Shown: positions 1 through 64,000 of the stretch, in pieces
How positions within the stretch are numbered: position 1 is the stretch's first letter
Layout of the letters: every line of letters starts with the position of its first letter
Assembly (NCBI GenBank): GCA_013214355.1
Contig: JABSSL010000001.1
Location: 24,404 to 88,403 of the forward strand
Length of the DNA stretch: 64,000 bases
Source: Saprospiraceae bacterium
GTDB lineage: Bacteria; Bacteroidota; Bacteroidia; Chitinophagales; Saprospiraceae
Direction of reading: 5' to 3'
Notes under the pieces: model-generated
The model's database searches: none
The model's input: only the letters and a program-made list of their open reading frames with translations
What the model was told of the DNA's origin: nothing
Translations under genes and position numbers: made by a program

Positions 1-3000
1 AGCGATCCCATTGACGTTAGACTAAGCGGACAAATGGGTAGCAATTCCGCATGGGTAATCACGGATGACGCAGGAAATATCTTAGCATTACCTCCAGCTC
101 CACCATTTGACTTGGAAGGTGCAGGTGAAGGCGTTTGCCTAATCTGGTATCTACGTCATGATGGGGCAATTGACGGCCTCGAAATGGGTAATAATGCCAA
201 CGATCTCCGCGGCTGCTTTGATCTATCCAACCCCATCACCGTATATCGTGATGGTGTGGATGGTGGACATTTGACTACCGCAGGTGGAATGACCGAGAAA
301 ACCATATGTGCCGGTGATGGCGAATCTGATGCTTTTGGCGTGAATTTGACCGGAGTAGTCGGAGCAAATTCTGCTTGGGTAATTACGGATGATGCTTTAA
401 ACATATTAGCACTACCACCAGCTCCACCTTTCGATCTAGAAGGCGCAGGCCCAGGTACTTGCTTGATCTGGCACTTGAGTTTCGAAGATGGATTGATGGG
501 CGCGGCCGTAGGCATGAACGCAGCAGACTTGGATGGATGCTACGATCTTTCGAATCCAATTACAGTATACCGCCAAACTGGTGATGATTGTGACATGACT
601 TGTGATGTAGACGGAGGACATTTGACTACCTCCGGTGGAATGACTGAGAAAACAATCTGTGCCGGTGATGGCGAATCGGATGCCTTTGATGTGATGGTAA
701 CAGGACAATCTAGTCCTAGTTCTGCTTGGGTCATCACCGATGATGCAGGTAATATCCTTGCACTACCTCCTGCTCCACCTTTTGATCTAGAAGGCGCAGG
801 CCCAGGTACTTGCTTAATCTGGTATCTAGCCTTTGACGGAGAAATCACAGGGGCAGAAGTAGGAATGAATGCAGCGAACCTACAGGGTTGCTACGATCTT
901 TCTAACCCAATTACGGTATACCGTGAAACAGGGATAGATTGTGAAAATTGCAATGTAGACGGTGGATATATTTCTGATCGCTGGCTAAGAACTCAGCGCG
1001 TAATCTGTGCAGGTGATGGCACAAGCGATCCCATTGACGTTAGGTTAAGCGGACAAACGGGAAGCAACTCTGCCTGGGTAATCACGGATGACGCAGGAAA
1101 TATCTTAGCATTACCTCCAGCTCCACCATTTGATCTAGAAGGCGCAGGTCCTGGTACTTGCCTGATCTGGCACTTAAGCTACGACGGCATGATCAGTGGC
1201 GCGGAAGTAGGTATGAATGCCGCTGACCTGGAAGGATGCTATGACCTATCAAATCCATTTACTGTTTACCGAAATGGTGTGAATGGTGGTACCATTAGCA
1301 CCAATGATCCTACGCACATCTGTGCCGGTGATGGACAGGGTGATCCCATTGATGTATCTGTCGAAGGTGCTGAAGGACCCTACTCAGCTTGGGTTATCAC
1401 AGATGACGCAGGAAATATCTTAGCATTACCTCCAGCTCCACCATTTGACTTGGAAGGTGCAGGTGAAGGCGTTTGTCTGATCTGGTATGTACGCCATGAT
1501 GGAGCAATTGACGGCCTCGAAATGGGTAATAATGCCAACGATCTCCGCGGCTGCTTTGATCTATCCAACCCTATTACCGTATATCGTGACGGTGTGGATG
1601 GTGGACATTTGACTACCGCAGGTGGAATGACCGAGAAGACGATCTGCGCTGGTGATGGTTTTTCTGATGCCTTTGGCGTGAACTTGACCGGAGCAACAGG
1701 CGCGAATTCCGCTTGGGTGATTACTGACGATGCACTGAATATCTTGGCACTACCACCAGCTCCACCTTTCGATCTAGAAGGCGCAGGCCCAGGTACGTGC
1801 TTGATCTGGCACTTGAGTTTCGAAGATGGATTGATGGGCGCGGCCGTAGGCATGAACGCGGCTGATTTGGATGGATGCTACGATCTTTCTAATCCAATTA
1901 CCGTATACCGCCAAACTGGTGATGATTGTGACATGACTTGTGATGTAAGCGGAGGACATTTGACTACTTCCGGTGGCATGACCGAGAAAACAATCTGTGC
2001 CGGTGATGGCGAATCTGATGCCTTTGATGTAATCATTAGTGGCCAATCCAGCAGCAATTCTGCTTGGGTGATTACTGATGATGCCCTTAATATCTTGGCA
2101 CTACCTCCAGCTCCACCTTTCGATCTAGAAGGTGCTGGTGATGGTACGTGCTTGATCTGGTACCTGGCCTATGATGGAGAGATCATGGGGGCAGAAGTTG
2201 GAAAGAATGCAGCTGACTTAGCAGGTTGCCTTGAACTATCAAATCCGATCACAGTATACAGAAATGGAGTAGATGGTGGACACCTTACCACGGCAGGTGG
2301 TATGACCGAAAAAACCATCTGCGCAGGAGATGGCGAATCTGATGCCTTTGACATTAGTTTGAGTGGTGTTTCCGGTGCTAACTCTGCCTGGGTCATTACT
2401 GATGATGCCTTGAACATCTTGGCTTTGCCTCCAGCTCCACCATTTGATTTGGAAGGCGCAGGTGCGGGTACTTGCTTGATCTGGCACTTGAGTTTTGAAG
2501 ATGGATTGATGGGCGCGGCCGTAGGTATGAACGCGGCTGATTTGGATGGATGCTACGATCTTTCGAATCCGATCACAGTATACCGTGAAACTGGAGAAGA
2601 CTGTGAGACTACCTGTGACGTAGACGGTGGACACATTTATACCAATGACGCTACTACTATCTGCGCAGGTGATGGAGAAGATGATTTCGTTGATGTAAAC
2701 TTGAGCGGTGCCGATGGCCAGAACTCCGCATGGGTAATCACTGATAATGACGGATATATTCTTGCCTTACCAGCGGCTCCACCATTCAACTTCGAAGGCG
2801 CAGGTGCAGGTATATGTCTAATCTGGCACTTGAGTTTTGATGGAGAAATTAGTGGCGCGGAAGTAGGTGCCAACGCGGCAGACTTGGAAGGTTGCTACGA
2901 ATTGTCAAACTCTATCAAAGTGGTAAGAAGAACCTCTGGTCACGCTTGTGGACGCTACAATAACAATAGCCACAGCTTGACGGTAGATCTTGCACCAAAC

Positions 3001-3234
3001 CCAGTGAGCAGTGACCTACGAGTAGACATCACTATCGGTGAAGGTGGAAACTTCCGAACCAGCTCAATCGAAATCTTGACGGCTGTAGGCCGTAGAGTAT
3101 TCCGTAGAACAGAAGCAACTTACGATGGCGATAACCGAGTAAACATTAATGTATCGGATCTTCAGCCTGGCGTATACTTCTTACGTGTAAGAAATGGCAG
3201 CCAGCGCGAAGTTGTTCGCTTCGTAAAACAATGA
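1..3234 (+). CDS. Repetitive T9SS-exported cell-surface protein, 5' partial
   Basis: The reading frame is already open at base 1 and the first ATG (34) lies inside a module, so the gene starts upstream of the window. The visible 1077 residues hold nine copies of a module that begins SAWVITDD.xNILALPPAPPF and continues with GAG.GTCLIW, a GM/NNAADL..GCYDLSN stretch and ITVYR. Linkers between copies carry DGGHLTT and ICAGDG. Each module has two conserved Cys plus one in ICAGDG, which would suit disulfides in an exported protein. The last ~85 residues (from about base 2985) form a Por/T9SS C-terminal sorting domain (APNPVSS ... LQPGVYFLRV ... RFVKQ), so I infer export across the outer membrane and cleavage or surface attachment. 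The function of the modules is unknown to me; adhesion or a structural surface role is a guess. Confidence 0.85.
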   Translation, partial: SDPIDVRLSGQMGSNSAWVITDDAGNILALPPAPPFDLEGAGEGVCLIWYLRHDGAIDGLEMGNNANDLRGCFDLSNPITVYRDGVDGGHLTTAGGMTEKTICAGDGESDAFGVNLTGVVGANSAWVITDDALNILALPPAPPFDLEGAGPGTCLIWHLSFEDGLMGAAVGMNAADLDGCYDLSNPITVYRQTGDDCDMTCDVDGGHLTTSGGMTEKTICAGDGESDAFDVMVTGQSSPSSAWVITDDAGNILALPPAPPFDLEGAGPGTCLIWYLAFDGEITGAEVGMNAANLQGCYDLSNPITVYRETGIDCENCNVDGGYISDRWLRTQRVICAGDGTSDPIDVRLSGQTGSNSAWVITDDAGNILALPPAPPFDLEGAGPGTCLIWHLSYDGMISGAEVGMNAADLEGCYDLSNPFTVYRNGVNGGTISTNDPTHICAGDGQGDPIDVSVEGAEGPYSAWVITDDAGNILALPPAPPFDLEGAGEGVCLIWYVRHDGAIDGLEMGNNANDLRGCFDLSNPITVYRDGVDGGHLTTAGGMTEKTICAGDGFSDAFGVNLTGATGANSAWVITDDALNILALPPAPPFDLEGAGPGTCLIWHLSFEDGLMGAAVGMNAADLDGCYDLSNPITVYRQTGDDCDMTCDVSGGHLTTSGGMTEKTICAGDGESDAFDVIISGQSSSNSAWVITDDALNILALPPAPPFDLEGAGDGTCLIWYLAYDGEIMGAEVGKNAADLAGCLELSNPITVYRNGVDGGHLTTAGGMTEKTICAGDGESDAFDISLSGVSGANSAWVITDDALNILALPPAPPFDLEGAGAGTCLIWHLSFEDGLMGAAVGMNAADLDGCYDLSNPITVYRETGEDCETTCDVDGGHIYTNDATTICAGDGEDDFVDVNLSGADGQNSAWVITDNDGYILALPAAPPFNFEGAGAGICLIWHLSFDGEISGAEVGANAADLEGCYELSNSIKVVRRTSGHACGRYNNNSHSLTVDLAPNPVSSDLRVDITIGEGGNFRTSSIEILTAVGRRVFRRTEATYDGDNRVNINVSDLQPGVYFLRVRNGSQREVVRFVKQ
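46..2940 (+). repeat. Nine tandem coding modules, 315-351 bp each, with a higher-order duplication
   Basis: Modules start (first codon of SAW) at 46, 370, 721, 1069, 1384, 1708, 2059, 2383 and 2725. Period lengths are 324, 351, 348, 315, 324, 351, 324 and 342 bp. Modules 1-2 and modules 5-6 are nearly identical at the nucleotide level with a constant offset of 1338 bp, which suggests duplication of a block of modules. The last module (2725) is the most divergent (DNDGYILALPAAPPF). Confidence 0.9.
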
Positions 3235-3361
3235 TTGTAAGTTGAAAGTGTGAAATGCGAAGTCGGAAAACCAGATAGACAGTTAAGGATTTTCCCTCTT
3301 CCGATTTTGCGCTTCCGATTTTGAACATAAATGCTTAGTAATTGCTGACAATTGATGTGAC

Positions 3362-3390
3362 GCCCGCCTCTTCGGAGGCGGGCTTTTTTA
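3362..3390 (+). terminator. Intrinsic terminator of the repeat protein gene
   Basis: A perfect 9-bp GC-rich stem (3362-3370 with 3375-3383) closed by a TTCG tetraloop is followed by seven T. It lies 127 bp after the stop codon of the upstream gene. This is the clearest rho-independent terminator in the window. Confidence 0.92.
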
Positions 3391-3542
3391 TTTCCCCTCC
3401 TACCAAGCTCCTCTAAGCCCTTCACCCATCCTTACCAAATATACAGTCAGACCTACCAAGTGTTCAGTGCTCATTGTAACCCAAGCAAAAAGCCAATAGA
3501 CTTGTACTCAAGAAATGCAATTAACAACAAAAGATACAAGTC
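3391..3542. other. Intergenic stretch before the TlpA-like gene
   Basis: Together with the terminator and trailer (3235-3390) this makes a 308-bp gene-free gap. I see no coding frame, RNA gene or strict TAnnTTTG box in it. The sequence just before the ATG at 3543 is A-rich with no Shine-Dalgarno motif, which is usual for Bacteroidota. Confidence 0.5.
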
Positions 3543-4661
3543 ATGAAAAACATCAAATTTATCCTTTTCGCACTCTTATTATTCCCCCTGCTTTCCGCAC
3601 ATGGCCAACAAGTAGAGCAAATAGTACAACAATACAAAAACGCGCTTTCTACTATCGAATCTATTGATTGTAAAGTGGAACAACTCGACACCTTTGTAAG
3701 CGGACACGTTTGGCACTATCACGGACAATTGGCCATGCTCCGCAAGCCATCCGATGCGCTGTTCGGTTTTCAATTCAAAGCTTCAAAAACAGTGGGTGGT
3801 GAAGCCTTATACGATGGCTTATCCGAATTCCAAATCGACCATAAAGCCAAGTCTTACGAATTAAACACCATGCCACAATCCTATATCACCGGTTCTCCAG
3901 GTGGTCAGCTCGTAGTACCGGAACTAATGAACTACCAAGATGAAGAAACCACGCCTGAATTACAGCAAAATGAGCAATACTTCATTCTTCGCTATCAATA
4001 CCCAGATTTAGAAGAATACGATGTACGCCAGCGAGAGAAGAAAATTTTCCTAGACAAGACCACTTTCTTACCTGCTAAAGTCATTGAACGTCAAGTATCA
4101 CTGGACAAAAAGCAAGTTATGACTCGAATCATTACCGACGTAACACTGAATAAGCCAGAACACCTGCAAGCCTTTGTAAAGAACTTCTTGGAGGATTACA
4201 AGGTGGAGATAGAAGAATCAGACGAAAATATCCATGAACACCTCCTACAAACTCAGGTGAAGGATTTCCAGCTAGAAACCTTTACCGGGCGGAACATTTC
4301 AACCCGACCATCAGCATCTAAAGTGTTGTTGCTCGACTTTTGGGAAGTGTGGTGTGGTCCTTGCGTACAGTCTATGCCTAAAGTTCAAGCATTGGCAGAC
4401 AAGTATGAAGATGAAGGCTTGGAGGTTATTGCAGTATTGATGGATAAAAACAGCCAAGACAGCGCTGAAAAGTTACTCAAAAAGAAAGGAATCGATCTCA
4501 TACAGGCTTTTGGTAACCAGGATATCCGAGAATATTTCAGGGTTCTAGGCATTCCACAATATGTCTTGATTGATGGAGAAGGTACCATCCGAAAGATCTA
4601 TCAAGGCTATCATAAAAGAATGGAAAAAGAAGTGCAATCTCTATTGGCAGAAGTTAAATAG
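3543..4661 (+). CDS. TlpA-family thiol-disulfide protein with N-terminal LolA-like domain
   Basis: A 372-residue protein with a signal peptide (about residues 1-21, ending AHGQ). Residues ~25-225 look like the LolA/LolB-type or DUF2092-like fold found before thioredoxin domains in Bacteroidota. Residues ~235-372 are a TlpA-like thioredoxin domain with the redox motif WCGPC at 270-274 (Cys271, Cys274) and the cis-Pro region GIPQYVLID near the end. It should act in the periplasm as a thiol reductase or disulfide exchanger; its partner is unknown. It is followed by a small secreted protein and by a sensor kinase whose extracellular part resembles a cysteine-less relative of this family, so a shared pathway is plausible. 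The start ATG at 3543 gives an ideal signal peptide. Confidence 0.85.
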   Translation: MKNIKFILFALLLFPLLSAHGQQVEQIVQQYKNALSTIESIDCKVEQLDTFVSGHVWHYHGQLAMLRKPSDALFGFQFKASKTVGGEALYDGLSEFQIDHKAKSYELNTMPQSYITGSPGGQLVVPELMNYQDEETTPELQQNEQYFILRYQYPDLEEYDVRQREKKIFLDKTTFLPAKVIERQVSLDKKQVMTRIITDVTLNKPEHLQAFVKNFLEDYKVEIEESDENIHEHLLQTQVKDFQLETFTGRNISTRPSASKVLLLDFWEVWCGPCVQSMPKVQALADKYEDEGLEVIAVLMDKNSQDSAEKLLKKKGIDLIQAFGNQDIREYFRVLGIPQYVLIDGEGTIRKIYQGYHKRMEKEVQSLLAEVK

Positions 4662-4707
4662 TCTAATACACCTAAAACCCTTATTCACACTTAAAAAGTT
4701 AAGAAAG

Positions 4708-5412
4708 ATGAACACCAAAGCAATCAGCATCCTCATTCTTTTCATCACTATGACTTTAGCCACCCTGCAAGCCCAGGAGGTAAGACCCGATGGAAGACTT
4801 CAGCTCTTGAAGGAGGACAGCCAAAACAGCTACGAGTCCAATAGCATTACCAATTTAGATCTGCTCCAGGCCCTAGATTTTGCTGGTATCCAAATCAAAA
4901 AATTTAATCTAGGTGAATTCCAGGAACGATACCAGCTCCATTTAATCACCGAAACCTACAAAGATGATAAAGTAGTAAAGACCGACACGATTTTCTCCGG
5001 AGATAATAGATATCACCATTTCCAGGCCGGTGAAGAAGATTATTTTTACGACTACCTTGACCAACTGAAATTCATCACCAAAGACGATGATAGCAAGAGT
5101 GAAATTCGATTACACACCTATGCCATGTCGACGAAGTTCAAGATAGAACTTGAGAAATGGGATGATCGCCAGTTTTACAATTGGCGCTCTTTCGGCGAAA
5201 CAACGTGGAAACTCAACAAAAAGGTACCTTTAATGGTCTTTGCTTCTTCTTGGGAAGACAAACACTACAACTTCCATCGCTTCTGCGGAACCGTCATTCT
5301 AGAAGAAGGAGAAGAAGGGACAGAAGAGCTCTTGCAAGAATCACCTACTTATGTACTCATTAGTTATATTGTTACGCCCATGCCCGTTACCGATGAAGAA
5401 AATGGTGATTAA
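4708..5412 (+). CDS. Secreted protein of unknown function
   Basis: The open frame extends upstream to 4570 inside the previous gene, but the ATG at 4708 gives a clean signal peptide (MNTKAISILILFITMTLA..LQAQ) and a 46-bp gap, so I use it. The mature part (about 210 residues) is acidic and aromatic-rich, with no Cys pair and no motif I recognise. It includes a segment KDDKVVKTDTIFSGDNRYHHF and ends in an acidic tail. Its position between a TlpA-like thioredoxin and a LytS-type kinase, all in one direction with short gaps, suggests an operon and a possible periplasmic accessory role. That role is inferred from context only. Confidence 0.7.
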   Translation: MNTKAISILILFITMTLATLQAQEVRPDGRLQLLKEDSQNSYESNSITNLDLLQALDFAGIQIKKFNLGEFQERYQLHLITETYKDDKVVKTDTIFSGDNRYHHFQAGEEDYFYDYLDQLKFITKDDDSKSEIRLHTYAMSTKFKIELEKWDDRQFYNWRSFGETTWKLNKKVPLMVFASSWEDKHYNFHRFCGTVILEEGEEGTEELLQESPTYVLISYIVTPMPVTDEENGD

Positions 5413-5465
5413 TGAAGGCCATTTAAAACTACCGAACCGGAGCGTTTACAAGTTTATCAACAAGC

Positions 5466-8285
5466 ATGCTAATCATGATTAGGACATTATGGGGTTTCCT
5501 CTTCTTGACCTTAAGTACAATTATGGTATCTGGTCAGTCTGTAGAGGAATCCCTACGTACGGGGGACAGCCTGGAGATAGAGTGGATTCAACAAAGACAT
5601 CTATCTAAAAATGGATCGATAGCAGGTAGCTATCCACTGTTCCCTGATCAATTAAAGGCTGGAGAATATGATATGCGGATAGGTCTTAGGCTATTCAAGG
5701 ATGCTAAGGCAGGGTTAAGCGCTAGAGTTACCCACATCAGTTATATTGAATTGCCTCCCTTAGCACAAGGTTCAACTTATGCTACAGCGGCAAAAATCAG
5801 TCAACCCATTTTCCTGGATACGCGCTTTCAAGATGCTTATTTCAACCCACAGCTGTTCCTTTTTGATGCGCTTTTGCAGCATGATTTCCCCATCTCTTGT
5901 AAGCCCGAAGTCATCAGTGAATCTCTATCCAATTTTTCCAAAAAAATCAATCAACTTCTTCCTTCCTCTGGCCTGATAGATGCTCAGGTAGAATGGTTGC
6001 AAGAAACAGAACTATCTGAGGTATTTAGCTCAACATCTTTAAGTCACTTCTTCTGTGAACTATTACAGCAGGAGATTCCTGAGATGGAGACTCCAATTCG
6101 CCTCACCGCTCGGAAGGCGACCTCTCATTCCTACATAGACTTTTGGGAAGTAAATCTGCCAGCTCGTATGTGTGTTCTTCGTGGCCAAATACAGAATCAG
6201 GCTACCGAAGAAGTCAGAGTCAAATACTTCCGAGAAGGAGACTGGCCCTCCTATTGGCGGGATAGTCTGATACGATTGGATGAGAATGGTCTTTTTGAAC
6301 TGGCTTTTCCATTAGATAGGCGACGCATAGTTTCGGTTTTTCATGGCTACCAGACGATGCGCTTCTACGTAGAGCCAGGAGATACGCTTGCGTTTCAAAC
6401 GGATGCCAACACCTTTTATCGAGCCATGTCCTACGAGGGAAAGGGAGCCGCCGACAACCAATTCCTCTTGGACTTTTATCATGAAATGCGCGGGGACACC
6501 CTATTTAGTAGTTACGATTTTAACTTGCTAGAAAAGGAACCTAAGCCCTACTTCGACAAGATAGAAGCTAAGAAAAAAAGCGAATTAACCTTCTTAGAAG
6601 GCTACCAATCGAATGTTCGTCCAGAATTACTGTCCCACATGGATCGGTACATTCGCATAGAACACGCCTCCAAACAATGGGAAGCTGCCTACCGGTTTAT
6701 CATAGAAGGAAACATTGAGCTAGAGCGCAAATTGATTCAGTATTTACAATCGCTCGGATCCCTCCTATATAGACTCCCCAAAGACAGAACCTTCGATTTT
6801 GATGTAGAAGAATTCTTAGCCTTACAATACTACCTACTGACCCAAAACTATCAAGCTAGTGAACTAAACAGCTCAAAGGAGTTGCATCTAGCCCAACTTC
6901 TCCTGGGCAAAGAGACTTTCGTACGACACACGGCTATGCAGTTATTCCGATTTCATGAGGAATACGATCAACTTACTCGTAGCCGGGAATTCCAGCTGGA
7001 TCAACTTTTATCCATCACCAGAGATTCTCAACTCATCGAGGAATTGTTAGTTTTCACTCGAGAAAAAAAGGATCGAACTCCGCCGGTTGGATATAGAATA
7101 CTAATTACTGGCAAACCAGCACCAGCATGGAGTTTCGTTGATCGGGAAAGTGTTAGGGTAAGCCTAGAGGACTTTAGAGGAAAACAATTATTGCTGCACA
7201 TCGGCTGGGAAGATCTCTTAGACCTAGCCGTCGCTGACCTTGATACCCTAAAAGCGCAATCGGAAGTACTCCCTACAATTGTCCATTTAGTTACAGCGCC
7301 AAGCAAAGAGCAATTCAGTCGCAGTATAGCGGGAAAAGAAGGCCTATTTGTCTACGTACCACCGGAAGACATGGCTAAACTCCGAGAGGACTACCGAGTG
7401 GATAACCGCACGAACCACTATTTCTTAATTGATGAAGAGGGGAATGTCCTCGCCAACAATAGGGCAATGGGTACCGCTCAAAAGATGAGAGGTACCTGGG
7501 GTAAACTGGCAAAACAAACCGCCTCGAAAGCCTGGACGCCCGAACAGCGCCTGCAGTTTTGGCAAAGCCTGGGGATCGGAGCACTTATCTTGCTATTGAT
7601 CAGCAGTTTGATCCTCTGGCAGAGACGAATTAGTATGCGGCGTGATCAGCGGCGGCGGCAGTTACTAGAGGTGGAACTGAGAGGTATCCGCTCGCAGATG
7701 AATCCACATTTTCTTTTTAATGCTATGAGTTCCATTCAAAATCTCATTCGGAAAAAGGAGCAGGAAAAAGCAGATATCTACCTAGGTCAATTCGCTGGTT
7801 TGATGCGTAAGACCCTGCGAAATACAGCGGAAGAATATATTCCTCTAAGCGATGAAATTGACATGCTGGAACAATACTGTAGCCTCGAAAGCCTCCGTCA
7901 CCCCTTTAGCTACGAGTTTCAACTGGATGAAAGGGTTGATGTACATAATACCTATATACCAAGTATGATCCTGCAACCCATCATTGAAAATGCGATTATC
8001 CATGGCCTTAGCCCATTAACCGAAGCGCGCCAACTAATTGTCAAGATCTCCCCTAGCCCTTCCGGCTTATATTGTCAGGTGATGGATAATGGGGTGGGCA
8101 TACTAGCAGCACAGGCTCATGTGCAGGATAAGGAACGTAAAAGTTACGGCATGAAGCTAGTTCGCCAGCGCCTAGATTTACTAGGTCTAAATAGTGATAA
8201 ACACTTCAGCATTCAAGACCGCAGCCAACTTCAACCTCCTAGCCAAGGAACCCTTGTAACCTTAACTATTCCGACAGAACAATGA
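5466..8285 (+). CDS. LytS-type sensor histidine kinase with TlpA-like, cysteine-less extracellular region
   Basis: A 939-residue protein. The start is at 5466 or, equally likely, at the ATG at 5475; both give a signal peptide or first membrane segment ending near VSGQS. Residues ~235-340 resemble the DUF4369-type beta domain of Bacteroidota TlpA reductases (RGQIQNQ ... FYVEPGDTLAF ... GKGAADNQFLLDF). Residues ~545-680 resemble an AhpC/TlpA thioredoxin fold (ITGKPAPAWSF ... SLEDFRGKQLLLHIGW ... YFLIDEEGNVLANNRA), but the WCxxC position reads IGWEDLLDLA (about 579-588), with no Cys. A membrane helix lies at ~700-720. The kinase core follows: a His_kinase (LytS) box QMNPHFLF with His748, and an HATPase N-box QPIIENAIIHG with Asn842, then NGVGI and GTLVTLTIP. 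It overlaps the response regulator gene by 4 bp, so the two are translationally coupled. Confidence 0.88.
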   Translation: MLIMIRTLWGFLFLTLSTIMVSGQSVEESLRTGDSLEIEWIQQRHLSKNGSIAGSYPLFPDQLKAGEYDMRIGLRLFKDAKAGLSARVTHISYIELPPLAQGSTYATAAKISQPIFLDTRFQDAYFNPQLFLFDALLQHDFPISCKPEVISESLSNFSKKINQLLPSSGLIDAQVEWLQETELSEVFSSTSLSHFFCELLQQEIPEMETPIRLTARKATSHSYIDFWEVNLPARMCVLRGQIQNQATEEVRVKYFREGDWPSYWRDSLIRLDENGLFELAFPLDRRRIVSVFHGYQTMRFYVEPGDTLAFQTDANTFYRAMSYEGKGAADNQFLLDFYHEMRGDTLFSSYDFNLLEKEPKPYFDKIEAKKKSELTFLEGYQSNVRPELLSHMDRYIRIEHASKQWEAAYRFIIEGNIELERKLIQYLQSLGSLLYRLPKDRTFDFDVEEFLALQYYLLTQNYQASELNSSKELHLAQLLLGKETFVRHTAMQLFRFHEEYDQLTRSREFQLDQLLSITRDSQLIEELLVFTREKKDRTPPVGYRILITGKPAPAWSFVDRESVRVSLEDFRGKQLLLHIGWEDLLDLAVADLDTLKAQSEVLPTIVHLVTAPSKEQFSRSIAGKEGLFVYVPPEDMAKLREDYRVDNRTNHYFLIDEEGNVLANNRAMGTAQKMRGTWGKLAKQTASKAWTPEQRLQFWQSLGIGALILLLISSLILWQRRISMRRDQRRRQLLEVELRGIRSQMNPHFLFNAMSSIQNLIRKKEQEKADIYLGQFAGLMRKTLRNTAEEYIPLSDEIDMLEQYCSLESLRHPFSYEFQLDERVDVHNTYIPSMILQPIIENAIIHGLSPLTEARQLIVKISPSPSGLYCQVMDNGVGILAAQAHVQDKERKSYGMKLVRQRLDLLGLNSDKHFSIQDRSQLQPPSQGTLVTLTIPTEQ

Positions 8286-9034
8286 GTAATATCCGTGCCC
8301 TAATTGTTGATGACGAAGCGAACAACCGAGAAAACCTTCGTCTTGCCTTAGAAAGCTATTGTAAAGAAGTGGAGGTGGTCGGTGAGGCCGACTCAGCCAT
8401 GACCGCCATGGATCAGATTAAAGCGCTAAAACCTGCCCTGGTCTTTCTGGATATTGCTATGCCGATGGGTAGCGGTTTTGATTTGCTAGAAAGTCTGCCG
8501 CAAATTGATTTTGACATCATCTTCGTAACAGCCTATGATCAATATGCGATCCGGGCTATTAAATTCGCCGCCGTCGACTATCTCCTTAAGCCCATTAATG
8601 CTTTAGAATTAAAGAAGGCAGTAGATCGGGTAGTGAACAAACAGCTGCAACAAAACCAAAAAGATCAGTTGGAAACCTTACTACACAACTTGCAGCAACA
8701 AGAAAAGAAAATTGCCCTACCACAATCCGATCACATCGAATTCGTAGCGGTCAACAACATCATCCGCTGCCAAGGCGATCGGAACTATACGCACTTCTTC
8801 CTCAAGGATGGACGGAAACTGCTCGTCTCCCGCACGCTCAAGGAATACGTAGCCCTACTGGAAGAACAATCCTTCTACCGAGTACATCAATCTCACCTAG
8901 TAAACCTCAACTACATCCAGAAATACAGTAAAAGAGATGGCGGACTACTAATCACTGCTGACAATGCCAAAATTCCAGTAGCCCGCGCCCGAAAGGAGCA
9001 ACTATTAGCTCGACTGATGGAAAGGGATCAATAG
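8282..9034 (+). CDS. LytTR-family response regulator
   Basis: A 250-residue protein with a receiver domain (residues ~4-120: acidic pair DDE at 10-12, phospho-acceptor Asp57 in VFLDIAMP, Thr83 in FVTAY, Lys103 in LLKPI) and a C-terminal LytTR DNA-binding domain (~150-248: HIEFVAVNNIIRCQGDRNYTHF, LVSRTLKEY, FYRVHQSHLVNLNYI). It starts on the ATGA overlap with the kinase gene and is almost certainly that kinase's partner. Targets are not visible; the neighbouring TlpA/secreted-protein genes are candidates. It ends 1 bp before the convergent S41 protease gene. Confidence 0.95.
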   Translation: MSNIRALIVDDEANNRENLRLALESYCKEVEVVGEADSAMTAMDQIKALKPALVFLDIAMPMGSGFDLLESLPQIDFDIIFVTAYDQYAIRAIKFAAVDYLLKPINALELKKAVDRVVNKQLQQNQKDQLETLLHNLQQQEKKIALPQSDHIEFVAVNNIIRCQGDRNYTHFFLKDGRKLLVSRTLKEYVALLEEQSFYRVHQSHLVNLNYIQKYSKRDGGLLITADNAKIPVARARKEQLLARLMERDQ

Positions 9035-9035
9035 T

Positions 9036-10067
9036 TTATTGCAGTAATTCAAGGGCTTTTTCCAGCGCCTCATCTTTCCCATTCAGGACATCTTCTCTTT
9101 TGTTTCTTACCAGGACTTGCGGAGGTATACCTTGGCCCTCGAAGCTCGATCCGTCAGCCGTTCGCCATTCTCCAATGCTTACCGAGTAACCCCAGCCATT
9201 GGGCATTTCCCGATTAATCTGATTGGAAAAGGCACCTGCCGTCGTATCCCCTACCGTTGTCACCTGTGGCAATGTTCGCATGGCGAGACAGAAGGTTTCC
9301 CGAGCACTGATGGTAAATCGATTGGTTAAGACGATAACTGGTTTCAAGAATTGTCGATCCCCTCTCGGACTAATGAACCACTGCTCCGGTGTGGTAAAAT
9401 CATTAGCCCCAGGTCCATTCTTGATGGAAGTAGTCATGTAAAGACGCTCTTGCTCGGTAAAGTGAGAAGCAATGGTCTTCCCGGCAATGTCCTCTCCCCC
9501 ACCCGCTCCTCGGATATCGATAATCAAAGCATCCGCAGATTGAAAGAAGTCCAACACTTGACCAATTTCTTTGTCAAAGGCGCGCTCCCCATCCGCAAAG
9601 TTGTCAATGTGCACATAACCGATATTGTCAGCTACGAAATCATAACGCATAGCAAAATCGGTTTCTCGGGGATTGCTCAAATAGTTCTCCGTCAAGAGAT
9701 CAAGGTCGAAGTCAGCCATGGTATCCAGGCTCCCGAAAACACCCCCAAAATAGCTTGGGAAGTTCGTTCCGACAGGAATCAACCCTACATGCCCATCATT
9801 AAGTTCGTCTAGCATTTCTACCAACACCTCATATAACTCAGCCTCCGTACTTTCGTCACTCAATCGGGAGCGATAGGTAGCGCGCATAGCTACCCAGTCA
9901 ATTCCTTTCAAACGGAATAGCCCATAGAGTTCATTATACTCCTCCCACAAGGCATCAAAATTCCCTAAGGGATCATTGGAGTGCTCCAAACCGAAGACTT
10001 GCTTTTGGCAAGCAGAATGGAGAAATAGGACAACAAAAGCAGTTATGATGATGATTGTATTTTTCAT
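9036..10067 (-). CDS. S41-family serine protease, lipoprotein
   Basis: A 343-residue protein with a lipoprotein signal (LFLHSAC, Cys20), so it should be anchored in a periplasm-facing or surface membrane leaflet. The N-terminal ~60 residues match the small helical domain (W..YNELYGLFRLKGIDW) common in Bacteroidota S41 members. The C-terminal processing-protease core shows YVHIDNF, ALIIDIRGAGGG, VIVLTNRFTISARE with the probable nucleophile Ser254, and TVGDTTAGAFS. No PDZ domain is obvious. It is convergent with the LytTR regulator. Its 5' region holds copies of a TCACCGGGTGA-like palindrome. Confidence 0.88.
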   Translation of the reverse strand: MKNTIIIITAFVVLFLHSACQKQVFGLEHSNDPLGNFDALWEEYNELYGLFRLKGIDWVAMRATYRSRLSDESTEAELYEVLVEMLDELNDGHVGLIPVGTNFPSYFGGVFGSLDTMADFDLDLLTENYLSNPRETDFAMRYDFVADNIGYVHIDNFADGERAFDKEIGQVLDFFQSADALIIDIRGAGGGEDIAGKTIASHFTEQERLYMTTSIKNGPGANDFTTPEQWFISPRGDRQFLKPVIVLTNRFTISARETFCLAMRTLPQVTTVGDTTAGAFSNQINREMPNGWGYSVSIGEWRTADGSSFEGQGIPPQVLVRNKREDVLNGKDEALEKALELLQ

Positions 10068-10082
10068 GATTTTGGTCTTTTA

Positions 10083-10202
10083 CTCACCGGGTGACTTAGT
10101 CACCGGGTCAGTGTTTTTATAAAAAACTGGTTTTCTGAACTTTACATTATTTTTCACACCTTAAACGAGGCTAAAACACCCTAAACACTCACCGGGTGAG
10201 TG
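10083..10202. promoter_or_regulatory. Three copies of a TCACCGGGTGA-like palindrome
   Basis: The 17-bp palindrome at 10186-10202 (CACTCACC-G-GGTGAGTG) overlaps the stop codon of the barrel gene. Two further copies of the core, at about 10085-10095 (full) and 10099-10107 (half-degenerate), lie in the leader of the S41 gene. They could be operator sites, or the 17-bp copy could act as a weak transcript-end hairpin; no T-run follows it on either strand. Confidence 0.4.
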
Positions 10203-11013
10203 TCAGGCTTAGGCCCTGCCCTAGCATCCGCACCGGCCGGGGGTCTGGATAGCTCATCCAGCTTAGTTGATAGTGCAATCCGATCCGTTTTCCATTGCTC
10301 CGATGCCAGGTATAGCCCAGTTGCAGTTGAGGATTGATGAATTGATCCAAGGAAGCCAATTTCGTCCCTTCCTTGAGATAGGCTTTATAGTAGTTTCCTT
10401 CGTCCGGTAAGCTAGGATCAAAAGCGTAATTGGGTCGTTGTACCACCGCTAGGATAGGTAGGCTGAAATCTAGCCTGAATTGACCTGGACCCAATGGGTA
10501 ATAATAGCTGTAAGTTGGACTGAGATCCAACTGGGTATAATGCCAAGTATCAAAGCCCATTCCTGTTTGCATGTATTGGAGTGACAGCCTGGTGCCTAGG
10601 CGATGCTGCGTTCCGATGGGCCAGCTTAGGCCTCCCGCTAATTGCCCGCTGAGGAAGGAGAGAAAGGGATTGGCTTTTACATCAAAGCTTTCCTTCTCAC
10701 CGTAAATATCAGGAGACCCTTCCAAGATTCCTGTCCGCTGGCCAAGATTCCGTGCTTGATTGGTCCCAATCTGAGCATTGAGGCTAATGTCCCACCTTGG
10801 AGCGTATCCCCCTCGGTAGCTTCCGCCAAGGCTTAAGGCATCAGCTTGATACAATAAAGGGGAAGCATGACGATCAGCTAATAGGAGTTGTCGCCAACCG
10901 ACTTCGAACCCCCATCCATTGTCCCTAGCATTTGCCTCTTCTTGACTAGTTACACTATGAGCTAGCAGCATTAAGCCCAAAATCACGATTAGCTTTTCCA
11001 GCATAATTTTCAT
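10189..11013 (-). CDS. Putative outer-membrane beta-barrel protein
   Basis: A 274-residue protein with a signal peptide (MLEKLIVILGLMLLAHSVTSQ; the start may be the ATG at 11013 or the Met at residue 4). The rest alternates hydrophobic and polar residues with many Tyr/Trp/Gly turns (WDISLNAQIG, GGLSWPIGTQHRLGTRLSLQY, QLDLSPTYSYYYPLGPGQFRLDF, QLQLGYTWHR) and ends in a strand (GQGLSLTLTR), typical of small outer-membrane barrels. I cannot name the family. It lies upstream of the S41 lipoprotein on the same strand with a 121-bp gap. Confidence 0.7.
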   Translation of the reverse strand: MKIMLEKLIVILGLMLLAHSVTSQEEANARDNGWGFEVGWRQLLLADRHASPLLYQADALSLGGSYRGGYAPRWDISLNAQIGTNQARNLGQRTGILEGSPDIYGEKESFDVKANPFLSFLSGQLAGGLSWPIGTQHRLGTRLSLQYMQTGMGFDTWHYTQLDLSPTYSYYYPLGPGQFRLDFSLPILAVVQRPNYAFDPSLPDEGNYYKAYLKEGTKLASLDQFINPQLQLGYTWHRSNGKRIGLHYQLSWMSYPDPRPVRMLGQGLSLTLTR

Positions 11014-11163
11014 CTTCAGTAGATTGTTTTTAAGAAATGTTGTGTTTGTCTACTGCAAAGAGAAAATAAGTAGGAGATCCCCCCTATCAGCCGATGGTGA
11101 TGGAGGTTCAGGTATGTTAAAACTTAAGGAATCAGAACCTTTTGAGGTGCAAAAAACGGAGAT

Positions 11164-12246
11164 CTACTGCTTTCGAAAAGCATTCGGTGTCATACCTACC
11201 TTTTTCTTAAAGGTGGTATAAAAGGCTGATTTTGAAGAAAATCCAGCTTCTTCGCCCAAGGCCAGCAGACTGTATTGGGCAAAATCAGGGTCTTGGATCA
11301 TTTTTTTTACCGCCTCCACCCGATAATTGTTGATATAATGCGTAATGTTCTCCCCGGTAACGGCATTTATGAGCTGAGAAAGGTAGCCTGCACTAATGCC
11401 CAAGCGCTCTGCCAAGGCATCCCGCCCCAGGGATGGATTGCGATACAATTCTTCTTCCTGCATGAGTTGTTCGAGTCGGAGAAAATGAGCATTGTCTGGG
11501 GCAAAGGGACGAGGTTCTGCCGCTGGTATCTCCCGCAACGGCTCGTCCTGAGGTAGCTTGAACTGATAGAGTCCCTTGTAGGCTGTCCAATAAATAAAGC
11601 CGGAGATGGCGCCCCATAATAGATAGTCCACTGTTTGATCACCACCAAAAAGGCCAGAAGGAAGTAGTACTAGGAGAAGCCAAAATAAAATTAAGCCTGT
11701 AGAAATCCACCAGATTTTCTTTAACCAGACTCTGGCCTCAGCTAGATCTTGCCGACGCCATACGAGCCAATAGGACATACTGGCTAGAAACAGGCTGTAA
11801 GCCAATGCGACAAAAAATTCAGCGGTGTACACAATTTCCATTATTTCCTCCATCCCAGTGATAGCGTACCAACCAAAATCGACATCTAGGTTGATGAAGA
11901 TGTTTAGCAACAGAAAGAGTGCGAAAGGAAAAAACAGCCACCATCGCCGCTTACTCCAGCGCAAGGGATGCTGAATAGATTCAAGGAAGAACAAAAATAA
12001 TGGAACATAATAGAGGAGCATCCAGGGCGCATCATCACCAAAAAGATCGATGAAGTAGTACTGCTCATCGAAATCCCAGCGGGAGAGCCAGATATTCAGT
12101 CCAATCGTGGCAATCATCATGATAGAATACGCCAACAATCGGGCGGGAGTCGATCTAAATGCCTTGGATAAGAGAATACCCACTCCAAATACAAAGCCCT
12201 GTGCCAGGCTAACCAAAATGACTAAATCCAGGAGGTTGATGTCCAT
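11164..12246 (-). CDS. Membrane-anchored AraC-family regulator
   Basis: The open frame reaches 12288, but the Met at 12246 (MDINLLDLVILV) is the natural start: it lies 7 bp after the upstream stop and begins the first membrane helix. The resulting 360-residue protein has about seven hydrophobic helices in residues 1-230, then a C-terminal AraC HTH (DALAERLGISAGYLSQLINAV ... NYRVEAVKKM ... GFSSKSAFYTTFKKKVGMTP). It is a one-component membrane sensor/transcription factor type common in Bacteroidota. It forms a minus-strand pair with the DUF2911 gene. Paralogs occur at 50581 and 57417. Confidence 0.88.
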   Translation of the reverse strand: MDINLLDLVILVSLAQGFVFGVGILLSKAFRSTPARLLAYSIMMIATIGLNIWLSRWDFDEQYYFIDLFGDDAPWMLLYYVPLFLFFLESIQHPLRWSKRRWWLFFPFALFLLLNIFINLDVDFGWYAITGMEEIMEIVYTAEFFVALAYSLFLASMSYWLVWRRQDLAEARVWLKKIWWISTGLILFWLLLVLLPSGLFGGDQTVDYLLWGAISGFIYWTAYKGLYQFKLPQDEPLREIPAAEPRPFAPDNAHFLRLEQLMQEEELYRNPSLGRDALAERLGISAGYLSQLINAVTGENITHYINNYRVEAVKKMIQDPDFAQYSLLALGEEAGFSSKSAFYTTFKKKVGMTPNAFRKQ

Positions 12247-12253
12247 AGGTCTT

Positions 12254-13183
12254 CTACTGCTTGGCCTCCAAAGCGGCTTGCCAATCACTTAGCTTTTGAT
12301 CAATATTTTCCTCCTCATTTTCCTTCCCGTAAAAAGTATACTTACCTTCCAAGACCTTCATCTTCTCTGCGTAGGAGATAGCTTCTTCGTGTTGTTCTTG
12401 AGTTGCCAACCATCTAGCTTTGACCCAATACAAATGTCCTAATACATAAGTCTTGGGATAATATTGATCATGCCAACCAACAATATTTTGGGCTTGTTTC
12501 TCCGCTTTCGTCAACCATTCCCCCGCCTGCGCTAAGTTTTCTTCCTGATTGATTAGGTACTCTGCCCCTTGGATATAGACGACCCAGCGAATGTTTTCGT
12601 CCGCTTTTGCCACGCGCTCTTCTACTAGATCGGCCAGCAGACTTAAATAGGCCGTCTCCACCTCAAAACTTAGCTTTACATTTCCCCAAAGTAAGCTCAC
12701 CCTACCATATTCAAAGCCAATGGGCTCTATCTGGTACTGTAGCGTTTCCTCCCAAGCGGTGCGATCCGGCAAGACCTCCACGCGCAGCGCATCTTCGTCT
12801 GCTTTGTGACGAAAAGCGCCCCATTGCTGAGCCGTTTTATTGAAAATTAACGTCCACTTGCCTTGTTCTGTGGGAATCACAAAAAAGGCGTACTTGCCCT
12901 TTGGAAGAGATTGTCCCTCGATGACCACATCTTCACTGAATTCTATTGTCGTAGCATTGTTGGCTCCAGCCCGCCATATCTTGTCATAGGGTACCATATT
13001 GCCCCAGATTTCTCGCTTAGCCACGCGCGGGCTACCATAGCGGATTTCGATACTTGTATAACCAATCTTCTGATACACCCCCTGGTCAGGGCTTTGTCTG
13101 GGCACTAGCCCAATCTGATATTGGGCCAATAAGGAACTGCTCAACAGCAGTAGAGTAGTTAAAGAGAGAATTGTTTTTGTCAT
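12254..13183 (-). CDS. DUF2911 secreted protein
   Basis: I start it at the Met at 13183 (MTKTILSLTTLLLLSSSLLAQ), which gives a signal peptide; the frame runs open to 13228. The 309-residue product carries a DUF2911 region at ~25-170 (IEIRYGSPRVAKREIWG, VPYDKIWRAGANNATTIEFS, LPKGKYAFFVIP, WTLIFNK..QQWGA). The C-terminal ~130 residues are helical and TPR-like (EENLAQAGEWLTKAEKQAQ ... YPKTYVLGHLYWVKARWLA). DUF2911 proteins are exported and common in Bacteroidota, with no agreed function. It is followed directly by the membrane AraC gene. Confidence 0.88.
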   Translation of the reverse strand: MTKTILSLTTLLLLSSSLLAQYQIGLVPRQSPDQGVYQKIGYTSIEIRYGSPRVAKREIWGNMVPYDKIWRAGANNATTIEFSEDVVIEGQSLPKGKYAFFVIPTEQGKWTLIFNKTAQQWGAFRHKADEDALRVEVLPDRTAWEETLQYQIEPIGFEYGRVSLLWGNVKLSFEVETAYLSLLADLVEERVAKADENIRWVVYIQGAEYLINQEENLAQAGEWLTKAEKQAQNIVGWHDQYYPKTYVLGHLYWVKARWLATQEQHEEAISYAEKMKVLEGKYTFYGKENEEENIDQKLSDWQAALEAKQ

Positions 13184-13213
13184 AGCTTCGGTCTGGTGAT
13201 GTTTCGTAGAGCT

Positions 13214-13221
13214 CAAAGATA
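13214..13221 (-). promoter_or_regulatory. Candidate -7 box for the DUF2911/AraC pair
   Basis: On the minus strand the sequence reads TATCTTTG, a match to the Bacteroidota TAnnTTTG element, 30 bp before the start codon at 13183. No TTTG was found at the usual -33 distance. Confidence 0.4.
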
Positions 13222-13305
13222 AGTGCATTTTTTTTTGCTAGCTTGTAATATATACGCAATTGACAAACGATATAGCATCCACACAAGCAACCCAACATCT
13301 GCCAC

Positions 13306-13815
13306 ATGGAGCAAAAGGCTGACATCGAGAAACTCCTGGCTCAACACCACCATGCTAGTTATGGATGGGCCATGGCCTGCTGTCAGCGCAATGTAGAGGA
13401 AGCTAAGGAAACCCTACAGATCACCTACTTGAAGATATTAGAAGGCAAGGCGGTACCGCCTCCGCCGACTCAATTCAAAGCCTGGATTTTCAGAGTGATC
13501 CGCAACACGGCGATTGATTTACAAAGAAAACGCAGTGTTCGAACCAAATTGCGGATTCAGTTTAGTCGCAATCAAAAGGATCTTGGTCCAACAACATTAG
13601 ACGTAGAACAAGGACAGCAAGCTGAATTAGCCGCCGCCATGAAAAAACTCTCCAAACGGCAGACAGAATTGTTACACCTGGTATTCTACCAAGGGCAAAC
13701 CTTGGCCGAAGCAGCTGACATCTTGGGACTTAGCTTGGGAACCGCTCGCACGCATTATGCGAGGGCCAAAGAAAAATTAAGACTGTTATTGCAATCATCT
13801 GGATCATCAAAATGA
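13306..13815 (+). CDS. ECF-type sigma-70 factor
   Basis: A 169-residue sigma factor with region 2 at ~20-90 (AKETLQITYLKILEG, FKAWIFRVIRNTAIDLQRKR) and region 4 at ~110-160 (LSKRQTELLHLVFYQGQTLAEAADILGLSLGTARTHYARAKEKLR). The order of genes downstream (hydrolase, small single-span membrane protein, Spy-like protein) is that of an ECF-controlled operon, with the membrane protein as a possible anti-sigma. The gene overlaps the hydrolase gene at ATGA (13812-13815). Confidence 0.92.
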   Translation: MEQKADIEKLLAQHHHASYGWAMACCQRNVEEAKETLQITYLKILEGKAVPPPPTQFKAWIFRVIRNTAIDLQRKRSVRTKLRIQFSRNQKDLGPTTLDVEQGQQAELAAAMKKLSKRQTELLHLVFYQGQTLAEAADILGLSLGTARTHYARAKEKLRLLLQSSGSSK

Positions 13816-15644
13816 GTATTATGAAAAAAATCACCCTACTCTTACTAAGCTGTTTGTTATGCGTAATTATTTCAGCCCAAACTACTCCATCATTGAGCCT
13901 GACGGCCAAAACACTACAAACCGTTTCTGGTAAATCCATCGAAGCCAAGATGGGGACGCTGACCGTACCAGAAAACCGAAACAATCCAGGTAGTAGAACC
14001 ATCGACTTAGCCTTTGTACAACTCAAAAGCACCTCTCCCACCCCAAAAGCACCATTAATCTATCTGGAAGGTGGGCCCGGAGGTTCTTCTACAGGCTATG
14101 CGGATAGCCCAGGAGCATTGGAAGGCTGGTTCCCACTCCTGCAGGTCTGCGATTTGATCTTCCTCGATCAGCGGGGTACCGGCCGTTCCGGAGGGAATCT
14201 TAGGTACGGAAGTGAAGAACCAGTTCCAGCCGATTTCTTCGCAGATCAGGAGAAAGCCCTCGCACATCTTCATCAGCTGATCCAAGAAGCTCAGCCTGCT
14301 ATCAAAAAACGAGGTGTGGATCTGCAAGGCTATACTAGCGCAGAAAGTGCAGATGATATTAATGATCTACGTATAGCCATGGGATGGGAAAAGGTAAGCC
14401 TTTTAGGGTTTAGCTATGGTTCACATTTGGCACTGGCTACTATACGCAGACATGAGGAACACCTAGAGAATGTGGTCACCATTGGGGTGGAAGGCCTGGA
14501 TGAAACCTTTAAATACCCACTCAATATGGATATACAGATGCAGAAGCTAGGTTTGATGGTAGAGGAAGATTCGAACCTGGCGGGGATGATTCCAGATTGG
14601 AATGAGTTGGTGAGAAAGGCATTGGCGCGCTTGGAGGCAAACCCCATGCAGGTGGAGATCTATGACCGTCAGCAGAAGCAACCAAGAACGGTCAGTGTAG
14701 GAAAATGGGGGCTCAGCTATATTTTGCGGCGAGATATTGGAGATGCCAGTGACCTACCCGTGTTCCCGAAGTTGCTGCATAGTGTAGCTAATGGTGAAAG
14801 CCATGTCCTTCAGTGGTTCGTACAAAAGCGATGGGGTTTTCATGGCATCAATCTGATGAGTCAGCTGATGGATGGTGCCTCCGGAGCCTCCCCAGAACGC
14901 TGGGCCATGATTAAGGCACAGGCTACGCAAAGTCAATTTGGAGCCATGGCCAACACTGGCTGGCCGGAATTATATGAGGTGCTGGAAGTGGAAGACCTGG
15001 GTGAGGAATTTCGAGCTCCTTTGATTTCTCCGGTGCGTATCCTGATGCTCAGTGGCTCCTTGGATTGGAATACGCCACCTTATCAGGCGGAACGACTGCG
15101 TTTTGGGTTACCTAACTCAAGTCATATCGTCGTGGAGCATGCCGGACACGAACAAATCCTTCCTCAACCCCAGGTACAGCGAGCCATACTCACTTTTCTA
15201 ATGGGACAAAATGTTAAAAGTGAGCAAATCTCCTTGCCAAAGATGAAATTTGTACCGATCAAGGGTTTTGCAGAAGCAGCCAATCATCCCAGCAGCACGC
15301 TATCTCAATGGCTTTTTCACTTAACCAAAACAGAAGGTCTCGAAAAAGCTATGGCCTCCTATCAAACTAGTAAAGGAGGAGTATCAGCCAAGTGGCTGGA
15401 AGGAGAGATCGAGCAGGTGGCTAAGCGACTGGTGCAGTGGAGACGTACAGCAGAAGCACTTGCTTTTTTTGAGTTAAATGCCAAAGAAAACCCTAGTTCA
15501 TTCCGAGCCCATGCCAACCTGGCCGAAGCCTACCAGGAAAGCGAACAAACTCAATTGGCGGTGACACACTATCGTAAAGCATTATCCCTAAATCCTGAGC
15601 AACCCGGTATAAAGGATAAATTGTCCGCACTAGAAAAGCAATAA
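13812..15644 (+). CDS. Secreted alpha/beta hydrolase (S33/TAP-like) with C-terminal TPR
   Basis: A 610-residue protein with a signal peptide (start at 13812 or 13821). The hydrolase core shows the oxyanion motif EGGPGGSS, IFLDQRGTGRSGG, the nucleophile elbow GFSYGSH with Ser201, a TAP-like late Asp region (MLSGSLDWNTPP) and the catalytic His in VEHAGHEQ. This matches proline iminopeptidase/tripeptidyl aminopeptidase relatives. The last ~50 residues are a TPR pair (ANLAEAYQESEQTQLAVTHYRKALSLNPEQP). It is paralogous to the hydrolase at 51935, which lacks the TPR. It is translationally coupled to the sigma factor, so it is probably part of that regulon. Confidence 0.88.
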   Translation: MSIMKKITLLLLSCLLCVIISAQTTPSLSLTAKTLQTVSGKSIEAKMGTLTVPENRNNPGSRTIDLAFVQLKSTSPTPKAPLIYLEGGPGGSSTGYADSPGALEGWFPLLQVCDLIFLDQRGTGRSGGNLRYGSEEPVPADFFADQEKALAHLHQLIQEAQPAIKKRGVDLQGYTSAESADDINDLRIAMGWEKVSLLGFSYGSHLALATIRRHEEHLENVVTIGVEGLDETFKYPLNMDIQMQKLGLMVEEDSNLAGMIPDWNELVRKALARLEANPMQVEIYDRQQKQPRTVSVGKWGLSYILRRDIGDASDLPVFPKLLHSVANGESHVLQWFVQKRWGFHGINLMSQLMDGASGASPERWAMIKAQATQSQFGAMANTGWPELYEVLEVEDLGEEFRAPLISPVRILMLSGSLDWNTPPYQAERLRFGLPNSSHIVVEHAGHEQILPQPQVQRAILTFLMGQNVKSEQISLPKMKFVPIKGFAEAANHPSSTLSQWLFHLTKTEGLEKAMASYQTSKGGVSAKWLEGEIEQVAKRLVQWRRTAEALAFFELNAKENPSSFRAHANLAEAYQESEQTQLAVTHYRKALSLNPEQPGIKDKLSALEKQ

Positions 15645-15648
15645 AGCA

Positions 15649-15942
15649 ATGAAAAAGGATGTCGAGGAAAGATTAGCTCATTTTTTTGAACAGCAGCAGG
15701 AACAGGATCAAGCTAAGCTGCCGAGCATAAGCGAGATCATCACGAGAACTGATCCGAAGCTCAGGCGCCGGCAACGATGGCAATGGATTGCGGCTTCCCT
15801 ACTCCTGGCCCTTTCCTCGACTTCCTATTTTTACTACCAATATCTGACGACCCCGGTGGAAAGTACTTGGTTTGAATACGAAGCCGAGCCCAGAGATCAA
15901 TTATTGGAGTGGGAATCCCCCACTGATTTTCTAATCCCTTAA
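15649..15942 (+). CDS. Small single-span membrane protein, possible anti-sigma
   Basis: A 97-residue protein: a charged, probably cytoplasmic N-terminus (residues 1-44, EERLAHFFEQQQEQDQ ... PKLRRRQRW), one membrane helix (about 45-65) and a short acidic outer tail. It lacks the HxxxCxxC zinc motif of classical anti-sigma factors. Position (4 bp after the hydrolase, same operon as the ECF sigma) and topology suggest an anti-sigma or sigma-partner role. The sequence alone does not prove it. Confidence 0.6.
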   Translation: MKKDVEERLAHFFEQQQEQDQAKLPSISEIITRTDPKLRRRQRWQWIAASLLLALSSTSYFYYQYLTTPVESTWFEYEAEPRDQLLEWESPTDFLIP

Positions 15943-15952
15943 CCCTAAGCAC

Positions 15953-16378
15953 ATGTCCAACTGGAAAACACCATTTATCCTGATCTTAGGTTTGGCTTTC
16001 CCCCTCCTGGCTTACGCCCAAAAAGCCAGTAGCAAAGACATAAAGAAAGGCATGATCTCCCCCTACGAGGTGCTAAAATGGGAGGATGAGATAGGATTGA
16101 GCCCCTTACAAAAAGATTCGCTACGCCTGAATATCAAATCCTCCGAACTCAAGTTTGATCGCTGGAACCACGAATTGGAAATTGAAATGGCGAAAATGGC
16201 CGAACTCTTGAAGCGAGAGAACATTTCAGAAATCGTGATCCTCGATCAAATGGACTCCATCTTATCGATTGAAGAGAAGATCAAAAAAGAACAACTCATC
16301 TTACTCTTTCGCACCAAAAAGTCACTGAGTAAACGGCAAAGACAGAAGATTAAAGTAAAAATCAAAATCCGGAATTAG
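15953..16378 (+). CDS. Spy/CpxP-like periplasmic protein
   Basis: A 141-residue protein with a signal peptide (MSNWKTPFILILGLAFPLLAYAQ). The mature part is all helical and highly charged, with LSPLQKDSLRLNI and LSKRQRQKIKVKIKI at the two ends, like the paired LTxxQ motifs of Spy-like periplasmic sensors or chaperones. It lies 10 bp after the small membrane protein and completes the ECF operon, so a role in envelope stress sensing is a reasonable inference. Confidence 0.65.
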   Translation: MSNWKTPFILILGLAFPLLAYAQKASSKDIKKGMISPYEVLKWEDEIGLSPLQKDSLRLNIKSSELKFDRWNHELEIEMAKMAELLKRENISEIVILDQMDSILSIEEKIKKEQLILLFRTKKSLSKRQRQKIKVKIKIRN

Positions 16379-16468
16379 CTCCACATTAGTATGTGGTTGT
16401 CATTTCGTGGAATATAAGGCACTTTTAAAACGAATTTCTACCTCATTTCCTAGCAACGACAACCGACT

Positions 16469-17410
16469 ATGAATATCCCCTACAGCGGAGAACGGCTGAA
16501 CTCCATGATACTCGATCAGCTGATTATGGCTGGTATCTCTTTCCTGCTCTTCCTCCCCTACAACCTTGTTTCACTAGCCAAGTCCTTTTCCCTTCAGCAT
16601 GAACCTGAACTGATGAGCTTTTCTGGGCCAATCCTGTTTAACTTAGGCCTTAGTGGTATCATCCTTTATTTCTGTAAAGACTCCATTAACGGGCGAAGTT
16701 GGGGCAAAAGAAGATCAGGCCTTCAAGTAGTTCATTACAGAACGGGAGACCCTGCCTCACCGATGCGCTGTTTTGTAAGAAATCTAACGGCTGTTGTATT
16801 CTACCTAGAATTCATTGTTGCCTTGGCTAACCCAGAGCGTCGAATTGGTGACTACTTAGCGGGAACCAAATTGGTTAGGTATGACCCGACCAGTGCGCCA
16901 CTAAAGGTAAATAGAGCCCAATTGACACTCACCGTATTGATGGCTTGTGGTTTCTCGATTTTCTTTCTCCCTTACGATGTGATCAATTGGAAAAACAAGA
17001 TAAATCTTAGAGCCAGTGTAGTTCCTGAGTCTCTGAATGATCAGGCGGGTAGATCATTGGAAAACGCACTCTTGGATAGTATAGGTAATGAATATCAGCT
17101 CGACATTAGAGTATATGACCAATTGAAAGAAAACCATGAGATTAGATACATTTCAGCTCTGATTACCAAGATGGGGGATACCGAAGGTGTCCCTGATGCT
17201 GTAGTTAATGAAGAAATAGATTGGATCAGTGAGTTGATTGAACTGCAATACGATAGCACGGCTTGGAAGAGATTGGTCTTTTCCGGATTCCGGGGAAGTT
17301 CTGTCCATCTCGGAGCAAATCAACGCGCGTACGACGGCCTTGCCTTAGACAAACGTTGGTATAGGTTGTGGCATCTAGTCCCTGCCCCTTGCGAAGGCCC
17401 TTGTGAATGA
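16469..17410 (+). CDS. RDD-family membrane protein
   Basis: A 313-residue protein. Residues ~5-140 form an RDD domain: the Arg-Asp pattern (RLNSMILDQLIMAGISF, KDSINGRSWGKRRSGLQVV, RNLTAVVFYLEFIVALANPERRIGDYLAGTKLV) with about three membrane helices. A fourth helix follows at ~150-170 and a soluble C-terminal region (~180-313) of unknown type. RDD proteins are often linked to ion transport, but no substrate is visible here. It follows the ECF operon after a 90-bp gap and ends in a strong inverted repeat. Confidence 0.82.
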   Translation: MNIPYSGERLNSMILDQLIMAGISFLLFLPYNLVSLAKSFSLQHEPELMSFSGPILFNLGLSGIILYFCKDSINGRSWGKRRSGLQVVHYRTGDPASPMRCFVRNLTAVVFYLEFIVALANPERRIGDYLAGTKLVRYDPTSAPLKVNRAQLTLTVLMACGFSIFFLPYDVINWKNKINLRASVVPESLNDQAGRSLENALLDSIGNEYQLDIRVYDQLKENHEIRYISALITKMGDTEGVPDAVVNEEIDWISELIELQYDSTAWKRLVFSGFRGSSVHLGANQRAYDGLALDKRWYRLWHLVPAPCEGPCE

Positions 17411-17421
17411 GCGGATAAGTT

Positions 17422-17472
17422 GAGACATCCGAAGTTTGGCACAGTCAAGCCTCTGCCAACTTCGGATGTCTC
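17422..17472. terminator. Bidirectional terminator-like inverted repeat
   Basis: Arms 17422-17441 and 17454-17472 pair over 19 bp with one bulged T and a 12-base loop. The repeat lies between the ends of the convergent RDD and BNR/LamG genes, the usual site for a shared terminator, although there is no long T-run. Confidence 0.7.
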
Positions 17473-17483
17473 CGCGGATCTAA

Positions 17484-20400
17484 TTACTTCCCTGTCAACA
17501 ACAACTTCCTTGCCCAAGCCCGATTCTGGGTTTCTAACTGCACAACATACATTCCGCTTCGCAAAGTCGCTACAGGTAGCTCCATCTGTTGGTTTCCCGC
17601 ATCATAATCTTGAAATGACTTTCGCCACACCTCACGGCCGGAAAGGTCAAGTACTCTAATCTGAACTTTTTGGCTTCCCCTCAATTCAAATTGAAGCCGT
17701 ACTACCTCTCCTGAACTTGGGTTTGGGAAGAGCTGGAATGCCTCATGATCCTGAATCAACACATCATCTGTATTCGTTGGCACACCATTCGGGCCACCAA
17801 TGAAAATCCCTCTGCCATAGGTGGCCACTGCAATTAAACCATCAGCCGGTCGACTCTGTACCATTTGAGCACTAGCAAAACCGATCTGATCCGGATCTTG
17901 CAATTCCCAAAAGGTATTGGCCCCATCTAAATCCTGCGTTACAAATACCCCAGTAGTAGTGGCCAGTACATAGTACATGCTGCCCTCAAAGGGTAGAATA
18001 CTCAGCCAATTTGTATGTGGCCCAGGGAGTTCCTCCGTATTAGCTAAGTTTCCATCGATATTGATAAAACTTTGACCTCCGTCCAGGGAATGGAACAACT
18101 TAGGTACATTCGAACTAGAAATCACCGCTACGATTTCATCTACATTTTCAGGATTAATCGCAATGCAGTGCACCCAGGATCCAGGACTTGCTCCAGTAAT
18201 CGAGTGCTTGGTCGTAGGCATTGTGGCATTTTCAGCATCTTCCAGGCGATAGATCTGTGGTACTTCCTGCTCTTGCTGTATCGCATAGTATAGGATATCC
18301 TGTGGCGTAACGGAGAGCTCCAAGGCTGTGATTTTGGAACCTTCTGGTCCTGCCAATCCTGCTGGTTCTTCCCAATCGGAAGCTTCCAAGTCAGAGAATT
18401 CAGGCTGCTCATCCAGTTTGGTGAATCGTAGCAATTTATTAGCTATAGGATAGTACATGGCTGTTTCATCCGCTAAATCCACTACAAATGGATTGATAAA
18501 ATCATGAGCTCGGCCCACCAGGGTTCCGGTCAAACCTAGAAAACCTTCATCAAAGGAAGGTAAACCATCCTGATTGTACTTCAAGCGATAAGATTGACCA
18601 GCAGCTGCATAGACGTACGCATGATTTTTTCCGAGAAATGTAAAACCGCCGTCGCCACCAAAGGGATCTCCAATGCTTGACATGGGGTCGACTGGATTTG
18701 CTCGATCGATGATAGGTGTGCCGCGGTCCTGCGTCCCGCCACCAATCCGGGTATCCAATGGATCCCGTGGGAGGCCAAGGGCGTAGTAGGTTACCACATT
18801 GTAGCCTTTGAATTTATATTGCCATTGAATATTGGTGAAAGGTGTTGATGATTCCCTTAGGATGTTATCCGTTTTGAAAATCCCCCCATCATTTCCTAGC
18901 CAAGCTGTAGTGGGTTGCGCAGGGTCGAAAACAACAATGTGATTATCTACATGCGAGTTACTATTAATATGATGCTTTGCTAATTCATTAGTGCTTGAGG
19001 TAAATCCGTCGTAGGACCGGGCTAGCTGTACGCCCCCCGCGATTACAAAATTTTGATCATCAGGCTTTACATCGAGTTGTGTCAACCACTCTCCGATTAC
19101 CAAGGACAGTCCATCATCATCAGGATTGGGGTAGCCTACAAACTTCGGTAGATAATCCGAACGATCTTCTAAGGATAACTGTTCCAAATCGATCTTCATC
19201 AACACTTCACGTTCTCCAGCACTAAGCTCTTGAAATAATACATAGCCAGTGCTAGGGTCTGATGGTGCAAATCGAACCAAGCCTCGATTCAATTGCCAGT
19301 TCCAATCATCTGGTGTTAGATTGGTCCACGACTCACCGTCATCTTCCGAAAAGTATACGCCCGCACCTTCACTGCTTCCTCCAGACAAGTAAGCCAATAA
19401 GCGGCCATCCTTGTCCACATCCACATCACTCCAGGTAGCCCGTTGGGTTGGATCTGCTACGGGTTGAACGCCAATACCCCCTGCCAAATAAGTAGCTAGT
19501 ACTTCAGTACCCGTCCTAGCGCTATTGCTAATCCGCAACTCATCCACTACTCCGTCAAAAGAACCTCCTAGGTCCCGGCCAAAGCGGATATTGTCTCCGC
19601 CATTGTCCGGTAAGGTATAGTTCATTACTTCTTTCCTAGCCAGCACTCCATTTTCATAGTAGGCAATTTCATTCCCTCCCCAGGTAAATGCCAAATGAAT
19701 CCATCCTCCCTTTTTCCAGTGTTGGGTAGAAGCTGCTGCAATCGCCCAATCTTGTCCAGGTTGATCCCCAGCAGTATGAATAATTTCAATAGTAGACTCG
19801 ATATGATGAATGAAGATCGCATCTGGAAATTCACCGATCAGCACCATATCATGCTCACTGGTAGTAAAGCTGTCCCAATTGGGCTTAAACCAAAATTCAA
19901 CTGTACCTTCTCGACCTTCCAAAACTCCTTCCTTTGGCCAATTGAATTGGGCATTGCTCGACATTTCAGCACCCAAGCCATGCACCCCTTCTACGTAGGA
20001 TATTTCCGTAGAATAGCTAGGAGTCGCTCCACCGGATTCATTCAAATTCTCCTCAAAGGGTAGCAATAAAGTAGTGGGCATATCTAGTTGCAATGGGCCA
20101 GCCTCAACAACAGGCACATCAAGGGGCTCCGGTAGGCTATGTTGAAAGCTTTGTAAGTCATTATCCGATTTTTTCACTCCGTATCCATTGGTGGCCACAA
20201 AAACCGATTGGGTAATCGGGCTAAGGGCGACTTTGCTATTGTAGACAAAGGGATTTTGATCACAGTATTCTCCACAAAAGAAGAAAGGGTTGCCCCCAAG
20301 GTTGTTTTCGTCTAATCTTTTGTATTCATGAATGGAGATAGATTCATCTGCTTCAAGGGCATACTGGAACAACTCCCAGCTCTCGCCGTTATCCGTGGAC

Positions 20401-20960
20401 CGGTAAATCCCTCCACCAAAGAAGTTGGCACCAGCTCCTACCAATTCTCCTGTCACCGCGTACCAGTGATCTAATTCGATTGGATCTTGAGCGATAGACA
20501 TAATACTTTCATTGGCGATCAAGCCTGGAATATGCTTCCAGTTTTCTCCATCATCCGTAGATTTCCAAATCCCTCCACGTACACCGCCTGTTATCACCAC
20601 CTTGCTGTCTCTGCGATCTAGGGCGATAGCACGGGTCCGTCCACCAACATTATTTGGCCCTGCTTCTTCCCAAACCAAGTTATTTTGTTGGCCTCGAAAT
20701 TCAACTTGTTCTTCGAATTTGTTTATCAATCGTTGTTTTTGCAGTGGGCTCCACAGCGGCACTTCCTTGGTGTTCGGGTCCTGATAAAGTTGTTTGAAGT
20801 AGGCTTGTTTAGCTGCCATTCGCTCTGCACGAGGCAACTTCCTTAAACGCGATCCGCTTGAGGTAGAGGATTGATCAGAAGTAATAGGATATAGAAACAG
20901 GGCAAAGATGCCCAATACCATGGCAGTTACCAGCAAGGCAAAACGGTTGAAGTTTTTCAT
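17484..20960 (-). CDS. Large secreted BNR/Asp-box protein with LamG domain and T9SS tail
   Basis: I use the Met at 20960 (MKNFNRFALLVTAMVLGIF), which gives a membrane/signal segment; the open frame runs to 21002. The product has 1158 residues. Asp-box motifs of sortilin/BNR propellers recur (STDDGENWKHIPG, STDNGESWELF, SEDDGESWTNL, SLDGGQSFINI). A LamG/concanavalin-like domain is inserted at about residues 345-475 (GTVEFWFKP ... WIHLAFTW ... FDGVVDELRISNSARTG). The last ~85 residues are a T9SS sorting domain (LFPNPSSGEVVRLQF ... VLDLSGREVW ... LRSGMYVVQL). It is probably a surface or secreted protein binding or acting on polymers; no catalytic residues can be assigned. Confidence 0.87.
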   Translation of the reverse strand: MKNFNRFALLVTAMVLGIFALFLYPITSDQSSTSSGSRLRKLPRAERMAAKQAYFKQLYQDPNTKEVPLWSPLQKQRLINKFEEQVEFRGQQNNLVWEEAGPNNVGGRTRAIALDRRDSKVVITGGVRGGIWKSTDDGENWKHIPGLIANESIMSIAQDPIELDHWYAVTGELVGAGANFFGGGIYRSTDNGESWELFQYALEADESISIHEYKRLDENNLGGNPFFFCGEYCDQNPFVYNSKVALSPITQSVFVATNGYGVKKSDNDLQSFQHSLPEPLDVPVVEAGPLQLDMPTTLLLPFEENLNESGGATPSYSTEISYVEGVHGLGAEMSSNAQFNWPKEGVLEGREGTVEFWFKPNWDSFTTSEHDMVLIGEFPDAIFIHHIESTIEIIHTAGDQPGQDWAIAAASTQHWKKGGWIHLAFTWGGNEIAYYENGVLARKEVMNYTLPDNGGDNIRFGRDLGGSFDGVVDELRISNSARTGTEVLATYLAGGIGVQPVADPTQRATWSDVDVDKDGRLLAYLSGGSSEGAGVYFSEDDGESWTNLTPDDWNWQLNRGLVRFAPSDPSTGYVLFQELSAGEREVLMKIDLEQLSLEDRSDYLPKFVGYPNPDDDGLSLVIGEWLTQLDVKPDDQNFVIAGGVQLARSYDGFTSSTNELAKHHINSNSHVDNHIVVFDPAQPTTAWLGNDGGIFKTDNILRESSTPFTNIQWQYKFKGYNVVTYYALGLPRDPLDTRIGGGTQDRGTPIIDRANPVDPMSSIGDPFGGDGGFTFLGKNHAYVYAAAGQSYRLKYNQDGLPSFDEGFLGLTGTLVGRAHDFINPFVVDLADETAMYYPIANKLLRFTKLDEQPEFSDLEASDWEEPAGLAGPEGSKITALELSVTPQDILYYAIQQEQEVPQIYRLEDAENATMPTTKHSITGASPGSWVHCIAINPENVDEIVAVISSSNVPKLFHSLDGGQSFINIDGNLANTEELPGPHTNWLSILPFEGSMYYVLATTTGVFVTQDLDGANTFWELQDPDQIGFASAQMVQSRPADGLIAVATYGRGIFIGGPNGVPTNTDDVLIQDHEAFQLFPNPSSGEVVRLQFELRGSQKVQIRVLDLSGREVWRKSFQDYDAGNQQMELPVATLRSGMYVVQLETQNRAWARKLLLTGK

Positions 20961-21105
20961 AGAAGTACAGAATGTTGTACAAACACTGGCAAGAGTGTAC
21001 AAGATACAAAGGGAAAGGCATTGACTCCTTAGAATCGGAATCTATTTTGATTAAATGCCCATGGTCATGCCAATAGAGTGAGAGGGTTTCAAGCGCTACT
21101 TGAAG

Positions 21106-21498
21106 CTAGTTCATTCCTGTCAACCTAAACCTCCCCAAAGCCCCCAAACTATTTAGTATCCACCCAAAAGTATTAATCAAAATGGCTAAAATGCCTATCC
21201 ACAGGGATGGATACAAGTCCGGTGATTGGCTCAACAACCTAAGGTGACTAAAGATACCACCATACCCCAAGATCAAAAGGGCGACAAGCATCAACATCCG
21301 ATATAAACTAATCTTTTTGAAATGTCCTGCCAATAAGAAAAGCCCGTAGATGGCCATCACCACGATGCCCGATACTGGTGCAGTTGGAGTCAAAGACTCA
21401 CCGTTTTTTGAGAGCGCTATCCAGCTTACCACATTGAACAAGATCCCCAGGATACTATACAACGCTTGCAGCCGTAGCAACTTGGACAGTGATATCAT
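21106..21498 (-). CDS. Small four-helix membrane protein of unknown function
   Basis: A 130-residue protein with four hydrophobic helices (LQALYSILGILFNVVSWIAL, APVSGIVVMAIYGLFLLAG, LYRMLMLVALLILGYGGIF, SLWIGILAILINTFGWILNSLG). I recognise no family. It starts on a 4-bp overlap with the S10 carboxypeptidase gene, so the two are co-translated. Confidence 0.7.
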   Translation of the reverse strand: MISLSKLLRLQALYSILGILFNVVSWIALSKNGESLTPTAPVSGIVVMAIYGLFLLAGHFKKISLYRMLMLVALLILGYGGIFSHLRLLSQSPDLYPSLWIGILAILINTFGWILNSLGALGRFRLTGMN

Positions 21499-23015
21499 TT
21501 AGTTTTTCCGCTTAGAAATTCACGTATGTCGGCTGCAAGCGCCTTGAGATCTGGCTCATGGGTGTACATCATATGCCCCGCCTCATAATACTTCATCAAG
21601 ATTCTGTCCTTCATTATTCCATGACGAGCAAAAGTGTATTCGGCGTCAAAAAAAGGCGTGATCAAGTCATAGTATCCATTGGCCACCAAAACTTGCAGGT
21701 CCTTATTTTGCCGCAAAGCATCACTCAATTGCCGGGACACATTCACATAATGAGGTTCCCAGCCTCTATCCTTAGGAACGGGGCGCCAATTCCATTTTGG
21801 GTATAGGGAGCCGTTGGAAGTCAGGTAGGGCCGAGGCATTTCCACTTTCAAGTCACTACTCATATAATGCATCAAGGCTGCCGTATAAGCGCTTGAAATA
21901 GAATTGCTAGCCACATCCCCTAAAGTTGGACGTTCTGCCATGACGTCGGCCTCCGTTCCTTTATAGCGGCTATCCAATCGCCCGACGACCAATCCTTGAT
22001 CTCGCAGCAATTCTTTCACATAACGGGGTACCAATACCCGAAGATCCGACTGTAGCAAATAAGAAGTCTCTAGACCTAAAAAGTAGGACATCTTTTCCGC
22101 TACTTCCCTCCGTTTTGAGTCCGGTAGCGTATTGCCTCGAAACAAAGCTGGCGCATAGATATCTAGGGAAAAATCTCTAGCCTCTTGCATAAAGTCTTCC
22201 AGGCTTTTGCCTTGTCCTGCCTGCTTGTGGTACCAGGCAGTGGCGGCCATAGTAGGGAAGTAGGTAACAAATGCCACGAGATTATCATGCACCGGAGTGG
22301 AGCCGGTATAATCCAAAGCTTGCGAAATCAAGATCAACCCATTCAAGGCCATATTCTGCCCACCACCACTTAGTTGCTTAGCCACGCCGGCAGCACGAGT
22401 CGTGCCAAAGCTTTCTCCAGCAATATATTTCGGGGAATTCCAGCGCTTGTTTTCTCTTACCCAAACCCGGATAAATTCGGCTACAGATGCCGCATCCTCA
22501 TTCAAGCCCCAATAATCTTCAGTCTTCCCCTCACCAATCACTCTACTGTAGCCCGTCCCCACGGGATCTATAAATACCAGGTCCGTCAAATCCAATAGCC
22601 CATATGGGTTATCGACAATGGGATAAGGAGCAGCGCCGTCATCCTCATCGGCTTCACTGTCTACCTGAACCAACTTGGGTCCAAATAAGCCCATATGCAA
22701 CCAAACGGAAGCAGAGCCCGGCCCGCCATTAAAAATGAAGGTTACGGCTCTACGACTACCTTCTTTTTCTCCTTCCTTGGTATAACTAACGGACCATACT
22801 GCAGCCGCCGGTTTCCCATCCTTATTCATTAGGTAGGTTTCCTTAGCGGTGGCCAAGTAGGACATTTTTTGCCCACCAAAGGTACCCTCATGGCGGCTAG
22901 AAAATGTTTTCGGCGGTCCACTTACAGGTTTGGCAGTGGTATCCTGTGCCAATAAGTCAAGAGATAGTGCTAGCGCCAAAAGGAGTAGTAGAAAGGTTTT
23001 ACATTGCATGTTCAA
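21495..23015 (-). CDS. S10-family serine carboxypeptidase
   Basis: A 506-residue protein with a signal peptide (KTFLLLLLALALSLDLLAQ). Peptidase S10 motifs are clear: FIFNGGPGSASVW (oxyanion, ~94-105), FIDPVGTGYSR, the nucleophile in AGESFGTTRAAG with Ser202, the catalytic Asp region NGYYDLITPF and the catalytic His in YYEAGHMMY. Length fits bacterial S10 members. It should trim C-terminal residues from peptides in the periplasm. It is the first gene of a two-gene minus-strand unit, divergent from the ECF sigma gene at 23162. Confidence 0.92.
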   Translation of the reverse strand: MNMQCKTFLLLLLALALSLDLLAQDTTAKPVSGPPKTFSSRHEGTFGGQKMSYLATAKETYLMNKDGKPAAAVWSVSYTKEGEKEGSRRAVTFIFNGGPGSASVWLHMGLFGPKLVQVDSEADEDDGAAPYPIVDNPYGLLDLTDLVFIDPVGTGYSRVIGEGKTEDYWGLNEDAASVAEFIRVWVRENKRWNSPKYIAGESFGTTRAAGVAKQLSGGGQNMALNGLILISQALDYTGSTPVHDNLVAFVTYFPTMAATAWYHKQAGQGKSLEDFMQEARDFSLDIYAPALFRGNTLPDSKRREVAEKMSYFLGLETSYLLQSDLRVLVPRYVKELLRDQGLVVGRLDSRYKGTEADVMAERPTLGDVASNSISSAYTAALMHYMSSDLKVEMPRPYLTSNGSLYPKWNWRPVPKDRGWEPHYVNVSRQLSDALRQNKDLQVLVANGYYDLITPFFDAEYTFARHGIMKDRILMKYYEAGHMMYTHEPDLKALAADIREFLSGKTK

Positions 23016-23161
23016 GCAATTTGTGGATGATCATTTTCATCAATGATAAAAAAAATTTCAGGGACCATGTCACCTTTCCCTATTTTGTAACACTAGAACA
23101 ACTGAAGGAAAACGAAAGAGAGGTAATTGAGTGGTGAAATCTTTATCTAGACACATACTTT

Positions 23162-23683
23162 ATGCAGCAGCAAAAACAGGAACGATTTCTAAAGCTATAT
23201 AAGGGGGTTCACAACCGCTTTGAACGCTTTTGTAGAGCTCGTGCCTGTGGAGACATGCCCTACGAAGACTTGATGAATGAAAGTTTATTGGTGGCATTTC
23301 AGAAGATTGACCAATTGGAAAAGGAGAGCTCCTTTCTATCTTTCTTAATCGGCATCAGTCGACGACTACTGGCCAATCACCGGCGTAAGCAGAAGGTAGT
23401 CGCAGCCGCTGATGAAACCCTATTACTGAACTATGCAGACCCCGACGATCAAGTGAGTAGGCAGCAAAACGTCGCTTTCTTGCACAAGGCCTTAACCTTC
23501 CTACCTGAGGCACAAAGGGAAGCACTTATATTATTTGAGATCACCGGCTTTAGTGTGAAGGAAATTGCCAAACTCCAGGATAGCAGTGAGGCGGCCATCA
23601 AGCAACGATTATCCAGAGGGAGAAAAGGATTAGCCACCGTGATCAAGAACAAACTACAGCTCAAAACGGGAGATACCCTATGA
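23162..23683 (+). CDS. ECF-type sigma-70 factor
   Basis: A 173-residue sigma factor with region 2 (~25-90: PYEDLMNESLLVAFQKID, SFLSFLIGISRRLLANHRRK) and region 4 (~110-165: LPEAQREALILFEITGFSVKEIAKLQDSSEAAIKQRLSRGRKGL). It overlaps the next gene by 4 bp (ATGA), the usual arrangement for a sigma factor with its anti-sigma. Confidence 0.93.
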   Translation: MQQQKQERFLKLYKGVHNRFERFCRARACGDMPYEDLMNESLLVAFQKIDQLEKESSFLSFLIGISRRLLANHRRKQKVVAAADETLLLNYADPDDQVSRQQNVAFLHKALTFLPEAQREALILFEITGFSVKEIAKLQDSSEAAIKQRLSRGRKGLATVIKNKLQLKTGDTL

Positions 23684-24717
23684 AAAAGGAAGATAGAATC
23701 ATATCATCACTATTCGAAGATGCCCGCAACGAGACGCCAAAGGTATCTTTTGAGCAAATGGCTCAGCGACTAGCGGAGCAAGTACCCGTTCCTCCTCCTG
23801 TGGAACCTACAGGTCTTAGCGCTGCCGTCAAGCAGCTTTTATTAAAGAACATTGGACTCAACAGTATAATTTTAGTGGTAGGGGTAGGTTTGGTTTACTA
23901 CGGTTTGAGACCTTCCACTCCAACACCCGAGCTATCAGCCACTTCGCAAGAGATAGTAGCTGAAGATTCACTCTCATCAGCTTCCCCAATCCTACCGATT
24001 GAGCAATCGCTGATTCAAACCCAAGCGGTAGCTTTACCTTCCCCTCCACTACTTTCATCCGTAGACTTGCAGCAAAAGAGCAAGTTTAAACCAACATCAT
24101 CTAGCCCTACTACACCAAACACCAATCAGTCAGGTTCTATTAATGGTTCGGAACCCGATCCGATAGAAACCGACCTTTCCTCAACAGGTAGAGATTCACA
24201 AAAGCCTTGGACAGATTCAGAACTACCTGCTGGACCTGTTGAAAGGTCCACAAATTCAACGTCCGAACCTATCAGCACAACGGGGGGTACCGTTCCGATG
24301 GGACCTCAATCTCCTGATTCTCCTCTACAATCGAACTTCACCATCAATGAGGAAATCAAAATTGATACCAATGAAACTTTTAGGACTACCCAAATCGTGT
24401 TGAAAAACACCTACAACCAAGATGCAACCCAAGAATTCTTTACCTTACTTAGCTCCTATGGATTTAGGCTGAAGAAAAAGAGGTATCGCTTCAAAGATGG
24501 TTTAGTCAAAAATATAGCCCTCCACTTAACCCATCAAGAGGGATTGGATTTCAAGCTTAAGGCAGTGCGGTTCAGACAACTTGAATTCAAATTGTACTTT
24601 GACGAAGCAGATCAATTGTATGGATTCTCCATCCGCATGAACAATAATCAAGAAAAAGAGGAAAAAATGATTAGCCTAAAGGCCAAAGGTCAGATTACCC
24701 AACAATACCGCTATTAG
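23680..24717 (+). CDS. Probable anti-sigma factor with periplasmic C-terminal domain
   Basis: A 345-residue protein: a cytoplasmic N-terminus (1-55), one membrane helix (~57-76, NIGLNSIILVVGVGLVYYGL), a long Ser/Thr/Pro-rich low-complexity linker (~80-215) and a folded C-terminal domain (~221-345) with LKKKRYRFKDGLVKNIALHLTHQEGLDFKL and a closing FSIRMNNN strand. Coupling to the ECF sigma gene and the topology point to a membrane anti-sigma. The N-terminus has no zinc motif. The C-terminal domain has a clear paralog in the next gene, which is secreted and free of membrane helices. Confidence 0.75.
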   Translation: MKKEDRIISSLFEDARNETPKVSFEQMAQRLAEQVPVPPPVEPTGLSAAVKQLLLKNIGLNSIILVVGVGLVYYGLRPSTPTPELSATSQEIVAEDSLSSASPILPIEQSLIQTQAVALPSPPLLSSVDLQQKSKFKPTSSSPTTPNTNQSGSINGSEPDPIETDLSSTGRDSQKPWTDSELPAGPVERSTNSTSEPISTTGGTVPMGPQSPDSPLQSNFTINEEIKIDTNETFRTTQIVLKNTYNQDATQEFFTLLSSYGFRLKKKRYRFKDGLVKNIALHLTHQEGLDFKLKAVRFRQLEFKLYFDEADQLYGFSIRMNNNQEKEEKMISLKAKGQITQQYRY

Positions 24718-24805
24718 AGGACTTTGAATAATGGGGAATCACCTCGATTTTTCCCATCATTCCTTCAATAGCGCAACATTTCTTTATCACATAAAAGCAT
24801 TTAAC

Positions 24806-25246
24806 ATGAAAGTTATCACCCTGCTGATGGCACTGGGATTTCTTTGCCCAAGCCCTGAGACTACTGTTACTCCTACTCAAGAAATCATCGTATTGAGCCT
24901 AGACCAAGAGGACAGCAAAGCAGAAATTGAGCAGTTTCTCAACCAATTGAAACAACACGGGCTCGAATTAAAGAAACAATCCTTTTCCCGAAGCCTTGGA
25001 AAAATCAAACGCTTTAAACTTCAGATCACTCATCCTGATGGCCTGGATTGGAAAATCGTAGGCCAAGGCTTTTCGACTTTTCAACTGCGCCTCCATCTAG
25101 ACACCGGACAGAAAATACAACAGTTTTCCTACCGCTTCAATAACAAGGGGGACTTTTCTAAGCCCCTAAGTTTACGCTCCTGCGGCCAAAGCGATTACCA
25201 ATTTGGAGGAAAACATTCTGCCAGTACCTCCTTCATCATGAAGTAA
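24806..25246 (+). CDS. Secreted paralog of the anti-sigma C-terminal domain
   Basis: The frame is open from 24731, but the Met at 24806 (MKVITLLMALGFLC) gives a short signal peptide and I take it as the start (146 residues). The mature part aligns along its length with residues ~225-340 of the preceding anti-sigma: LELKKQSFSRSLGKIKRFKLQITHPDGLDWKI ... FQLRLHLDTG ... FSYRFNNK. There is therefore a membrane-tethered and a soluble version of the same domain in one operon. The known function of this domain is not clear to me; competition for a common ligand is a hypothesis. Confidence 0.72.
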   Translation: MKVITLLMALGFLCPSPETTVTPTQEIIVLSLDQEDSKAEIEQFLNQLKQHGLELKKQSFSRSLGKIKRFKLQITHPDGLDWKIVGQGFSTFQLRLHLDTGQKIQQFSYRFNNKGDFSKPLSLRSCGQSDYQFGGKHSASTSFIMK

Positions 25247-25254
25247 AGGAGGTT

Positions 25255-25321
25255 TAGAGTTTATGGTTGAAGGTTTAAAGCATTTAAAGGTTATTCGCTA
25301 AACTTTCAACTGTAAACTCTA
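25255..25321. repeat. Imperfect inverted repeat, 23-bp arms
   Basis: Arms 25255-25277 and 25299-25321 match at 20 of 23 positions after reverse complementing, with a 21-base loop. It starts 9 bp after a stop codon, so it could be a transcript-end structure; it lacks a T-tract. Confidence 0.45.
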
Positions 25322-25428
25322 TTCCAATTTCTATTTCTCTTCCCATTCTTAATCTGCAATTCCTACTCGTTTAACGGATAAAAACCCTCGTTCACCTTTT
25401 TCAACTGGATTTCAGTAGCCGGTTCGCC

Positions 25429-25436
25429 TAAGTTTG
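25429..25436 (+). promoter_or_regulatory. Candidate -7 box before the receptor gene
   Basis: TAAGTTTG matches the Bacteroidota TAnnTTTG element 85 bp upstream of the ATG at 25522. No clear -33 TTTG is present. Confidence 0.35.
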
Positions 25437-25521
25437 TATCATCGAAACAGCAAAGGGCTACTAGTCAATATCGTTCCTTTCTGCTTCCAACATTACTACT
25501 ATAAACAAAAGCTTAATAGCC

Positions 25522-27906
25522 ATGAAAATCACCGTTTTATGGACTGGCATTGCCATGCTCTTTCTCAACTTGAGCTTCGCTCAAAATCACCTGACTGGAA
25601 AAATTATTGATCCGGCTCATGAAGAGCTATTCCTCGTTACCGTTGCCCTTTACCAACAAAAGGATAGCCAGCTCGTGAAGGCTACCTCTACGGATGAGAG
25701 AGGGGTGTTTAGCTTAACGAATATTCCCAATGGCTCCTTCTATTTGGAGACTAGTATGATCGGATACACTACCCAACGGGTAGACGATATTTCCTTACCT
25801 GGAGACAACGGCCGCACCCTAAAACTTCAGATGACAACCGATATCGAAACGCTTACCACCGTGGAGGTTAAAGCCAAAGTACCCCTGCTAGAACAGCATT
25901 CTGATCGTCTAGTCGTCAATGTCGAAAACAACCTGACCAACTTGAACAATAACCTTTTGGATGTCATGAAGCAAGTGCCGGGCATGATTGTGATCAATGA
26001 CCGCCTCCGCATGGCTGGACAATCCAATTTCACCATTTTGATCAACGGGAAAACCACGCGCTACATGGATGTGCAATCTCTGCTGCGAGACATGCCCGGA
26101 GACAACGTCAAGAAGGTAGAGGTAATTCACCAACCAGGGGCAGAGTTTGAAGCGGCTGGTACTGGGCCAATTATCAATATCATCTTGAAGAAGAATAACT
26201 TGTATGGAACAAACGGCCAGGTAGCACTTGGTATTGGGAAAGACTACGGTTGGACGTATAATCCCAATGTATCCCTAAGTCATTACGCAGGCAAGGTCAA
26301 CATCAACGGGAGCGCCGGCTACAGTAGCTACAGCTACCTCGAAGATCTCCTCGTTACCCGACGCATCAATGGAGATGTCTATGATCAGCGAAGCTATGAG
26401 CCTCCTACTTCTCGCACCCTTCGCGGCAGTTTATCCGTGGATTGGGATATCAATGAACAGCAGCGTCTCGGAATTGCCAGCCGCTATTCTCGAAACCGGA
26501 CCAGCAAAATGTCCGAAAATACTACCCGGATCGACTTCCTTTCTCCCGAAAAAGCTGACCTGGATCTCCTATCGATCAACGATGCCAAGAATAAATGGGA
26601 CTTTTTGTCAATGAATCCGTACTACCATATCGAATTTGACACCACTGGCCATAAGCTGGAAGTCGATTTCAATCATGTCAATTTGGCCACCAATGGATTC
26701 AATACGCTACAAACCGAGGAGCGTAACGAAGGCAGTTTCTTTCCTGGTCAGCAATTCTCACAACCGGGGCAAGTGAATATTTCTGCGGCTAGATTGGATT
26801 ACACTTACCCCTTTTCTAAGGCGTTGAAGTGGCAAGCTGGTGCTAAGTATAGTACGGCTCACTTGGATAACGATCTACAATCACGGCTAGAGTCTTCCAA
26901 CGACGTTTGGGTCAATAATCCTCTACAGAGCAATCACTTCATCTTTGATGAAACCATCGCCGCAGCCTATTCTAAATTCTCCTTTAAAAAAGGGAATTGG
27001 TCAGGCACCTTGGGACTGCGATATGAAGACAGTCAATCGGAAGGATACTCCGTTAATTTAGACACCACCCTCCAGAGAAATATTGGTAAGTTCTTCCCAA
27101 GCCTTAGTTTAGGCAGAGCCATCACCAAGGAACTTGGCGCTTCTGTGGCTTACAGCTACCGCATTGAACGACCACAATACTCCTCCTTAAACCCCTTTGT
27201 ATACTACTGGGACCCATACACCTACGAGAGAGGTAACCCTTCTCTAATTCCTGCTTTAACCCACAGTACAAAATTCAATTTGACCTATGAGGAGCAGCCC
27301 TTTTTCAACGTAGAATACAAAACCACCCAGGATGCCATGGTGGAGGTAACGGAACAAAACGATGCTACGGGAGAAGCTTACACCACGGTGGTCAACTTAG
27401 CCTCTCAAGACCTCTTTAACGTTAGCCTTTTCTTTCCACTGGACTTCATCCCGGGAGTAGAAGGATTTGGTGGTGTGATCGCGAGTCATGTTTCGTTTGA
27501 TTCCGAGTACCTCGACCAACAATTCATCCAATCTGGCTGGAGCTATACGGCCTTTCTAGAAGCTAATTTCACCCTTCCGGGTAAAATAGAAACAGAAGTA
27601 TCTGGCTGGTATAACAGTGGGGGACCAGAGGGCATTATGACCGGAGAATGGATCTATGGCGTGAGCCTCGGTTTCGGCAAGAAGTTTTTGGATAATAAGG
27701 CTAAGATCAGCTTGGGAGTAGAGGATATCTTCAGAAGATTCTGGCATGGACGGATTGATTATGCCAATATGGATGTAGATATCGTATCCAAATGGTACAC
27801 CCCAGCTGTCAACATGCGCTTAAGCTATAAGTTTGGCAACCCGCATATGAAAACTAAAAAACGCCACAGTGGTAGTGCCACTGAGGAAATCAACCGGGTT
27901 CGCTAA
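25522..27906 (+). CDS. TonB-dependent-receptor-like outer-membrane beta-barrel protein
   Basis: A 794-residue protein with a signal peptide (ending SFAQ), a CarboxypepD_reg-like domain (~25-105: LTGKIIDPAHEELFLVTVAL ... GSFYLETSMIGYTTQ), a plug-like region (~115-225: LLDVMKQVPGMIV ... FTILINGKTTRYMDVQSLL ... VKKVEVIHQPGAEFEA) and a large barrel of the OMP_b-brl_3 (PF14905-like) type (IERPQYSSLNPFVYYWDPYTYERGNPSL). The group is widespread in Bacteroidota with unknown cargo. It follows the ECF sigma/anti-sigma unit after 275 bp and may belong to that regulon, but it also has its own candidate promoter. Confidence 0.9.
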   Translation: MKITVLWTGIAMLFLNLSFAQNHLTGKIIDPAHEELFLVTVALYQQKDSQLVKATSTDERGVFSLTNIPNGSFYLETSMIGYTTQRVDDISLPGDNGRTLKLQMTTDIETLTTVEVKAKVPLLEQHSDRLVVNVENNLTNLNNNLLDVMKQVPGMIVINDRLRMAGQSNFTILINGKTTRYMDVQSLLRDMPGDNVKKVEVIHQPGAEFEAAGTGPIINIILKKNNLYGTNGQVALGIGKDYGWTYNPNVSLSHYAGKVNINGSAGYSSYSYLEDLLVTRRINGDVYDQRSYEPPTSRTLRGSLSVDWDINEQQRLGIASRYSRNRTSKMSENTTRIDFLSPEKADLDLLSINDAKNKWDFLSMNPYYHIEFDTTGHKLEVDFNHVNLATNGFNTLQTEERNEGSFFPGQQFSQPGQVNISAARLDYTYPFSKALKWQAGAKYSTAHLDNDLQSRLESSNDVWVNNPLQSNHFIFDETIAAAYSKFSFKKGNWSGTLGLRYEDSQSEGYSVNLDTTLQRNIGKFFPSLSLGRAITKELGASVAYSYRIERPQYSSLNPFVYYWDPYTYERGNPSLIPALTHSTKFNLTYEEQPFFNVEYKTTQDAMVEVTEQNDATGEAYTTVVNLASQDLFNVSLFFPLDFIPGVEGFGGVIASHVSFDSEYLDQQFIQSGWSYTAFLEANFTLPGKIETEVSGWYNSGGPEGIMTGEWIYGVSLGFGKKFLDNKAKISLGVEDIFRRFWHGRIDYANMDVDIVSKWYTPAVNMRLSYKFGNPHMKTKKRHSGSATEEINRVR

Positions 27907-27924
27907 ATGAACGGGGCATCGTAG

Positions 27925-28074
27925 GTGAGTCAATTGAGCATTCTACCTTCTGATGCCCTCCATTTCTCCAAAGTAGAAATCACCCACTTCATCAGGAAAT
28001 TCACCCCTTCGGAAGAATACGCTTTGACATTCCAGGAATTAACGGCTATGTTTAGGGAAAGGCATACCGAATGA
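27925..28074 (+). CDS. Small ORF (49 residues, GTG start) coupled to the second LytS kinase
   Basis: A frame opening at GTG 27925 runs to a TGA at 28072 that overlaps the kinase start as ATGA. The translation (ending EYALTFQELTAMFRERHTE) has a protein-like, amphipathic composition but no match I recognise. It could be a leader peptide, a small partner protein, or chance. There is no signal peptide or membrane helix. Confidence 0.3.
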   Translation: MSQLSILPSDALHFSKVEITHFIRKFTPSEEYALTFQELTAMFRERHTE

Positions 28075-29063
28075 ATTTCAACTTCGAAAGAACCGACCTC
28101 TACTTAATTCTCCTGTATCTGGGGCTTGCCGTTCCAATTGGTTTGCTAGACTGGGACTATGACAGTTGGACGGACGCTTTCTTCGAAAGATCGGCCTATG
28201 TCGTCTTTAATTTCATTACACTGTATGTCTTGGTTTTCGTTCTCCTTGCCAAGTTTTTACCAGAGCGTAGATTCGTAGCATTCTTCTTTTGGACCCTCAT
28301 CTTTCTAGCCCTAATGGGATTGGTCACGATTCAGTCCATTTGCCTAGTTTACAATTGTGTGAATGACCCTTGGAGTTTCCAGGCTGTATTTCAGGGCGCA
28401 TTAATTCGCGTTGAGGACGTGGGTTTGCTAGCAGCTTTCATCGGAGGGAAGAAAATATACGATGCACAGATGAGATACGTTAAGATGGAAAAAGCGCGAA
28501 AGGAAAGCGAATTGCAGTCCCTTAAAAATCAAATCGACCCTCATTTTCTGTTCAACAATTTGAATACGGTAGATGCGCTCATCGATTCTGATCCAAGTGC
28601 TGCTAAGATCTATATCAACAAGCTATCTCAACTCTATCGATATTTAATTGGGAATAAAGACTTGGATGTAGTACCCATTGAGGAAGAGTTAGCCTTTGCC
28701 CAAAATTACATGTACTTGATTACCTGTCGGTTCGGGGATACTTTTCAGTTTTCTCTCGAAAATAAACTAGCGGCCGGAGCATCCTACCTGATTCCTCCAG
28801 GAGCATTACAGGTCTTGTTAGAAAACATCGTGAAACACAACCAAGCGAGTTTGGATTCCCCCATCCTGGGTAGAATTGTCCTGCAAGCAGATAAAGTGAT
28901 CGTTTCCAATAAAATACAGGAGCGCAATCACCCCGTAGATTCAACGGGTACTGGCCTGAACAACTTAAAAGCGAGATTCGCGGGATTAACCGAGCAAGCA
29001 ATCAGGATTACATCCAATGGTACTTTTACCGTAGAATTGCCTTTGATCAAAGAAGTAGACTAA
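28071..29063 (+). CDS. LytS-type membrane histidine kinase
   Basis: A 330-residue kinase with about four N-terminal membrane helices (residues ~10-140), a short coiled linker (MEKARKESELQSLKNQ) and a His_kinase box QIDPHFLFNNLNT with His158. An N-box-like region IPPGALQVLLENIVKHNQ and a final G1-like TGLNNLKARF follow. The periplasmic part is minimal, so the signal is probably sensed within the membrane. It is separated by 1 bp from its LytTR partner gene. Confidence 0.93.
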   Translation: MNFNFERTDLYLILLYLGLAVPIGLLDWDYDSWTDAFFERSAYVVFNFITLYVLVFVLLAKFLPERRFVAFFFWTLIFLALMGLVTIQSICLVYNCVNDPWSFQAVFQGALIRVEDVGLLAAFIGGKKIYDAQMRYVKMEKARKESELQSLKNQIDPHFLFNNLNTVDALIDSDPSAAKIYINKLSQLYRYLIGNKDLDVVPIEEELAFAQNYMYLITCRFGDTFQFSLENKLAAGASYLIPPGALQVLLENIVKHNQASLDSPILGRIVLQADKVIVSNKIQERNHPVDSTGTGLNNLKARFAGLTEQAIRITSNGTFTVELPLIKEVD

Positions 29064-29064
29064 C

Positions 29065-29832
29065 ATGAAAATTTTAGTTCTAGAAGATGAGATACCAGCC
29101 TACCACAAATTACAAAGTTTTATCCTTAGCGAAATACCGAAGGCTGAAATTGTAGGTTGGGGACGCTCCAATCAAGAGGCGCGAACACTGCTTGCAGCGC
29201 AGCAAGAGATCGATCTTATTTTCTCTGATATTGAGCTGCTAGATGGTCCTTCCTTCGAAGCCTTTGAGGCCGTCAAGGTAAACTGTCCCATCATCTTCTG
29301 TACTGGATTCGATAAATACGTCCTAAAAGCCTTTCAAAGTAACGGCATTGCCTATTTGCTTAAACCTTATTCGCTGGAACAATTTCGGGAGGCCCATCAG
29401 AAGTACCTCACCCTTTTCAAACCCAATGCAGCTCCTAGTATTGCTAGCCCGCTGCTGTCGGAACTAAAACAAATCTTAGCGGCTGATAAACGTTCCTATC
29501 GTCGGCGTTTCACCGTCAAAAAGAAAGATGGGATCAAATTATTAGCCACTGAAAAGATTATCTCTTTCGAAGCCAATGGAGATTTCTGTCGTGCGATCGA
29601 TCATCGAGGTGAAAAACATACCATTAACCATAGTCTAACGGAAATCGAGGAGTCGATCAACCCTAATGATTTTTTCAGGATCAATAGAAGCCAGATTATC
29701 AATATTGATTTCATTGAAAACATCGAAGGACAGGCCAAAAATAAGCTCTGCATTAAAATGGCGGGACTTCCAGAACTATTTCTGACGAGTAGCAGTAAAA
29801 CGCCTGAATTTCGGAAATGGTTAGAACGGTAA
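29065..29832 (+). CDS. LytTR-family response regulator
   Basis: A 255-residue protein: receiver domain (EDE at 7-9, phospho-acceptor Asp55 in IFSDIELLDG, Thr80 in FCTGFDK, Lys100 in LLKP) and LytTR DNA-binding domain (~150-253: RRFTVKKKDGIKLLATEKIISFEANGDF, TINHSLTEIEESI, FFRINRSQIINIDFI). It is the cognate regulator of the kinase immediately upstream. This pair is independent of the one at 5466-9034. Confidence 0.95.
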   Translation: MKILVLEDEIPAYHKLQSFILSEIPKAEIVGWGRSNQEARTLLAAQQEIDLIFSDIELLDGPSFEAFEAVKVNCPIIFCTGFDKYVLKAFQSNGIAYLLKPYSLEQFREAHQKYLTLFKPNAAPSIASPLLSELKQILAADKRSYRRRFTVKKKDGIKLLATEKIISFEANGDFCRAIDHRGEKHTINHSLTEIEESINPNDFFRINRSQIINIDFIENIEGQAKNKLCIKMAGLPELFLTSSSKTPEFRKWLER

Positions 29833-29922
29833 AGCTCTAGCTGATCAGGATGATTTTTCAAAGAAAGTATCTATCCAATTACCCCATATGGGCGATAGCT
29901 AGCCAACCGAATTTGGTACAGA

Positions 29923-31242
29923 TTGTGGATCAAAAAGCCTATGTACCTTTTTACCCACCTTAAGAACATGTTTGACCAGACCTCAATTGTCTTTGAGTGG
30001 AGAACTTTGTTCTATGTGGCGTTAGATTTTTCGCCGAATTGCCCACACCTGCCTGGCTGCGCCAGCGAGACAGGTTCGGCTGCAAAATCTGCCTGGCCTA
30101 AAACAAAATTTGCTCACTCCCGACTAACCAGCCCTGGTCAAAAATGTTCTAAGAAATACAGTTCACTAAGTCTATTTTTCTGTTTGACTATGCTAATGGT
30201 GTCAACCGGGCTAGCCCAACCTACCATCACTTCCGATTATATCGGCATTGGCCAAAAGTTCCGGATCGTCTTGTACGAAACGAACCTAAATATAGACAAT
30301 CAGCTGGTGGACATCATCAATGCGGATGGTCCCAATCAAAGTTGGGATTTTAGCAACCTGAACTACATTGACTCCACGGTCACCTTCGAAGAATACAGAA
30401 CGATCGATCCCAATGATCCACTCCTTAATAATCCTGTTTTCGCTGGATCAAATGTCCTAGAGATTTATACGGTCTTACCTGTAGAAGGAGGCTCCCCAGA
30501 CACAACGGTTCAATATCGATATGGGACTTTAGAAAACAACAATTGGAGGATAAATGCCACGGTATCCTTTATCGACGTAGACCAAAATCAGATCGAAGAC
30601 ACCATCATTTCCTGGTTCTCCCCTCCTACCCTGCAAATCCAATTCCCAGTTGACCAGAATACCTTCTGGGCAGATTCCACTTCGATTTTTCAAGATTTTC
30701 AGGGAATGCAATTTGTAAGTTCCATCATGCTCGATACCACCCAAGCCCAGGGTTGGGGTACCTTAATCACACCCGTAGGTACGGTATCAGCCTTGCGTTT
30801 ACTAGAAAAAACCGTAACCCGAGTACCCAATAGTCCGATCGTCGATATCAGTAATGATCTAGATTTTGTCAGTGTAGAGGGTATAGGTGCTTCTATTGTC
30901 TTGGAGGATGGACGAGCCTTTTACAGCACGCGTACCAATCTCAACCCCATGACCCCGACACGTGATGTATTCCGTCCGGATGCTACTTTTACTTTTCACC
31001 CACTATTTCCCAATCCTGCCCAGTCTGCAGTCCAGATTCCGTTCTCACTAGAACGAGCCCAACCAATTAACATTAGAGTAATGGATGTTAGCGGAAAAGA
31101 GTTGGAAAGAATTGAAAGTGGTCATTATAGCCCAGGCCAACACCTAGTCAATTGGCCAACTGAGCATATGGCTAAGGGTACTTACTTCATAGAAGTACAA
31201 GGAGGAGGTGTCCGGCAGCACCGAAAATTGGTAGTGCAATAG
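29923..31242 (+). CDS. T9SS-sorted secreted protein of unknown function; start uncertain
   Basis: The open frame begins at 29923, but its first ~75 codons do not look coding and pass through a GC-rich hairpin (30053-30065). Protein-like sequence begins near 30148 with a signal peptide (KKYSSLSLFFCLTMLMVSTGLAQ). In-frame ATGs exist only at 30190 and 30196, inside that peptide, while an ATG at 30144 is out of frame by one base. The mature part is a ~250-residue beta-rich region (NQSWDFSNLNYIDS ... WGTLITPVGTVSALRL) that I cannot name. It ends in a T9SS sorting domain (LFPNPAQSAVQIPF ... RVMDVSGKELER ... MAKGTYFIEVQGGG). Confidence 0.75.
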   Translation: MWIKKPMYLFTHLKNMFDQTSIVFEWRTLFYVALDFSPNCPHLPGCASETGSAAKSAWPKTKFAHSRLTSPGQKCSKKYSSLSLFFCLTMLMVSTGLAQPTITSDYIGIGQKFRIVLYETNLNIDNQLVDIINADGPNQSWDFSNLNYIDSTVTFEEYRTIDPNDPLLNNPVFAGSNVLEIYTVLPVEGGSPDTTVQYRYGTLENNNWRINATVSFIDVDQNQIEDTIISWFSPPTLQIQFPVDQNTFWADSTSIFQDFQGMQFVSSIMLDTTQAQGWGTLITPVGTVSALRLLEKTVTRVPNSPIVDISNDLDFVSVEGIGASIVLEDGRAFYSTRTNLNPMTPTRDVFRPDATFTFHPLFPNPAQSAVQIPFSLERAQPINIRVMDVSGKELERIESGHYSPGQHLVNWPTEHMAKGTYFIEVQGGGVRQHRKLVVQ

Positions 31243-31249
31243 GTGGCTT

Positions 31250-31284
31250 TAGACTTCCGAAATCTTGAAGATTTCGGAAGTCTA
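31250..31284. terminator. Bidirectional terminator hairpin
   Basis: Perfect 17-bp arms at 31250-31266 and 31268-31284 around a single base sit between the convergent T9SS-protein and cupin genes. The core CTTCCGAAATCTT pairs with AAGATTTCGGAAG. Confidence 0.75.
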
Positions 31285-31297
31285 GCTAACGCTAAAC

Positions 31298-31735
31298 CTA
31301 CTGCCGTTTTTCTCGATCGTAAGGAATGATGTTATCCCATTCCGTAGCACAAGAACGGGCCACAAAAGCCACTACGGGCTCAGCATCACTCATATTGAAT
31401 ACTTCGTGGGGTACACCAGGTTTGATATAGATGAAATCGCCTGCTTCATTTTCCAGGACCTTATCACATCCATCTCCAAATTCGTGACGTACTTTGCCCT
31501 CTAGGATGTATAGCATTAGTTCAAAGCCATCGTGGATATGGGCATAGGCTACTCCTCCAGGAGGTATAGTAGCAATATTGCAAGAGAGCTTCGTTGAGCC
31601 TACGTTTTTGGCAGACATTCCTTGCTTGTACTGAATATTATTCCAGTTTCTCTTATTTCCCCCACCCCGGATGGTGAGGATACCGCCGTGATCTTCCACA
31701 GCACCTAATTCTACACTATCGTTTGGATCTTTCAT
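31298..31735 (-). CDS. Cupin-domain protein
   Basis: A 145-residue protein with a single cupin barrel: metal-binding motif 1 HIHDGFELMLYILEGKVRHEFG and motif 2 AGDFIYIKPGVPHEVFN. It has no signal peptide, so it is cytoplasmic. It lies next to a 2-oxoglutarate oxygenase-like gene on the same strand (44 bp apart after the stop), so the pair may act on the same small molecule. The substrate is unknown. Confidence 0.85.
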   Translation of the reverse strand: MKDPNDSVELGAVEDHGGILTIRGGGNKRNWNNIQYKQGMSAKNVGSTKLSCNIATIPPGGVAYAHIHDGFELMLYILEGKVRHEFGDGCDKVLENEAGDFIYIKPGVPHEVFNMSDAEPVVAFVARSCATEWDNIIPYDREKRQ

Positions 31736-31779
31736 TGCATTTAGATTAATAAGTAGTACCCGTTCGGGGCAAAAGTTTT

Positions 31780-32865
31780 TTATTTCACTTCAGTCGCGTA
31801 GTCATCTCCGTAGTACTTGCTGGTGATGTTGGTGTGAAATTTCACGGCCGAAATAGGTTCATACTTCGGATTGGCCAGGCCTGGCAATACTTCCAAAATC
31901 TCATCTTCCCAAACGTACACCGCCATGGGAAAAGAAATACGAGGTTTTGTAAAGAGGGATTTACTTTGGGGTTTACTGACTCGGTGCGTGGTAGAGGGTA
32001 AGCGATCATTGGTGATGCGCTGCATATAATCTCCGGTATTCAGGATAATGGAGCCTGGTTTGGGATTTAAGCGAATCCATTTTCCATTTTCGCGATTCAA
32101 GACTTGCAAGCCTTCCACTTCCTGAGCAGGTAGGATCGTAAATAGGTCCACGTCCTCGTGCCCGAGCATTCGTCCAGCTCCAGTAGCATCATCAGTAGCG
32201 GTGATTGGAGGATAATAGTTGAGACGAAAGCCAAAGTTGGTACCGGTCATCTTTTCATCGTACAAATGCGGATCACACTTCAGGTATCGCAAAATACTTT
32301 GCATGATGGGCTGAATCAATCCTTCGTGAGCCTGCACTAACTGGCGAAAAAACTGCTCATATTCAGCCTTTGGCCAAAATTTATCAACTTGAAAGTTGGG
32401 ATCTTGATCCAAATCGAAGGCGCGCCGGCAGAATACCCACCCTTCTACCAGATCCGGATGAATGATGGTGGTCGTTTTCATCGGGAAATAGCCCTGATTA
32501 ACGGAGCCATGGCGCTCCGCTTTGAATACCATTCGCTCTTCGTAAGTCGTATTTTCAAAAATCTCTGCTGTTTTCTGTTGCGCTTGAGGGTACAAGTCAG
32601 GGTCCACACCATGTCCGGTTAAAATGGCAAAGCCAATACCTTCAAGAGCGGCTCCTAGTTCCTGTGCAAATTGTTGTTTGCCTGCTTCACCGCCTTCAAA
32701 AAACAAGCGCATGTCACAGGTGGCAATTTGATACTCCTCATCAAATTCGTCCTCATCTTGCTTTTCTACCAAATGATAAGTCTGTTCTTTATTGACTTGA
32801 TCGTACTTGCGAAAGTTCTGATTCACGGCTTTGATGCCGTCCTCCTGATTGGGTGTAGATGCCAT
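31780..32865 (-). CDS. Fe(II)/2-oxoglutarate oxygenase, isopenicillin-N-synthase-like
   Basis: I start it at the Met at 32865 (MASTPNQEDGIKAVN); the open frame runs to 32922 but would overlap a good promoter. The 361-residue product has a DIOX_N-like region (~35-150: GIGFAILTGHGVDPDLY, HGSVNQGYFPM) and a 2OG-FeII_Oxy core with FRLNYYPP, the iron ligands GHEDVD and STTHRVSKP and the 2OG-binding Arg and Ser after the distal His. It should hydroxylate or desaturate a small substrate, not identified. It is probably co-transcribed with the cupin gene. Confidence 0.87.
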   Translation of the reverse strand: MASTPNQEDGIKAVNQNFRKYDQVNKEQTYHLVEKQDEDEFDEEYQIATCDMRLFFEGGEAGKQQFAQELGAALEGIGFAILTGHGVDPDLYPQAQQKTAEIFENTTYEERMVFKAERHGSVNQGYFPMKTTTIIHPDLVEGWVFCRRAFDLDQDPNFQVDKFWPKAEYEQFFRQLVQAHEGLIQPIMQSILRYLKCDPHLYDEKMTGTNFGFRLNYYPPITATDDATGAGRMLGHEDVDLFTILPAQEVEGLQVLNRENGKWIRLNPKPGSIILNTGDYMQRITNDRLPSTTHRVSKPQSKSLFTKPRISFPMAVYVWEDEILEVLPGLANPKYEPISAVKFHTNITSKYYGDDYATEVK

Positions 32866-32891
32866 TTGGATCAATTTATACTGGTTCCTTC

Positions 32892-32923
32892 CAAAAATAC
32901 AGTCCTGTACCAAGTTAACCAAA
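32892..32923 (-). promoter_or_regulatory. Bacteroidota-type promoter of the oxygenase gene
   Basis: On the minus strand: TTTG (32923-32920), 20-bp spacer, TATTTTTG (32899-32892). This fits the TTTG-N19/20-TAnnTTTG consensus and places the start of transcription about 20 nt before the start codon at 32865. Confidence 0.65.
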
Positions 32924-32961
32924 TGGAGTTTCTATTGCTAGGCTACGTTTACGGCAAGCTG

Positions 32962-33717
32962 TCAATCTTGATCATAGTAAGTCTTGATTTGCTCAAAAAG
33001 TGCAGCGGGATTCCATTCCGTCTGTCTTTCAATAATTTCTCTAATTGAAAGTCCCTCCACCTCAATCAGATATTCCACCAAACTACGATAATACTTATAC
33101 TCCCAAATATCCCAATAACCATAGTCCGATCGCAGCCAATACTCCCCTCGCATTTCTTGTAATTCTTTTACCACATCCGCCAAGCTATAATCCGACTGCT
33201 GGTAGATAGGAGCATGCGAAACGTATTCCGCATAGCCTTCATTCACCCAAGGAGGAAGACCTCGCTTCACACCTTCCGCATCCTGTTGAACATGTACACT
33301 CTCATGTACAATCAGTTGCAGCATTAATCGTTTCTCGTATTCCGTGTTGTTGCGAGAAAACTGGCCCTCTAGGATGTTGGGTGTAGCGAGATAAATCTCT
33401 CGGTTTAGAAAGGCGAAGGCAAAGGGTTTATTCCATCCTACCCACTTCAGTAAGGATTCATAAGTGGTGCCTTTTGCCATGAACAAGAGATAGCGTTGAT
33501 CCGGCGAATGTAATTCACTCTTTTCCAACATAAGCTGCGCAGAATCCAGCAGCACGTGCCAATCTTCGGGGGCTTCTAAAGGAGTGGTGCTATAGACGGA
33601 AAAGGGGCCATGATCCAAGGTTTTGGATAGGAACACTTGCGGAAAATGTAGAAGCGCAAAGAAGAGGATGAGAATAAGAAAAAGACTAGCACCAATAAGC
33701 ACCCATTTTTTCTTCAT
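32962..33717 (-). CDS. Membrane-anchored zinc metalloprotease-like protein
   Basis: A 251-residue protein with an N-terminal membrane helix (~4-25). The catalytic zinc motif is HESVH (His138, Glu139, His142), followed by a gluzincin-type third ligand in WVNEGYAEY (Glu160). This resembles MA-clan proteins of the DUF2268/peptidase_MA type, exposed outside the cytoplasmic membrane. The C-terminal ~90 residues are helical. It precedes nothing obviously related; the gene at 33726 ends 8 bp upstream of it on the same strand. Confidence 0.78.
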   Translation of the reverse strand: MKKKWVLIGASLFLILILFFALLHFPQVFLSKTLDHGPFSVYSTTPLEAPEDWHVLLDSAQLMLEKSELHSPDQRYLLFMAKGTTYESLLKWVGWNKPFAFAFLNREIYLATPNILEGQFSRNNTEYEKRLMLQLIVHESVHVQQDAEGVKRGLPPWVNEGYAEYVSHAPIYQQSDYSLADVVKELQEMRGEYWLRSDYGYWDIWEYKYYRSLVEYLIEVEGLSIREIIERQTEWNPAALFEQIKTYYDQD

Positions 33718-33725
33718 GATCTACC

Positions 33726-33983
33726 TTAGCTTTTCTTGGCAATCTCTTCATCCACTCGAGTCATTTGCCGCTTGAGGCTACCCGTGGCAGCAGCCAAACC
33801 CACAAGTCCTGCCATCAAAGAGCTGAAACGTTCGGCTTTCCATTCCTTTGTCAACAAAAAGTAAACGATGAAGGCCAGGTAAACGATAATCATACCCCAA
33901 ACTATCTTCTGCACCGTAGCTGCCCTATTTTTTTTCTTTTGCAAAGCTGATAAGTCCAAGGTGGAGAGGTCTCTTTTCTTCAT
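33726..33983 (-). CDS. Small two-helix membrane protein
   Basis: I use the Met at 33983 (MKKRDLSTLDLSALQKKK); the frame runs open to 34028. The 85-residue protein has a charged N-terminus, two helices (IVWGMIIVYLAFIVYFLLT and SSLMAGLVGLAAATGSL) and a charged tail. No family is recognised. It is probably co-transcribed with the metalloprotease 8 bp downstream. Confidence 0.6.
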   Translation of the reverse strand: MKKRDLSTLDLSALQKKKNRAATVQKIVWGMIIVYLAFIVYFLLTKEWKAERFSSLMAGLVGLAAATGSLKRQMTRVDEEIAKKS

Positions 33984-34104
33984 TAAAAGGATTTTGTATA
34001 AATATACCCGGCAGGATGCATTTATCACCTAATTTTCCGACGAAAGAGGAAAAAAGAACTACAGCTTGAGAATAGCCAGATAAACTAACTAAATATAGAT
34101 TTGA

Positions 34105-34503
34105 TTAATCTTGAAAGAATTGCTCAAAGGCCATCTGGTCAACGGGTATGGTTTGACCTTCTACCAACTTGCCTTGATTAAACCGATACAGGTAAGCCTG
34201 ATACTGATCATACGTTCTGCCATCTGGACGTTGCCCACTCACACGCATGTACGCCATGACGGCGTTTTCTCCCATCAATACTACCTCAGGTAAGGCGAAC
34301 ATGGTCCCACCGGTAAGTTCTTTTACTTTTTTCAGCGCTCGAGCCACTGCTTCCTGTCCACGATAGGTTCCAGCAACCTTACCCTGACCACGAATGATGT
34401 AGGTAATATTTTTGTCTACATAGTTCTTTAGTGCTTCCAGATCATTGCGATTAAAGGCATCTAAAGCGGCCTGCAATACAGCCATGATTTTCTCTGATGT
34501 CAT
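34105..34503 (-). CDS. SnoaL-like / NTF2-fold protein
   Basis: A 132-residue protein with the typical nuclear-transport-factor-2 pattern: an N-terminal helix followed by AFNRNDLEALKNYVDKNITYIIRG, GTYRGQEAVARALKKV, NAVMAYMRVSGQRPDG and YQAYLYRFNQGKLVEGQTI. Such proteins may be isomerases, hydratases or binding proteins. No catalytic residues can be assigned and no neighbour suggests a substrate. It has no signal peptide. Confidence 0.8.
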   Translation of the reverse strand: MTSEKIMAVLQAALDAFNRNDLEALKNYVDKNITYIIRGQGKVAGTYRGQEAVARALKKVKELTGGTMFALPEVVLMGENAVMAYMRVSGQRPDGRTYDQYQAYLYRFNQGKLVEGQTIPVDQMAFEQFFQD

Positions 34504-34693
34504 TTTTTATTGGTTTTGGATTGCACGGGCAAGGTTGAAATTACAACATAGAGATCATTAATGGGTTCAAAATTCCGCTATATTAATGGGAATCAGACCA
34601 TAATTAAGCCGAAATCCCATATTTACCCGACGCATCACTTTTCATAGGATCTGACGGTCACGCTATAAGTCTATGGTAAATCAGTCATTTAAT

Positions 34694-35995
34694 TTAAAAA
34701 GAACTGTAGATATAGCCAACCAAGACTATAAATAAAACCAAAGGCACTACCCATTTGATCCATTGAAAGAAGAAGATACCTTGCGTAAGAGAACTGGCCG
34801 ACAAAAGTTCCTTAGAGACGCGCAATCTCCCGATACCCCATGTTAAAGCAATCAATGCCAAAGCACTGCCTAACACCTGCATACCTGAACCAAAAATGAG
34901 ATCTAACCATCCAATCAGGTTGGGCTGCATCGCACTTGGAAAAGCCAGCAATGCTTGCAAAATGCCCATTCCTATTAGGACTTGTTTTCGGTTCCAAGAT
35001 ACCCAGGGTATCTCTACAATCGTGCCGATCGCAGCCTCTTGCGCTCCAATCAAAGACAAAATAGCTACCATAGCTAAAACGGTCATAAACAAGAAACCAA
35101 TCCATGCGCCCCCCGGCATTTCCATAAACAGGTGAGGTAAGGTCACAAAAATTAATTGCGGACCAGCTGTCATATCTAATCCAAAAACCAATACTGTAGG
35201 CACAATAAACAAACCCGCCAGTAGGGCTGCTCCTACATCCCCTACCCCGGTCCAGAAAGCCAGTTTGGGCAACGATTCTTCCGATTTGATATAGCTACCA
35301 TACATCACCATAAAGGTGCCACCCAAGCTGAGGGAATAAAAGGCTTGCCCGAGGGCAGCAAAGACGTCCTTGGCGCTCAAGGCAGCGAAGTCAGGTTGCA
35401 AAAAAGCTAGGAATTGCGCCTTTGCTCCCTCCAGCGAAAAGGCATTCATGATCAAATACAGAATGATCAATAGAAAGAAGGGAACAAAAAGCTTGCTAAT
35501 CCACTCGATGCCTTTCTGCAGCCCCCTTCCCAGTACCAACAGACTGATCAGTAGGGTCCCCAACACAATTCCGTATTGCAGAAATCCATTACTCAATTGT
35601 CGTTCAAATACGGGCATGCTTTCAGCACTAAACCCTTCTATAGCTGAAAAACTGGCGGTAAATATGACATTGGCGATTACCACCACATAATAGGAACTAG
35701 CAATCGTAACCGTGAACAATAGTAAAAACCCTATCCACTTACCAAAGTTCGGCCCCAGTGCTTCCTGAAAGGCCCCTAAAATTCCTTTCCGGCTTACACG
35801 TCCCAATCCCATTTCTCCCACCAAGGCAGGTAGGGCGAAAAGGACCGTAAACAGCAGATAGATAAAGAGGAAAGCGCTACCGCCATACTGTCCCATCATG
35901 TAGGGAAAACGCCAAACATTTCCTAGCCCCACGGCCACCCCAATCATTGTCAGTACCGTAGCCACCCGCGAAGAGAATAGATTTCTTTGACTCAC
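34694..35995 (-). CDS. SNF/NSS-family sodium-dependent transporter
   Basis: A 433-residue membrane protein with about eleven helices. The family signature is at the N-terminus (GVAVGLGNVWRFPYMMGQYGGSAF), with the sodium and substrate-site glycines, followed by LPALVGEMGLGR and FYSLSLGGTFMVMYGSY. It should co-transport amino acids or similar amines with Na+. Length is at the short end but complete. It is divergent from the NagB-like gene across a 109-bp region with two TATATTTA boxes, one for each direction. Confidence 0.92.
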   Translation of the reverse strand: MSQRNLFSSRVATVLTMIGVAVGLGNVWRFPYMMGQYGGSAFLFIYLLFTVLFALPALVGEMGLGRVSRKGILGAFQEALGPNFGKWIGFLLLFTVTIASSYYVVVIANVIFTASFSAIEGFSAESMPVFERQLSNGFLQYGIVLGTLLISLLVLGRGLQKGIEWISKLFVPFFLLIILYLIMNAFSLEGAKAQFLAFLQPDFAALSAKDVFAALGQAFYSLSLGGTFMVMYGSYIKSEESLPKLAFWTGVGDVGAALLAGLFIVPTVLVFGLDMTAGPQLIFVTLPHLFMEMPGGAWIGFLFMTVLAMVAILSLIGAQEAAIGTIVEIPWVSWNRKQVLIGMGILQALLAFPSAMQPNLIGWLDLIFGSGMQVLGSALALIALTWGIGRLRVSKELLSASSLTQGIFFFQWIKWVVPLVLFIVLVGYIYSSF

Positions 35996-36011
35996 AGAAA
36001 GGATTTATGAT

Positions 36012-36059
36012 TAAATATAGTGCCCCACTGGCTAAAAATTTAGGCATTCGTTATATTTA
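36012..36059. promoter_or_regulatory. Divergent promoter region
   Basis: TATATTTA boxes, one base away from the TAnnTTTG consensus, occur on the minus strand (36019-36012, toward the SNF transporter) and on the plus strand (36052-36059, toward the NagB-like gene). No clear -33 elements are present. Confidence 0.35.
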
Positions 36060-36104
36060 TGAAGCCGAATGCCATTTCTCGATTGACCAACTGAAAAACA
36101 TTTC

Positions 36105-36878
36105 ATGACAAAACGATTCCAATGTGACCAACTTGGGGTTAGCATTCACCCGACACGCCAGAGTATGGGGCAAGCCGCAGGGAAAGCCTTTATCCAAGCT
36201 CTCCAGACGCGCCTAAAGTACCAGGACCATGTTCGAGCAGTATTTGCTGCGGCCCCGTCTCAGTCTGAATTTTTGCACTATCTATGTCAGCAAAAGCAAA
36301 TCGACTGGCGCCGGGTCATCGCCTTTCATATGGATGAGTACTTAGGACTTCCAGCAGATAGCGCAGCTTCCTTTGGACATTTTCTGGGAGAACACCTTTT
36401 TGATCGGCTCCCTTTTGGGCAAGTTTACTACATCGACCCTACACACGACAATCCTACCGAAGAACTTCAATACTATTCCAAGTTATTGCAAGAAGCACCT
36501 ATCGACCTGGTAGCCATGGGAATCGGTGAAAACGGGCACATCGCCTTCAATGATCCGCCGGTCGCGGATTTTAATGATCCCAAATGGGTAAAGATTGTAG
36601 CGCTAGACGAAGTTTGTCGGCAACAACAAGTCAATGATGGGGCATTCCCCACGATCGAAGCGGTGCCTACAGCCGCCATCACCTTAACTATCCCCGCACT
36701 AATCTCAACAAAAGAAATCGTATGTGTAGTACCAGGACCAACCAAACAGCAGGCTGTCAAGCACACCCTCGAAGGTCCCATCAGCACTGCTTGCCCGGCT
36801 TCTATCTTGCGTAAACATGAGGCTGCTCAACTTTTCTTGGATGAAGAAGCCGCCAAGCTGTTAGAAAATCGTTTTTGA
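36105..36878 (+). CDS. Glucosamine-6-phosphate deaminase/isomerase family (NagB-like)
   Basis: A 257-residue cytoplasmic enzyme. Motifs: FAAAPSQSEF (phosphate loop), AFHMDEYLGL with the catalytic Asp77-Glu78 pair, MGIGENGHIAFNDPP, and a late VPGPTKQQAVKHTLEGPISTACPAS. E. coli NagB has NDGHI at the proton-relay loop; here the equivalent is ENGHI, so the Asp is Asn, as in a related subfamily. It may therefore be a deaminase of another amino-sugar phosphate or a lactonase-like member. Next downstream is a secreted protein with its own promoter. Confidence 0.82.
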   Translation: MTKRFQCDQLGVSIHPTRQSMGQAAGKAFIQALQTRLKYQDHVRAVFAAAPSQSEFLHYLCQQKQIDWRRVIAFHMDEYLGLPADSAASFGHFLGEHLFDRLPFGQVYYIDPTHDNPTEELQYYSKLLQEAPIDLVAMGIGENGHIAFNDPPVADFNDPKWVKIVALDEVCRQQQVNDGAFPTIEAVPTAAITLTIPALISTKEIVCVVPGPTKQQAVKHTLEGPISTACPASILRKHEAAQLFLDEEAAKLLENRF

Positions 36879-36907
36879 ACAAAGAAGGTAGAAAATTAAT
36901 ACATTTG
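36874..36907 (+). promoter_or_regulatory. Promoter with box almost touching the ATG at 36912
   Basis: TTTG (36874-36877), 22-bp spacer, TACATTTG (36900-36907), then four bases to the ATG. If the -7 element is used, transcription would start at or within a base or two of the start codon, giving a leaderless mRNA. Confidence 0.5.
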
Positions 36908-36911
36908 GATC

Positions 36912-37463
36912 ATGAGAAAACTAATCCTTTGGCTTCCCCTTAGCCTATTCGCAACTTTCATCCTAGCACAAGAAGAACAAAGTATGCGCCAAGTCTATAC
37001 ATTAGAGACCCCTCAAAATCAGATCAGCCTCTTCGAAGGAAGCTTGGAACAGGGACAAACCATGCCGCTAAGGTGGGCAGAAAACAGCTCCGTGGCCTGT
37101 TTTCCCGGCACTCGCTTCATCGAATTTCAAGGCAATCATGTCCTGTACCGCATGCAAATGCCGGCCTATTCAGATCTCAAAATCACCGTTCAACCTAAGG
37201 ATCCCAAGCATAGGATAAACATCTATGCCTTGCGTCTAGGGATCAATAACATGGGCACTCCCCCCGACATTAGTCAAGCCATTTCCTGCGAAGCTGGCTA
37301 CCCCATCTACGCTGGACAGCCCAATTTGAATGCTCCAGCTGAACCACGGTCCGTTTCCTATATTTCCGTCAATCGCCCCTACAACATCCTAATCGGAGTA
37401 GCAGGAGCGAAAGGGGTATTGGAAGGTGCGTATGAGCTGAAGGTCGAGCTGAAGGAGCGGTAG
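36912..37463 (+). CDS. Secreted protein of unknown function
   Basis: A 183-residue protein with a signal peptide (MRKLILWLPLSLFATFILAQ). The mature part is a beta-rich domain with two Cys (SSVACFPG and AISCEAGYP) that may form a disulfide, and a closing ILIGVAGAKGVLEGAYELKVEL. I recognise no family. It converges with the serine hydrolase gene with only 4 bp between stops. Confidence 0.7.
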   Translation: MRKLILWLPLSLFATFILAQEEQSMRQVYTLETPQNQISLFEGSLEQGQTMPLRWAENSSVACFPGTRFIEFQGNHVLYRMQMPAYSDLKITVQPKDPKHRINIYALRLGINNMGTPPDISQAISCEAGYPIYAGQPNLNAPAEPRSVSYISVNRPYNILIGVAGAKGVLEGAYELKVELKER

Positions 37464-37467
37464 AGTT

Positions 37468-38712
37468 CTACTCCTTAATTGCAGCAAGGACCTTCCCCAC
37501 AAATTCGCTCATCGATCTCCGATCAATCCAACGGGCTACGATTACCAAGTCGTGCTCTGGATCTACGTATACCATATTGGTACCGGCTCCGATATGAGCA
37601 AAAGCCGTTTCAGGAGCCGAAGCGATATATTCCTTGTCTGTGTTTACAAACCAGTTCATGAAACCATAGGTCTTGCGAGCCTTGGTGGGGGTTAAAGCTT
37701 GTCGTACCCACTCTTCCGATAGGATCTGTTGATCTTTCCATTTCCCTCTTCTCAAGGTTAGATACCCGAATCGAGCTTGGTCCCTGGCACTGATCATCAT
37801 CCCTCCACCCCAATGGCCGCCTCCACTCACAACCTGCACGGCTACTCCATCCAACAATATCCAAGAGTTCTCGTAGCCATGCCAGCGCCAGGTCTGCGAG
37901 GCCCCAATCGGATCCATGACATACTGCTTCAGGACCTGGGGCAGCGGACGACGCCAGATATTCGTGGCTGCCAAAGCCAACACATTTACTCTTACATCAT
38001 TGTATTTATAGTGCGTCCCTGGTTCGTGACGTTCTCGATTAATCCAAGTTCCCGGTTCCCTGTTGGGGCGATCTGCCCAATCTGGCTTACCCCATAAAGT
38101 ACCTTCCCAATCACTAGTCTGCCTCAACAGATGATTCCAACTTATTTTTCTATTGTGTGGCGTATCAAAGGGTTCATATATCTTGGATTGTCCCAGCTGA
38201 TCCGCCTTATTGCTCCCCGCAGATGGGCCGATAATAGATACGGGAGCCATATAATCATGTACCTTATCATCTAAGGAGTGGATCAGGCCTTGATCGAAGG
38301 CCACTCCAACGGTGCTAGACAAGAAGCTTTTGGATACACTAAAGGTCATATCCACCCGCTTGGGCGCTCCCCATTCTGCTACGATATAACCATTTCGCAC
38401 TATCATGCCAGTCACATCACCTCTAGTTTTATGTGGCCCCACAGCATCGCCAAAGGGCTCTCGCCCAAAGCTCAGGTAATGGTTTTCTTCAAGATCCCGA
38501 GGAGATTGACTCTCAATGGTTTTAGCAAATGCAATTGCTTCTTCGAGTTGGGCAGCATCCATTCCGACTTGTGCAGGTGTTCGCTTCTCCCATTTGTCCC
38601 CCGCTTCAGGAAAGTAGGTGGGGGCTTGGGCCCAAATTACTTGTCCGCTTTGCCAAAACAGGCAGATAATAAAAAGGAAGAAATTGGTCAGCTTAGCAGA
38701 TCTAATCATCAT
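37468..38712 (-). CDS. Class C beta-lactamase-like serine hydrolase
   Basis: I place the start at the ATG at 38712 (the frame is open to a TTG at 38742); it gives a signal peptide ending VIWAQ and 414 residues. The catalytic SxxK is in TFSVSKSFLS, the Tyr motif in HYKYNDVRVN, and a late HIGAGTNMV stands in the KTG-like position. A large family of exported esterases, D-peptidases and transesterases shares this fold, so the substrate is open. Nothing nearby indicates a link to beta-lactam resistance. Confidence 0.87.
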   Translation of the reverse strand: MMIRSAKLTNFFLFIICLFWQSGQVIWAQAPTYFPEAGDKWEKRTPAQVGMDAAQLEEAIAFAKTIESQSPRDLEENHYLSFGREPFGDAVGPHKTRGDVTGMIVRNGYIVAEWGAPKRVDMTFSVSKSFLSSTVGVAFDQGLIHSLDDKVHDYMAPVSIIGPSAGSNKADQLGQSKIYEPFDTPHNRKISWNHLLRQTSDWEGTLWGKPDWADRPNREPGTWINRERHEPGTHYKYNDVRVNVLALAATNIWRRPLPQVLKQYVMDPIGASQTWRWHGYENSWILLDGVAVQVVSGGGHWGGGMMISARDQARFGYLTLRRGKWKDQQILSEEWVRQALTPTKARKTYGFMNWFVNTDKEYIASAPETAFAHIGAGTNMVYVDPEHDLVIVARWIDRRSMSEFVGKVLAAIKE

Positions 38713-39017
38713 TTTTTCATTCTTTATTTCCGAATAATTCAATTTGGTGAATATAAACCCTTTGAGAGTGATAAAAAACTGATTGTAAACAAAATAGAAA
38801 CTTTCAGCAGCATCTTCCCTTTCTTTTCCTACCCTTCAAAAATGAGATTTTCACACCCATAGATGTCACCTTTCCCAAAGGTTCGGCTTTTAATAGCGTA
38901 TCAAGATTTTTAATGTTCTTTCCTCCTAGTTTCCGGGCCCCTAACTAGTAGTTGAAAACCCAAATGGTGATTGCCGAAAAACCATAATAGAGTAGGCTAA
39001 ACCACAATCTAACAACT
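38713..39017. other. Intergenic region between divergent genes
   Basis: This 305-bp stretch separates the serine hydrolase (minus) from the lipoprotein at 39018 (plus). It is AT-rich with no convincing coding frame, no strict TAnnTTTG box and no strong hairpin that I can see. Confidence 0.5.
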
Positions 39018-40151
39018 ATGACTATCAATAGAGCAAACTGGAGTAGTATTCCGATCTTAATAGTAGCTATCTGTTTGATTTTAGCGAGTTGTAATAAAGA
39101 CACCTTTGAAACCCCGATTGAAGATATAGAAGCACAACCCGAAAACCTGGAAATTGATATCAACGCACTACCCGAAGTAGTAACTGTAGATGGGAGAAAA
39201 ACCTTGAAATTTGGCAATTTGGAACACTTCAATGCCACGCTTGGATCCATTTCTAAAATGAATAGGAAAGCACTGGACAAATGGGAGCGGAGCCTAAGTT
39301 TTGTTTCCATGCGCAATCAATTTGAATCCTTAGAAGACCAATACGTGACTATCACGACGGAAGCCGAGCTGCAGAGGTTTAAGGATGCAAACCGTACCAA
39401 GGTTCAATTCTCTGAGGAAGGCGAATTAGAAATGTTAGTGGATATGTATCACGTGGGGAGCTTGATCAACCCGCAAGGTATCATCCAAATCAGCAGCATG
39501 ATTCAACAATTTACGAGAGATAAAGTAATAACAATTGTAGATGGGGACCACTCAAAATTGGCAATAGCTCATGGCTTGCAGGAGAGCGATCCTGCTCAGT
39601 CTATCTATATCAGTCCTATTGAAACTACCCTACTTAATGCGCGCTCCAATGGTCCTAACCTTTTAGAATGTGAAAGTGATTGGGATAACGATCGAAGAAG
39701 AGTAAAAATGTCATTGGAGGTTGTACGCTGGAGTACTCCCGAAACGATATGTCAAACCCAATATGTCTGCGTAAGAGACCCTGAAACCTTTGAGGAAATA
39801 TGTGAATGGCAAACCAATTGCTTCGAAACTGGTAATTCTTCCGTCACCTGCAATATGGAGCTGGAGGTCAAATCACAAAGAAGAGGTATTTTCGGAATCG
39901 CCTTTGCTTCAAGAGCCGATATTGATGCCACTTTTGGTGCCAATGTGCATCAAACAACAGTTACAGGTAGTTTAATCAACCACTGGATGCCAGTAAATGA
40001 ATCTGAAATCGACGAAAGAAGACTGGAGCGAACTTATCAAGTAGATTTCATCCCCTCTATCAGCTTTTTTGGTTCACTAGACTACTGCTTCGGCCCTACC
40101 CACGTAGCAGGGATTATTAATGGCGGAACAAACTGTCACGTCTGGAATTAA
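39018..40151 (+). CDS. Lipoprotein of unknown function
   Basis: A 377-residue protein with a lipobox ILASC (Cys25). The first part of the mature protein is acidic and helical (FGNLEHFNATLGSISKMNRKALDKWERSL), then a beta-rich region with a Cys cluster (ETICQTQYVCVRDPETFEEICEW, then NCFE and VTCNME) that suggests disulfides. A final region ends NCHVW. No family is recognised. It is followed by a 15-bp-stem hairpin and then by another lipoprotein. Confidence 0.72.
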   Translation: MTINRANWSSIPILIVAICLILASCNKDTFETPIEDIEAQPENLEIDINALPEVVTVDGRKTLKFGNLEHFNATLGSISKMNRKALDKWERSLSFVSMRNQFESLEDQYVTITTEAELQRFKDANRTKVQFSEEGELEMLVDMYHVGSLINPQGIIQISSMIQQFTRDKVITIVDGDHSKLAIAHGLQESDPAQSIYISPIETTLLNARSNGPNLLECESDWDNDRRRVKMSLEVVRWSTPETICQTQYVCVRDPETFEEICEWQTNCFETGNSSVTCNMELEVKSQRRGIFGIAFASRADIDATFGANVHQTTVTGSLINHWMPVNESEIDERRLERTYQVDFIPSISFFGSLDYCFGPTHVAGIINGGTNCHVWN

Positions 40152-40189
40152 TCAGGCAATGTAAAAAATAAGTATTCCCTATAGACGAT

Positions 40190-40224
40190 GTAAAGGTTGG
40201 CTTCGACATGAAGCCAACCTTTAC
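40190..40224 (+). terminator. Terminator-like hairpin after the lipoprotein gene
   Basis: Perfect 15-bp arms at 40190-40204 and 40210-40224 around a GACAT loop lie 39 bp after the stop at 40151. The T content is in the stem base and there is no following T-run, so termination strength is uncertain. Confidence 0.65.
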
Positions 40225-40364
40225 TATTTGCCCCCTTCCCGACAAAAGGAAATCTTAAAGTTTTCTTAGCTGTGCAATTTACACACCCCGCCCCTCAGTT
40301 ATATGTCCAGTTTTCATATTCGTTTACTTCTCTAGGAATGAGGGATAAATAAAGTGCACAAGTA

Positions 40365-40455
40365 GGCAAAATATTTTTTTGCCAGGTGAGGCACCAAAAT
40401 CCGAGTATAGCAGGGCTACATGAGGATTTTGGGAACGAAAGCTGGTGAAAAAAGA
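40365..40455. repeat. Compound hairpin element, function unknown
   Basis: Three successive foldable parts: GGCAAAA/TTTTGCC (40365-40371 with 40377-40383), GGTG/CACC (40385-40388 with 40392-40395) and a perfect 9-bp stem CCAAAATCC/GGATTTTGG (40394-40402 with 40434-40442) that encloses a small TAGC/GCTA hairpin. The second and third share bases, so they may be alternatives. It looks like a mobile or repetitive intergenic element or a structured RNA. Confidence 0.4.
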
Positions 40456-40555
40456 TAAAGCATAGTTGTATATTTTATTTGTGCCTCAATCCTTAATACC
40501 CAAACAACCATATAGCAGCAGCTTCTACACTTGTTAACCAAAATCTATCTCAATC

Positions 40556-41113
40556 ATGCTATCTGTAAAAGGACACAAGAGCTGCCTGTGGTTATTTTCT
40601 ATTGCCCTCCTCTTAGGATCTTGCCAAATTGACGACAGCCTTACAGACATTAACCCTCCTGAAGAAGAAGAACCTGAAGAAGATGTAATTGCGCCTTATC
40701 CAGGTGTGGATGAAGCCCTTTGGGTATACTTTGACCGTTATGAACGGGAAGGAGTATTGCGTGGGGTGACCATCGACCTGCGCCAGGCAGAAATTACGGG
40801 TGTGATTGAAGAAATTGAGGGGGAAGGGGTAGCCGGCCAATGTACCTATGGCTCCCACCGATCCAATCATGTACAAATCGACGAAACCTTTTGGAATCGA
40901 GCCCCTGAACTACTACGAGAATTTGTAGTCTTCCACGAATTAGGGCACTGCGACTTGGCCAGAGATCATAGAGAGGCTACTAATCCCGATGGCACCTGCC
41001 AAAGCATCATGGCAAGCGGTACAGGTGATTGTCGCGACAACTATCGATTCAACACTCGAGAAAGTTATCTTGATGAGTTGTTCGACCCTAACTTCATTGG
41101 AGATCTCTTTTAA
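40556..41113 (+). CDS. Metzincin-like zinc metalloprotease lipoprotein
   Basis: A 185-residue protein with lipobox LLGSC (Cys23) and an acidic spacer (PPEEEEPEED). The zinc motif is HELGHCDLARDH (His127, Glu128, His131 and His138), followed by SIMASG, which fits the Met-turn of metzincins. The third His is one residue later than in the standard HExxHxxGxxH pattern. It is probably surface- or periplasm-anchored. No substrate is evident. Confidence 0.75.
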   Translation: MLSVKGHKSCLWLFSIALLLGSCQIDDSLTDINPPEEEEPEEDVIAPYPGVDEALWVYFDRYEREGVLRGVTIDLRQAEITGVIEEIEGEGVAGQCTYGSHRSNHVQIDETFWNRAPELLREFVVFHELGHCDLARDHREATNPDGTCQSIMASGTGDCRDNYRFNTRESYLDELFDPNFIGDLF

Positions 41114-41315
41114 CACCAGAATAGATAATCGGAACAGCAGAAAACGACCGGGCACGAGTTCTATCAGGCTAAGGCTGAAGAACATTACACTTTCCGAGCC
41201 CTCAACAAACGTTCGTGGCAGACCTTGATTTGCCGCGAACTACGTATCTTATTTTTTTCAAAACGAATTCATCCACTAGCCAACGAGACTCAACTTTTCT
41301 TCCTACCTTTATAGG

Positions 41316-41687
41316 GTGAAGATTTATCCCCTCATATTGTGTTGTCTTATTTTTATATCCGGCATTCGTCCTTGGGACGGTGGCAGCATATGCCAAGAGC
41401 TGCATGCACAGTACGAGCATACTGATCATGAGGATGAATCTTGCCACCAATCAACTACAAAGGGTAAATGCTGTAAGCCTCCCACTCATTCCGAAGAATC
41501 TCCGACCGAGGAAGACCCTTGTGCAGATGGCTGTCATTGTTTCTGTTGCATCTCCATTATTCTTCCAGCATTGGACACACCTAATTTGGTCTACCCTCAG
41601 AAAAAGCCTCAATTACGAGGGTGGGAAGTAAGCCTATACACCCACGATTTCACCCACCTCATCTGGCACCCTCCTCAACTCGGATAA
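41316..41687 (+). CDS. Cys/His-rich small exported protein (DUF6660-like), metal-associated
   Basis: A 123-residue protein starting at GTG 41316, with a short hydrophobic start (YPLILCCLIFISGI) and a middle rich in His, Glu and Cys (HTDHEDESCHQ, GKCCKPPTHSEE, CADGCHCFCCISI). This pattern matches small proteins that precede metal-related TonB receptors in Bacteroidota. It probably binds or senses copper or a similar metal in the periplasm. The following gene is a receptor with two HMA domains. A TACCTTTA box ends 4 bp before the start codon. Confidence 0.65.
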   Translation: MKIYPLILCCLIFISGIRPWDGGSICQELHAQYEHTDHEDESCHQSTTKGKCCKPPTHSEESPTEEDPCADGCHCFCCISIILPALDTPNLVYPQKKPQLRGWEVSLYTHDFTHLIWHPPQLG

Positions 41688-41871
41688 ATACACCCGTATT
41701 TATTCGTATCAAATCATTGCATTATTACCGATGGATTCCCTTGTAACAGGGAGGGTTAATCGTATTTCTACATTTTCATGGTCTAGGAAGTTCAATACAT
41801 TCGGCTGCTTCTTGCCGATACCTGGAAATTTGAACTACGCCTGCCATCGGTAGCATAAAATCTATGCTTAG

Positions 41872-44730
41872 ATGAGAAATATACTATCAGCAACCTGCCT
41901 GATGTTGCTTTGCCTAGTCGCGGAGGTAGGTCTTAGTCAAAGAGATACCTCCAGTTTATTTGTGGATGGCGTATGTGGAATGTGTGAAGATCGAATTGAG
42001 ACAGCGGCTTCAAAGGTGAAAGGAGTGATCCAAGCGGATTGGGATGTTGATTCCCGCATCCTTAACCTAATAACCAAATCTAATTATAAGGAAAGCAAAC
42101 TACATAAAGCGGTTAATGCCGTTGGACATGATACAGAAAGTGTAAAAGCCAGTGATGAAGCCTACAATAAGCTGCACGCTTGCTGTAAATACCGAGATCC
42201 CGATCAAATTGCTACACATCATAAGGATCACGATGACCATGAGAACCATAGGGAAGACGATGGCATCAAATTTTTCGTAGATGGTATTTGTGGCATGTGT
42301 GAGGACCGGATTGAAACTGCCGTGCAAAAGGTAGAGGGCGTAGAAAAGGCGGACTGGAACGTAGACAACCGCATGCTGTCCGTAGCATTTGCGGGGAAAA
42401 AGATAGAGGAGATTATCCTCCATCAAGCGGTGGCAGCGGCCGGGCATGACACCCGAAAAGTCAAGGCCAGTGAGGAAGCTTACGACAAGCTACACGACTG
42501 CTGTAAATATCGTGACGCCTCCGTAGTAGCCGAGCATAGGCCCAAAGATATCTTTGAAAAGGCTCCGGCTAGTCTAAGTGGTAATATCCTAGTGGAGGAA
42601 AATGGGAAAGCGGTACCCTTACCGGGGGTCAACATTTATTGGTTAGATGCCAAACCAGCCGCCGTTACGGACACAGAAGGTAAGTTTAACTTGAAGCGTC
42701 CGGAAGGTGCGAATCAGGTGGTAGTTAGCTACGTTGGGTACTATTCGGACACCATTGCTCTGACCCAAGAAACCGCTATAAAGGTTACCCTAACTCCCGG
42801 TACTACCTTGGAAACTGTGGAGGTGGTTTATCAGAGAAAGGCTATAGAGGTATCCTTTGTAGAACCCATTCTGATACAGCAAATCGGTCGCAAAGAATTG
42901 CTAAAGGCGGCTTGCTGTAATTTAGCGGAGAGCTTTGAAACCAATCCTGCTGTTGATGTTTCATTTACCGATGCGGTTACCGGAGCTCGCCAAATTGAAA
43001 TGCTAGGCCTAGCTGGTCCTTATACCCAGATCACTAGAGAGAATCTGCCCGATGTACGCGGCCTGGCCTCCATTTATGGACTGGTATACATCCCCGGTCC
43101 TTGGGTTAAAGGCATTCAATTGGCCAAAGGCCCCGGCTCCGTCATCAATGGCTTTGAGAGTATGACGGGGCAGATTAATGTTGAACTCAAAAAGCCAGAA
43201 GAAGGAGAACGAGCTTACTTCAACCTTTATGCTAATCAAGGAGGGCGTATTGAGGGCAATGCCAATGCCCGTTTTGAAGTCGGGGACAACTGGTTCACTA
43301 GTTTTTTGGTCCATGGGAATTCGCAGCAACAGAAAAATGATCGCAATCAAGATGGTTTTCTCGATATGCCTATTGGTACAGGATGGACAGCTGTAAATCG
43401 TTGGAAGTACCAAGGGGATGATGGATGGAATAGCCAATTTGGCATCAAAGTAACTCAGTTCGATAAGACCAGTGGCCAGCTGAACTTTGACCAAGATGCC
43501 AACCAAAACATAGCCTGGGGAGCTCGGATGCAAACCCGCCGCCTAGAAGGATGGGCTAAAATTGGCCGGGTTTTCCAAAATCGTCCCGATGCCAGTATTG
43601 GTTTTCAACTTACTGGTTCCTTGCACTATCAAGATGCTTCCTTTGGCACCACTCGTTACGATGCAGATCAGCAATCCTTTTATGCTAATCTCATTTATTC
43701 AGAAACACTAGGTGATCCAGCACATAAGCTGAATTCAGGCCTTAGCCTCCAGGCGGATCAATTTGAAGAATGGCTGGCGGAAGGCTTCTTTGAAAGAAAT
43801 GAAGTGGTGCCCGGGGCATTTGTGGAATACACCTATCTGCCCAATGATAATTTCACAGCCGTACTTGGATTGCGAGCCGATCATCACAATCAATTTGGCT
43901 TCTTTCTAACCCCTCGGTTGCACCTACGCTATGCCGCGAATGAGCAGAGTGTATTCCGCCTTTCCGCAGGGCAAGGAAGAAGAACTGCCAGCATCATCGC
44001 CGAAAACTTAGGTATGTTAGCTTCTGCCCGTTCTTTTGTATTGCAAAGCGATGGAGGAAATTCACCCTATGGTCTGAATCAAGAAGTAGCTTGGAATTTT
44101 GGTCTGAATTGGCGCCAGACTTTCATTATTCAAAACCGAGAATTGATCATCACTGTAGATGGGTACCATACGCGATTTGATCAGCAAGTAGTAGTAGATT
44201 ACGATGCTACTCCAAGGGAAGTTCGCTTCTATAATTTAGACGGAAAGTCCTTCTCTAATACCTTCCAAGCTCAGCTGGATTATGCCGTATTGAGCAATTT
44301 GGATTTGCGGATTGCTTATCGTTTCAACGATGTGCAAGCAGATTATCAGCAAGGAAGATTGGAGCGGCCTTTCGTAGCGCGCCACAGAGCCTTCGCCAAT
44401 GTAAGCTACCAGCTGGGAGAGGAATGGGACTTTGATCTAACCTTCAATTGGCAAGGAGTCAAGCGCATTCCGTCGACAGCTGCCAATCCAGCTGAGTTTC
44501 AAGTGGCTGACCGTTCGCCAGATTTTTTGATGACCAATGCCCAAGTCAGCAAGAATTTTGGGGAGCGCTTGCGGGTATATGTAGGAGGTGAGAATCTCTT
44601 CAACTTCGTCCAATCCCATCCTATCTTGGGAGCCAACGATCCTTTTGGGGATTACTTTGATAGTTCTTTGGTATGGGGGCCGATCTTTGGTCGCATGCTT
44701 TACGCAGGTGTGCATTACACCATTGAATAA
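41872..44730 (+). CDS. TonB-dependent receptor with two N-terminal HMA domains
   Basis: A 952-residue outer-membrane protein. After a signal peptide (ending GLSQ) come two heavy-metal-associated repeats, each with VDGxCGMCEDRIE (Cys35/Cys38 and Cys140/Cys143) and a final KLHxCCKYRD. A His-rich linker (THHKDHDDHENH) lies between them. Next are a CarboxypepD_reg-like domain (~233-315: LSGNILVEENGKAVPLPGVNIYW), a plug with AACCNLAESFETNPAVDV and QIEMLGLAGPYTQI, and a C-terminal barrel ending YAGVHYTIE. This plug type is known in copper/heavy-metal-related receptors. I infer that the HMA pair binds the metal in the periplasm next to the plug. It is likely co-regulated with the Cys/His-rich gene upstream. 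Confidence 0.9.
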   Translation: MRNILSATCLMLLCLVAEVGLSQRDTSSLFVDGVCGMCEDRIETAASKVKGVIQADWDVDSRILNLITKSNYKESKLHKAVNAVGHDTESVKASDEAYNKLHACCKYRDPDQIATHHKDHDDHENHREDDGIKFFVDGICGMCEDRIETAVQKVEGVEKADWNVDNRMLSVAFAGKKIEEIILHQAVAAAGHDTRKVKASEEAYDKLHDCCKYRDASVVAEHRPKDIFEKAPASLSGNILVEENGKAVPLPGVNIYWLDAKPAAVTDTEGKFNLKRPEGANQVVVSYVGYYSDTIALTQETAIKVTLTPGTTLETVEVVYQRKAIEVSFVEPILIQQIGRKELLKAACCNLAESFETNPAVDVSFTDAVTGARQIEMLGLAGPYTQITRENLPDVRGLASIYGLVYIPGPWVKGIQLAKGPGSVINGFESMTGQINVELKKPEEGERAYFNLYANQGGRIEGNANARFEVGDNWFTSFLVHGNSQQQKNDRNQDGFLDMPIGTGWTAVNRWKYQGDDGWNSQFGIKVTQFDKTSGQLNFDQDANQNIAWGARMQTRRLEGWAKIGRVFQNRPDASIGFQLTGSLHYQDASFGTTRYDADQQSFYANLIYSETLGDPAHKLNSGLSLQADQFEEWLAEGFFERNEVVPGAFVEYTYLPNDNFTAVLGLRADHHNQFGFFLTPRLHLRYAANEQSVFRLSAGQGRRTASIIAENLGMLASARSFVLQSDGGNSPYGLNQEVAWNFGLNWRQTFIIQNRELIITVDGYHTRFDQQVVVDYDATPREVRFYNLDGKSFSNTFQAQLDYAVLSNLDLRIAYRFNDVQADYQQGRLERPFVARHRAFANVSYQLGEEWDFDLTFNWQGVKRIPSTAANPAEFQVADRSPDFLMTNAQVSKNFGERLRVYVGGENLFNFVQSHPILGANDPFGDYFDSSLVWGPIFGRMLYAGVHYTIE

Positions 44731-44938
44731 CCAATCCTTTGGCAGAGGAAAGCTAGGGAATGCAATCGGTGGGTAGTAGAAAAGTCCTCTGTTGCATGCT
44801 CTAGCTTCCCATTCTCCCACCATCAACTTAGTCCCATCAATTAGAACACTTGCCCAAAAATCCAGCAAGGGTCCCTTCCATACCATTCAAAAACGCTACA
44901 TTTATCTCCGATCTTAACTGCCTAATCCAAGACTTGAT

Positions 44939-45778
44939 ATGATCCTAGAGAACCATGTCATTAGCTCAGACCTACAAGCTTATATCGAAGCCATTTTCCA
45001 CTTCGAAGGCTTCCAACCCGACCACACTATTGAACGGGTAGTACCCACCGGTCATATCTTTCTCATCTTTGAACTAGACGGGATACCCCGGAACACCTTT
45101 GACAATGATACTTTAGTACCACAGGCAACCTATACCGAAGCCTGGATCTCCGGTATGCACAAACGCTACATCTCCATCTCCGCACACCAAGAATCCGAGA
45201 TGTTTGTCATTCAGTTTAAACCTACCGGCGCCTATCCATTTTTACACATACCTATCCACGAATTGAATGGCATAGTCGTTTCTGCCGAGGAGATTGTGGG
45301 GTCCGAGATTAATGCGCTTCGTCAAGCCTTGCTAGAGACAGAAGACAATGCCGTCAAGTTTCAGGCTGCCGAGGAATGGTTAAACCAGCGATACCGGAAA
45401 GACCTGACTCCTCCTCCGGCCATCTTAGAACTGGTGGATCGACTCAAGAAAGCTCCGGCATTAACTGCCTCAGAGCTCACGACACTTATCCAATCCTATC
45501 CCTATTCCCAGAAGCACTTGATCAACCAATTCAAAAAATACTTAGGCCTTACCCCCAAATACTTTCAACGGATTTTCCGATTCAATGAGATTCTGGCCAA
45601 GATCTATCAAAAACAAACGCTATCCTGGACTCAGATATCCTACGACTGTGGTTACACCGATCAATCCCATTTTATTAAGGAGTTTCGGCACTTCTCAGGC
45701 TTCAATCCACAAGAGTTTTTAGATCAAAACTTCAGTGATGAGGAACCCAATTTTTTCCCTTTAGATCGCGAAGGTTAA
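44939..45778 (+). CDS. AraC-family transcriptional regulator (soluble)
   Basis: A 279-residue protein: an N-terminal ~120-residue beta domain of the DUF6597 type (IERVVPTGHIFLIFELDG, FVIQFKPTGAYPFLHIPIHEL) and a C-terminal AraC HTH pair (QKHLINQFKKYLGLTPKYFQRIFRFNEIL, SWTQISYDCGYTDQSHFIKEFRHFSGFNPQEF). No membrane helices. It lies downstream of the metal receptor but has a 208-bp gap before it, and the next genes (DUF1761, DUF4287) are probably its own neighbours, so its targets are not obvious. Confidence 0.9.
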   Translation: MILENHVISSDLQAYIEAIFHFEGFQPDHTIERVVPTGHIFLIFELDGIPRNTFDNDTLVPQATYTEAWISGMHKRYISISAHQESEMFVIQFKPTGAYPFLHIPIHELNGIVVSAEEIVGSEINALRQALLETEDNAVKFQAAEEWLNQRYRKDLTPPPAILELVDRLKKAPALTASELTTLIQSYPYSQKHLINQFKKYLGLTPKYFQRIFRFNEILAKIYQKQTLSWTQISYDCGYTDQSHFIKEFRHFSGFNPQEFLDQNFSDEEPNFFPLDREG

Positions 45779-45844
45779 TTTTTTACAATACAAAGTGTTC
45801 GCATATTAATAATATTGTGTCATCAATTCACTAACACAACTATT

Positions 45845-46255
45845 ATGGATGTTGCAACTGCCTTTTCGAGCATTAATTGGTTATCCGTTATCGTAGCCGC
45901 TGTCTCTGCTTTTTTCATTGGGGGAATCTGGTATGGCCCGCTCTTCGGGAAGGCTTGGATGAAAGCGTTTAACTTCACCGAAGAAGATCTCAAGCAAAGA
46001 AATATGGGGAAGACCTTTGGCCTTTCCTTGCTGCTCTCCCTTTTCGCTGCCTTTAACCTGGAAATGTTCATTGGATCGGAAGCCACGGTAGGCTTTGGGA
46101 CGATGGCCGGATTCTTAGCAGGCATTGGCTGGGTGGCTACTTTCATAGGGATTATTTATCTTTTTGAAATGAAAAGCCTGGCAGCATTTTTGATCAATGC
46201 AGGATATTGCGTTGTCGCACTAACAACTATGGGTACCATCTTAGGTGCTTGGTAA
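45845..46255 (+). CDS. DUF1761 membrane protein
   Basis: I start it at the ATG at 45845 (MDVATAFSSINWLSVIVAAV); the open frame begins at 45815. The 136-residue protein has four membrane helices and the typical DUF1761 start NWLSVIVAAVSAFFIGGIWYGPLFGKAWM. The family function is unknown. It sits between an AraC regulator and a DUF4287 protein, a grouping that often co-occurs in Bacteroidota by my recollection. Confidence 0.85.
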   Translation: MDVATAFSSINWLSVIVAAVSAFFIGGIWYGPLFGKAWMKAFNFTEEDLKQRNMGKTFGLSLLLSLFAAFNLEMFIGSEATVGFGTMAGFLAGIGWVATFIGIIYLFEMKSLAAFLINAGYCVVALTTMGTILGAW

Positions 46256-46285
46256 AAGCAAAGGCAAATAAACAATCAAAAAACA

Positions 46286-46819
46286 ATGGAAAAAGGTTTA
46301 TTAGAAAAAACGGGCAAGTCCCTGGCTGAATGGAAGAAGATCGTTAAAGCTACCTCCCTAGAGAAGCATGGCGAAATCATGAAATATCTCAAAAGTGAAC
46401 ATGGACTAACGCATGGCTTTGCCAACTTTATCACCTTGAAGTACCGAGAAGCGGATGCGGGCTCACACGATGCTACGGATTTAGTCAATGCCCAATACTC
46501 AAAAGGGAAAGAAGTTCTTTTCCCCATTTACGAGAAACTAAAGGCCGCTATTAGCGCCTTTGGCGATGATATTGAATTTGTTCCTAAAAAGGCCAATGTA
46601 AGCGTACGAAGAAAGAAACAATTTGCCCTCATTCAACCCTCCACCAAAACACGAATGGATCTAGGCTTGAAGATCAAAGGCAAAGAACCAGCTGGCCGCC
46701 TCGAAACATCAGGTCCTTTCGGCAGCATGTGCACCCACCGTGTAAGATTAGGTGAGGCCGGAGAGGTGGATGGGGAGGTTTTGGCCTGGCTGAAAGAAGC
46801 CTACGAAATGGCGGATTAG
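46286..46819 (+). CDS. DUF4287/DUF5655-type protein
   Basis: A 177-residue soluble protein. The N-terminal part (~1-70: LLEKTGKSLAEWKKIVKATSLEKHGEIMKYLKSEHGLTHGFANFI) matches DUF4287. The C-terminal part (~75-177: LFPIYEKLKAAISAFGDDIEFVPKKANVSVRRKKQFALIQP) matches DUF5655, which is thought to bind small ligands or nucleic acids. No signal peptide. It follows the DUF1761 gene after 30 bp and is probably in the same transcript. Confidence 0.85.
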   Translation: MEKGLLEKTGKSLAEWKKIVKATSLEKHGEIMKYLKSEHGLTHGFANFITLKYREADAGSHDATDLVNAQYSKGKEVLFPIYEKLKAAISAFGDDIEFVPKKANVSVRRKKQFALIQPSTKTRMDLGLKIKGKEPAGRLETSGPFGSMCTHRVRLGEAGEVDGEVLAWLKEAYEMAD

Positions 46820-46842
46820 GCTTTATTTCGTACTTTAAGGGA

Positions 46843-47697
46843 GTGAAAGCCATGAAAATTTACTCCCTTTATTTTAGTCTACTGCTCCTTCTGATCAGCA
46901 GCTGTCGGACAGCTGCTGATCAACTAGCTACTCCATTATCACCAGCACAATTGGCAGCGTATAAGCTCCAGCCCGGCTTAATTACCACCCTTGAGCTTGA
47001 AGAAAACTGCCTAAGCTTTACCCAGGATGAAAGCGTAGTTTTTTGGACGGCTGGTAATGACTGGGAAAAGCAACTCCCTTTCCTGGCCAAGAAGGTAAAC
47101 GGACGTTTTACCCAAGCTCAGCGGATCGTTGAATTGGATACGATCTACAATGGAGCGATTTCCCCTTCTGGCCAACGTATCCTATATACGGTGCGGCAAG
47201 GAGATGAAACCAGTACTTGGCTAAGTCAACGAAAAGAAGGCCAATGGCTCCCTGGCATTAATCTCACCGAGCAATCCGGCATTAAAGCAGGATATTTCCA
47301 ATGGTATACCGAAAAGGAGCTATACTTGTATACCCCTGAAAATGAGGGAGACTTGGCTAGGGGTAGATTCGTCGATGAGCAATTGGAGATTCAACTTTTA
47401 CCTGCACCGATTAATACAACTAAGGGTACCGAATTCAGTCCCTTTGTGGGCCCAAAGAAGCAATTCCTCATTTTCACCAGATACCTGGAGGGCGATCTCT
47501 CTCAACAGGGATTCTTTTACAGCCATAATAGGGGTAGTGAAAGTGAACCAACTTGGGGCCCGCCTCAAAAGATCAAGGCACTGCCTTATGGATGGGGAGC
47601 CTACCAGAGTAGGGATGGTCGAACTTTCTACTTCACGGACGGGCTGGATCTCTTTGCTATCCCATTCTCCAGTTTGGGAATGAAGAGGACACGCTAA
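46843..47697 (+). CDS. PD40-like beta-propeller lipoprotein
   Basis: A 284-residue protein starting at GTG 46843 or ATG 46852, with lipobox LLISSC (Cys21 from the GTG). The mature part has blade-like repeats (SPSGQRILYTVRQ, FSPFVGPKKQFLIFTRYLEG, SRDGRTFYFTDG) typical of TolB/WD40-like PD40 propellers. No partner is visible. Its last codon overlaps the promoter of the next gene. A TACTTTA box lies 5 bp before the GTG. Confidence 0.75.
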   Translation: MKAMKIYSLYFSLLLLLISSCRTAADQLATPLSPAQLAAYKLQPGLITTLELEENCLSFTQDESVVFWTAGNDWEKQLPFLAKKVNGRFTQAQRIVELDTIYNGAISPSGQRILYTVRQGDETSTWLSQRKEGQWLPGINLTEQSGIKAGYFQWYTEKELYLYTPENEGDLARGRFVDEQLEIQLLPAPINTTKGTEFSPFVGPKKQFLIFTRYLEGDLSQQGFFYSHNRGSESEPTWGPPQKIKALPYGWGAYQSRDGRTFYFTDGLDLFAIPFSSLGMKRTR

Positions 47698-47702
47698 ATT
47701 TG
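47673..47702 (+). promoter_or_regulatory. Bacteroidota promoter overlapping an upstream stop codon
   Basis: TTTG (47673-47676), 18-bp spacer, TAAATTTG (47695-47702). The TAA of the box is the stop of the preceding gene, and the box ends 8 bp before the ATG at 47711. The implied mRNA leader is two or three bases or none. Confidence 0.6.
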
Positions 47703-47710
47703 TACGGTCT

Positions 47711-48070
47711 ATGAGTATAAATCGTAAAGAAAAAATTAATCGAGTAGTGTTTGCGCTGAATAGTTTTCTATTCATCATGGGGGCTATCGATCCCTTGAGT
47801 CAAGGCAAGATCCTATTTGGCGGAATTCAACTACTCGCAGGGATTGCAAACTTTGCCTTTCTACTTTCCCTAAAAAAAGAAAAAATCAGTTTGTGGCTGA
47901 ATCGCTTAGTGCTTTTCATGAACGTCGTCGTAGCTATAGCTGTTGGCTTTGATCAAATCGCAGCGGGTAAGGAGTATATTCAATACGCCTGGTTCTTTGC
48001 TGCACTTGCCTCACTCGTGGCCCTACTCCTGCAAATAAGGAAAGAAAAAGCAGCGGCTGCCATCGGGTAA
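47711..48070 (+). CDS. Small four-helix membrane protein
   Basis: A 119-residue protein with four hydrophobic helices (VVFALNSFLFIMGAI, ILFGGIQLLAGIANFAFLL, NRLVLFMNVVVAIAVGF, YAWFFAALASLVALLLQI) and charged ends. No family recognised and no enzymatic motif. It has its own promoter, which is embedded in the end of the upstream gene. Confidence 0.65.
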   Translation: MSINRKEKINRVVFALNSFLFIMGAIDPLSQGKILFGGIQLLAGIANFAFLLSLKKEKISLWLNRLVLFMNVVVAIAVGFDQIAAGKEYIQYAWFFAALASLVALLLQIRKEKAAAAIG

Positions 48071-48127
48071 GGAAACGAATTGGAGCACTTTTCTGTACCT
48101 TTAGGTGAAGAACTTAAACACTAGCCT

Positions 48128-49273
48128 TTGGACACCCTATCTCTCAAAGAAGTAAGAAGACTCATTTTACATCAGCAAGGCCTATCCGGACAAGCTCAAC
48201 CCAAAGGCGTCGCTGAAACCTTACGGCAGATCCAGCAAATCGGTTACGTCCAGATCGACACCATTTCTGTGATTGAAAGAGCTCATCATCACGTCTTGAA
48301 GAGTAGAATTCAAGACTACCAAACTCGATTTCTTCAACAATTGGAAGCAGATCGATCTGTTTTCGAATACTGGGCTCATGCCGCAGCCTATATGCCGATT
48401 GAAAACTATCGTTATAGTCTGCCTCGAAAAAAGGATTTCCAAAGTGGTAAGGAACAATGGTTCAAAAGAGATACCAAGACCTTAAACTACATCTTGGATC
48501 GGCTCAAAGCAGAAGGTCCATTACAATCGAAGGACTTCAAACCCGCCACGGTTAAAAAGAACTCCAATGGCATGGACTGGTCTCGCAATCCCATGAATCA
48601 GGCACTGCGCCAACTTTTTATGCAAGGATACATTATGATTTCCGCGAGAAAGGGTTTCCAAAAGGTATATGACATAACCGAGCGAGTTGTTCCAGCACAC
48701 ATTGACCAGAGCCCCCCTTCTCAAGCAGAGTATCTCCAACATTTGATTCTTCGCGATATCCAAGCTCATGGCATCCTAAAGCCAAAAGAAATGGGCTACC
48801 TTCTGCGCGGCACTTCCAAACCCATCCAGCAACAACTCGCTCAGATGGTCGAGGCAGGTACCTTGGTGCCGGTATCGGTGGAGAAACAAGGTCAAACCCA
48901 ATACTATACCACTGCTGAACTACTGGATACCATAGGAAACCTCAAACTCCGGAAACGTCTGCACATTCTTTCCCCTTTTGACAACTTATTGATCCAACGT
49001 CAGCGAATGGAAGAGTTGTTCGATTTCAGCTATACGCTCGAATGTTACGTACCAGGTCCCAAACGGCAAGTCGGCTACTTTGCCCTGCCTATCCTGTATG
49101 GCGACCAGTTTGTAGGAAAGATCGACCTCAAGGCTGATCGCAAAAGAAAGGTATTGATGATCCAGAATCTCGTCTGGGAACCCAAACTTAGGCAAAAGGA
49201 GAAAATGGAAGGTTTACTGGAAAAAAGTCTGGCCAAATTTGCTGCCTTTAATAATTGTGAAGGCGTCGAGTAG
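48128..49273 (+). CDS. YcaQ-like DNA glycosylase / winged-helix protein (HTH_42)
   Basis: A 381-residue protein starting at TTG 48128; a stop lies in frame at 48122, so no earlier start is possible. Residues ~1-120 match the HTH_42 family start (LSLKEVRRLILHQQGLS ... QIGYVQIDTISVIERAHHHVLKSR), including the QxD catalytic pair (Gln42, Asp44) described in YcaQ and AlkX, which excise interstrand DNA crosslink adducts. Later regions carry FEYWAHAAAYMP, SPFDNLLIQRQRMEELFDF and GKIDLKADRKRKVL. A DNA repair role is the best inference. A TACCTTTA box sits at 48096-48103. Confidence 0.85.
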   Translation: MDTLSLKEVRRLILHQQGLSGQAQPKGVAETLRQIQQIGYVQIDTISVIERAHHHVLKSRIQDYQTRFLQQLEADRSVFEYWAHAAAYMPIENYRYSLPRKKDFQSGKEQWFKRDTKTLNYILDRLKAEGPLQSKDFKPATVKKNSNGMDWSRNPMNQALRQLFMQGYIMISARKGFQKVYDITERVVPAHIDQSPPSQAEYLQHLILRDIQAHGILKPKEMGYLLRGTSKPIQQQLAQMVEAGTLVPVSVEKQGQTQYYTTAELLDTIGNLKLRKRLHILSPFDNLLIQRQRMEELFDFSYTLECYVPGPKRQVGYFALPILYGDQFVGKIDLKADRKRKVLMIQNLVWEPKLRQKEKMEGLLEKSLAKFAAFNNCEGVE

Positions 49274-49719
49274 ATAAGAGGTATTATTAAGAAGTAAACC
49301 AATCATAAATTTCTTTAGCCCAAATTTCAGCTACACAAAAGCTCTCACTATCTTAGCTTTGCTGACGACTTATTGGCTTAACCAAATATGCATTAAGCCC
49401 TTTCTTTGAGCGGGTTGCCCGGCAAAAAACTGTTTGAGGCGTTGTGTTTGAGATGAGTTCTCAACCAGCCTTGCAGTTTTTTTTAGCTCACGCTTTTTGA
49501 GCCACTGGCTCAAGCTATCCCAGAAACGTTTTGCCGACTTTTAGGCGATTGTAAAAGTCGGTCGCCGAAGGCAAATTCTAAGCTAAATTTCAGCTACACA
49601 AAAGCTCTCACTATCTTACATAGTGAACGAACACATACCGCCCTCGCGCAGCTTCTAACCTATCTCTATACCGTTAATCTCTGAACGATTACCCTTGTGG
49701 TGACTGTAATTACTACCGT
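49274..49719. other. 446-bp intergenic region with a repeat-bracketed structured segment
   Basis: No coding frame or tRNA is seen. Exact 34-bp direct repeats (49322-49355 and 49585-49618) bracket a 229-bp segment with several hairpins, described separately. A partial promoter-like TACCCTTG lies at about 49689, 25 bp before the glucosaminidase start. Confidence 0.6.
49322..49618. repeat. 34-bp direct repeats flanking a 229-bp hairpin-rich segment
   Basis: The repeats start AAATTTCAGCTACACAAA and end CTCACTATCTTA; they are identical over 34 bp and their starts are 263 bp apart. Inside are a perfect 10-bp stem CCGACTTTTA/TAAAAGTCGG (49534-49543 with 49552-49561), a TTGAGCC/GGCTCAA stem with a 3-base loop (near 49497-49514), a TTGAGA/TCTCAA stem (near 49449-49466) and a TTGCC/GGCAA palindrome (near 49415). 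It looks like an excisable or duplicated element, or a structured RNA locus. Confidence 0.6.
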
Positions 49720-50514
49720 ATGGACCTCAGAATAATCTGTTTCCCCTTTTACTTAGTCCTACTTGTTTCCCCTTGGCGAGGGAATGCACAAGCCAATGAA
49801 CAGCCAGCGTTATTTAGAGATAGTGTGCAGGTCATTTTGGAGCAGTTTGCCCAAAAAGCACCCGAAAAGGTATTGTACTTGCCAGAAACGCAGCGGTGGT
49901 GCTTGAAAGAGGCACGAGCGGATGCCATTGATGAGACTTGGCTGGTTCAACTGCAAGATGCCTTTTATGCAGATATCAAGACCTATTGTAGGTTTTACGG
50001 CTGGCGCTATCTGGTAAACTGGCGTGCCTTACTGGCCAAAGCTGCTCGCGAAACCTTTTGGGGCACCTCCTATCTTTGTAATCGCACCTACAATTACTTC
50101 GGTATTCGGGCTAAAGCCAAGCCCTGGATCTGTGATTCCTTTGGGTTTTGTGATACGATCGAAAGGAACGATCCCGATCTCGCGGCTTTTGCAATTTTCT
50201 CGAACTTTGAATCTTCCCTCTGGATGTTTGTGCATACCATTTACAGTCGACATTATTTAGATCGATTGCCTGACCTGGGGAGTCGGGTAGTTGGCGCCAT
50301 AGAATTTGAGCGCCGATTTGGGTTTCACTATTGGGAGGGCTTTGATCGAGGCTTCACTTTCCCACAAGAGTTGGGATCCAGGCAGTACTCCATTGAGGAG
50401 ACCTTAGCCACTTGGAGTGGTCATGAGATCAATAATCTCTGTGTCAACTGTTCTTGGGAAACGGATTTAAAATGGATTGAAAAAGTGAATCGTACCGCTG
50501 GCCGTACCCGATAG
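49720..50514 (+). CDS. Exported glucosaminidase-domain protein
   Basis: A 264-residue protein with a signal peptide (ending GNAQ). The core (~100-230) matches the glucosaminidase domain (PF01832, FlgJ/AcmA-like): WRALLAKAARETFWGTSYLCNRTYNYFGIRAKA, with the likely catalytic Glu in AARETFWG, then AFAIFSNFESSLWMFVHTIY. It should cut peptidoglycan glycan strands at N-acetylglucosaminyl bonds. Several Cys (SYLCN, PWICDSFGFCD, NNLCVNC) suggest disulfides in the periplasm. The domain order is N-terminal extra region then enzyme, with no LysM. Confidence 0.82.
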   Translation: MDLRIICFPFYLVLLVSPWRGNAQANEQPALFRDSVQVILEQFAQKAPEKVLYLPETQRWCLKEARADAIDETWLVQLQDAFYADIKTYCRFYGWRYLVNWRALLAKAARETFWGTSYLCNRTYNYFGIRAKAKPWICDSFGFCDTIERNDPDLAAFAIFSNFESSLWMFVHTIYSRHYLDRLPDLGSRVVGAIEFERRFGFHYWEGFDRGFTFPQELGSRQYSIEETLATWSGHEINNLCVNCSWETDLKWIEKVNRTAGRTR

Positions 50515-50580
50515 ATTTCATTTTTGCTTATCTACAAACATGACTTTTCTCGCAGAACCTATTTACTTTGTAGGTAAAAA

Positions 50581-51708
50581 TTGGAACTCCTTCTCCAATT
50601 AGGTGGGTTGCAAGCCATTTTATTGGCACTGATGCTCTTCTTACGTACACAAGCCAGCAGGAATGGCAGAAAATGGCTAGCTTGGCTCCTACTAGCGCTA
50701 GGTATAGCTAGTATATTTCATGCCTTCAATGAGCTCTCCTTCTATTTAGATTTCCCACATTTGATTCGCTTGAACTGGGGCTTGCCATTAATCTTTGGTC
50801 CCTTACTATTTCTTTATGTTCGGCAATTGACCCAAGCTGAGGTAAAGTTAACTCGCGAAGATTTCCGACACTTTTCTCCTTACCTGCTCAATCTCATTTT
50901 GCTACTCCCCTTTTTCTTACAGGAGGGGGAAAGCAAGATTCAAATATTAGATTACTTCACGGCCATTATTACTAGAGGTATGGACATCTATCGTCCCTAC
51001 TACTACCTGCTTCAAATAGGTATTGCTTTGTGGGGCTGGAATTATACCTTAAAATGCCTTCCATTGTTGCGAAGCTATCGCAAGCGTCTATTGGCCAACT
51101 ATAGTGATATTGAAAAACGTCAGCTCAATTGGATGGAAAGCATTGTATATGGCTTCATGGGACTCTTTGTGCTTTTCGTGATAAGTCTTGCACTAAATTT
51201 CACCACCACTTATCCTGATTTTGACCATGAACAATACTTTTACTTGGGAAGCTTTGCATTGGTCTATTGGATGACCTTCAAGTCAGTGAAGCTTGAAGGA
51301 AATATGGCCCCTTCCCAAGCTGAGGTCACAAGCAGCTCGAACACCACCAAACTGCTAGACGTTGATACCAAACAGAAGGATCAGCTACTAGCATATATGC
51401 GCGAGGAAAAACCCTACCTGAATAGTGAATTAACCGCTGTCGACCTAGCCAAGTCACTCGGCCTCACTCGCCATCAACTTTCGCAGATTCTGAAGGAGCA
51501 AGTAGGAAAGAATTTTTACGACTTCATCAACACCTATCGAGTCGATGCCTTCAAGTCCCACCTGGAAGATCCAGCTTTCTCCAATTACAACTTGTTAGGG
51601 ATTGCCCTCGAATCTGGTTTCAAATCCAAGTCCTCCTTCAATGCTATTTTCAAAAAAGTGACGGGTATGACGCCTAGTCAGTACAAGAAAGGACTAGCCG
51701 AGCAGTGA
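50581..51708 (+). CDS. Membrane-anchored AraC-family regulator
   Basis: A 375-residue protein starting at TTG 50581; the codon at 50575 is a stop in frame, and the next Met would remove the first helix, so the TTG is well supported. About seven hydrophobic helices (residues 1-240) precede a C-terminal AraC HTH (VDLAKSLGLTRHQLSQILKEQ ... TYRVDAFKSHL ... GFKSKSSFNAIFKKVTGMTPSQYKK). A TACTTTG box lies 10 bp upstream. Same family type as 11164 and 57417. Confidence 0.9.
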   Translation: MELLLQLGGLQAILLALMLFLRTQASRNGRKWLAWLLLALGIASIFHAFNELSFYLDFPHLIRLNWGLPLIFGPLLFLYVRQLTQAEVKLTREDFRHFSPYLLNLILLLPFFLQEGESKIQILDYFTAIITRGMDIYRPYYYLLQIGIALWGWNYTLKCLPLLRSYRKRLLANYSDIEKRQLNWMESIVYGFMGLFVLFVISLALNFTTTYPDFDHEQYFYLGSFALVYWMTFKSVKLEGNMAPSQAEVTSSSNTTKLLDVDTKQKDQLLAYMREEKPYLNSELTAVDLAKSLGLTRHQLSQILKEQVGKNFYDFINTYRVDAFKSHLEDPAFSNYNLLGIALESGFKSKSSFNAIFKKVTGMTPSQYKKGLAEQ

Positions 51709-51744
51709 TACCAAAGCGAGAACTTCCTGTACATCCCCTCACCC

Positions 51745-51799
51745 AACATTCTCCATTCAACATCCCACATTAAAAATTTTCCATTAAACATTCTCCATT
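51745..51799 (+). repeat. Short direct repeat in leader
   Basis: AACATTCTCCATT occurs at 51745-51757 and 51787-51799, with partial copies between (CCATTAAA-like). It lies between the AraC regulator and the following hydrolase gene. It could be a binding site for that regulator or simple repetition. Confidence 0.3.
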
Positions 51800-51934
51800 A
51801 AAATTGTCCATTTCGGCCTAGATGGTCGACACGCAGGCCGATAAAAGCCAGATTTGCAGGGTCAACTGATTTATTCACGAATCTGCTATTGTTGCCTACT
51901 TTTCAGCGGTGGCAGTCCTTTCAATTTCACTCGA

Positions 51935-53392
51935 ATGAAAAAATTACGCCTTCTTTTGGCCGGCATCCTACTAGTAGCCCTTACCTTAGTTCACGCTCAA
52001 TCCAATACATTAATGATAGAACCTTACACCTTTACCAATAGTAAGGGCGAAAAGGTAGCAGCTGAAATGGGTAAGTTCAGCGTGCCAGAAAACAGGAAAA
52101 AGCCTGCAGGCAATTCTATCGAATTGCATTTCGTCCGATTCAAGAGCACTAACCCTAAGCCTTCTTTTCCCATCGTCTACTTAGCGGGTGGGCCGGGTGG
52201 ATCCGGTATTGGCACAGCTAAGGGTCCACGCTTCGAACTCTTCATGGCCTTGCGTGAAGTGGCAGATGTAATCGCCTTTGATCAAAGAGGTACAGGCCTC
52301 TCAAATCCAATCCCCCCGTGCAATCAGAGTACCCCTTTCCCCCTCAATGAACCAGGGACGCAAGAAGCCTACATCAAACACATCCAGGCCAACACCAAGA
52401 AATGCCTAGATTTTTGGAAAGAGCAGGGTTTCGATTTAAGTGGATACAACACCAATGAAAGTGCGGATGATCTGGAAGAACTGCGCAAAGTGTTGGGCGT
52501 AGAAAAGCTAAATCTATGGGGTATCAGCTATGGCTCGCATCTGGCTTTTGCAGCCGTCAAAAGGCACCCAGACAGTTGGAACCGAATTGCACTGGCAGGA
52601 CTAGAAGGCCCCGATCACACCATCAAACGCCCGGCCTACAATCAAGCCTTCCTGGAGTACCTCGCTAGCAAAGTAAAGGCCGATCCGGAGGCAAGTAAAG
52701 TCTATCCTGATGTGTTGGGGAGTATGCGCAAGGTCTTAGCTCAACTAGAAGCTGAGCCTATCCTCACTAAAGCGAAACATCCACAGACAGGCATGGAATT
52801 CGAGGTAGGTATTAGCAAATTCGATCTGCAATTGGCCACCTCCTTTTTCATGCTTAAGAACCCGCAAAATTCTAAGGACCTTCCTTTGATCTATCACCAA
52901 CTCGAAAAAGGTGACTTTAGTACAGTCGCACCTTGGGTAGGGGGAATAAAGATGTACGCAGGTCGAGTATCCCCTATGTCATTTGCCATGGATGCCATGT
53001 CCGGGATTTCTGCTGAAAGATGGGAAGTGATTCAAGAAGAAGCCCAAACCGCCCTCCTGGGTCGCACCACAAATTTCCCTTTTCCCGATGTAAAGGCGGG
53101 GATGGATCTCCCAGATCTAGGCGACGAATTCCGCAAGAATCCAGTATCCAGTATTCCAAGCTTATTCTTTAGCGGCACCTTGGATGGGCGCACCTACCTG
53201 CCCAGCGCCAAAGAAATCATTAAAGGTTTTAAGAATGGGGTACATGTGGTCATAGATGGAGCGGGTCATGATCTCTTTCTCAGCACGCCACAGGTTAAGG
53301 AACTATTGCTAGACTTCTTTGCGGAAAAGGACATCGTCTCCCAGACCATAGAGATTCCAATGCCCGTATTCACACTACCAAAAAACAAATAG
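51935..53392 (+). CDS. Secreted alpha/beta hydrolase (S33/TAP-like)
   Basis: The open frame begins at 51854, but the Met at 51935 (MKKLRLLLAGILLVALTLVHAQ) gives the signal peptide. The 485-residue enzyme has AGGPGGSGIG, AFDQRGTGLSN, the nucleophile elbow GISYGSH (Ser198), SGTLDGRTYLP and GAGHDLF. It is paralogous to the hydrolase at 13812 but has no TPR. The next gene (DUF2807) starts 1 bp after its stop, so they form an operon, probably under the AraC regulator upstream, which is an inference from order only. Confidence 0.87.
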   Translation: MKKLRLLLAGILLVALTLVHAQSNTLMIEPYTFTNSKGEKVAAEMGKFSVPENRKKPAGNSIELHFVRFKSTNPKPSFPIVYLAGGPGGSGIGTAKGPRFELFMALREVADVIAFDQRGTGLSNPIPPCNQSTPFPLNEPGTQEAYIKHIQANTKKCLDFWKEQGFDLSGYNTNESADDLEELRKVLGVEKLNLWGISYGSHLAFAAVKRHPDSWNRIALAGLEGPDHTIKRPAYNQAFLEYLASKVKADPEASKVYPDVLGSMRKVLAQLEAEPILTKAKHPQTGMEFEVGISKFDLQLATSFFMLKNPQNSKDLPLIYHQLEKGDFSTVAPWVGGIKMYAGRVSPMSFAMDAMSGISAERWEVIQEEAQTALLGRTTNFPFPDVKAGMDLPDLGDEFRKNPVSSIPSLFFSGTLDGRTYLPSAKEIIKGFKNGVHVVIDGAGHDLFLSTPQVKELLLDFFAEKDIVSQTIEIPMPVFTLPKNK

Positions 53393-53393
53393 G

Positions 53394-54122
53394 ATGGAAG
53401 CTTTTATCAACAGAATTCATCCCCTTTTGCGCATAAGCATTTTGGCATCTGTAATCATGGGGCTAGTATATGCCTATCACAACTATAAGGTATCCGAGGA
53501 AATTCGAGATATCCAACCTTTCCACGCCATTGAAATTGGTGGTCTGATGAATGTATACCTTCAAAAAGGAGAGGTGGAACAGTTGAGGGTGAAAGCAGAT
53601 GATCACATCTTACCAAAGATCAAAACTTTTGTAGAAGATGGTGTACTTAAAATCTACACCGAAGGTGTAATTAGAGGAGAACGGATAAAAGATGCCTTTG
53701 TCACCTATGTGCAATTGGATTCCCTACACGCTGCTGGCGTTGGCACCTTGACGAGTAGAGGCGTCCTCCCGCTTGATTCTTTCCGCTTACGAGCGAGCAC
53801 TGCAGCAGAGGTTCGTCTGCAGATTCAGGGACAATCCTTGGACTTGCAGATGCACGATAACGCCAATGTACAACTAGCCGGTGCTGTCCAATCGTTCAAC
53901 TGCCATCTTGCACACCATGGAGACTTGATGGCTTATAATTTTAAAGCGAATAAGGCCAATATCCAGTTGCATACCGGACCGCAAAGCCCAGGAATCGCTC
54001 GCGTTCATGTGCTCGATTCTTTATGGGCCGAGGTGCAGGGTCCTCGATATCTGTACTACCTTGGAGAACCTCGATTCGTGGAAAAGAACGCAGAAGGAGA
54101 AGGCAAGGTATTGAAAAAATAG
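53394..54122 (+). CDS. DUF2807 (GIN-type adhesin head) protein
   Basis: A 242-residue protein with one N-terminal hydrophobic helix (LLRISILASVIMGLVYAY). The rest is a right-handed beta-helix of the putative auto-transporter adhesin head GIN type (DUF2807): FHAIEIGGLMNVYLQKGEVEQLRVKAD, LKIYTEGV, DSLHAAGVGTLTSRG. Such proteins are common in Bacteroidota envelopes with unknown function. Its start follows the hydrolase stop by 1 bp. Confidence 0.85.
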   Translation: MEAFINRIHPLLRISILASVIMGLVYAYHNYKVSEEIRDIQPFHAIEIGGLMNVYLQKGEVEQLRVKADDHILPKIKTFVEDGVLKIYTEGVIRGERIKDAFVTYVQLDSLHAAGVGTLTSRGVLPLDSFRLRASTAAEVRLQIQGQSLDLQMHDNANVQLAGAVQSFNCHLAHHGDLMAYNFKANKANIQLHTGPQSPGIARVHVLDSLWAEVQGPRYLYYLGEPRFVEKNAEGEGKVLKK

Positions 54123-54195
54123 AACCGTATAATAGGAAGAACCTCCTGGCTAAATCGTTTTGCTGCTGTAGACTAGAGATTAGACAGCTTCTTGT

Positions 54196-54203
54196 TACAT
54201 TTG
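54196..54203 (+). promoter_or_regulatory. Candidate -7 box before the M20 peptidase gene
   Basis: TACATTTG matches TAnnTTTG and lies 118 bp upstream of the ATG at 54321. A TTTG at 54159-54162 is too far for a normal -33 element (33-bp spacer). Confidence 0.35.
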
Positions 54204-54320
54204 TGGAGAAGGCACGGAAAGGAAACAAAAAATGAATTCCTCCTAATATCGCCCGCTCGTTCCCTCCTTCGGCGCCTTCTCCATCCCCAAAAGATGCACT
54301 TAATCTAATCAACAAAAAGT

Positions 54321-55868
54321 ATGCAGCGCAAGATCAACCTCTCATCTAGCATCACTACCTTGTTTTTGCTAGTTACTTTCCTCTGCCAACCTTTCTCAAC
54401 CTTTAGTCAGATCAAAGGCTTAGATCTTTGGCTAGACCAAGAAATGCCCAAAGTAATCGATCGGCACCGGGCATTTGTAAGCCTGCCCAATGATGCTCAC
54501 TTTCCAGCGGATATGGTCAAAAATGCCGAATGGCTCAAGCGAGAGTTTGAACAAAGAGGATTAGGCGTCGACATCTTAGAAGCAGGCCCCGTTCCCGTTG
54601 TACTCGCCGAAAAAAAGGTGGATCCGGCCCTTCCCACTGTATTGTTTTATTTCCACTATGATGGCCAACCCGTTGCCCCATCCAAGTGGGATCAGAAACA
54701 TCCTTTCACTCCAGTGCTGAAAATGAAAAATGAGGAGGACAAATGGGAGATCATAGATTGGTCAACAATCGAGGAAGACTTCGATCCTGACTGGCGCATC
54801 TTTGGGCGCGCGGCGGCTGATGACAAGGGGCCCATTAGTATGATGCTAACTGCATTCGACTTTATCAATGCAAATGACCTCCCACTCGCCTTTAACGTCA
54901 AGATCCTCTTTGATGGGGAAGAAGAAAAAGGGTCGAATGGGCTACTTGGCACATTAAATGAGTATAAAACGAAATACGCGGCCGATCAGCTTATCATCAT
55001 GGATGGCCCCGCCCACCCCAGCAACCGTCCCACGCTAACCTTTGGCTGCCGAGGAATTGCTAGTGGTACCTTGACAGTGTATGGTCCCAAAGTTCCACAG
55101 CATAGTGGTCATTTTGGCAACTATGCCCCCAACCCTATTTTCCGTATGTCTCATTTGCTGGCTAGCATGAAAAGTGAGGACGGCAAAGTGGTTATCAAAG
55201 GTTTTTACGATAATATAAAATTAGATAAAGGGACGCGCGCCATCCTGGCCGCTGTCCCGGACAATGCGGGTATGATCAATAACCGGATCGGTGTTGCCAA
55301 ACCGGAGAGTGTGGGAGAAAACTATCAAGAATCCCTGCAATACCCTTCCCTAAATGTGAGAGGAATGTCCTCCGCGTGGATCGGCAGACAAACTCGAACT
55401 ATCGTTCCCGACAAGGCAGTAGCACAGATTGGCATTCGTCTGGTGCCAGAAACTGACGGTGACCATCTTCTCGACCTCCTCAGAGAACATATTAAGGATC
55501 GAGGATATTACCTGATCGACCGAGAGCCTACGGAGGAAGAGCGGCTAGAGCACGAGAAGATAGCTACTTTTGTGGGTAGTAAATGGGTAAATGCCTTTCG
55601 AACGGAAATTGAATCTCCCACAGGGAAATGGCTAACCTCTGCCTTAGAGGGGACTTTCAATAGCCCGCCCGTCAATATTCGAATCATGGGAGGAACCGTC
55701 CCCGTTACTCCGCTGATCGAAGCGCTAGGTATCCCAGCGGTTATAGTCCCCATGGTCAACATGGATAACAATCAGCACAGCCCCAATGAGAATCTTAGAC
55801 TTGGAAATCTTCGCACGGGCATAAAAACCTGTTTGGCGATCTTGACGACAGCTATCCCTAATCCCTAA
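54321..55868 (+). CDS. M20-family metallopeptidase (dipeptidase-like)
   Basis: A 515-residue protein with a signal peptide (ending FSTFSQ). M20 motifs: LFYFHYDGQPV (zinc-ligand His-Tyr-Asp), RAAADDKGPISMML (the zinc-bridging Asp-Asp), FDGEEEKGSNGL (catalytic Glu plus zinc Glu) and a dimerisation domain around HSGHFGNYAPNPIF. It should hydrolyse peptides or acylated amino acids in the periplasm. Length fits the family with the inserted dimerisation domain complete. Confidence 0.92.
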   Translation: MQRKINLSSSITTLFLLVTFLCQPFSTFSQIKGLDLWLDQEMPKVIDRHRAFVSLPNDAHFPADMVKNAEWLKREFEQRGLGVDILEAGPVPVVLAEKKVDPALPTVLFYFHYDGQPVAPSKWDQKHPFTPVLKMKNEEDKWEIIDWSTIEEDFDPDWRIFGRAAADDKGPISMMLTAFDFINANDLPLAFNVKILFDGEEEKGSNGLLGTLNEYKTKYAADQLIIMDGPAHPSNRPTLTFGCRGIASGTLTVYGPKVPQHSGHFGNYAPNPIFRMSHLLASMKSEDGKVVIKGFYDNIKLDKGTRAILAAVPDNAGMINNRIGVAKPESVGENYQESLQYPSLNVRGMSSAWIGRQTRTIVPDKAVAQIGIRLVPETDGDHLLDLLREHIKDRGYYLIDREPTEEERLEHEKIATFVGSKWVNAFRTEIESPTGKWLTSALEGTFNSPPVNIRIMGGTVPVTPLIEALGIPAVIVPMVNMDNNQHSPNENLRLGNLRTGIKTCLAILTTAIPNP

Positions 55869-55940
55869 TCAGGAACGACAACCTTTTGCACGAAGCTACG
55901 GTTGTTAGCTTAAGTAATAGAGCAGATTTAATAAAGTAAT

Positions 55941-56990
55941 ATGGTATTGAATATAATCTTGGTAATAGCCATGCTGCTTCTCGTCAGCTTCATCTTTTGG
56001 CTAAACGGTGAGCCTCAGCTATCCAAAGAGATAGAGGCTATGATCCAAAATCGATTGAAGGCAGATCCACCAGAACTGATCGTTGGAGAAACTGGTTTTA
56101 CGGACAATAAGGGCGTCAAACTTTGGTATGAGATTCTGAATCCTGGAACGGAAGCCAAAGAAACAGTTTTGCTAGTCATGGGGCATTCTACCTCAGGAAT
56201 CCGATGGCCCAAGTACCTTTATCAGCCCATTATCGATGCGGGCTATCGTGTCATCCGCTATGATAACCGAGGAGTAGGCCGATCAGATTGGGTGAAAAAT
56301 TGGAGTAGTAGAAGTGCCTACACCATTCACGATATGGCGGGGGATGCCTTGGCTGTGCTTGATGCAGCAGGCGTGCAGCAGGCTCACCTCTTTGGGGTGT
56401 CGATGGGAGGAATGATTGCCCAGCAACTTACGATTGATCAGCCCGGGCGCGTCTTATCCCTGACAAGTATCATGTCCTCCGGTTGGATGAACGATCCCCA
56501 GCTACCTTTTGTGCCCAAGTCTACGTTTCGCTCGGCTATCAAACTCGGAATCCGCTATCGCTTAAAACCTAATGAGGAAAGTTTCTTGCGCTACGCTGCC
56601 AGTGCCACTTTGCTGCTGAAAGGGGATGACCCCGCCGAACCCAATATTGATTTTTCTTTGATCTCCAATCAGTATCTATGGCGAAAGCATGGTGGCTATA
56701 ATGTCAAAGTAGGGCAACAACATACGGCAGCCGTGAAAGGCGGAGGATCACGCTATGAGGGCTTGAAAAAGATTAATTGCCCCACTTTGGTCATCCACGG
56801 TGATGGAGACCCTTTGGTCCCCGTTGAACACTCCAAAAAATATGGTCCTATGATTCCCAATGCCAAGGTGGAAATCATTCCTGAAATGAGTCATCGCCTA
56901 GCAGAGCAATATATGCCCCACCTATTGGACTTATCCTTTAAGAATTTTCGAGAAGGTGCTACAAAAATGATTGCTAATGGAGACCTATAG
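55941..56990 (+). CDS. Alpha/beta-fold hydrolase, membrane-anchored
   Basis: A 349-residue protein with an N-terminal hydrophobic helix (LNIILVIAMLLLVSFIFWL). Hydrolase motifs: VMGHSTSGIRWP, VIRYDNRGVGRSDW, the nucleophile elbow LFGVSMGGMIAQQ, HGDGDPLVPVEH (Asp) and EMSHRLAEQ (His). The substrate is unknown. The thioesterase remnant begins inside its last 14 bases. Confidence 0.88.
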   Translation: MVLNIILVIAMLLLVSFIFWLNGEPQLSKEIEAMIQNRLKADPPELIVGETGFTDNKGVKLWYEILNPGTEAKETVLLVMGHSTSGIRWPKYLYQPIIDAGYRVIRYDNRGVGRSDWVKNWSSRSAYTIHDMAGDALAVLDAAGVQQAHLFGVSMGGMIAQQLTIDQPGRVLSLTSIMSSGWMNDPQLPFVPKSTFRSAIKLGIRYRLKPNEESFLRYAASATLLLKGDDPAEPNIDFSLISNQYLWRKHGGYNVKVGQQHTAAVKGGGSRYEGLKKINCPTLVIHGDGDPLVPVEHSKKYGPMIPNAKVEIIPEMSHRLAEQYMPHLLDLSFKNFREGATKMIANGDL

Positions 56991-57386
56991 AGGATTAGTA
57001 ATGGCCCAAGAAGTGGATTCCAATGGGCATATGAATGTCCAGTTTTATACGACTAAATACGATATGGCCTCGGGACAGTTTTGGCCAAGCTAGGCATTGA
57101 CTACCAGGAGCAAAAGCGCCGCAAGTTGGGCTTTGCCTATGTTGAAATGACCATCCGTTACATCAAAGAAGTCATGGAAGATGATCCCATTCATATAGAA
57201 AGCATAGTTCGAGCAGTCTCTAGAAAAGTAGTAAGTATAGAGCACCAAATGAAGCATTCTTCCACTGACGAACTTCTTTCCACGGCGCTAGCAAAATGGG
57301 TAGTATTTGATCAAGTAGAAAGGAAGGCTGTGATACTAGAGGATGCATTCAGAACTCAATTGGAACAGATGATCCAAGAAGATTAG
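56977..57386 (+). pseudogene. Frameshifted hotdog-fold acyl-CoA thioesterase (4HBT-like)
   Basis: From ATG 56977 the frame reads METYRGLVMAQEVDSNGHMNVQFYTTKYDMASGQF, the typical thioesterase start with its active-site DSNGHMN. It then meets a stop at 57091. The second frame, entered at 57081, carries the rest (LAKLGIDYQEQKRRKLGFAYVEMTIRY, then EHQMKH). One extra T in the TTTT run at 57079-57082 would join them into a normal 136-residue protein. The break is either a real mutation or a homopolymer sequencing error. It overlaps the upstream hydrolase by 14 bp. Confidence 0.8.
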
Positions 57387-57416
57387 TTGAACCGCTGAAC
57401 AGAAAAAGACGAGTCC

Positions 57417-58553
57417 TTGAGTACCACCATTATTACCATCGGAATTAGCATTATCGCGATCTTCCTCGTCTTTATTCTCAATAAAAGGGAAAAAGAGCGC
57501 AGCGATTACTACCTGCTGATGATCAATGTGCTACTTGGGCTGATGCTATTTACGGAATTTTGGATTCGGGAAAATATCACTCCGCTCAACTACTTCCTTC
57601 ATGTCAACATTTCCCTTTGGCTTTTTTCCCTGTACTTGCTGTATGCGCTGAATCTAATTGATCAACGGCTTAAATCTCACACTCCGATCTGGTGGGTTTT
57701 TATTTTCTCTATTCCCTTTACCTTGATCACGAGCTGGGATATCTTATGGCTCCAGCCAAGTCCAGAAATCCTAAGTGAACGCTACCGCAATCCGAGTCTC
57801 CTCTACCACGTTTTCTTTAAGTCTCACATGCTATTTGTCATTGGTGTTGGCTTCTGGTTATTGCGCTTACTCAGCAATTTCGAATCAAAACTGAAGCTGG
57901 AATTTTCAAATATTGAAGACTTGAGAATGCACTGGTTGAGAAACTACACCATCGTACTGATGGGACTTTACGGTTTTTCTCTGATCGCCTTCCTGCTCTA
58001 TAACTTTGGCTTTGTAAGCCAGATCGATTCCGTTTATCTCGTGGTTAACACCCTGACCGTTGTGGCGGTATTTTATCTAAGCTTCAATGGCATTAGGGAA
58101 TATAATCTAGCGCAGTTTATAGATGCTTTCCATTCTCCCGTAGAATCCGCTCGGCCAGCGCTCCAAGCCAAGGCTAAATATGAGTCCTCCACGCTTTCTC
58201 CCAAAGATCTCAAAGGAATATATAGTGAACTCGAAACCCTCTTCAAGCAGCAACAACTTTTCACCGAACCCCAATTAAAGCTAGCACAGGTAGCGCAAAA
58301 ACTAGAGTTAAGTCCTCATCATCTCTCTCAGGTTATCAACACCCAATTTGGCCGTCCCTTCTATGAGTATGTAGCCCACTATCGTGTGGAAGCATTGAAG
58401 TCAAAGCTCAGCGATCCCAATTTCCAACACCTAACTATTTTAGCGCTAGCGCTAGAAGTGGGATTCAATTCCAAGGCTTCGCTCAATCGCATCTTCAAGG
58501 CACAGACGGGCCTAACTCCTTCTCAATATCAGAGGACTCATCTCACAAAATGA
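57417..58553 (+). CDS. Membrane-anchored AraC-family regulator
   Basis: A 378-residue protein starting at TTG 57417. Residues ~1-240 contain about seven hydrophobic helices (IITIGISIIAIFLVFIL, YYLLMINVLLGLMLF, and others); residues ~275-378 are an AraC HTH (LAQVAQKLELSPHHLSQVINTQ ... HYRVEALKSKL ... GFNSKASLNRIFKAQTGLTPSQYQR). Same type as 11164 and 50581. Its position just before the DUF4405/DUF2271-like and TonB receptor genes makes them possible targets. Confidence 0.88.
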   Translation: MSTTIITIGISIIAIFLVFILNKREKERSDYYLLMINVLLGLMLFTEFWIRENITPLNYFLHVNISLWLFSLYLLYALNLIDQRLKSHTPIWWVFIFSIPFTLITSWDILWLQPSPEILSERYRNPSLLYHVFFKSHMLFVIGVGFWLLRLLSNFESKLKLEFSNIEDLRMHWLRNYTIVLMGLYGFSLIAFLLYNFGFVSQIDSVYLVVNTLTVVAVFYLSFNGIREYNLAQFIDAFHSPVESARPALQAKAKYESSTLSPKDLKGIYSELETLFKQQQLFTEPQLKLAQVAQKLELSPHHLSQVINTQFGRPFYEYVAHYRVEALKSKLSDPNFQHLTILALALEVGFNSKASLNRIFKAQTGLTPSQYQRTHLTK

Positions 58554-58648
58554 GTCTCAAACCCCAGTATTATAGGTCTCATCTCCTCGCATAAGACGAA
58601 CATTTCGCAGAAACACCGCTATTTGACCGTAAACCTAAACTTTGTCAA

Positions 58649-59641
58649 ATGAAGCGTTCATTCGTAAGTCAACTCATTGCCGTCTTATTCTTCGTCTTGG
58701 GTATCACTGGGATACTGATGTATATCAACCCCTTCAACAAGGCAACGACGGTCTTACATATCACCACTGGATTTCTTTTCATCATAGGTATCGGTTTCCA
58801 TTTGATGAATAATCTCAAAGCCCTGTTCAGCTATATAAAAGGGCCCAAGAAGAAAGCAAACTATCTCAATCCGGCTTTCATCAGTATGACCATTGGTGTG
58901 CTACTGCTCGTTGGTATCAGTAAATTTGATCTGCCGCCGCTCAAACAACTCTATGCCTTGGGGGAACATTTCCAAGGTAATTCCGAAGTGCATTACAAAC
59001 TCTTCCAGACCAATGCAGAATTGGAAGGGCAAGCCATTGGCGTCGAGGTACTGATGGGAGAACCGAGTCACACTCCGACCCTCGCCATCTGGGTAGAAGA
59101 TGCGCAAGGAAACTACCTGCAAGATCTATATGTAAGTCAGAAACTGGCCCAGGAGAAGTTCATTAACTTTAAGCATAAGCGACGGCCAGAAGCCCTCCCC
59201 GTCTGGTCACACCGAAGAGCGGTAGAAGCAGCCGATGGTCTTTTTGTCCCAGATCAAGAAAATCCCATTGCAGATGGCATGACGGGCGCTACCCCTACCA
59301 CCAGCTGGATTCTACAATCGCAGCTCGACTCTTCTGCCGACAGTATCCGGGTCTTCATGGAAATCAATCAATCCTTTGACTGGAATGCCTTCTATCACCC
59401 TGAAGCTTTTCCCGACGACCCCGTCTATAGCGGACCTGGCAAAGTAGGACAACCCGCCTTAATCTACAGCACTAAGGTTTTCAGCTTGCAAGAAGCTGGC
59501 ATTGAAAAGATGCAACTAATTGGCCGTGCCCATCACTCTGGCCAAGATGGAGAAATCCGCACAGATCTAGCACAAATGACGACAGCCTTGAACATGGTAG
59601 ATAGGGTATTGGTTGAGGTGCCGGGCCATTATTTGCACTAA
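58649..59641 (+). CDS. DUF4405/DUF2271-like membrane protein
   Basis: A 330-residue protein. The N-terminal ~105 residues form three membrane helices with paired His (VLHITTGFLFIIGIGFHLMNN) like the DUF4405 group, which may hold heme or quinone-type cofactors. The outer part (~130-330) reads like DUF2271 (LAIWVEDAQGNYLQDLYVSQKLAQ, RPEALPVWSHRRAVEAADG, MTGATPTTSW). These domains commonly accompany iron and PepSY-type systems in Bacteroidota by my recollection, which fits the receptor locus downstream. Confidence 0.7.
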   Translation: MKRSFVSQLIAVLFFVLGITGILMYINPFNKATTVLHITTGFLFIIGIGFHLMNNLKALFSYIKGPKKKANYLNPAFISMTIGVLLLVGISKFDLPPLKQLYALGEHFQGNSEVHYKLFQTNAELEGQAIGVEVLMGEPSHTPTLAIWVEDAQGNYLQDLYVSQKLAQEKFINFKHKRRPEALPVWSHRRAVEAADGLFVPDQENPIADGMTGATPTTSWILQSQLDSSADSIRVFMEINQSFDWNAFYHPEAFPDDPVYSGPGKVGQPALIYSTKVFSLQEAGIEKMQLIGRAHHSGQDGEIRTDLAQMTTALNMVDRVLVEVPGHYLH

Positions 59642-59715
59642 GATCCAACGAAACTAAAATCTAAGCGCCCGATCTACTGCTCATACTTTACATTCCGTTT
59701 ACATTGGCTTGTAGA

Positions 59716-59769
59716 CATACCTAACAATAGGTATGCATCTTCAAATCTTAGGTATGGTGCTTATACCTA
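59716..59769. promoter_or_regulatory. Operator-like array of TAGGTATG dyads
   Basis: First dyad: CATACCTA (59716-59723), ACAA, TAGGTATG (59728-59735), perfect 8-bp arms. Second: TAGGTATG (59749-59756), 5 bases, TATACCTA (59762-59769), 7 of 8 matching. Four half-sites precede the TonB receptor gene by about 90 bp. The arrangement suggests a metal- or iron-responsive repressor or activator. Confidence 0.6.
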
Positions 59770-59860
59770 TGTTTTAGTAATAATTACGCACCTCCTTTGT
59801 CTGCTCGCTTATTTGGATTTAGTTTAATTAAGTTTACCGCCATAATGAACGAGCAAACAA

Positions 59861-62281
59861 ATGGCTACTTCTAATTTACATTTTCGTGATTCATTTTTTC
59901 ACGGCTGTCGGGCACTTATTGCCACGGTACTCATCTGTTTTTGTTTCCCAAAATCCTCACTACAAGGACAGCAATTGTCCACTGGGACGATAAGCGGGCG
60001 TGTCACACTACAAAATCAAACTGAATTTCCATTGGCGACCGTTCAATTACCTGACCTCTCCATCGGTGATTTAACTAATGAAAAAGGCGAATTTAAACTG
60101 AGTGGGATAGAGCCGGGCACTTATCAAATTCATGCCAGCTATCTCGGGTATGAGACGCAGATTCAAGAAGTGACGGTCAAAGCTCAAAGTGATGTTGAAA
60201 TCAACTTCCTTCTTTCCGAAGATGTGAATCAGCTAAATGAAGTTTTGGTGACCGCACAATCTCAGAGCACCGAGCTCTCCCAGAACCCTATCCAAATTGC
60301 TTCTATAGATGTAGTCAAATTACAAAGTGAATCGGCTGATGTAGTTTCTGTTTTAGACCGGACAGCAGGAGTGAGAGTACGACAATCTGGTGGATTAGGC
60401 AGTAATACAAGCATTCAGCTGAATGGGCTATCAGGCTTAGCGGTGCGGACCTATTTGGACGGAATTCCTTTGGAATTATACGGTGGAAGTGTACAGTTAA
60501 ACAACCTACCGGTGAATGCCGTGGAACGTGTCGATGTATACAAAGGAGTCATGCCAGTCGACGTCGGCACAGATGCCTTGGCTGGTGGCATCAACGTGAT
60601 TAGTAGACAAGTAGATTATGATTATCTGGATGCTTCTTATCAGTTTGGATCTTTCAACACCCACATTGGCTCGCTCAACGCTTCTAAAAAAATTGGAGAT
60701 CACATCGTTTTTTCTCTCTCTAGTTTCTACAACTATTCTGACAACAATTACCAGATCCGTGCCAATCAGCGAACACCGGATTTTAAAGAGATTGAGGTGG
60801 AGGTTGAACGATTCCATAGTGCTCACCAATCGTCTATGGTATCAGGTAATCTTGGGCTCATCAACATCGGGTGGGCTGATAAGTTTTCTGTTGGTGTAAG
60901 CTACAATCAGCGTTTTGATGAAATACAGCACGGAGTTAGGATTGGGAATAGAGCAGTAGGTGAAGCGAGTCTCCGACGCAATGCTTTGATCGGTAACTTA
61001 CAATACAGAAAGCGCTTATTGAACAATAGATTATCCATTGGATACTTCGGAAACTTTTCTATCGCCGAAGAAATGGTAAGAGATTCCACCACCAACGTTT
61101 ACGATTGGTTTGGAAATGTATTTGCCCAGAATTCGCAAGGAATGGAAGTACTAGGAAGGCCTTCCTTGCGAGATGGACGGACAGAATCAGTCGTCAATCG
61201 GCTTAACATCTCTTATGCCTTCGATCCACTTCACGAACTGAAGTTATCCTCCTTTTTGAGTAATCAAAGAATAACAGGAAGTGACCCATTGGCAATAAGG
61301 ATAGGCGATGTCGATCCCAACACCGTGCCCTCTCTGCTTATGCGTTCTATCACAGGACTTTCTTATGAATCAAAGTGGTTTGATGCTAAGTTGGAATCGA
61401 TTCTTTTTGGGAAGTTCTATTATTATGACCAAAGTGCAGCTGATTTTCGCGCCAGTGTCGGCAATCAGGTCTTCGAGTTTGCCTCCGAAGGATCAGAGCC
61501 CGGATACGGTCTTGGACTAAAATACACGCTGAAAGATAATTTGTTTTTTAGAGTCAGCTATGAACAAGCCATTAGAATCCCCACCAAGGATGAAGTATTT
61601 GGCAACTTTCTAACTATTGAACCCAATTTCTTTTTGCGCCCTGAAAAAAGTAAAAATCTAAATGTGGGCGCCTACTACAAACACAACTTCAGTCCGCAGC
61701 AATACATCTCATTAGATGCTAGCTGGTTTTTGAGAGACCAGTCCGATCTAATTCGTTTAGAGGCGGGCAGAAATGAAAACGACCCAGCGCAATTTATTAA
61801 TGAAGCAGAAGCGGATGCTACCGGCATAGAGTTAACCCTAAACATTGCACCACTGAAAGATCTACAATTCTCCGGTAGCCTAACCTTGCAAGAAGTGGTC
61901 AAAGATGGCATTCCTAATGCGACCAATACCAATGGAATAGGTAATCCGATACCCAATATCCCCTCCACCTTTTACAACATTGCGGGACGATACAAGTTTG
62001 CAAGTCCTTTCTCGAAAGCAGATGAAATATCTGTGTTTGGGTACTACACTTTTGTGAATGAGTTTGACCTCATATTTCAAACTACCCGAAATGAAGAGAA
62101 TATTATTCCCTTACAAAGTCAAATGGACTTGGGTTTGACCTATAAGTTTGGGCATAGTGGATTAATTCTGTCATTGCAAACCAATAATCTGCTGGACGCA
62201 GAAGTATTCGATAACTACCGAGTCCCAAAACCTGGACGGAACTTCTCCATTAAACTTCGATACCTCATTCAAAGAATATAA
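59861..62281 (+). CDS. TonB-dependent siderophore-type receptor
   Basis: An 806-residue receptor: a signal peptide (~1-37), a CarboxypepD_reg-like domain (~42-125: GTISGRVTLQNQTEFPLATVQL, SYLGYETQIQEV), a plug (~127-250: NEVLVTAQSQSTELSQNPIQI, IQLNGLSGLAVRTYLDGIPLELYGG, VERVDVYKGVMPVDVGTDALAGGINVI) and a 22-strand barrel ending FSIKLRYLIQRI. The following genes (a PKD/DUF4374-like lipoprotein and a DUF3325-like membrane protein) are the companions typical of siderophore or metal uptake loci, so iron uptake is the best inference. Operator-like dyads lie upstream. Confidence 0.92.
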   Translation: MATSNLHFRDSFFHGCRALIATVLICFCFPKSSLQGQQLSTGTISGRVTLQNQTEFPLATVQLPDLSIGDLTNEKGEFKLSGIEPGTYQIHASYLGYETQIQEVTVKAQSDVEINFLLSEDVNQLNEVLVTAQSQSTELSQNPIQIASIDVVKLQSESADVVSVLDRTAGVRVRQSGGLGSNTSIQLNGLSGLAVRTYLDGIPLELYGGSVQLNNLPVNAVERVDVYKGVMPVDVGTDALAGGINVISRQVDYDYLDASYQFGSFNTHIGSLNASKKIGDHIVFSLSSFYNYSDNNYQIRANQRTPDFKEIEVEVERFHSAHQSSMVSGNLGLINIGWADKFSVGVSYNQRFDEIQHGVRIGNRAVGEASLRRNALIGNLQYRKRLLNNRLSIGYFGNFSIAEEMVRDSTTNVYDWFGNVFAQNSQGMEVLGRPSLRDGRTESVVNRLNISYAFDPLHELKLSSFLSNQRITGSDPLAIRIGDVDPNTVPSLLMRSITGLSYESKWFDAKLESILFGKFYYYDQSAADFRASVGNQVFEFASEGSEPGYGLGLKYTLKDNLFFRVSYEQAIRIPTKDEVFGNFLTIEPNFFLRPEKSKNLNVGAYYKHNFSPQQYISLDASWFLRDQSDLIRLEAGRNENDPAQFINEAEADATGIELTLNIAPLKDLQFSGSLTLQEVVKDGIPNATNTNGIGNPIPNIPSTFYNIAGRYKFASPFSKADEISVFGYYTFVNEFDLIFQTTRNEENIIPLQSQMDLGLTYKFGHSGLILSLQTNNLLDAEVFDNYRVPKPGRNFSIKLRYLIQRI

Positions 62282-62301
62282 ATTTCTAATACGCTTTAAC
62301 A

Positions 62302-63808
62302 ATGAAAGATATACAAAGAGTATTTTTTGTAATCGTACTGGCCTTCGGTTTGATATCAGTTGGTTGCAATAAGGATGATGATGACATGCCGCCACCTAAA
62401 ACTAATCCAGTGGCTGGATTTACTTTTGCAGCTAATGAGCTGGCAGTTACATTTACCAATACTTCTACAGATGCTGTTTCTTATAGTTGGAATTTTGGGG
62501 GATGGTAATACCTCAACAGAAACCAACCCTTCGCATACCTATGCTGAAGCTGGAACCTACGCTGTCGTTCTCACAGCAACCAATGCTGACCTGATGGATG
62601 ATGAGACGCAGTCCGTTAGCGTGGAATTGAATCCCGAAAATGTGAGACAGACTAGTGGATATGTAGTATTGGCGCAGACCGATGACGATACCTGGCTAGC
62701 TCAATATTTCGCAGAGCTACCTTCCGGAACCGTTGATATCTCGCAGGGAACAGCCTTCCAGAATTTCTTTCCACTGTCCACTTTGGACGGTGCTATCTAT
62801 ACTACACGTACAGATGGGTCTGCTGGATTTGCAAAGATTGGTATTGATGGAAATGAAGCCTTTGTAGAAGATGGCATCATTTCTACGATTAGCGCAGAGT
62901 CCTTCTCTATGAGAGTACGGGACGCTGATTTCGGTGTGTTCCACGATAGAAGTGACCCCAATACTTTGAATACCTTCAATCCCACTACGATGGAGGTGAC
63001 TGGTTCTATTGATATGACCATGGCCAATGCGCTATCACCGGATCCTGTACGCTACCAAACCTTTATTTTCAGAGGAGACAATGAGATTTTTGTACCAACG
63101 AGGTTAGAAGCTGGAGGGAATGTTCCTAATATTTCCCTTCCCAAAATTGATATTGGAGCTGGAGCAGTAACGGATGTGGCTGTATTTGAAAACCTAGGAG
63201 ATGTAGTCGTTTTCAATCGATTTGGGCAGAGATACTTAGACGAATCAGACAATTTGTACTTCTTCCATGGGGGAAATATTGGTGTGCCAACGATCTCAGG
63301 TGCAGTGGTGAAAATTCCGGCGGGCGCAAACGATTATGATATGGATTACAGCTTCCCGGTTCCTGAGGTCAATAATCCGGCACTTACTGGACAAGGTACC
63401 TTCCTTTCTACCTTCTACTATTACAAAAATAATATTGGATATGCACTGATAAACGAGGAACTAGATCAGCGAATTATAGATCTAGTGACGGAGCGAGGCG
63501 GTACCCAGAATCTGACGGACGCAGATTTTCAACAGATTCTATTTTGGTTGTTTACTTCTCCTACCGGAGCTTGGGTACAGGTGGATTTAGTGACAAAATC
63601 TGTCACCAAAATTACGGGTCTTCCCCCCCTATCTCCATTCGATGCTTCAAATATGTCTTTTGTAGGGGGCACACCTCATTTTGCCATTGCCAATCCAAGT
63701 GTGAATGCCTTCTACAGGCTGAATGAAATGACGGGCATGGCAGAGAAGGTGTTTGATGTGACCGGTGCTAATATTGCCGGGGTTTTTGACTTATCACTCA
63801 ATGAATAA
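62302..63808 (+). pseudogene. PKD plus DUF4374-like lipoprotein, apparently frameshifted
   Basis: From ATG 62302 the frame gives a lipoprotein signal (LISVGC, Cys22) and the start of a PKD domain (FTFAANELAVTFTNTST). It then runs to a stop at 62506. The other frame (62360 onward) continues exactly with the PKD end (GDGNTSTETNPSHTYAEAGTYAVVLTATN) and a ~390-residue DUF4374-like propeller (GYVVLAQTDDDTW, FRGDNEIFVPTRL). Removing one G from the five at 62497-62501 joins them as YSWNFGDGNTS. The rest is intact, so a sequencing error or a very recent mutation is likely. It is a surface or periplasm partner of the receptor. Confidence 0.75.
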
Positions 63809-63827
63809 CAGTAAAAAAGGATAAAAG

Positions 63828-64000
63828 ATGGCACTGGCGATACTGACCCTAGCTTGTTTTATGTTTTACGCAACATCTAAGTACTTTCCAAAACAAGATC
63901 TTCCACAAGTGAAAGCTTACAAGGTCCAGTTGCTGGTGTTGGCCAGTGCCATCTCCATTCTGTCTTTATATCTATTCACTAAGTCCTCAGATTTTTCGAC
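63828..64000 (+). CDS. Small membrane protein, 3' partial, DUF3325-like
   Basis: The frame from ATG 63828 is open to the window end (57 codons). It shows two membrane helices (MALAILTLACFMFYATSKYF and QLLVLASAISILSLYLF) with a loop between. Length, helix pattern and place after a DUF4374-like lipoprotein resemble DUF3325 proteins of siderophore loci. The identity is tentative because the end is missing. Confidence 0.5.
   Translation, partial: MALAILTLACFMFYATSKYFPKQDLPQVKAYKVQLLVLASAISILSLYLFTKSSDFS

Follow-up and report, generated by a model that had tools for sequence, protein, structure and literature searches.

A LytS-type sensor kinase with a cysteine-less TlpA-like ectodomain, encoded near a TlpA-type reductase in a Saprospiraceae genome

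The gene at position 5466 of the window, i.e. the whole 64,000-nucleotide stretch of Saprospiraceae DNA analysed here, encodes a LytS-type sensor histidine kinase whose periplasmic part is related to TlpA-type thiol-disulfide reductases. The kinase ectodomain (residues ~229–690) is a complete DUF4369 plus helical plus thioredoxin module, collinear with intact Bacteroidota TlpA, and judging from its sequence it lacks the cysteines of a classical disulfide reductase mechanism. The kinase with its redox-dead TlpA receptor looks like an undescribed sensor type, and a distinct one because cysteine-free sister sensors are found in other bacteria; a search of the open-licence PubMed Central literature gave no paper that brings these features together. 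The reading we consider probable is that of a dedicated two-component operon, in which a catalytically dead TlpA would be the periplasmic receptor and the LytS/LytTR pathway behind it would regulate the very operon that encodes it together with the reductase.

Bacteroidota genomes contain dozens of LytS/LytTR systems, few of which have a known signal. The host genome (11.2 Mb; near relatives are Saprospiraceae and Lewinella) has 77 LytS-type matches. A dead envelope enzyme that acts as a sensor and shares one apparently self-regulated operon with an active member of its superfamily would offer a concrete route to the signal, namely through what the reductase touches. The system also appears to be a clear enzyme-to-receptor case: the cysteines are lost in four kinase groups, and the former active site is rebuilt differently from group to group.

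The initial annotation had placed four genes in this region, and all four are found at those positions. The protein between reductase and kinase is secreted, as had been suggested, and shows a match to DUF5041, and the LytTR regulator is coupled downstream, with a 4 bp overlap between the regulator and kinase genes. The features are as follows.

3362–3391, + strand: predicted intrinsic terminator of the upstream gene (GC-rich stem 3362–3383, T run)
3434–3463, + strand: putative LytTR operator, direct repeats ACCAAATAT (3434–3442) and ACCAAGTGT (3455–3463) separated by 12 bp
3474–3504, + strand: putative Bacteroidota-type promoter TTG-N20-TAGACTTG, 10 bp past the second repeat
3543–4661, + strand: secreted TlpA-type thiol-disulfide reductase, 372 aa (Redoxin 1e-14, AhpC-TSA 4.5e-13)
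4708–5412, + strand: secreted 234-aa protein with DUF5041 (PF16444, E 3.5e-10)
5466–8285, + strand: LytS-type sensor histidine kinase (PF06580), 939 aa, with signal peptide and one transmembrane segment (~698–720)
5538–6119, + strand: kinase residues 25–218, extracellular N-region, fast-evolving (10 of 194 positions invariant)
6120–6500, + strand: kinase residues 219–345, DUF4369-like domain (hhalign E 5.5e-25 to intact TlpA)
6501–7085, + strand: kinase residues 346–540, helical linker; aligns collinearly with that of TlpA (profile alignments, model)
7086–7556, + strand: kinase residues 541–697, thioredoxin-like domain without cysteines (hhalign 7.3e-14; Foldseek, VIA)
7197–7229, + strand: H578-IGWEDLLDLA-588, site of the lost WCxxC (alignments to TlpA)
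7284–7286, + strand: His607, invariant in group A (alignments)
7404–7418, + strand: N647-RTN-H651, found where TlpA has its cis-Pro loop; all group A members share Asn647, Asn650 and His651
7674–8282, + strand: cytoplasmic kinase core, predicted phospho-acceptor His748 (NPHFLFN), HATPase boxes intact
8282–9034, + strand: LytTR response regulator, 250 aa (Response_reg 3.5e-22, LytTR 2.8e-16)

Upstream of the operon, at 34–3234 of the window, lies a gene for a surface protein with many near-identical ~100-aa repeats (NSAWVITDDAGNILALPPAPPFDLEGAG) and a C-terminal sorting-type domain; a repeat gene resembling it stands upstream of the operon in L038 as well.

The DUF4369-plus-thioredoxin layout originally proposed for the sensor is borne out by profile comparison. 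Six orthologous ectodomains aligned with 15 intact DUF4369-TlpA proteins in a single collinear profile–profile alignment of 439 columns (probability 99.9, E 6.5e-36), and controls with reversed and shuffled columns were at background (probability <0.5). Unrelated LytS ectodomains of the same survey scored a probability <15 against TlpA. In profile–profile comparison the parts also match intact DUF4369-TlpA by themselves, the DUF4369-like part at 5.5e-25, the helical linker at 4e-4 and the thioredoxin part at 6e-12; aligned with the TlpA thioredoxin domain by hhalign, that of the kinase gives 7.3e-14 over 144 columns. When 199 relatives were searched with the ectodomain, the matches included orthologues of full length as well as numerous proteins of ~480 aa that align to residues 230–684, and those of the latter whose sequences were examined are TlpA-type proteins with WCxxC.

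Searches with DUF4369 and AhpC-TSA models had been recommended, and their outcome is divided: profile–profile comparison matches the DUF4369-like part to intact DUF4369-TlpA at 5.5e-25, but Pfam models gave sub-threshold matches only (Redoxin at E 0.064 on the kinase ectodomain; DUF4369, PF14289, in two of six orthologues, best E 8.8e-4). Structure prediction followed by a fold search points to a thioredoxin fold of the TlpA type in the C-terminal part. The AlphaFold model, made from four sequences, is of low confidence (pLDDT 52.8); the first matches of its C-terminal domain are Bacteroides TlpA, ResA and DsbE domains, and the match to 4grf has a Foldseek E of 8.9e-6 and, by VIA, a Z of 9.9 with rmsd 3.2 over 106 residues. 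The N-region of the kinase gave no hhalign signal against the reductase N-domain or the DUF5041 protein.

The cytoplasmic part is that of a LytS-type kinase, with a His_kinase domain (PF06580, 5.3e-21) carrying NPHF..N, and HATPase boxes, although the Pfam HATPase_c match is weak. Residues H748, N842, D874, G876 and G878 of the core are invariant. The product of 8282–9034 has the receiver and LytTR domains of a LytTR response regulator, and its phospho-acceptor is probably Asp57.

An intact TlpA-type reductase had been noted two genes upstream of the kinase, and this stands as regards the active site: the secreted thioredoxin domain has WCGPC at 270–274 (Cys271, Cys274) and IPQ at 337–339, and thus both the CxxC and the cis-Pro of the TlpA type. 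It does not hold for the remainder of the protein, which has no DUF4369 and an N-domain of another kind (residues ~19–216), predicted to be LolA/LppX-like. The model of this N-domain (pLDDT 52.5) matches LppX with a Z of 10.6 (145 residues), LprF with 10.2 and LprG with 9.6 (162 residues), all lipid-binding lipoproteins with a LolA-like fold; its sequence has no match in Pfam or PDB. The N-domain occurs in five genomes among 120 relatives, and four of these carry the kinase. For the DUF5041 protein there is no solved relative by sequence, and among 149 relatives DUF5041 was not found outside the operon copies.

That the neighbouring reductase gave rise to the kinase module was considered and is rejected: the ectodomain matches DUF4369-TlpA at 6.5e-36 vs. 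a probability of 12 for the neighbour (64 with the thioredoxin part alone). Since the reductase N-domain, predicted to be LolA/LppX-like, is not a DUF4369, the kinase module descends, on these comparisons, from DUF4369-TlpA.

The sensor family consists of four groups. Group A comprises eight genomes (window, L037, L038, L032/L152, L153, L154, L036 and L053), group B four (L115, from the same genome as the window, L163, L159 and L167, whose contig holds the kinase core only), group C two (L164, L161) and group D two, from another family of the class (L185, L186). In a tree of ectodomains all the kinases fall together on one side of the branch that separates them from TlpA (90/94), which fits one old kinase fusion. 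The kinase-core tree does not group them, but a single clade is not rejected (p-AU 0.10). The ectodomain profile alone, searched against 395 genomes of the class with four candidates scored per genome, returned stand-alone TlpA and no further fusions; a joined thioredoxin–transmembrane–kinase profile gave two further fusions, G518 and G199, which were confirmed. Four other candidates from the joined profile were checked and are background.

Of the related kinases, 15 have an ectodomain that can be read, and CxxC is absent from every one of them; it is present in 17 of 17 TlpA compared. Alignment to TlpA places IGWEDLLDLA (residues 579–588) where WCxxC belongs, as first reported, and the suggestion that the redox fold was kept while the chemistry was lost is consistent across every related kinase compared. 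H578 occupies the column in which most TlpA carry Asp, directly before WCxxC; in E. coli thioredoxin this residue is Asp26, which is buried. The cis-proline is replaced by Asn and then His in group A, is retained in groups B and C and is absent in D. In all eight group A members the three histidines of the thioredoxin domain are invariant (26 of 157 positions are), with His607 on the next central strand and His651 after the cis-Pro position.

These residues bring in the main rival explanation, a remodelled ligand or metal site. The ectodomain would bind a small molecule or metal, in group A within a pocket to which His578, His607 and His651 contribute the lining, and the reductase would be an output gene only. 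The three histidines sit at positions of the former redox site, as such a pocket would have it, but their nearness to one another is taken from the general geometry of thioredoxins, and the set is missing from groups B and D, with group C retaining the His607 position only. This explanation is tentative and seems to us rather unlikely. A more specific form, in which the group A active site was rebuilt as a three-His metal or cofactor site, making the protein a periplasmic metal/redox-cofactor sensor in control of a TlpA reductase that resembles lipid carriers, is doubtful.

The order reductase–(DUF5041)–kinase–LytTR is found in seven of the eight group A genomes with differing flanking genes, and the DUF5041 gene is absent from two of these seven loci (it is present in five of eight overall). 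Conservation of gene order with a TlpA gene, which was to be looked for in homologues, is evident, and the paralogue L115 adjoins another intact TlpA. The exception in group A is G047 (L053), whose kinase has no adjacent reductase of the 3543 type. Group B has an intact TlpA neighbour of a different type in two of four loci and none in the other two, and no TlpA neighbour was found in group C and D loci. Pairing of kinase and TlpA thus holds for most of group A, but not as a strict rule. In the loci read, nine of 16 such kinases have an intact thioredoxin-type gene two or fewer genes away; for LytS kinases of other kinds the figure is four of 24 (p 0.015, Fisher test), as counted by hand, with kinship ignored and with loci partly picked by kinase-core similarity. 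Neither outcome named beforehand as contrary to the proposal, i.e. no thioredoxin- or DUF4369-like fold, or no co-occurrence with a TlpA gene, was encountered.

The loci where the kinase stands without this reductase (G047) or without any TlpA neighbour (groups C and D, and half of group B) mean that contact with an adjacent reductase is no general need of this sensor type. Sensing of a partner or substrate is plausible in group A, and groups C and D do not require it; the lack of a TlpA neighbour in C and D favours a small-molecule or metal ligand. The same loci count against another explanation, in which the sensor would pair with the adjacent reductase's thioredoxin domain as a pseudo-heterodimer and so report on how much of the enzyme there is or on its redox state, free or oxidised reductase switching the kinase. 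Adjacency in seven of eight group A loci, and in two of four in group B with its different TlpA type, would agree with such a pair. TlpA-type domains are usually monomeric, which also speaks against it, and we think it improbable.

Upstream of the reductase gene, a terminator-like hairpin (stem of nine pairs at 3362–3383, eight of them GC, followed by TTTTTT) is predicted to close the upstream gene and isolate the operon, and terminator-like sites as a class show no enrichment over shuffles. Beyond it, the block ACCAAATAT-12 bp-ACCAAGTGT-10 bp-TTG-N20-TAGACTTG (3434–3504) is conserved in five genomes. Each of the five has one such putative operator site, before the operon, and none elsewhere at three or fewer mismatches; a backward control of the pattern gave no sites. 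This single conserved site per genome before this promoter suggests a dedicated, self-regulated operon. The arrangement TTG-N20-TAGnnTTG stands upstream of all eight group A operons, the promoter being retained and the repeat weaker in the more distant ones. The Bacteroidota promoter consensus is TTTG/TAnnTTTG. Groups B and C have CCA-N18-CCA at similar places, which lends modest support, with a chance expectation of 1–6% per region. RNA elements were looked for and none was found. By sequence, the putative operator has the paired direct repeats ~21 bp apart at a target promoter that are characteristic of LytTR regulators. In published LytTR operons, which are autoregulated, the repeats are 9 bp long, usually with a gap of 12 bp between them, and show a strong bias towards a position 10 bp upstream of the promoter (PMC6193735). 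The LRS systems share with the operon here, which would be auto-regulatory as they are, the 9-bp direct repeats, 12-bp spacing and ~10 bp distance to the promoter, but in LRS a membrane inhibitor replaces the kinase, whereas the operon here has an intact kinase and receiver domain (PMC6193735).

Chance adjacency would mean that a usual LytS/LytTR system, its ectodomain drifting, happens to lie beside a reductase. It can draw on TlpA genes that also adjoin some LytS kinases whose ectodomains are unrelated (L155, L053, L116/L168), but the retained gene order across several genomic contexts, the conserved operator–promoter before the first gene, the 4 bp overlap and the constrained ectodomain (in its DUF4369 and thioredoxin parts 17–18% of positions do not vary) make it very improbable indeed.

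For the reading of a dedicated operon with a dead TlpA as receptor, comparison shows the fold, the cysteine loss, the conserved operon and the conserved operator–promoter arrangement. A periplasmic ligand or partner might dock on the remodelled former active-site face of the ectodomain; as a guess, it would most likely be a substrate or binding partner of the reductase encoded alongside, and the nature of the signal, like any contact with the reductase, belongs to this guesswork. Binding would act through the single transmembrane segment to change the state of the dimeric LytS kinase, His748 would be phosphorylated and the phosphate passed to Asp57 of the regulator. The regulator would then bind the 9-12-9 bp repeat before the operon's own promoter and switch on reductase, DUF5041 protein and sensor in positive feedback.

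Comparison with known systems shows partial likenesses. DUF4369-TlpA oxidoreductases of Bacteroidota, such as Bacteroides BVU_2223 (PDB 4grf), have the same order of DUF4369, helical linker and thioredoxin fold; unlike these, the kinase has no CxxC, and no cis-Pro in group A, and its module is fused to a transmembrane segment and kinase and preceded by an extra N-region of ~195 residues. LytS (PF06580)/LytTR systems such as BtsS/BtsR have in common the His_kinase and HATPase core and the adjacent LytTR regulator. BtsS-like sensors have multi-TM input domains; unlike BtsS, the kinase here begins with a signal peptide and exposes ~670 residues to the periplasm, among them the pseudo-TlpA receptor. 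The SasA/KaiB-like input domain is a thioredoxin-like fold without a redox role on a histidine kinase, and to this extent resembles the kinase here. It is cytoplasmic, has a clock-protein partner and is not of TlpA descent.

Several other loci of the survey deserve mention. L115:3411–9309 (G000:C205), in the window's own genome, is a second operon of this type, with a kinase that has a Cys-less TlpA ectodomain, after it an intact DUF4369-TlpA (CGPC), a CarboxypepD_reg-like protein and a LytTR regulator. The TlpA frame has 376 codons stop to stop and 364 from the first ATG, and a signal peptide does not fit; the genome yielded no more than three DUF4369 proteins, of which this TlpA is one. In G047, ~4 kb downstream, there is an operon of intact TlpA (564 aa), LytS kinase (899 aa) and LytTR regulator (L053:8771–13941), the kinase having an unrelated ectodomain with repeated G-x-W segments. 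L155:4666–8723 (G616) has an intact DUF4369-TlpA (CGPC), a LytS kinase (688 aa, unrelated ectodomain) and a LytTR regulator. LytS kinase, LytTR regulator and a double thioredoxin protein (CNHC and WCGPC) are found in L116:3552–8492, from the window's own genome, and in L168:4334–9212 (G002). In L165:4171–9132 the gene after a LytTR regulator and LytS kinase carries GCFWC, a motif typical of MsrA (methionine sulfoxide reductase). L157 and L158 (G590:C3 and C2) have two tandem LytS kinases with LytTR, in nearly identical copies on two contigs of one genome. DUF4369/TlpA-like proteins of ~950–1800 aa with one terminal CxxC domain are encoded in L041, L042, L043, L044, L045 and L046, and a ~391-aa gene with LRGVSA(T/A/S)K near its start adjoins these large genes in L041, L043, L044 and L046, and is also present in L010.

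Follow-up and report, generated by a model that had tools for sequence, protein, structure and literature searches.

The window, a stretch of 64,000 nucleotides from a Saprospiraceae genome, encodes a protein that is a TonB-dependent receptor by its barrel and fold and for which TonB-dependent transport is predicted. Two HMA domains are carried at its N-terminus in the same reading frame. Sequence comparison indicates that HMA-receptor fusion arose several times, at both periplasmic ends and with varying copy number. We are moderately inclined to regard the protein as a copper-import receptor with a tethered first periplasmic Cu(I) acceptor, placed under a copper-sensing open reading frame (ORF) that lies upstream.

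The features of the locus are as follows.

41316..41687, + strand: small exported Cys/His-rich ORF of 123 aa with a GTG start, a candidate CruR/CutF-like copper-responsive upstream regulator
41520..41549, + strand: Cys cluster CADGCHCFCC, residues 69-78 of the small ORF (sequence, aligned cluster)
41664..41675, + strand: C-terminal WHPP, residues 117-120 of the small ORF, followed by three residues and the stop (alignment)
41688..41871, + strand: 184-nt gap between small ORF and receptor, with a weak to moderate RNA fold
41872..44730, + strand: TonB-dependent receptor with two N-terminal HMA domains, 952 aa (ORF, Pfam, AlphaFold2 model, fold match)
41872..41937, + strand: putative signal peptide, residues 1-22 (sequence reading; helix 4-19 in the model)
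41956..42186, + strand: HMA repeat 1, residues ~29-105, with CGMC at 35-38 and the CC tail at 104-105 (Pfam, alignment, fold)
42217..42261, + strand: His-rich linker HHKDHDDHENHREDD, residues 116-130, not conserved (sequence, comparison with the relative L008)
42268..42504, + strand: HMA repeat 2, residues ~133-211, with CGMC at 140-143 and the CC tail at 210-211 (Pfam, alignment, fold)
42577..42822, + strand: CarboxypepD_reg-like domain, residues 236-317 (Pfam)
42904..42942, + strand: plug motif KAACCNLAESFET, residues 345-357, with Cys348-Cys349 (near-invariant in the alignment)
43345..44727, + strand: TonB-dependent beta-barrel, Pfam 492-909, strands to 951 (Pfam and model)

Domains and conserved residues of the receptor

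The preliminary description had read two CGMC-containing HMA repeats, split by a His-rich linker, ahead of a CarboxypepD-like domain, and both Pfam and the AlphaFold2 model bear this out. The HMA family (PF00403) matches the 952-aa ORF over two stretches with an E value of 6.4e-14 and 52.5 bits against a cut-off of 24.8, and each repeat passes the same cut-off separately in a search of its own genome (34.7 and 28.8 bits). CarbopepD_reg_2 matches residues 236-317 (45.4 bits, cut-off 32.2) and the barrel family PF00593 matches residues 492-909 (84.5 bits, cut-off 27). The plug family PF07715 scores 20.2 bits, below its cut-off of 23.9, and reaches 26.1 bits in the relative L166. The domain order is HMA-HMA, CarboxypepD-like, predicted plug and TonB-dependent barrel. 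Metal-binding folds and an outer-membrane barrel are physically joined in one ORF, as had been proposed.

The mean pLDDT of the receptor model is 78.9, and most values within the HMA repeats lie in the 80s and 90s. The pLDDT falls below 50 across residues 312-383, and therefore the placement of the plug and its CC pair cannot be read from the model. Fold likenesses of the model are to BtuB (Z 27.4, rmsd 3.1, 499 residues aligned) and to the OprC structure 6z8q (Z 24.3), and a PDB sequence search with the receptor part as query returned 0 hits. Folded alone, the HMA pair matches CopZ 2qif with Z 11.5 and rmsd 1.3 A over 67 aligned residues, and MerP 1osd with Z 10.9. The top fold matches of the pair are copper chaperones, and this nearness supports copper as the metal.

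Each HMA domain combines a CxxC motif with a CC tail (HMA-CC). Both were found in 24 of the 24 fused HMA domains in the first locus set, which is an unbiased count; alignment A1 was selected for CC, so that the invariance seen there arises by construction. The profile hma.hmm was built from these very sequences. The same combination occurs in standalone HMA proteins adjoining unfused receptors, and Dyadobacter and its relatives have a second CopZ-like gene farther upstream, without the CC tail. Phylogeny of the HMA repeats had too few columns to be resolved. The His-rich linker was rejected as an essential element because the sister receptor L008 has none; other His-rich linkers occur in L149 and L167.

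The plug CC pair is near-invariant among related receptors and absent in 10 of 10 distant receptors (at most 30% identity), which also have no adjacent HMA-CC. These findings agree with the earlier proposal that the plug motif marks a metal-related receptor family. The pairing of CC plug and HMA-CC has exceptions, namely receptors with a CC plug and no HMA-CC. A paralogue in the genome of the window itself (L105, 37% identity) has a CC plug and a different HMA without CxxC or CC tail. His481 and His684 are also near-invariant in the receptor alignment, and they are possible further metal ligands.

Distribution and repeated fusion

Searching 84,980 species genomes yielded 186 related loci, of which the best 80 were used. 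Among these best 80, an N-terminal HMA fusion with one to four copies is found in 13 loci in addition to the window, and in the remaining ones the same HMA is mostly a separate small gene, usually directly downstream of the receptor. The closest relative in this set, L008, shares 92% identity over the receptor part and has four HMA copies where the window receptor has two.

A sample of 120 genomes from the same family contained an HMA-CC match in 88 genomes (E <=1e-8) and the receptor in 97. Its 105 receptor rows, from which the second row of the split G089 receptor was left out and in which one row is the second half of a contig-broken receptor, comprise 28 N-fused and 5 C-fused proteins, and all five C-terminal fusions are continuous reading frames. 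Twenty of the N-fused rows have one HMA, seven have two and one has three. A separate HMA gene adjoins the receptor upstream in 11 rows and downstream in 4. In total, 48 of the 105 rows have HMA-CC within the receptor itself or in an adjacent gene, and 57 have neither arrangement. Some loci from the larger search come from the same assemblies as genomes of the family sample (for example, L009 is G037), and the counts of the two sets overlap.

The receptor was found in 59 of 198 genomes in a sample of the phylum. The 62 receptors of this sample include 5 with a fusion, 30 with an adjacent HMA gene and 27 with neither; at 38% identity or more, HMA is fused or adjacent in 33 of 40. Four of these fusions lie outside Saprospiraceae (L166, L167, L168 and L169). 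L168 and L169 have tandem HMA domains, and L168 has no CarboxypepD match. On a tree of 101 receptors, made by a quick method after 24 near-duplicate Dyadobacter/Emticicia rows of 125 were omitted, the states of N-terminal, C-terminal and no fusion require at least 6 changes, and the copy number among N-fused receptors requires at least 9.

The family counts reject a unique architecture and overturn the preliminary view that the tandem HMA fusion is the unusual part of the locus. An artefact of assembly or frame was also rejected, since the fusion recurs with open frames in many independent assemblies. Many receptors of this architecture exist in sequence data, an outcome that the preliminary description had itself named as refuting. 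In a full-text search of openly accessible published papers, none of the passages retrieved described a receptor with a fused HMA domain.

The upstream reading frame

The Cys/His-rich exported ORF that had been noticed just upstream of the receptor is a real gene. It has an N-terminal hydrophobic stretch and ends in WHPPQLG. Its comparison with L008 gave a dN/dS of 0.09 over 122 codons, which indicates purifying selection. Under strict clustering it is, apart from the receptor, the sole gene shared among fused loci (in 6 of 14), and blastp found homologues at 9 of the 13 other fused loci at E <=0.01, with a weaker match in L020. A Cys-rich ORF lies upstream of 122 of 141 CC-plug receptors and of 3 of 11 others, where the ORF was chosen by Cys count and the wrong one was taken for L007.

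Among the other N-fused receptors, 27 of 33 are preceded by a Cys-rich ORF that ends in [HQ]PP plus one to six residues. Such an ORF precedes 7 of 90 unfused receptors (two of the seven judged to be chance matches) and none of the 5 C-fused ones. In 33 of 33 aligned homologues, 41-46 aa separate PP from the last cluster Cys (41 aa in the window), when Cys closer than 35 residues to PP are disregarded. By contrast, the stretch between the first CC and that Cys ranges from 1 to 73 residues in the same homologues. L031 and L059 were dropped from this alignment as chance matches, and one of two matches was kept for L131.

The small ORF of the window has no Pfam match, and hence none to DUF2946 (PF11162). 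Its homologue L012 reached 21.8 bits with DUF2946, below the cut-off of 23.7. Only L133 among ten homologues passed DUF6660 (34.2 bits, cut-off 27), a family on which the full-text literature search returned nothing.

CruR of Bordetella is a DUF2946 protein that heads a copper-repressed TBDT operon, and PMC9426467 describes its CXXC (90-93) and its RAPP (139-142, with three residues left before the stop) as needed, with spacing that matters. The numbering in that paper gives a Cys-PP spacing of 48. The likeness of CruR to the small ORF, in a Cys motif, a PP motif near the end and a limited spacing, supports the reading of the small ORF as a leader. A related leader, CutF, has a CxxxC motif and ends in a Pro-rich stretch (PMC9973294). 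The kind of leader is already known, because Bacteroidota are named in excerpts of that paper among the main phyla of CutF-like genes. A DUF2946 gene and a TonB receptor also share one down-regulated stretch in Caulobacter, according to a part of PMC4176598.

The small ORF has a CxxxC within its Cys cluster, WHPP three residues from its end and a limited spacing between the two, and it is the first gene, 184 nt ahead of the receptor. Our analysis suggests that it is likely a CruR/CutF-type copper-sensing leader rather than a metal store or chaperone. Two other regulatory elements were considered. An RNA switch in the 184-nt gap was set aside, as the fold of 41688-41890 has a z of only -1.68, with 11 of 200 shuffles as good. 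The downstream AraC gene (44939-45778) was rejected as a conserved regulator because it is not conserved at fused loci.

Copper handling and comparison with known systems

In the proposed mechanism, the barrel and plug would admit copper, free or chelated, and the Cys348-Cys349 pair would lie on its route. The two HMA domains, hanging from the periplasmic N-terminus of the receptor with their CxxC motifs and CC tails, would receive Cu(I) leaving the plug and hand it to copper proteins or pumps. Fusion and duplication of HMA would raise the local concentration and the capacity of the acceptor. Support for this mechanism comes from the linkage of HMA-CC to the receptor, from its repeated fusion at both periplasmic ends and from the conserved CC tail and plug CC. 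The small ORF would be translated first and probably act like CruR/CutF: when the ribosome arrives at the terminal W[HQ]PP, the Cys cluster of the nascent chain would bind copper, and expression of the receptor would thereby be matched to the copper supply.

The surroundings of the HMA-CC module are mostly of a copper type. CusB-like adaptors carry the module at their C-terminus in L170 (by Pfam) and L171 (by sequence), as does an outer-membrane protein in L172, and it is joined to DUF3347 in L173 (by Pfam) and L174-L176 (by sequence), with a multicopper oxidase adjoining it in L176. In L114 HMA-CC shares a cluster with a DUF326 protein, which we take to be copper-storage-like, and with a P-type ATPase of the CPH type, and CPC-type ATPases lie near the unfused receptors L028 and L048. 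The occurrence of HMA-CC with CusB-like adaptors, ATPases, a multicopper oxidase and DUF326 supports the copper reading. It does not by itself imply import, because the module occurs in efflux and detoxification settings as well.

This last point leads to copper tolerance, where the HMA domains would mainly capture excess periplasmic Cu(I), the receptor would serve as an anchor or export or recycle a copper chelator, and expression would rise with copper. We consider this unlikely, though it is the strongest of the alternatives. The fusions to CusB-like RND adaptors, the nearby multicopper oxidase and copper P-type ATPases, and a CusA/CzcA gene downstream of a related receptor in Haliscomenobacter all favour it. 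Yet TonB-dependent barrels normally import, and no conserved efflux gene was found at the fused loci, where the small ORF alone is conserved. The characterised leaders divide: CutF raises expression with copper (PMC9973294, in part), whereas CruR, the one ahead of a TBDT, is copper-repressed (PMC9426467, in part).

Uptake of a copper-loaded chalkophore, from which the HMA domains would strip Cu(I), appears improbable. Known copper TBDTs include the chelate importers CrtA and MbnT, as stated in an excerpt of PMC12914433, and an acceptor next to the plug would suit ligand exchange, but conserved biosynthetic genes were not found around the fused receptors. Chelate import is moreover a sub-case of import with a tethered acceptor, and sequence cannot separate the two. 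A system for uptake or detection of another metal, such as Zn, Hg or Ag, is slightly less probable still: HMA chemistry is also compatible with Zn, Hg, Cd or Ag, the sequence and fold matches include HMA domains of MerP and of zinc ATPases, and CutF-like leaders without Cys motifs adjoin Ni/Co genes (PMC9973294, in part), but the top fold matches are copper chaperones, the genomic neighbours are mostly copper-type, and a Cys-rich leader like this one is of the type that accompanies copper genes.

A link to haem-copper oxidases was not established. COX1 is present in 188 of the 198 genomes of the phylum sample, and none of the 10 genomes without it is among the 59 that bear the receptor, numbers too small for a conclusion. 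P. distasonis, presumably an anaerobe without haem-copper oxidases, carries the three-gene set. The system is therefore not confined to aerobes, and oxidase supply cannot be its whole purpose.

Beyond copper import with a tethered acceptor, a wider proposal is offered tentatively. CC-plug receptors may form a separate copper receptor family of Bacteroidota, with HMA-CC as a dedicated acceptor where copper leaves the plug. Fusions that arose repeatedly, at either periplasmic end and with one to four copies, would then make a one-polypeptide outer-membrane copper relay, set by an upstream nascent-chain copper sensor. The fusions suggest a physical union, in some bacteria, of a copper gate and a copper-accepting protein. 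The locus bears on how Gram-negative bacteria take up copper and on which path the toxic ion follows after a TonB-dependent plug. With the receptor and its putative acceptor in one protein, the transfer between them can be tested directly, and nature supplies a graded set of variants that have from 0 to 4 HMA copies, placed at either end. Through the paired leader ORF, control by copper-sensing nascent chains would reach a large Bacteroidota receptor family.

TonB-dependent copper receptors and periplasmic copper chaperones are both known (PMC8610252, PMC12914433 and PMC12617631, each in part). OprC is a TonB-dependent copper receptor that uses a plug cysteine for copper, as described in a section of PMC8610252. 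The window receptor shares the TBDT fold with OprC/NosA and differs in its periplasmic HMA domains and at the plug CC, where the sequence CCNLAESF has no Met at +4 and hence no OprC-type CxxxM. The TonB copper receptor model was not among the NCBIfam matches of the receptor at E up to 1, in a library that may lack this model. The Bizionia copper paper has an OprC-like receptor and only separate HMA proteins in the part available (PMC11213822).

CrtA/BfrG with CruR is similar in having a copper TBDT behind a small exported ORF with a Cys motif and a PP ending, and the intergenic gap is long in both (162 nt, against 184 nt in the window; PMC12914433 and PMC9426467, in part). The differences are that excerpts report no conserved Cys in CrtA, that the third gene there is PepSY_TM with no HMA, and that CruR is a DUF2946 protein whereas the small ORF of the window has no match to that family. 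TccA/PccA and PcuB/PcuC likewise pair a copper TBDT with a periplasmic copper chaperone, and the excerpts of PMC12617631 describe no fusion.

The HMA repeats resemble CopZ, Atx1 and MerP and the HMA repeats of CopA/ATP7B in fold, CxxC and tandem arrangement. Unlike these, they are periplasmic, tethered to an outer-membrane receptor and extended by a CC tail, and their loop before the first Cys is one residue shorter. The chaperones of the TccA/PccA and PcuB/PcuC systems are not known to be HMA proteins. The DUF3347-HMA and CusB-HMA proteins of Bacteroidota (L170-L176) contain the same HMA-CC module as the window receptor, but its partners there are an RND adaptor, DUF3347 and an outer-membrane protein.

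Gene order and the window neighbour

Locus L036, 4995-8551: HMA gene, small Cys-rich ORF, second HMA gene and receptor, in that order
Locus L053, 7252-8325: gene for a beta-propeller protein (Pfam), with the receptor on one side and the HMA gene on the other
Window, 40556-41113: lipoprotein-like ORF of 185 aa with an HExxH-like motif (HELGH)

The second HMA gene of L036 overlaps the receptor frame, and this arrangement is a possible pre-fusion intermediate. A beta-propeller gene likewise separates the receptor from the HMA gene in other Emticicia loci, with Pfam run on L053 only. The window ORF matched a phage metallopeptidase in Pfam at 17.6 bits, which is below the cut-off of 23.7.

Paralogue set, split receptor and plasmid record

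Locus L105 (G000:C80, the window's own genome), 3305-6378: CC-plug receptor paralogue, divergent HMA gene and small ORF with W[HQ]PP
G263:C2:78549-80709: receptor divided between two frames, with an internal TAA in one row

The divergent HMA gene of L105 lacks CxxC, and the same three genes recur in L151 and L153. The split receptor of G263 is either an assembly error or a broken copy. The receptor of L177 (NZ_OY725762.1) is flanked by ftsK and smpB; this record is titled a Parabacteroides distasonis plasmid and is perhaps a chromosomal fragment.

HMA domains on other exported proteins and adaptors

L110, 3923-4531; L111, 3975-4580; L115, 75-713: exported proteins, each with two unlike HMA domains
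L170, 1375-2955 (Pfam), and L171, 2763-4397: CusB-like RND adaptors with the C-terminus fused to HMA-CC

Next to the double-HMA genes lie a small Cys-rich ORF and the gene for an outer-membrane-like protein of ~260 aa; the double-HMA proteins possibly represent a further branch of the system. For the adaptors, the Pfam run covered L170 only.
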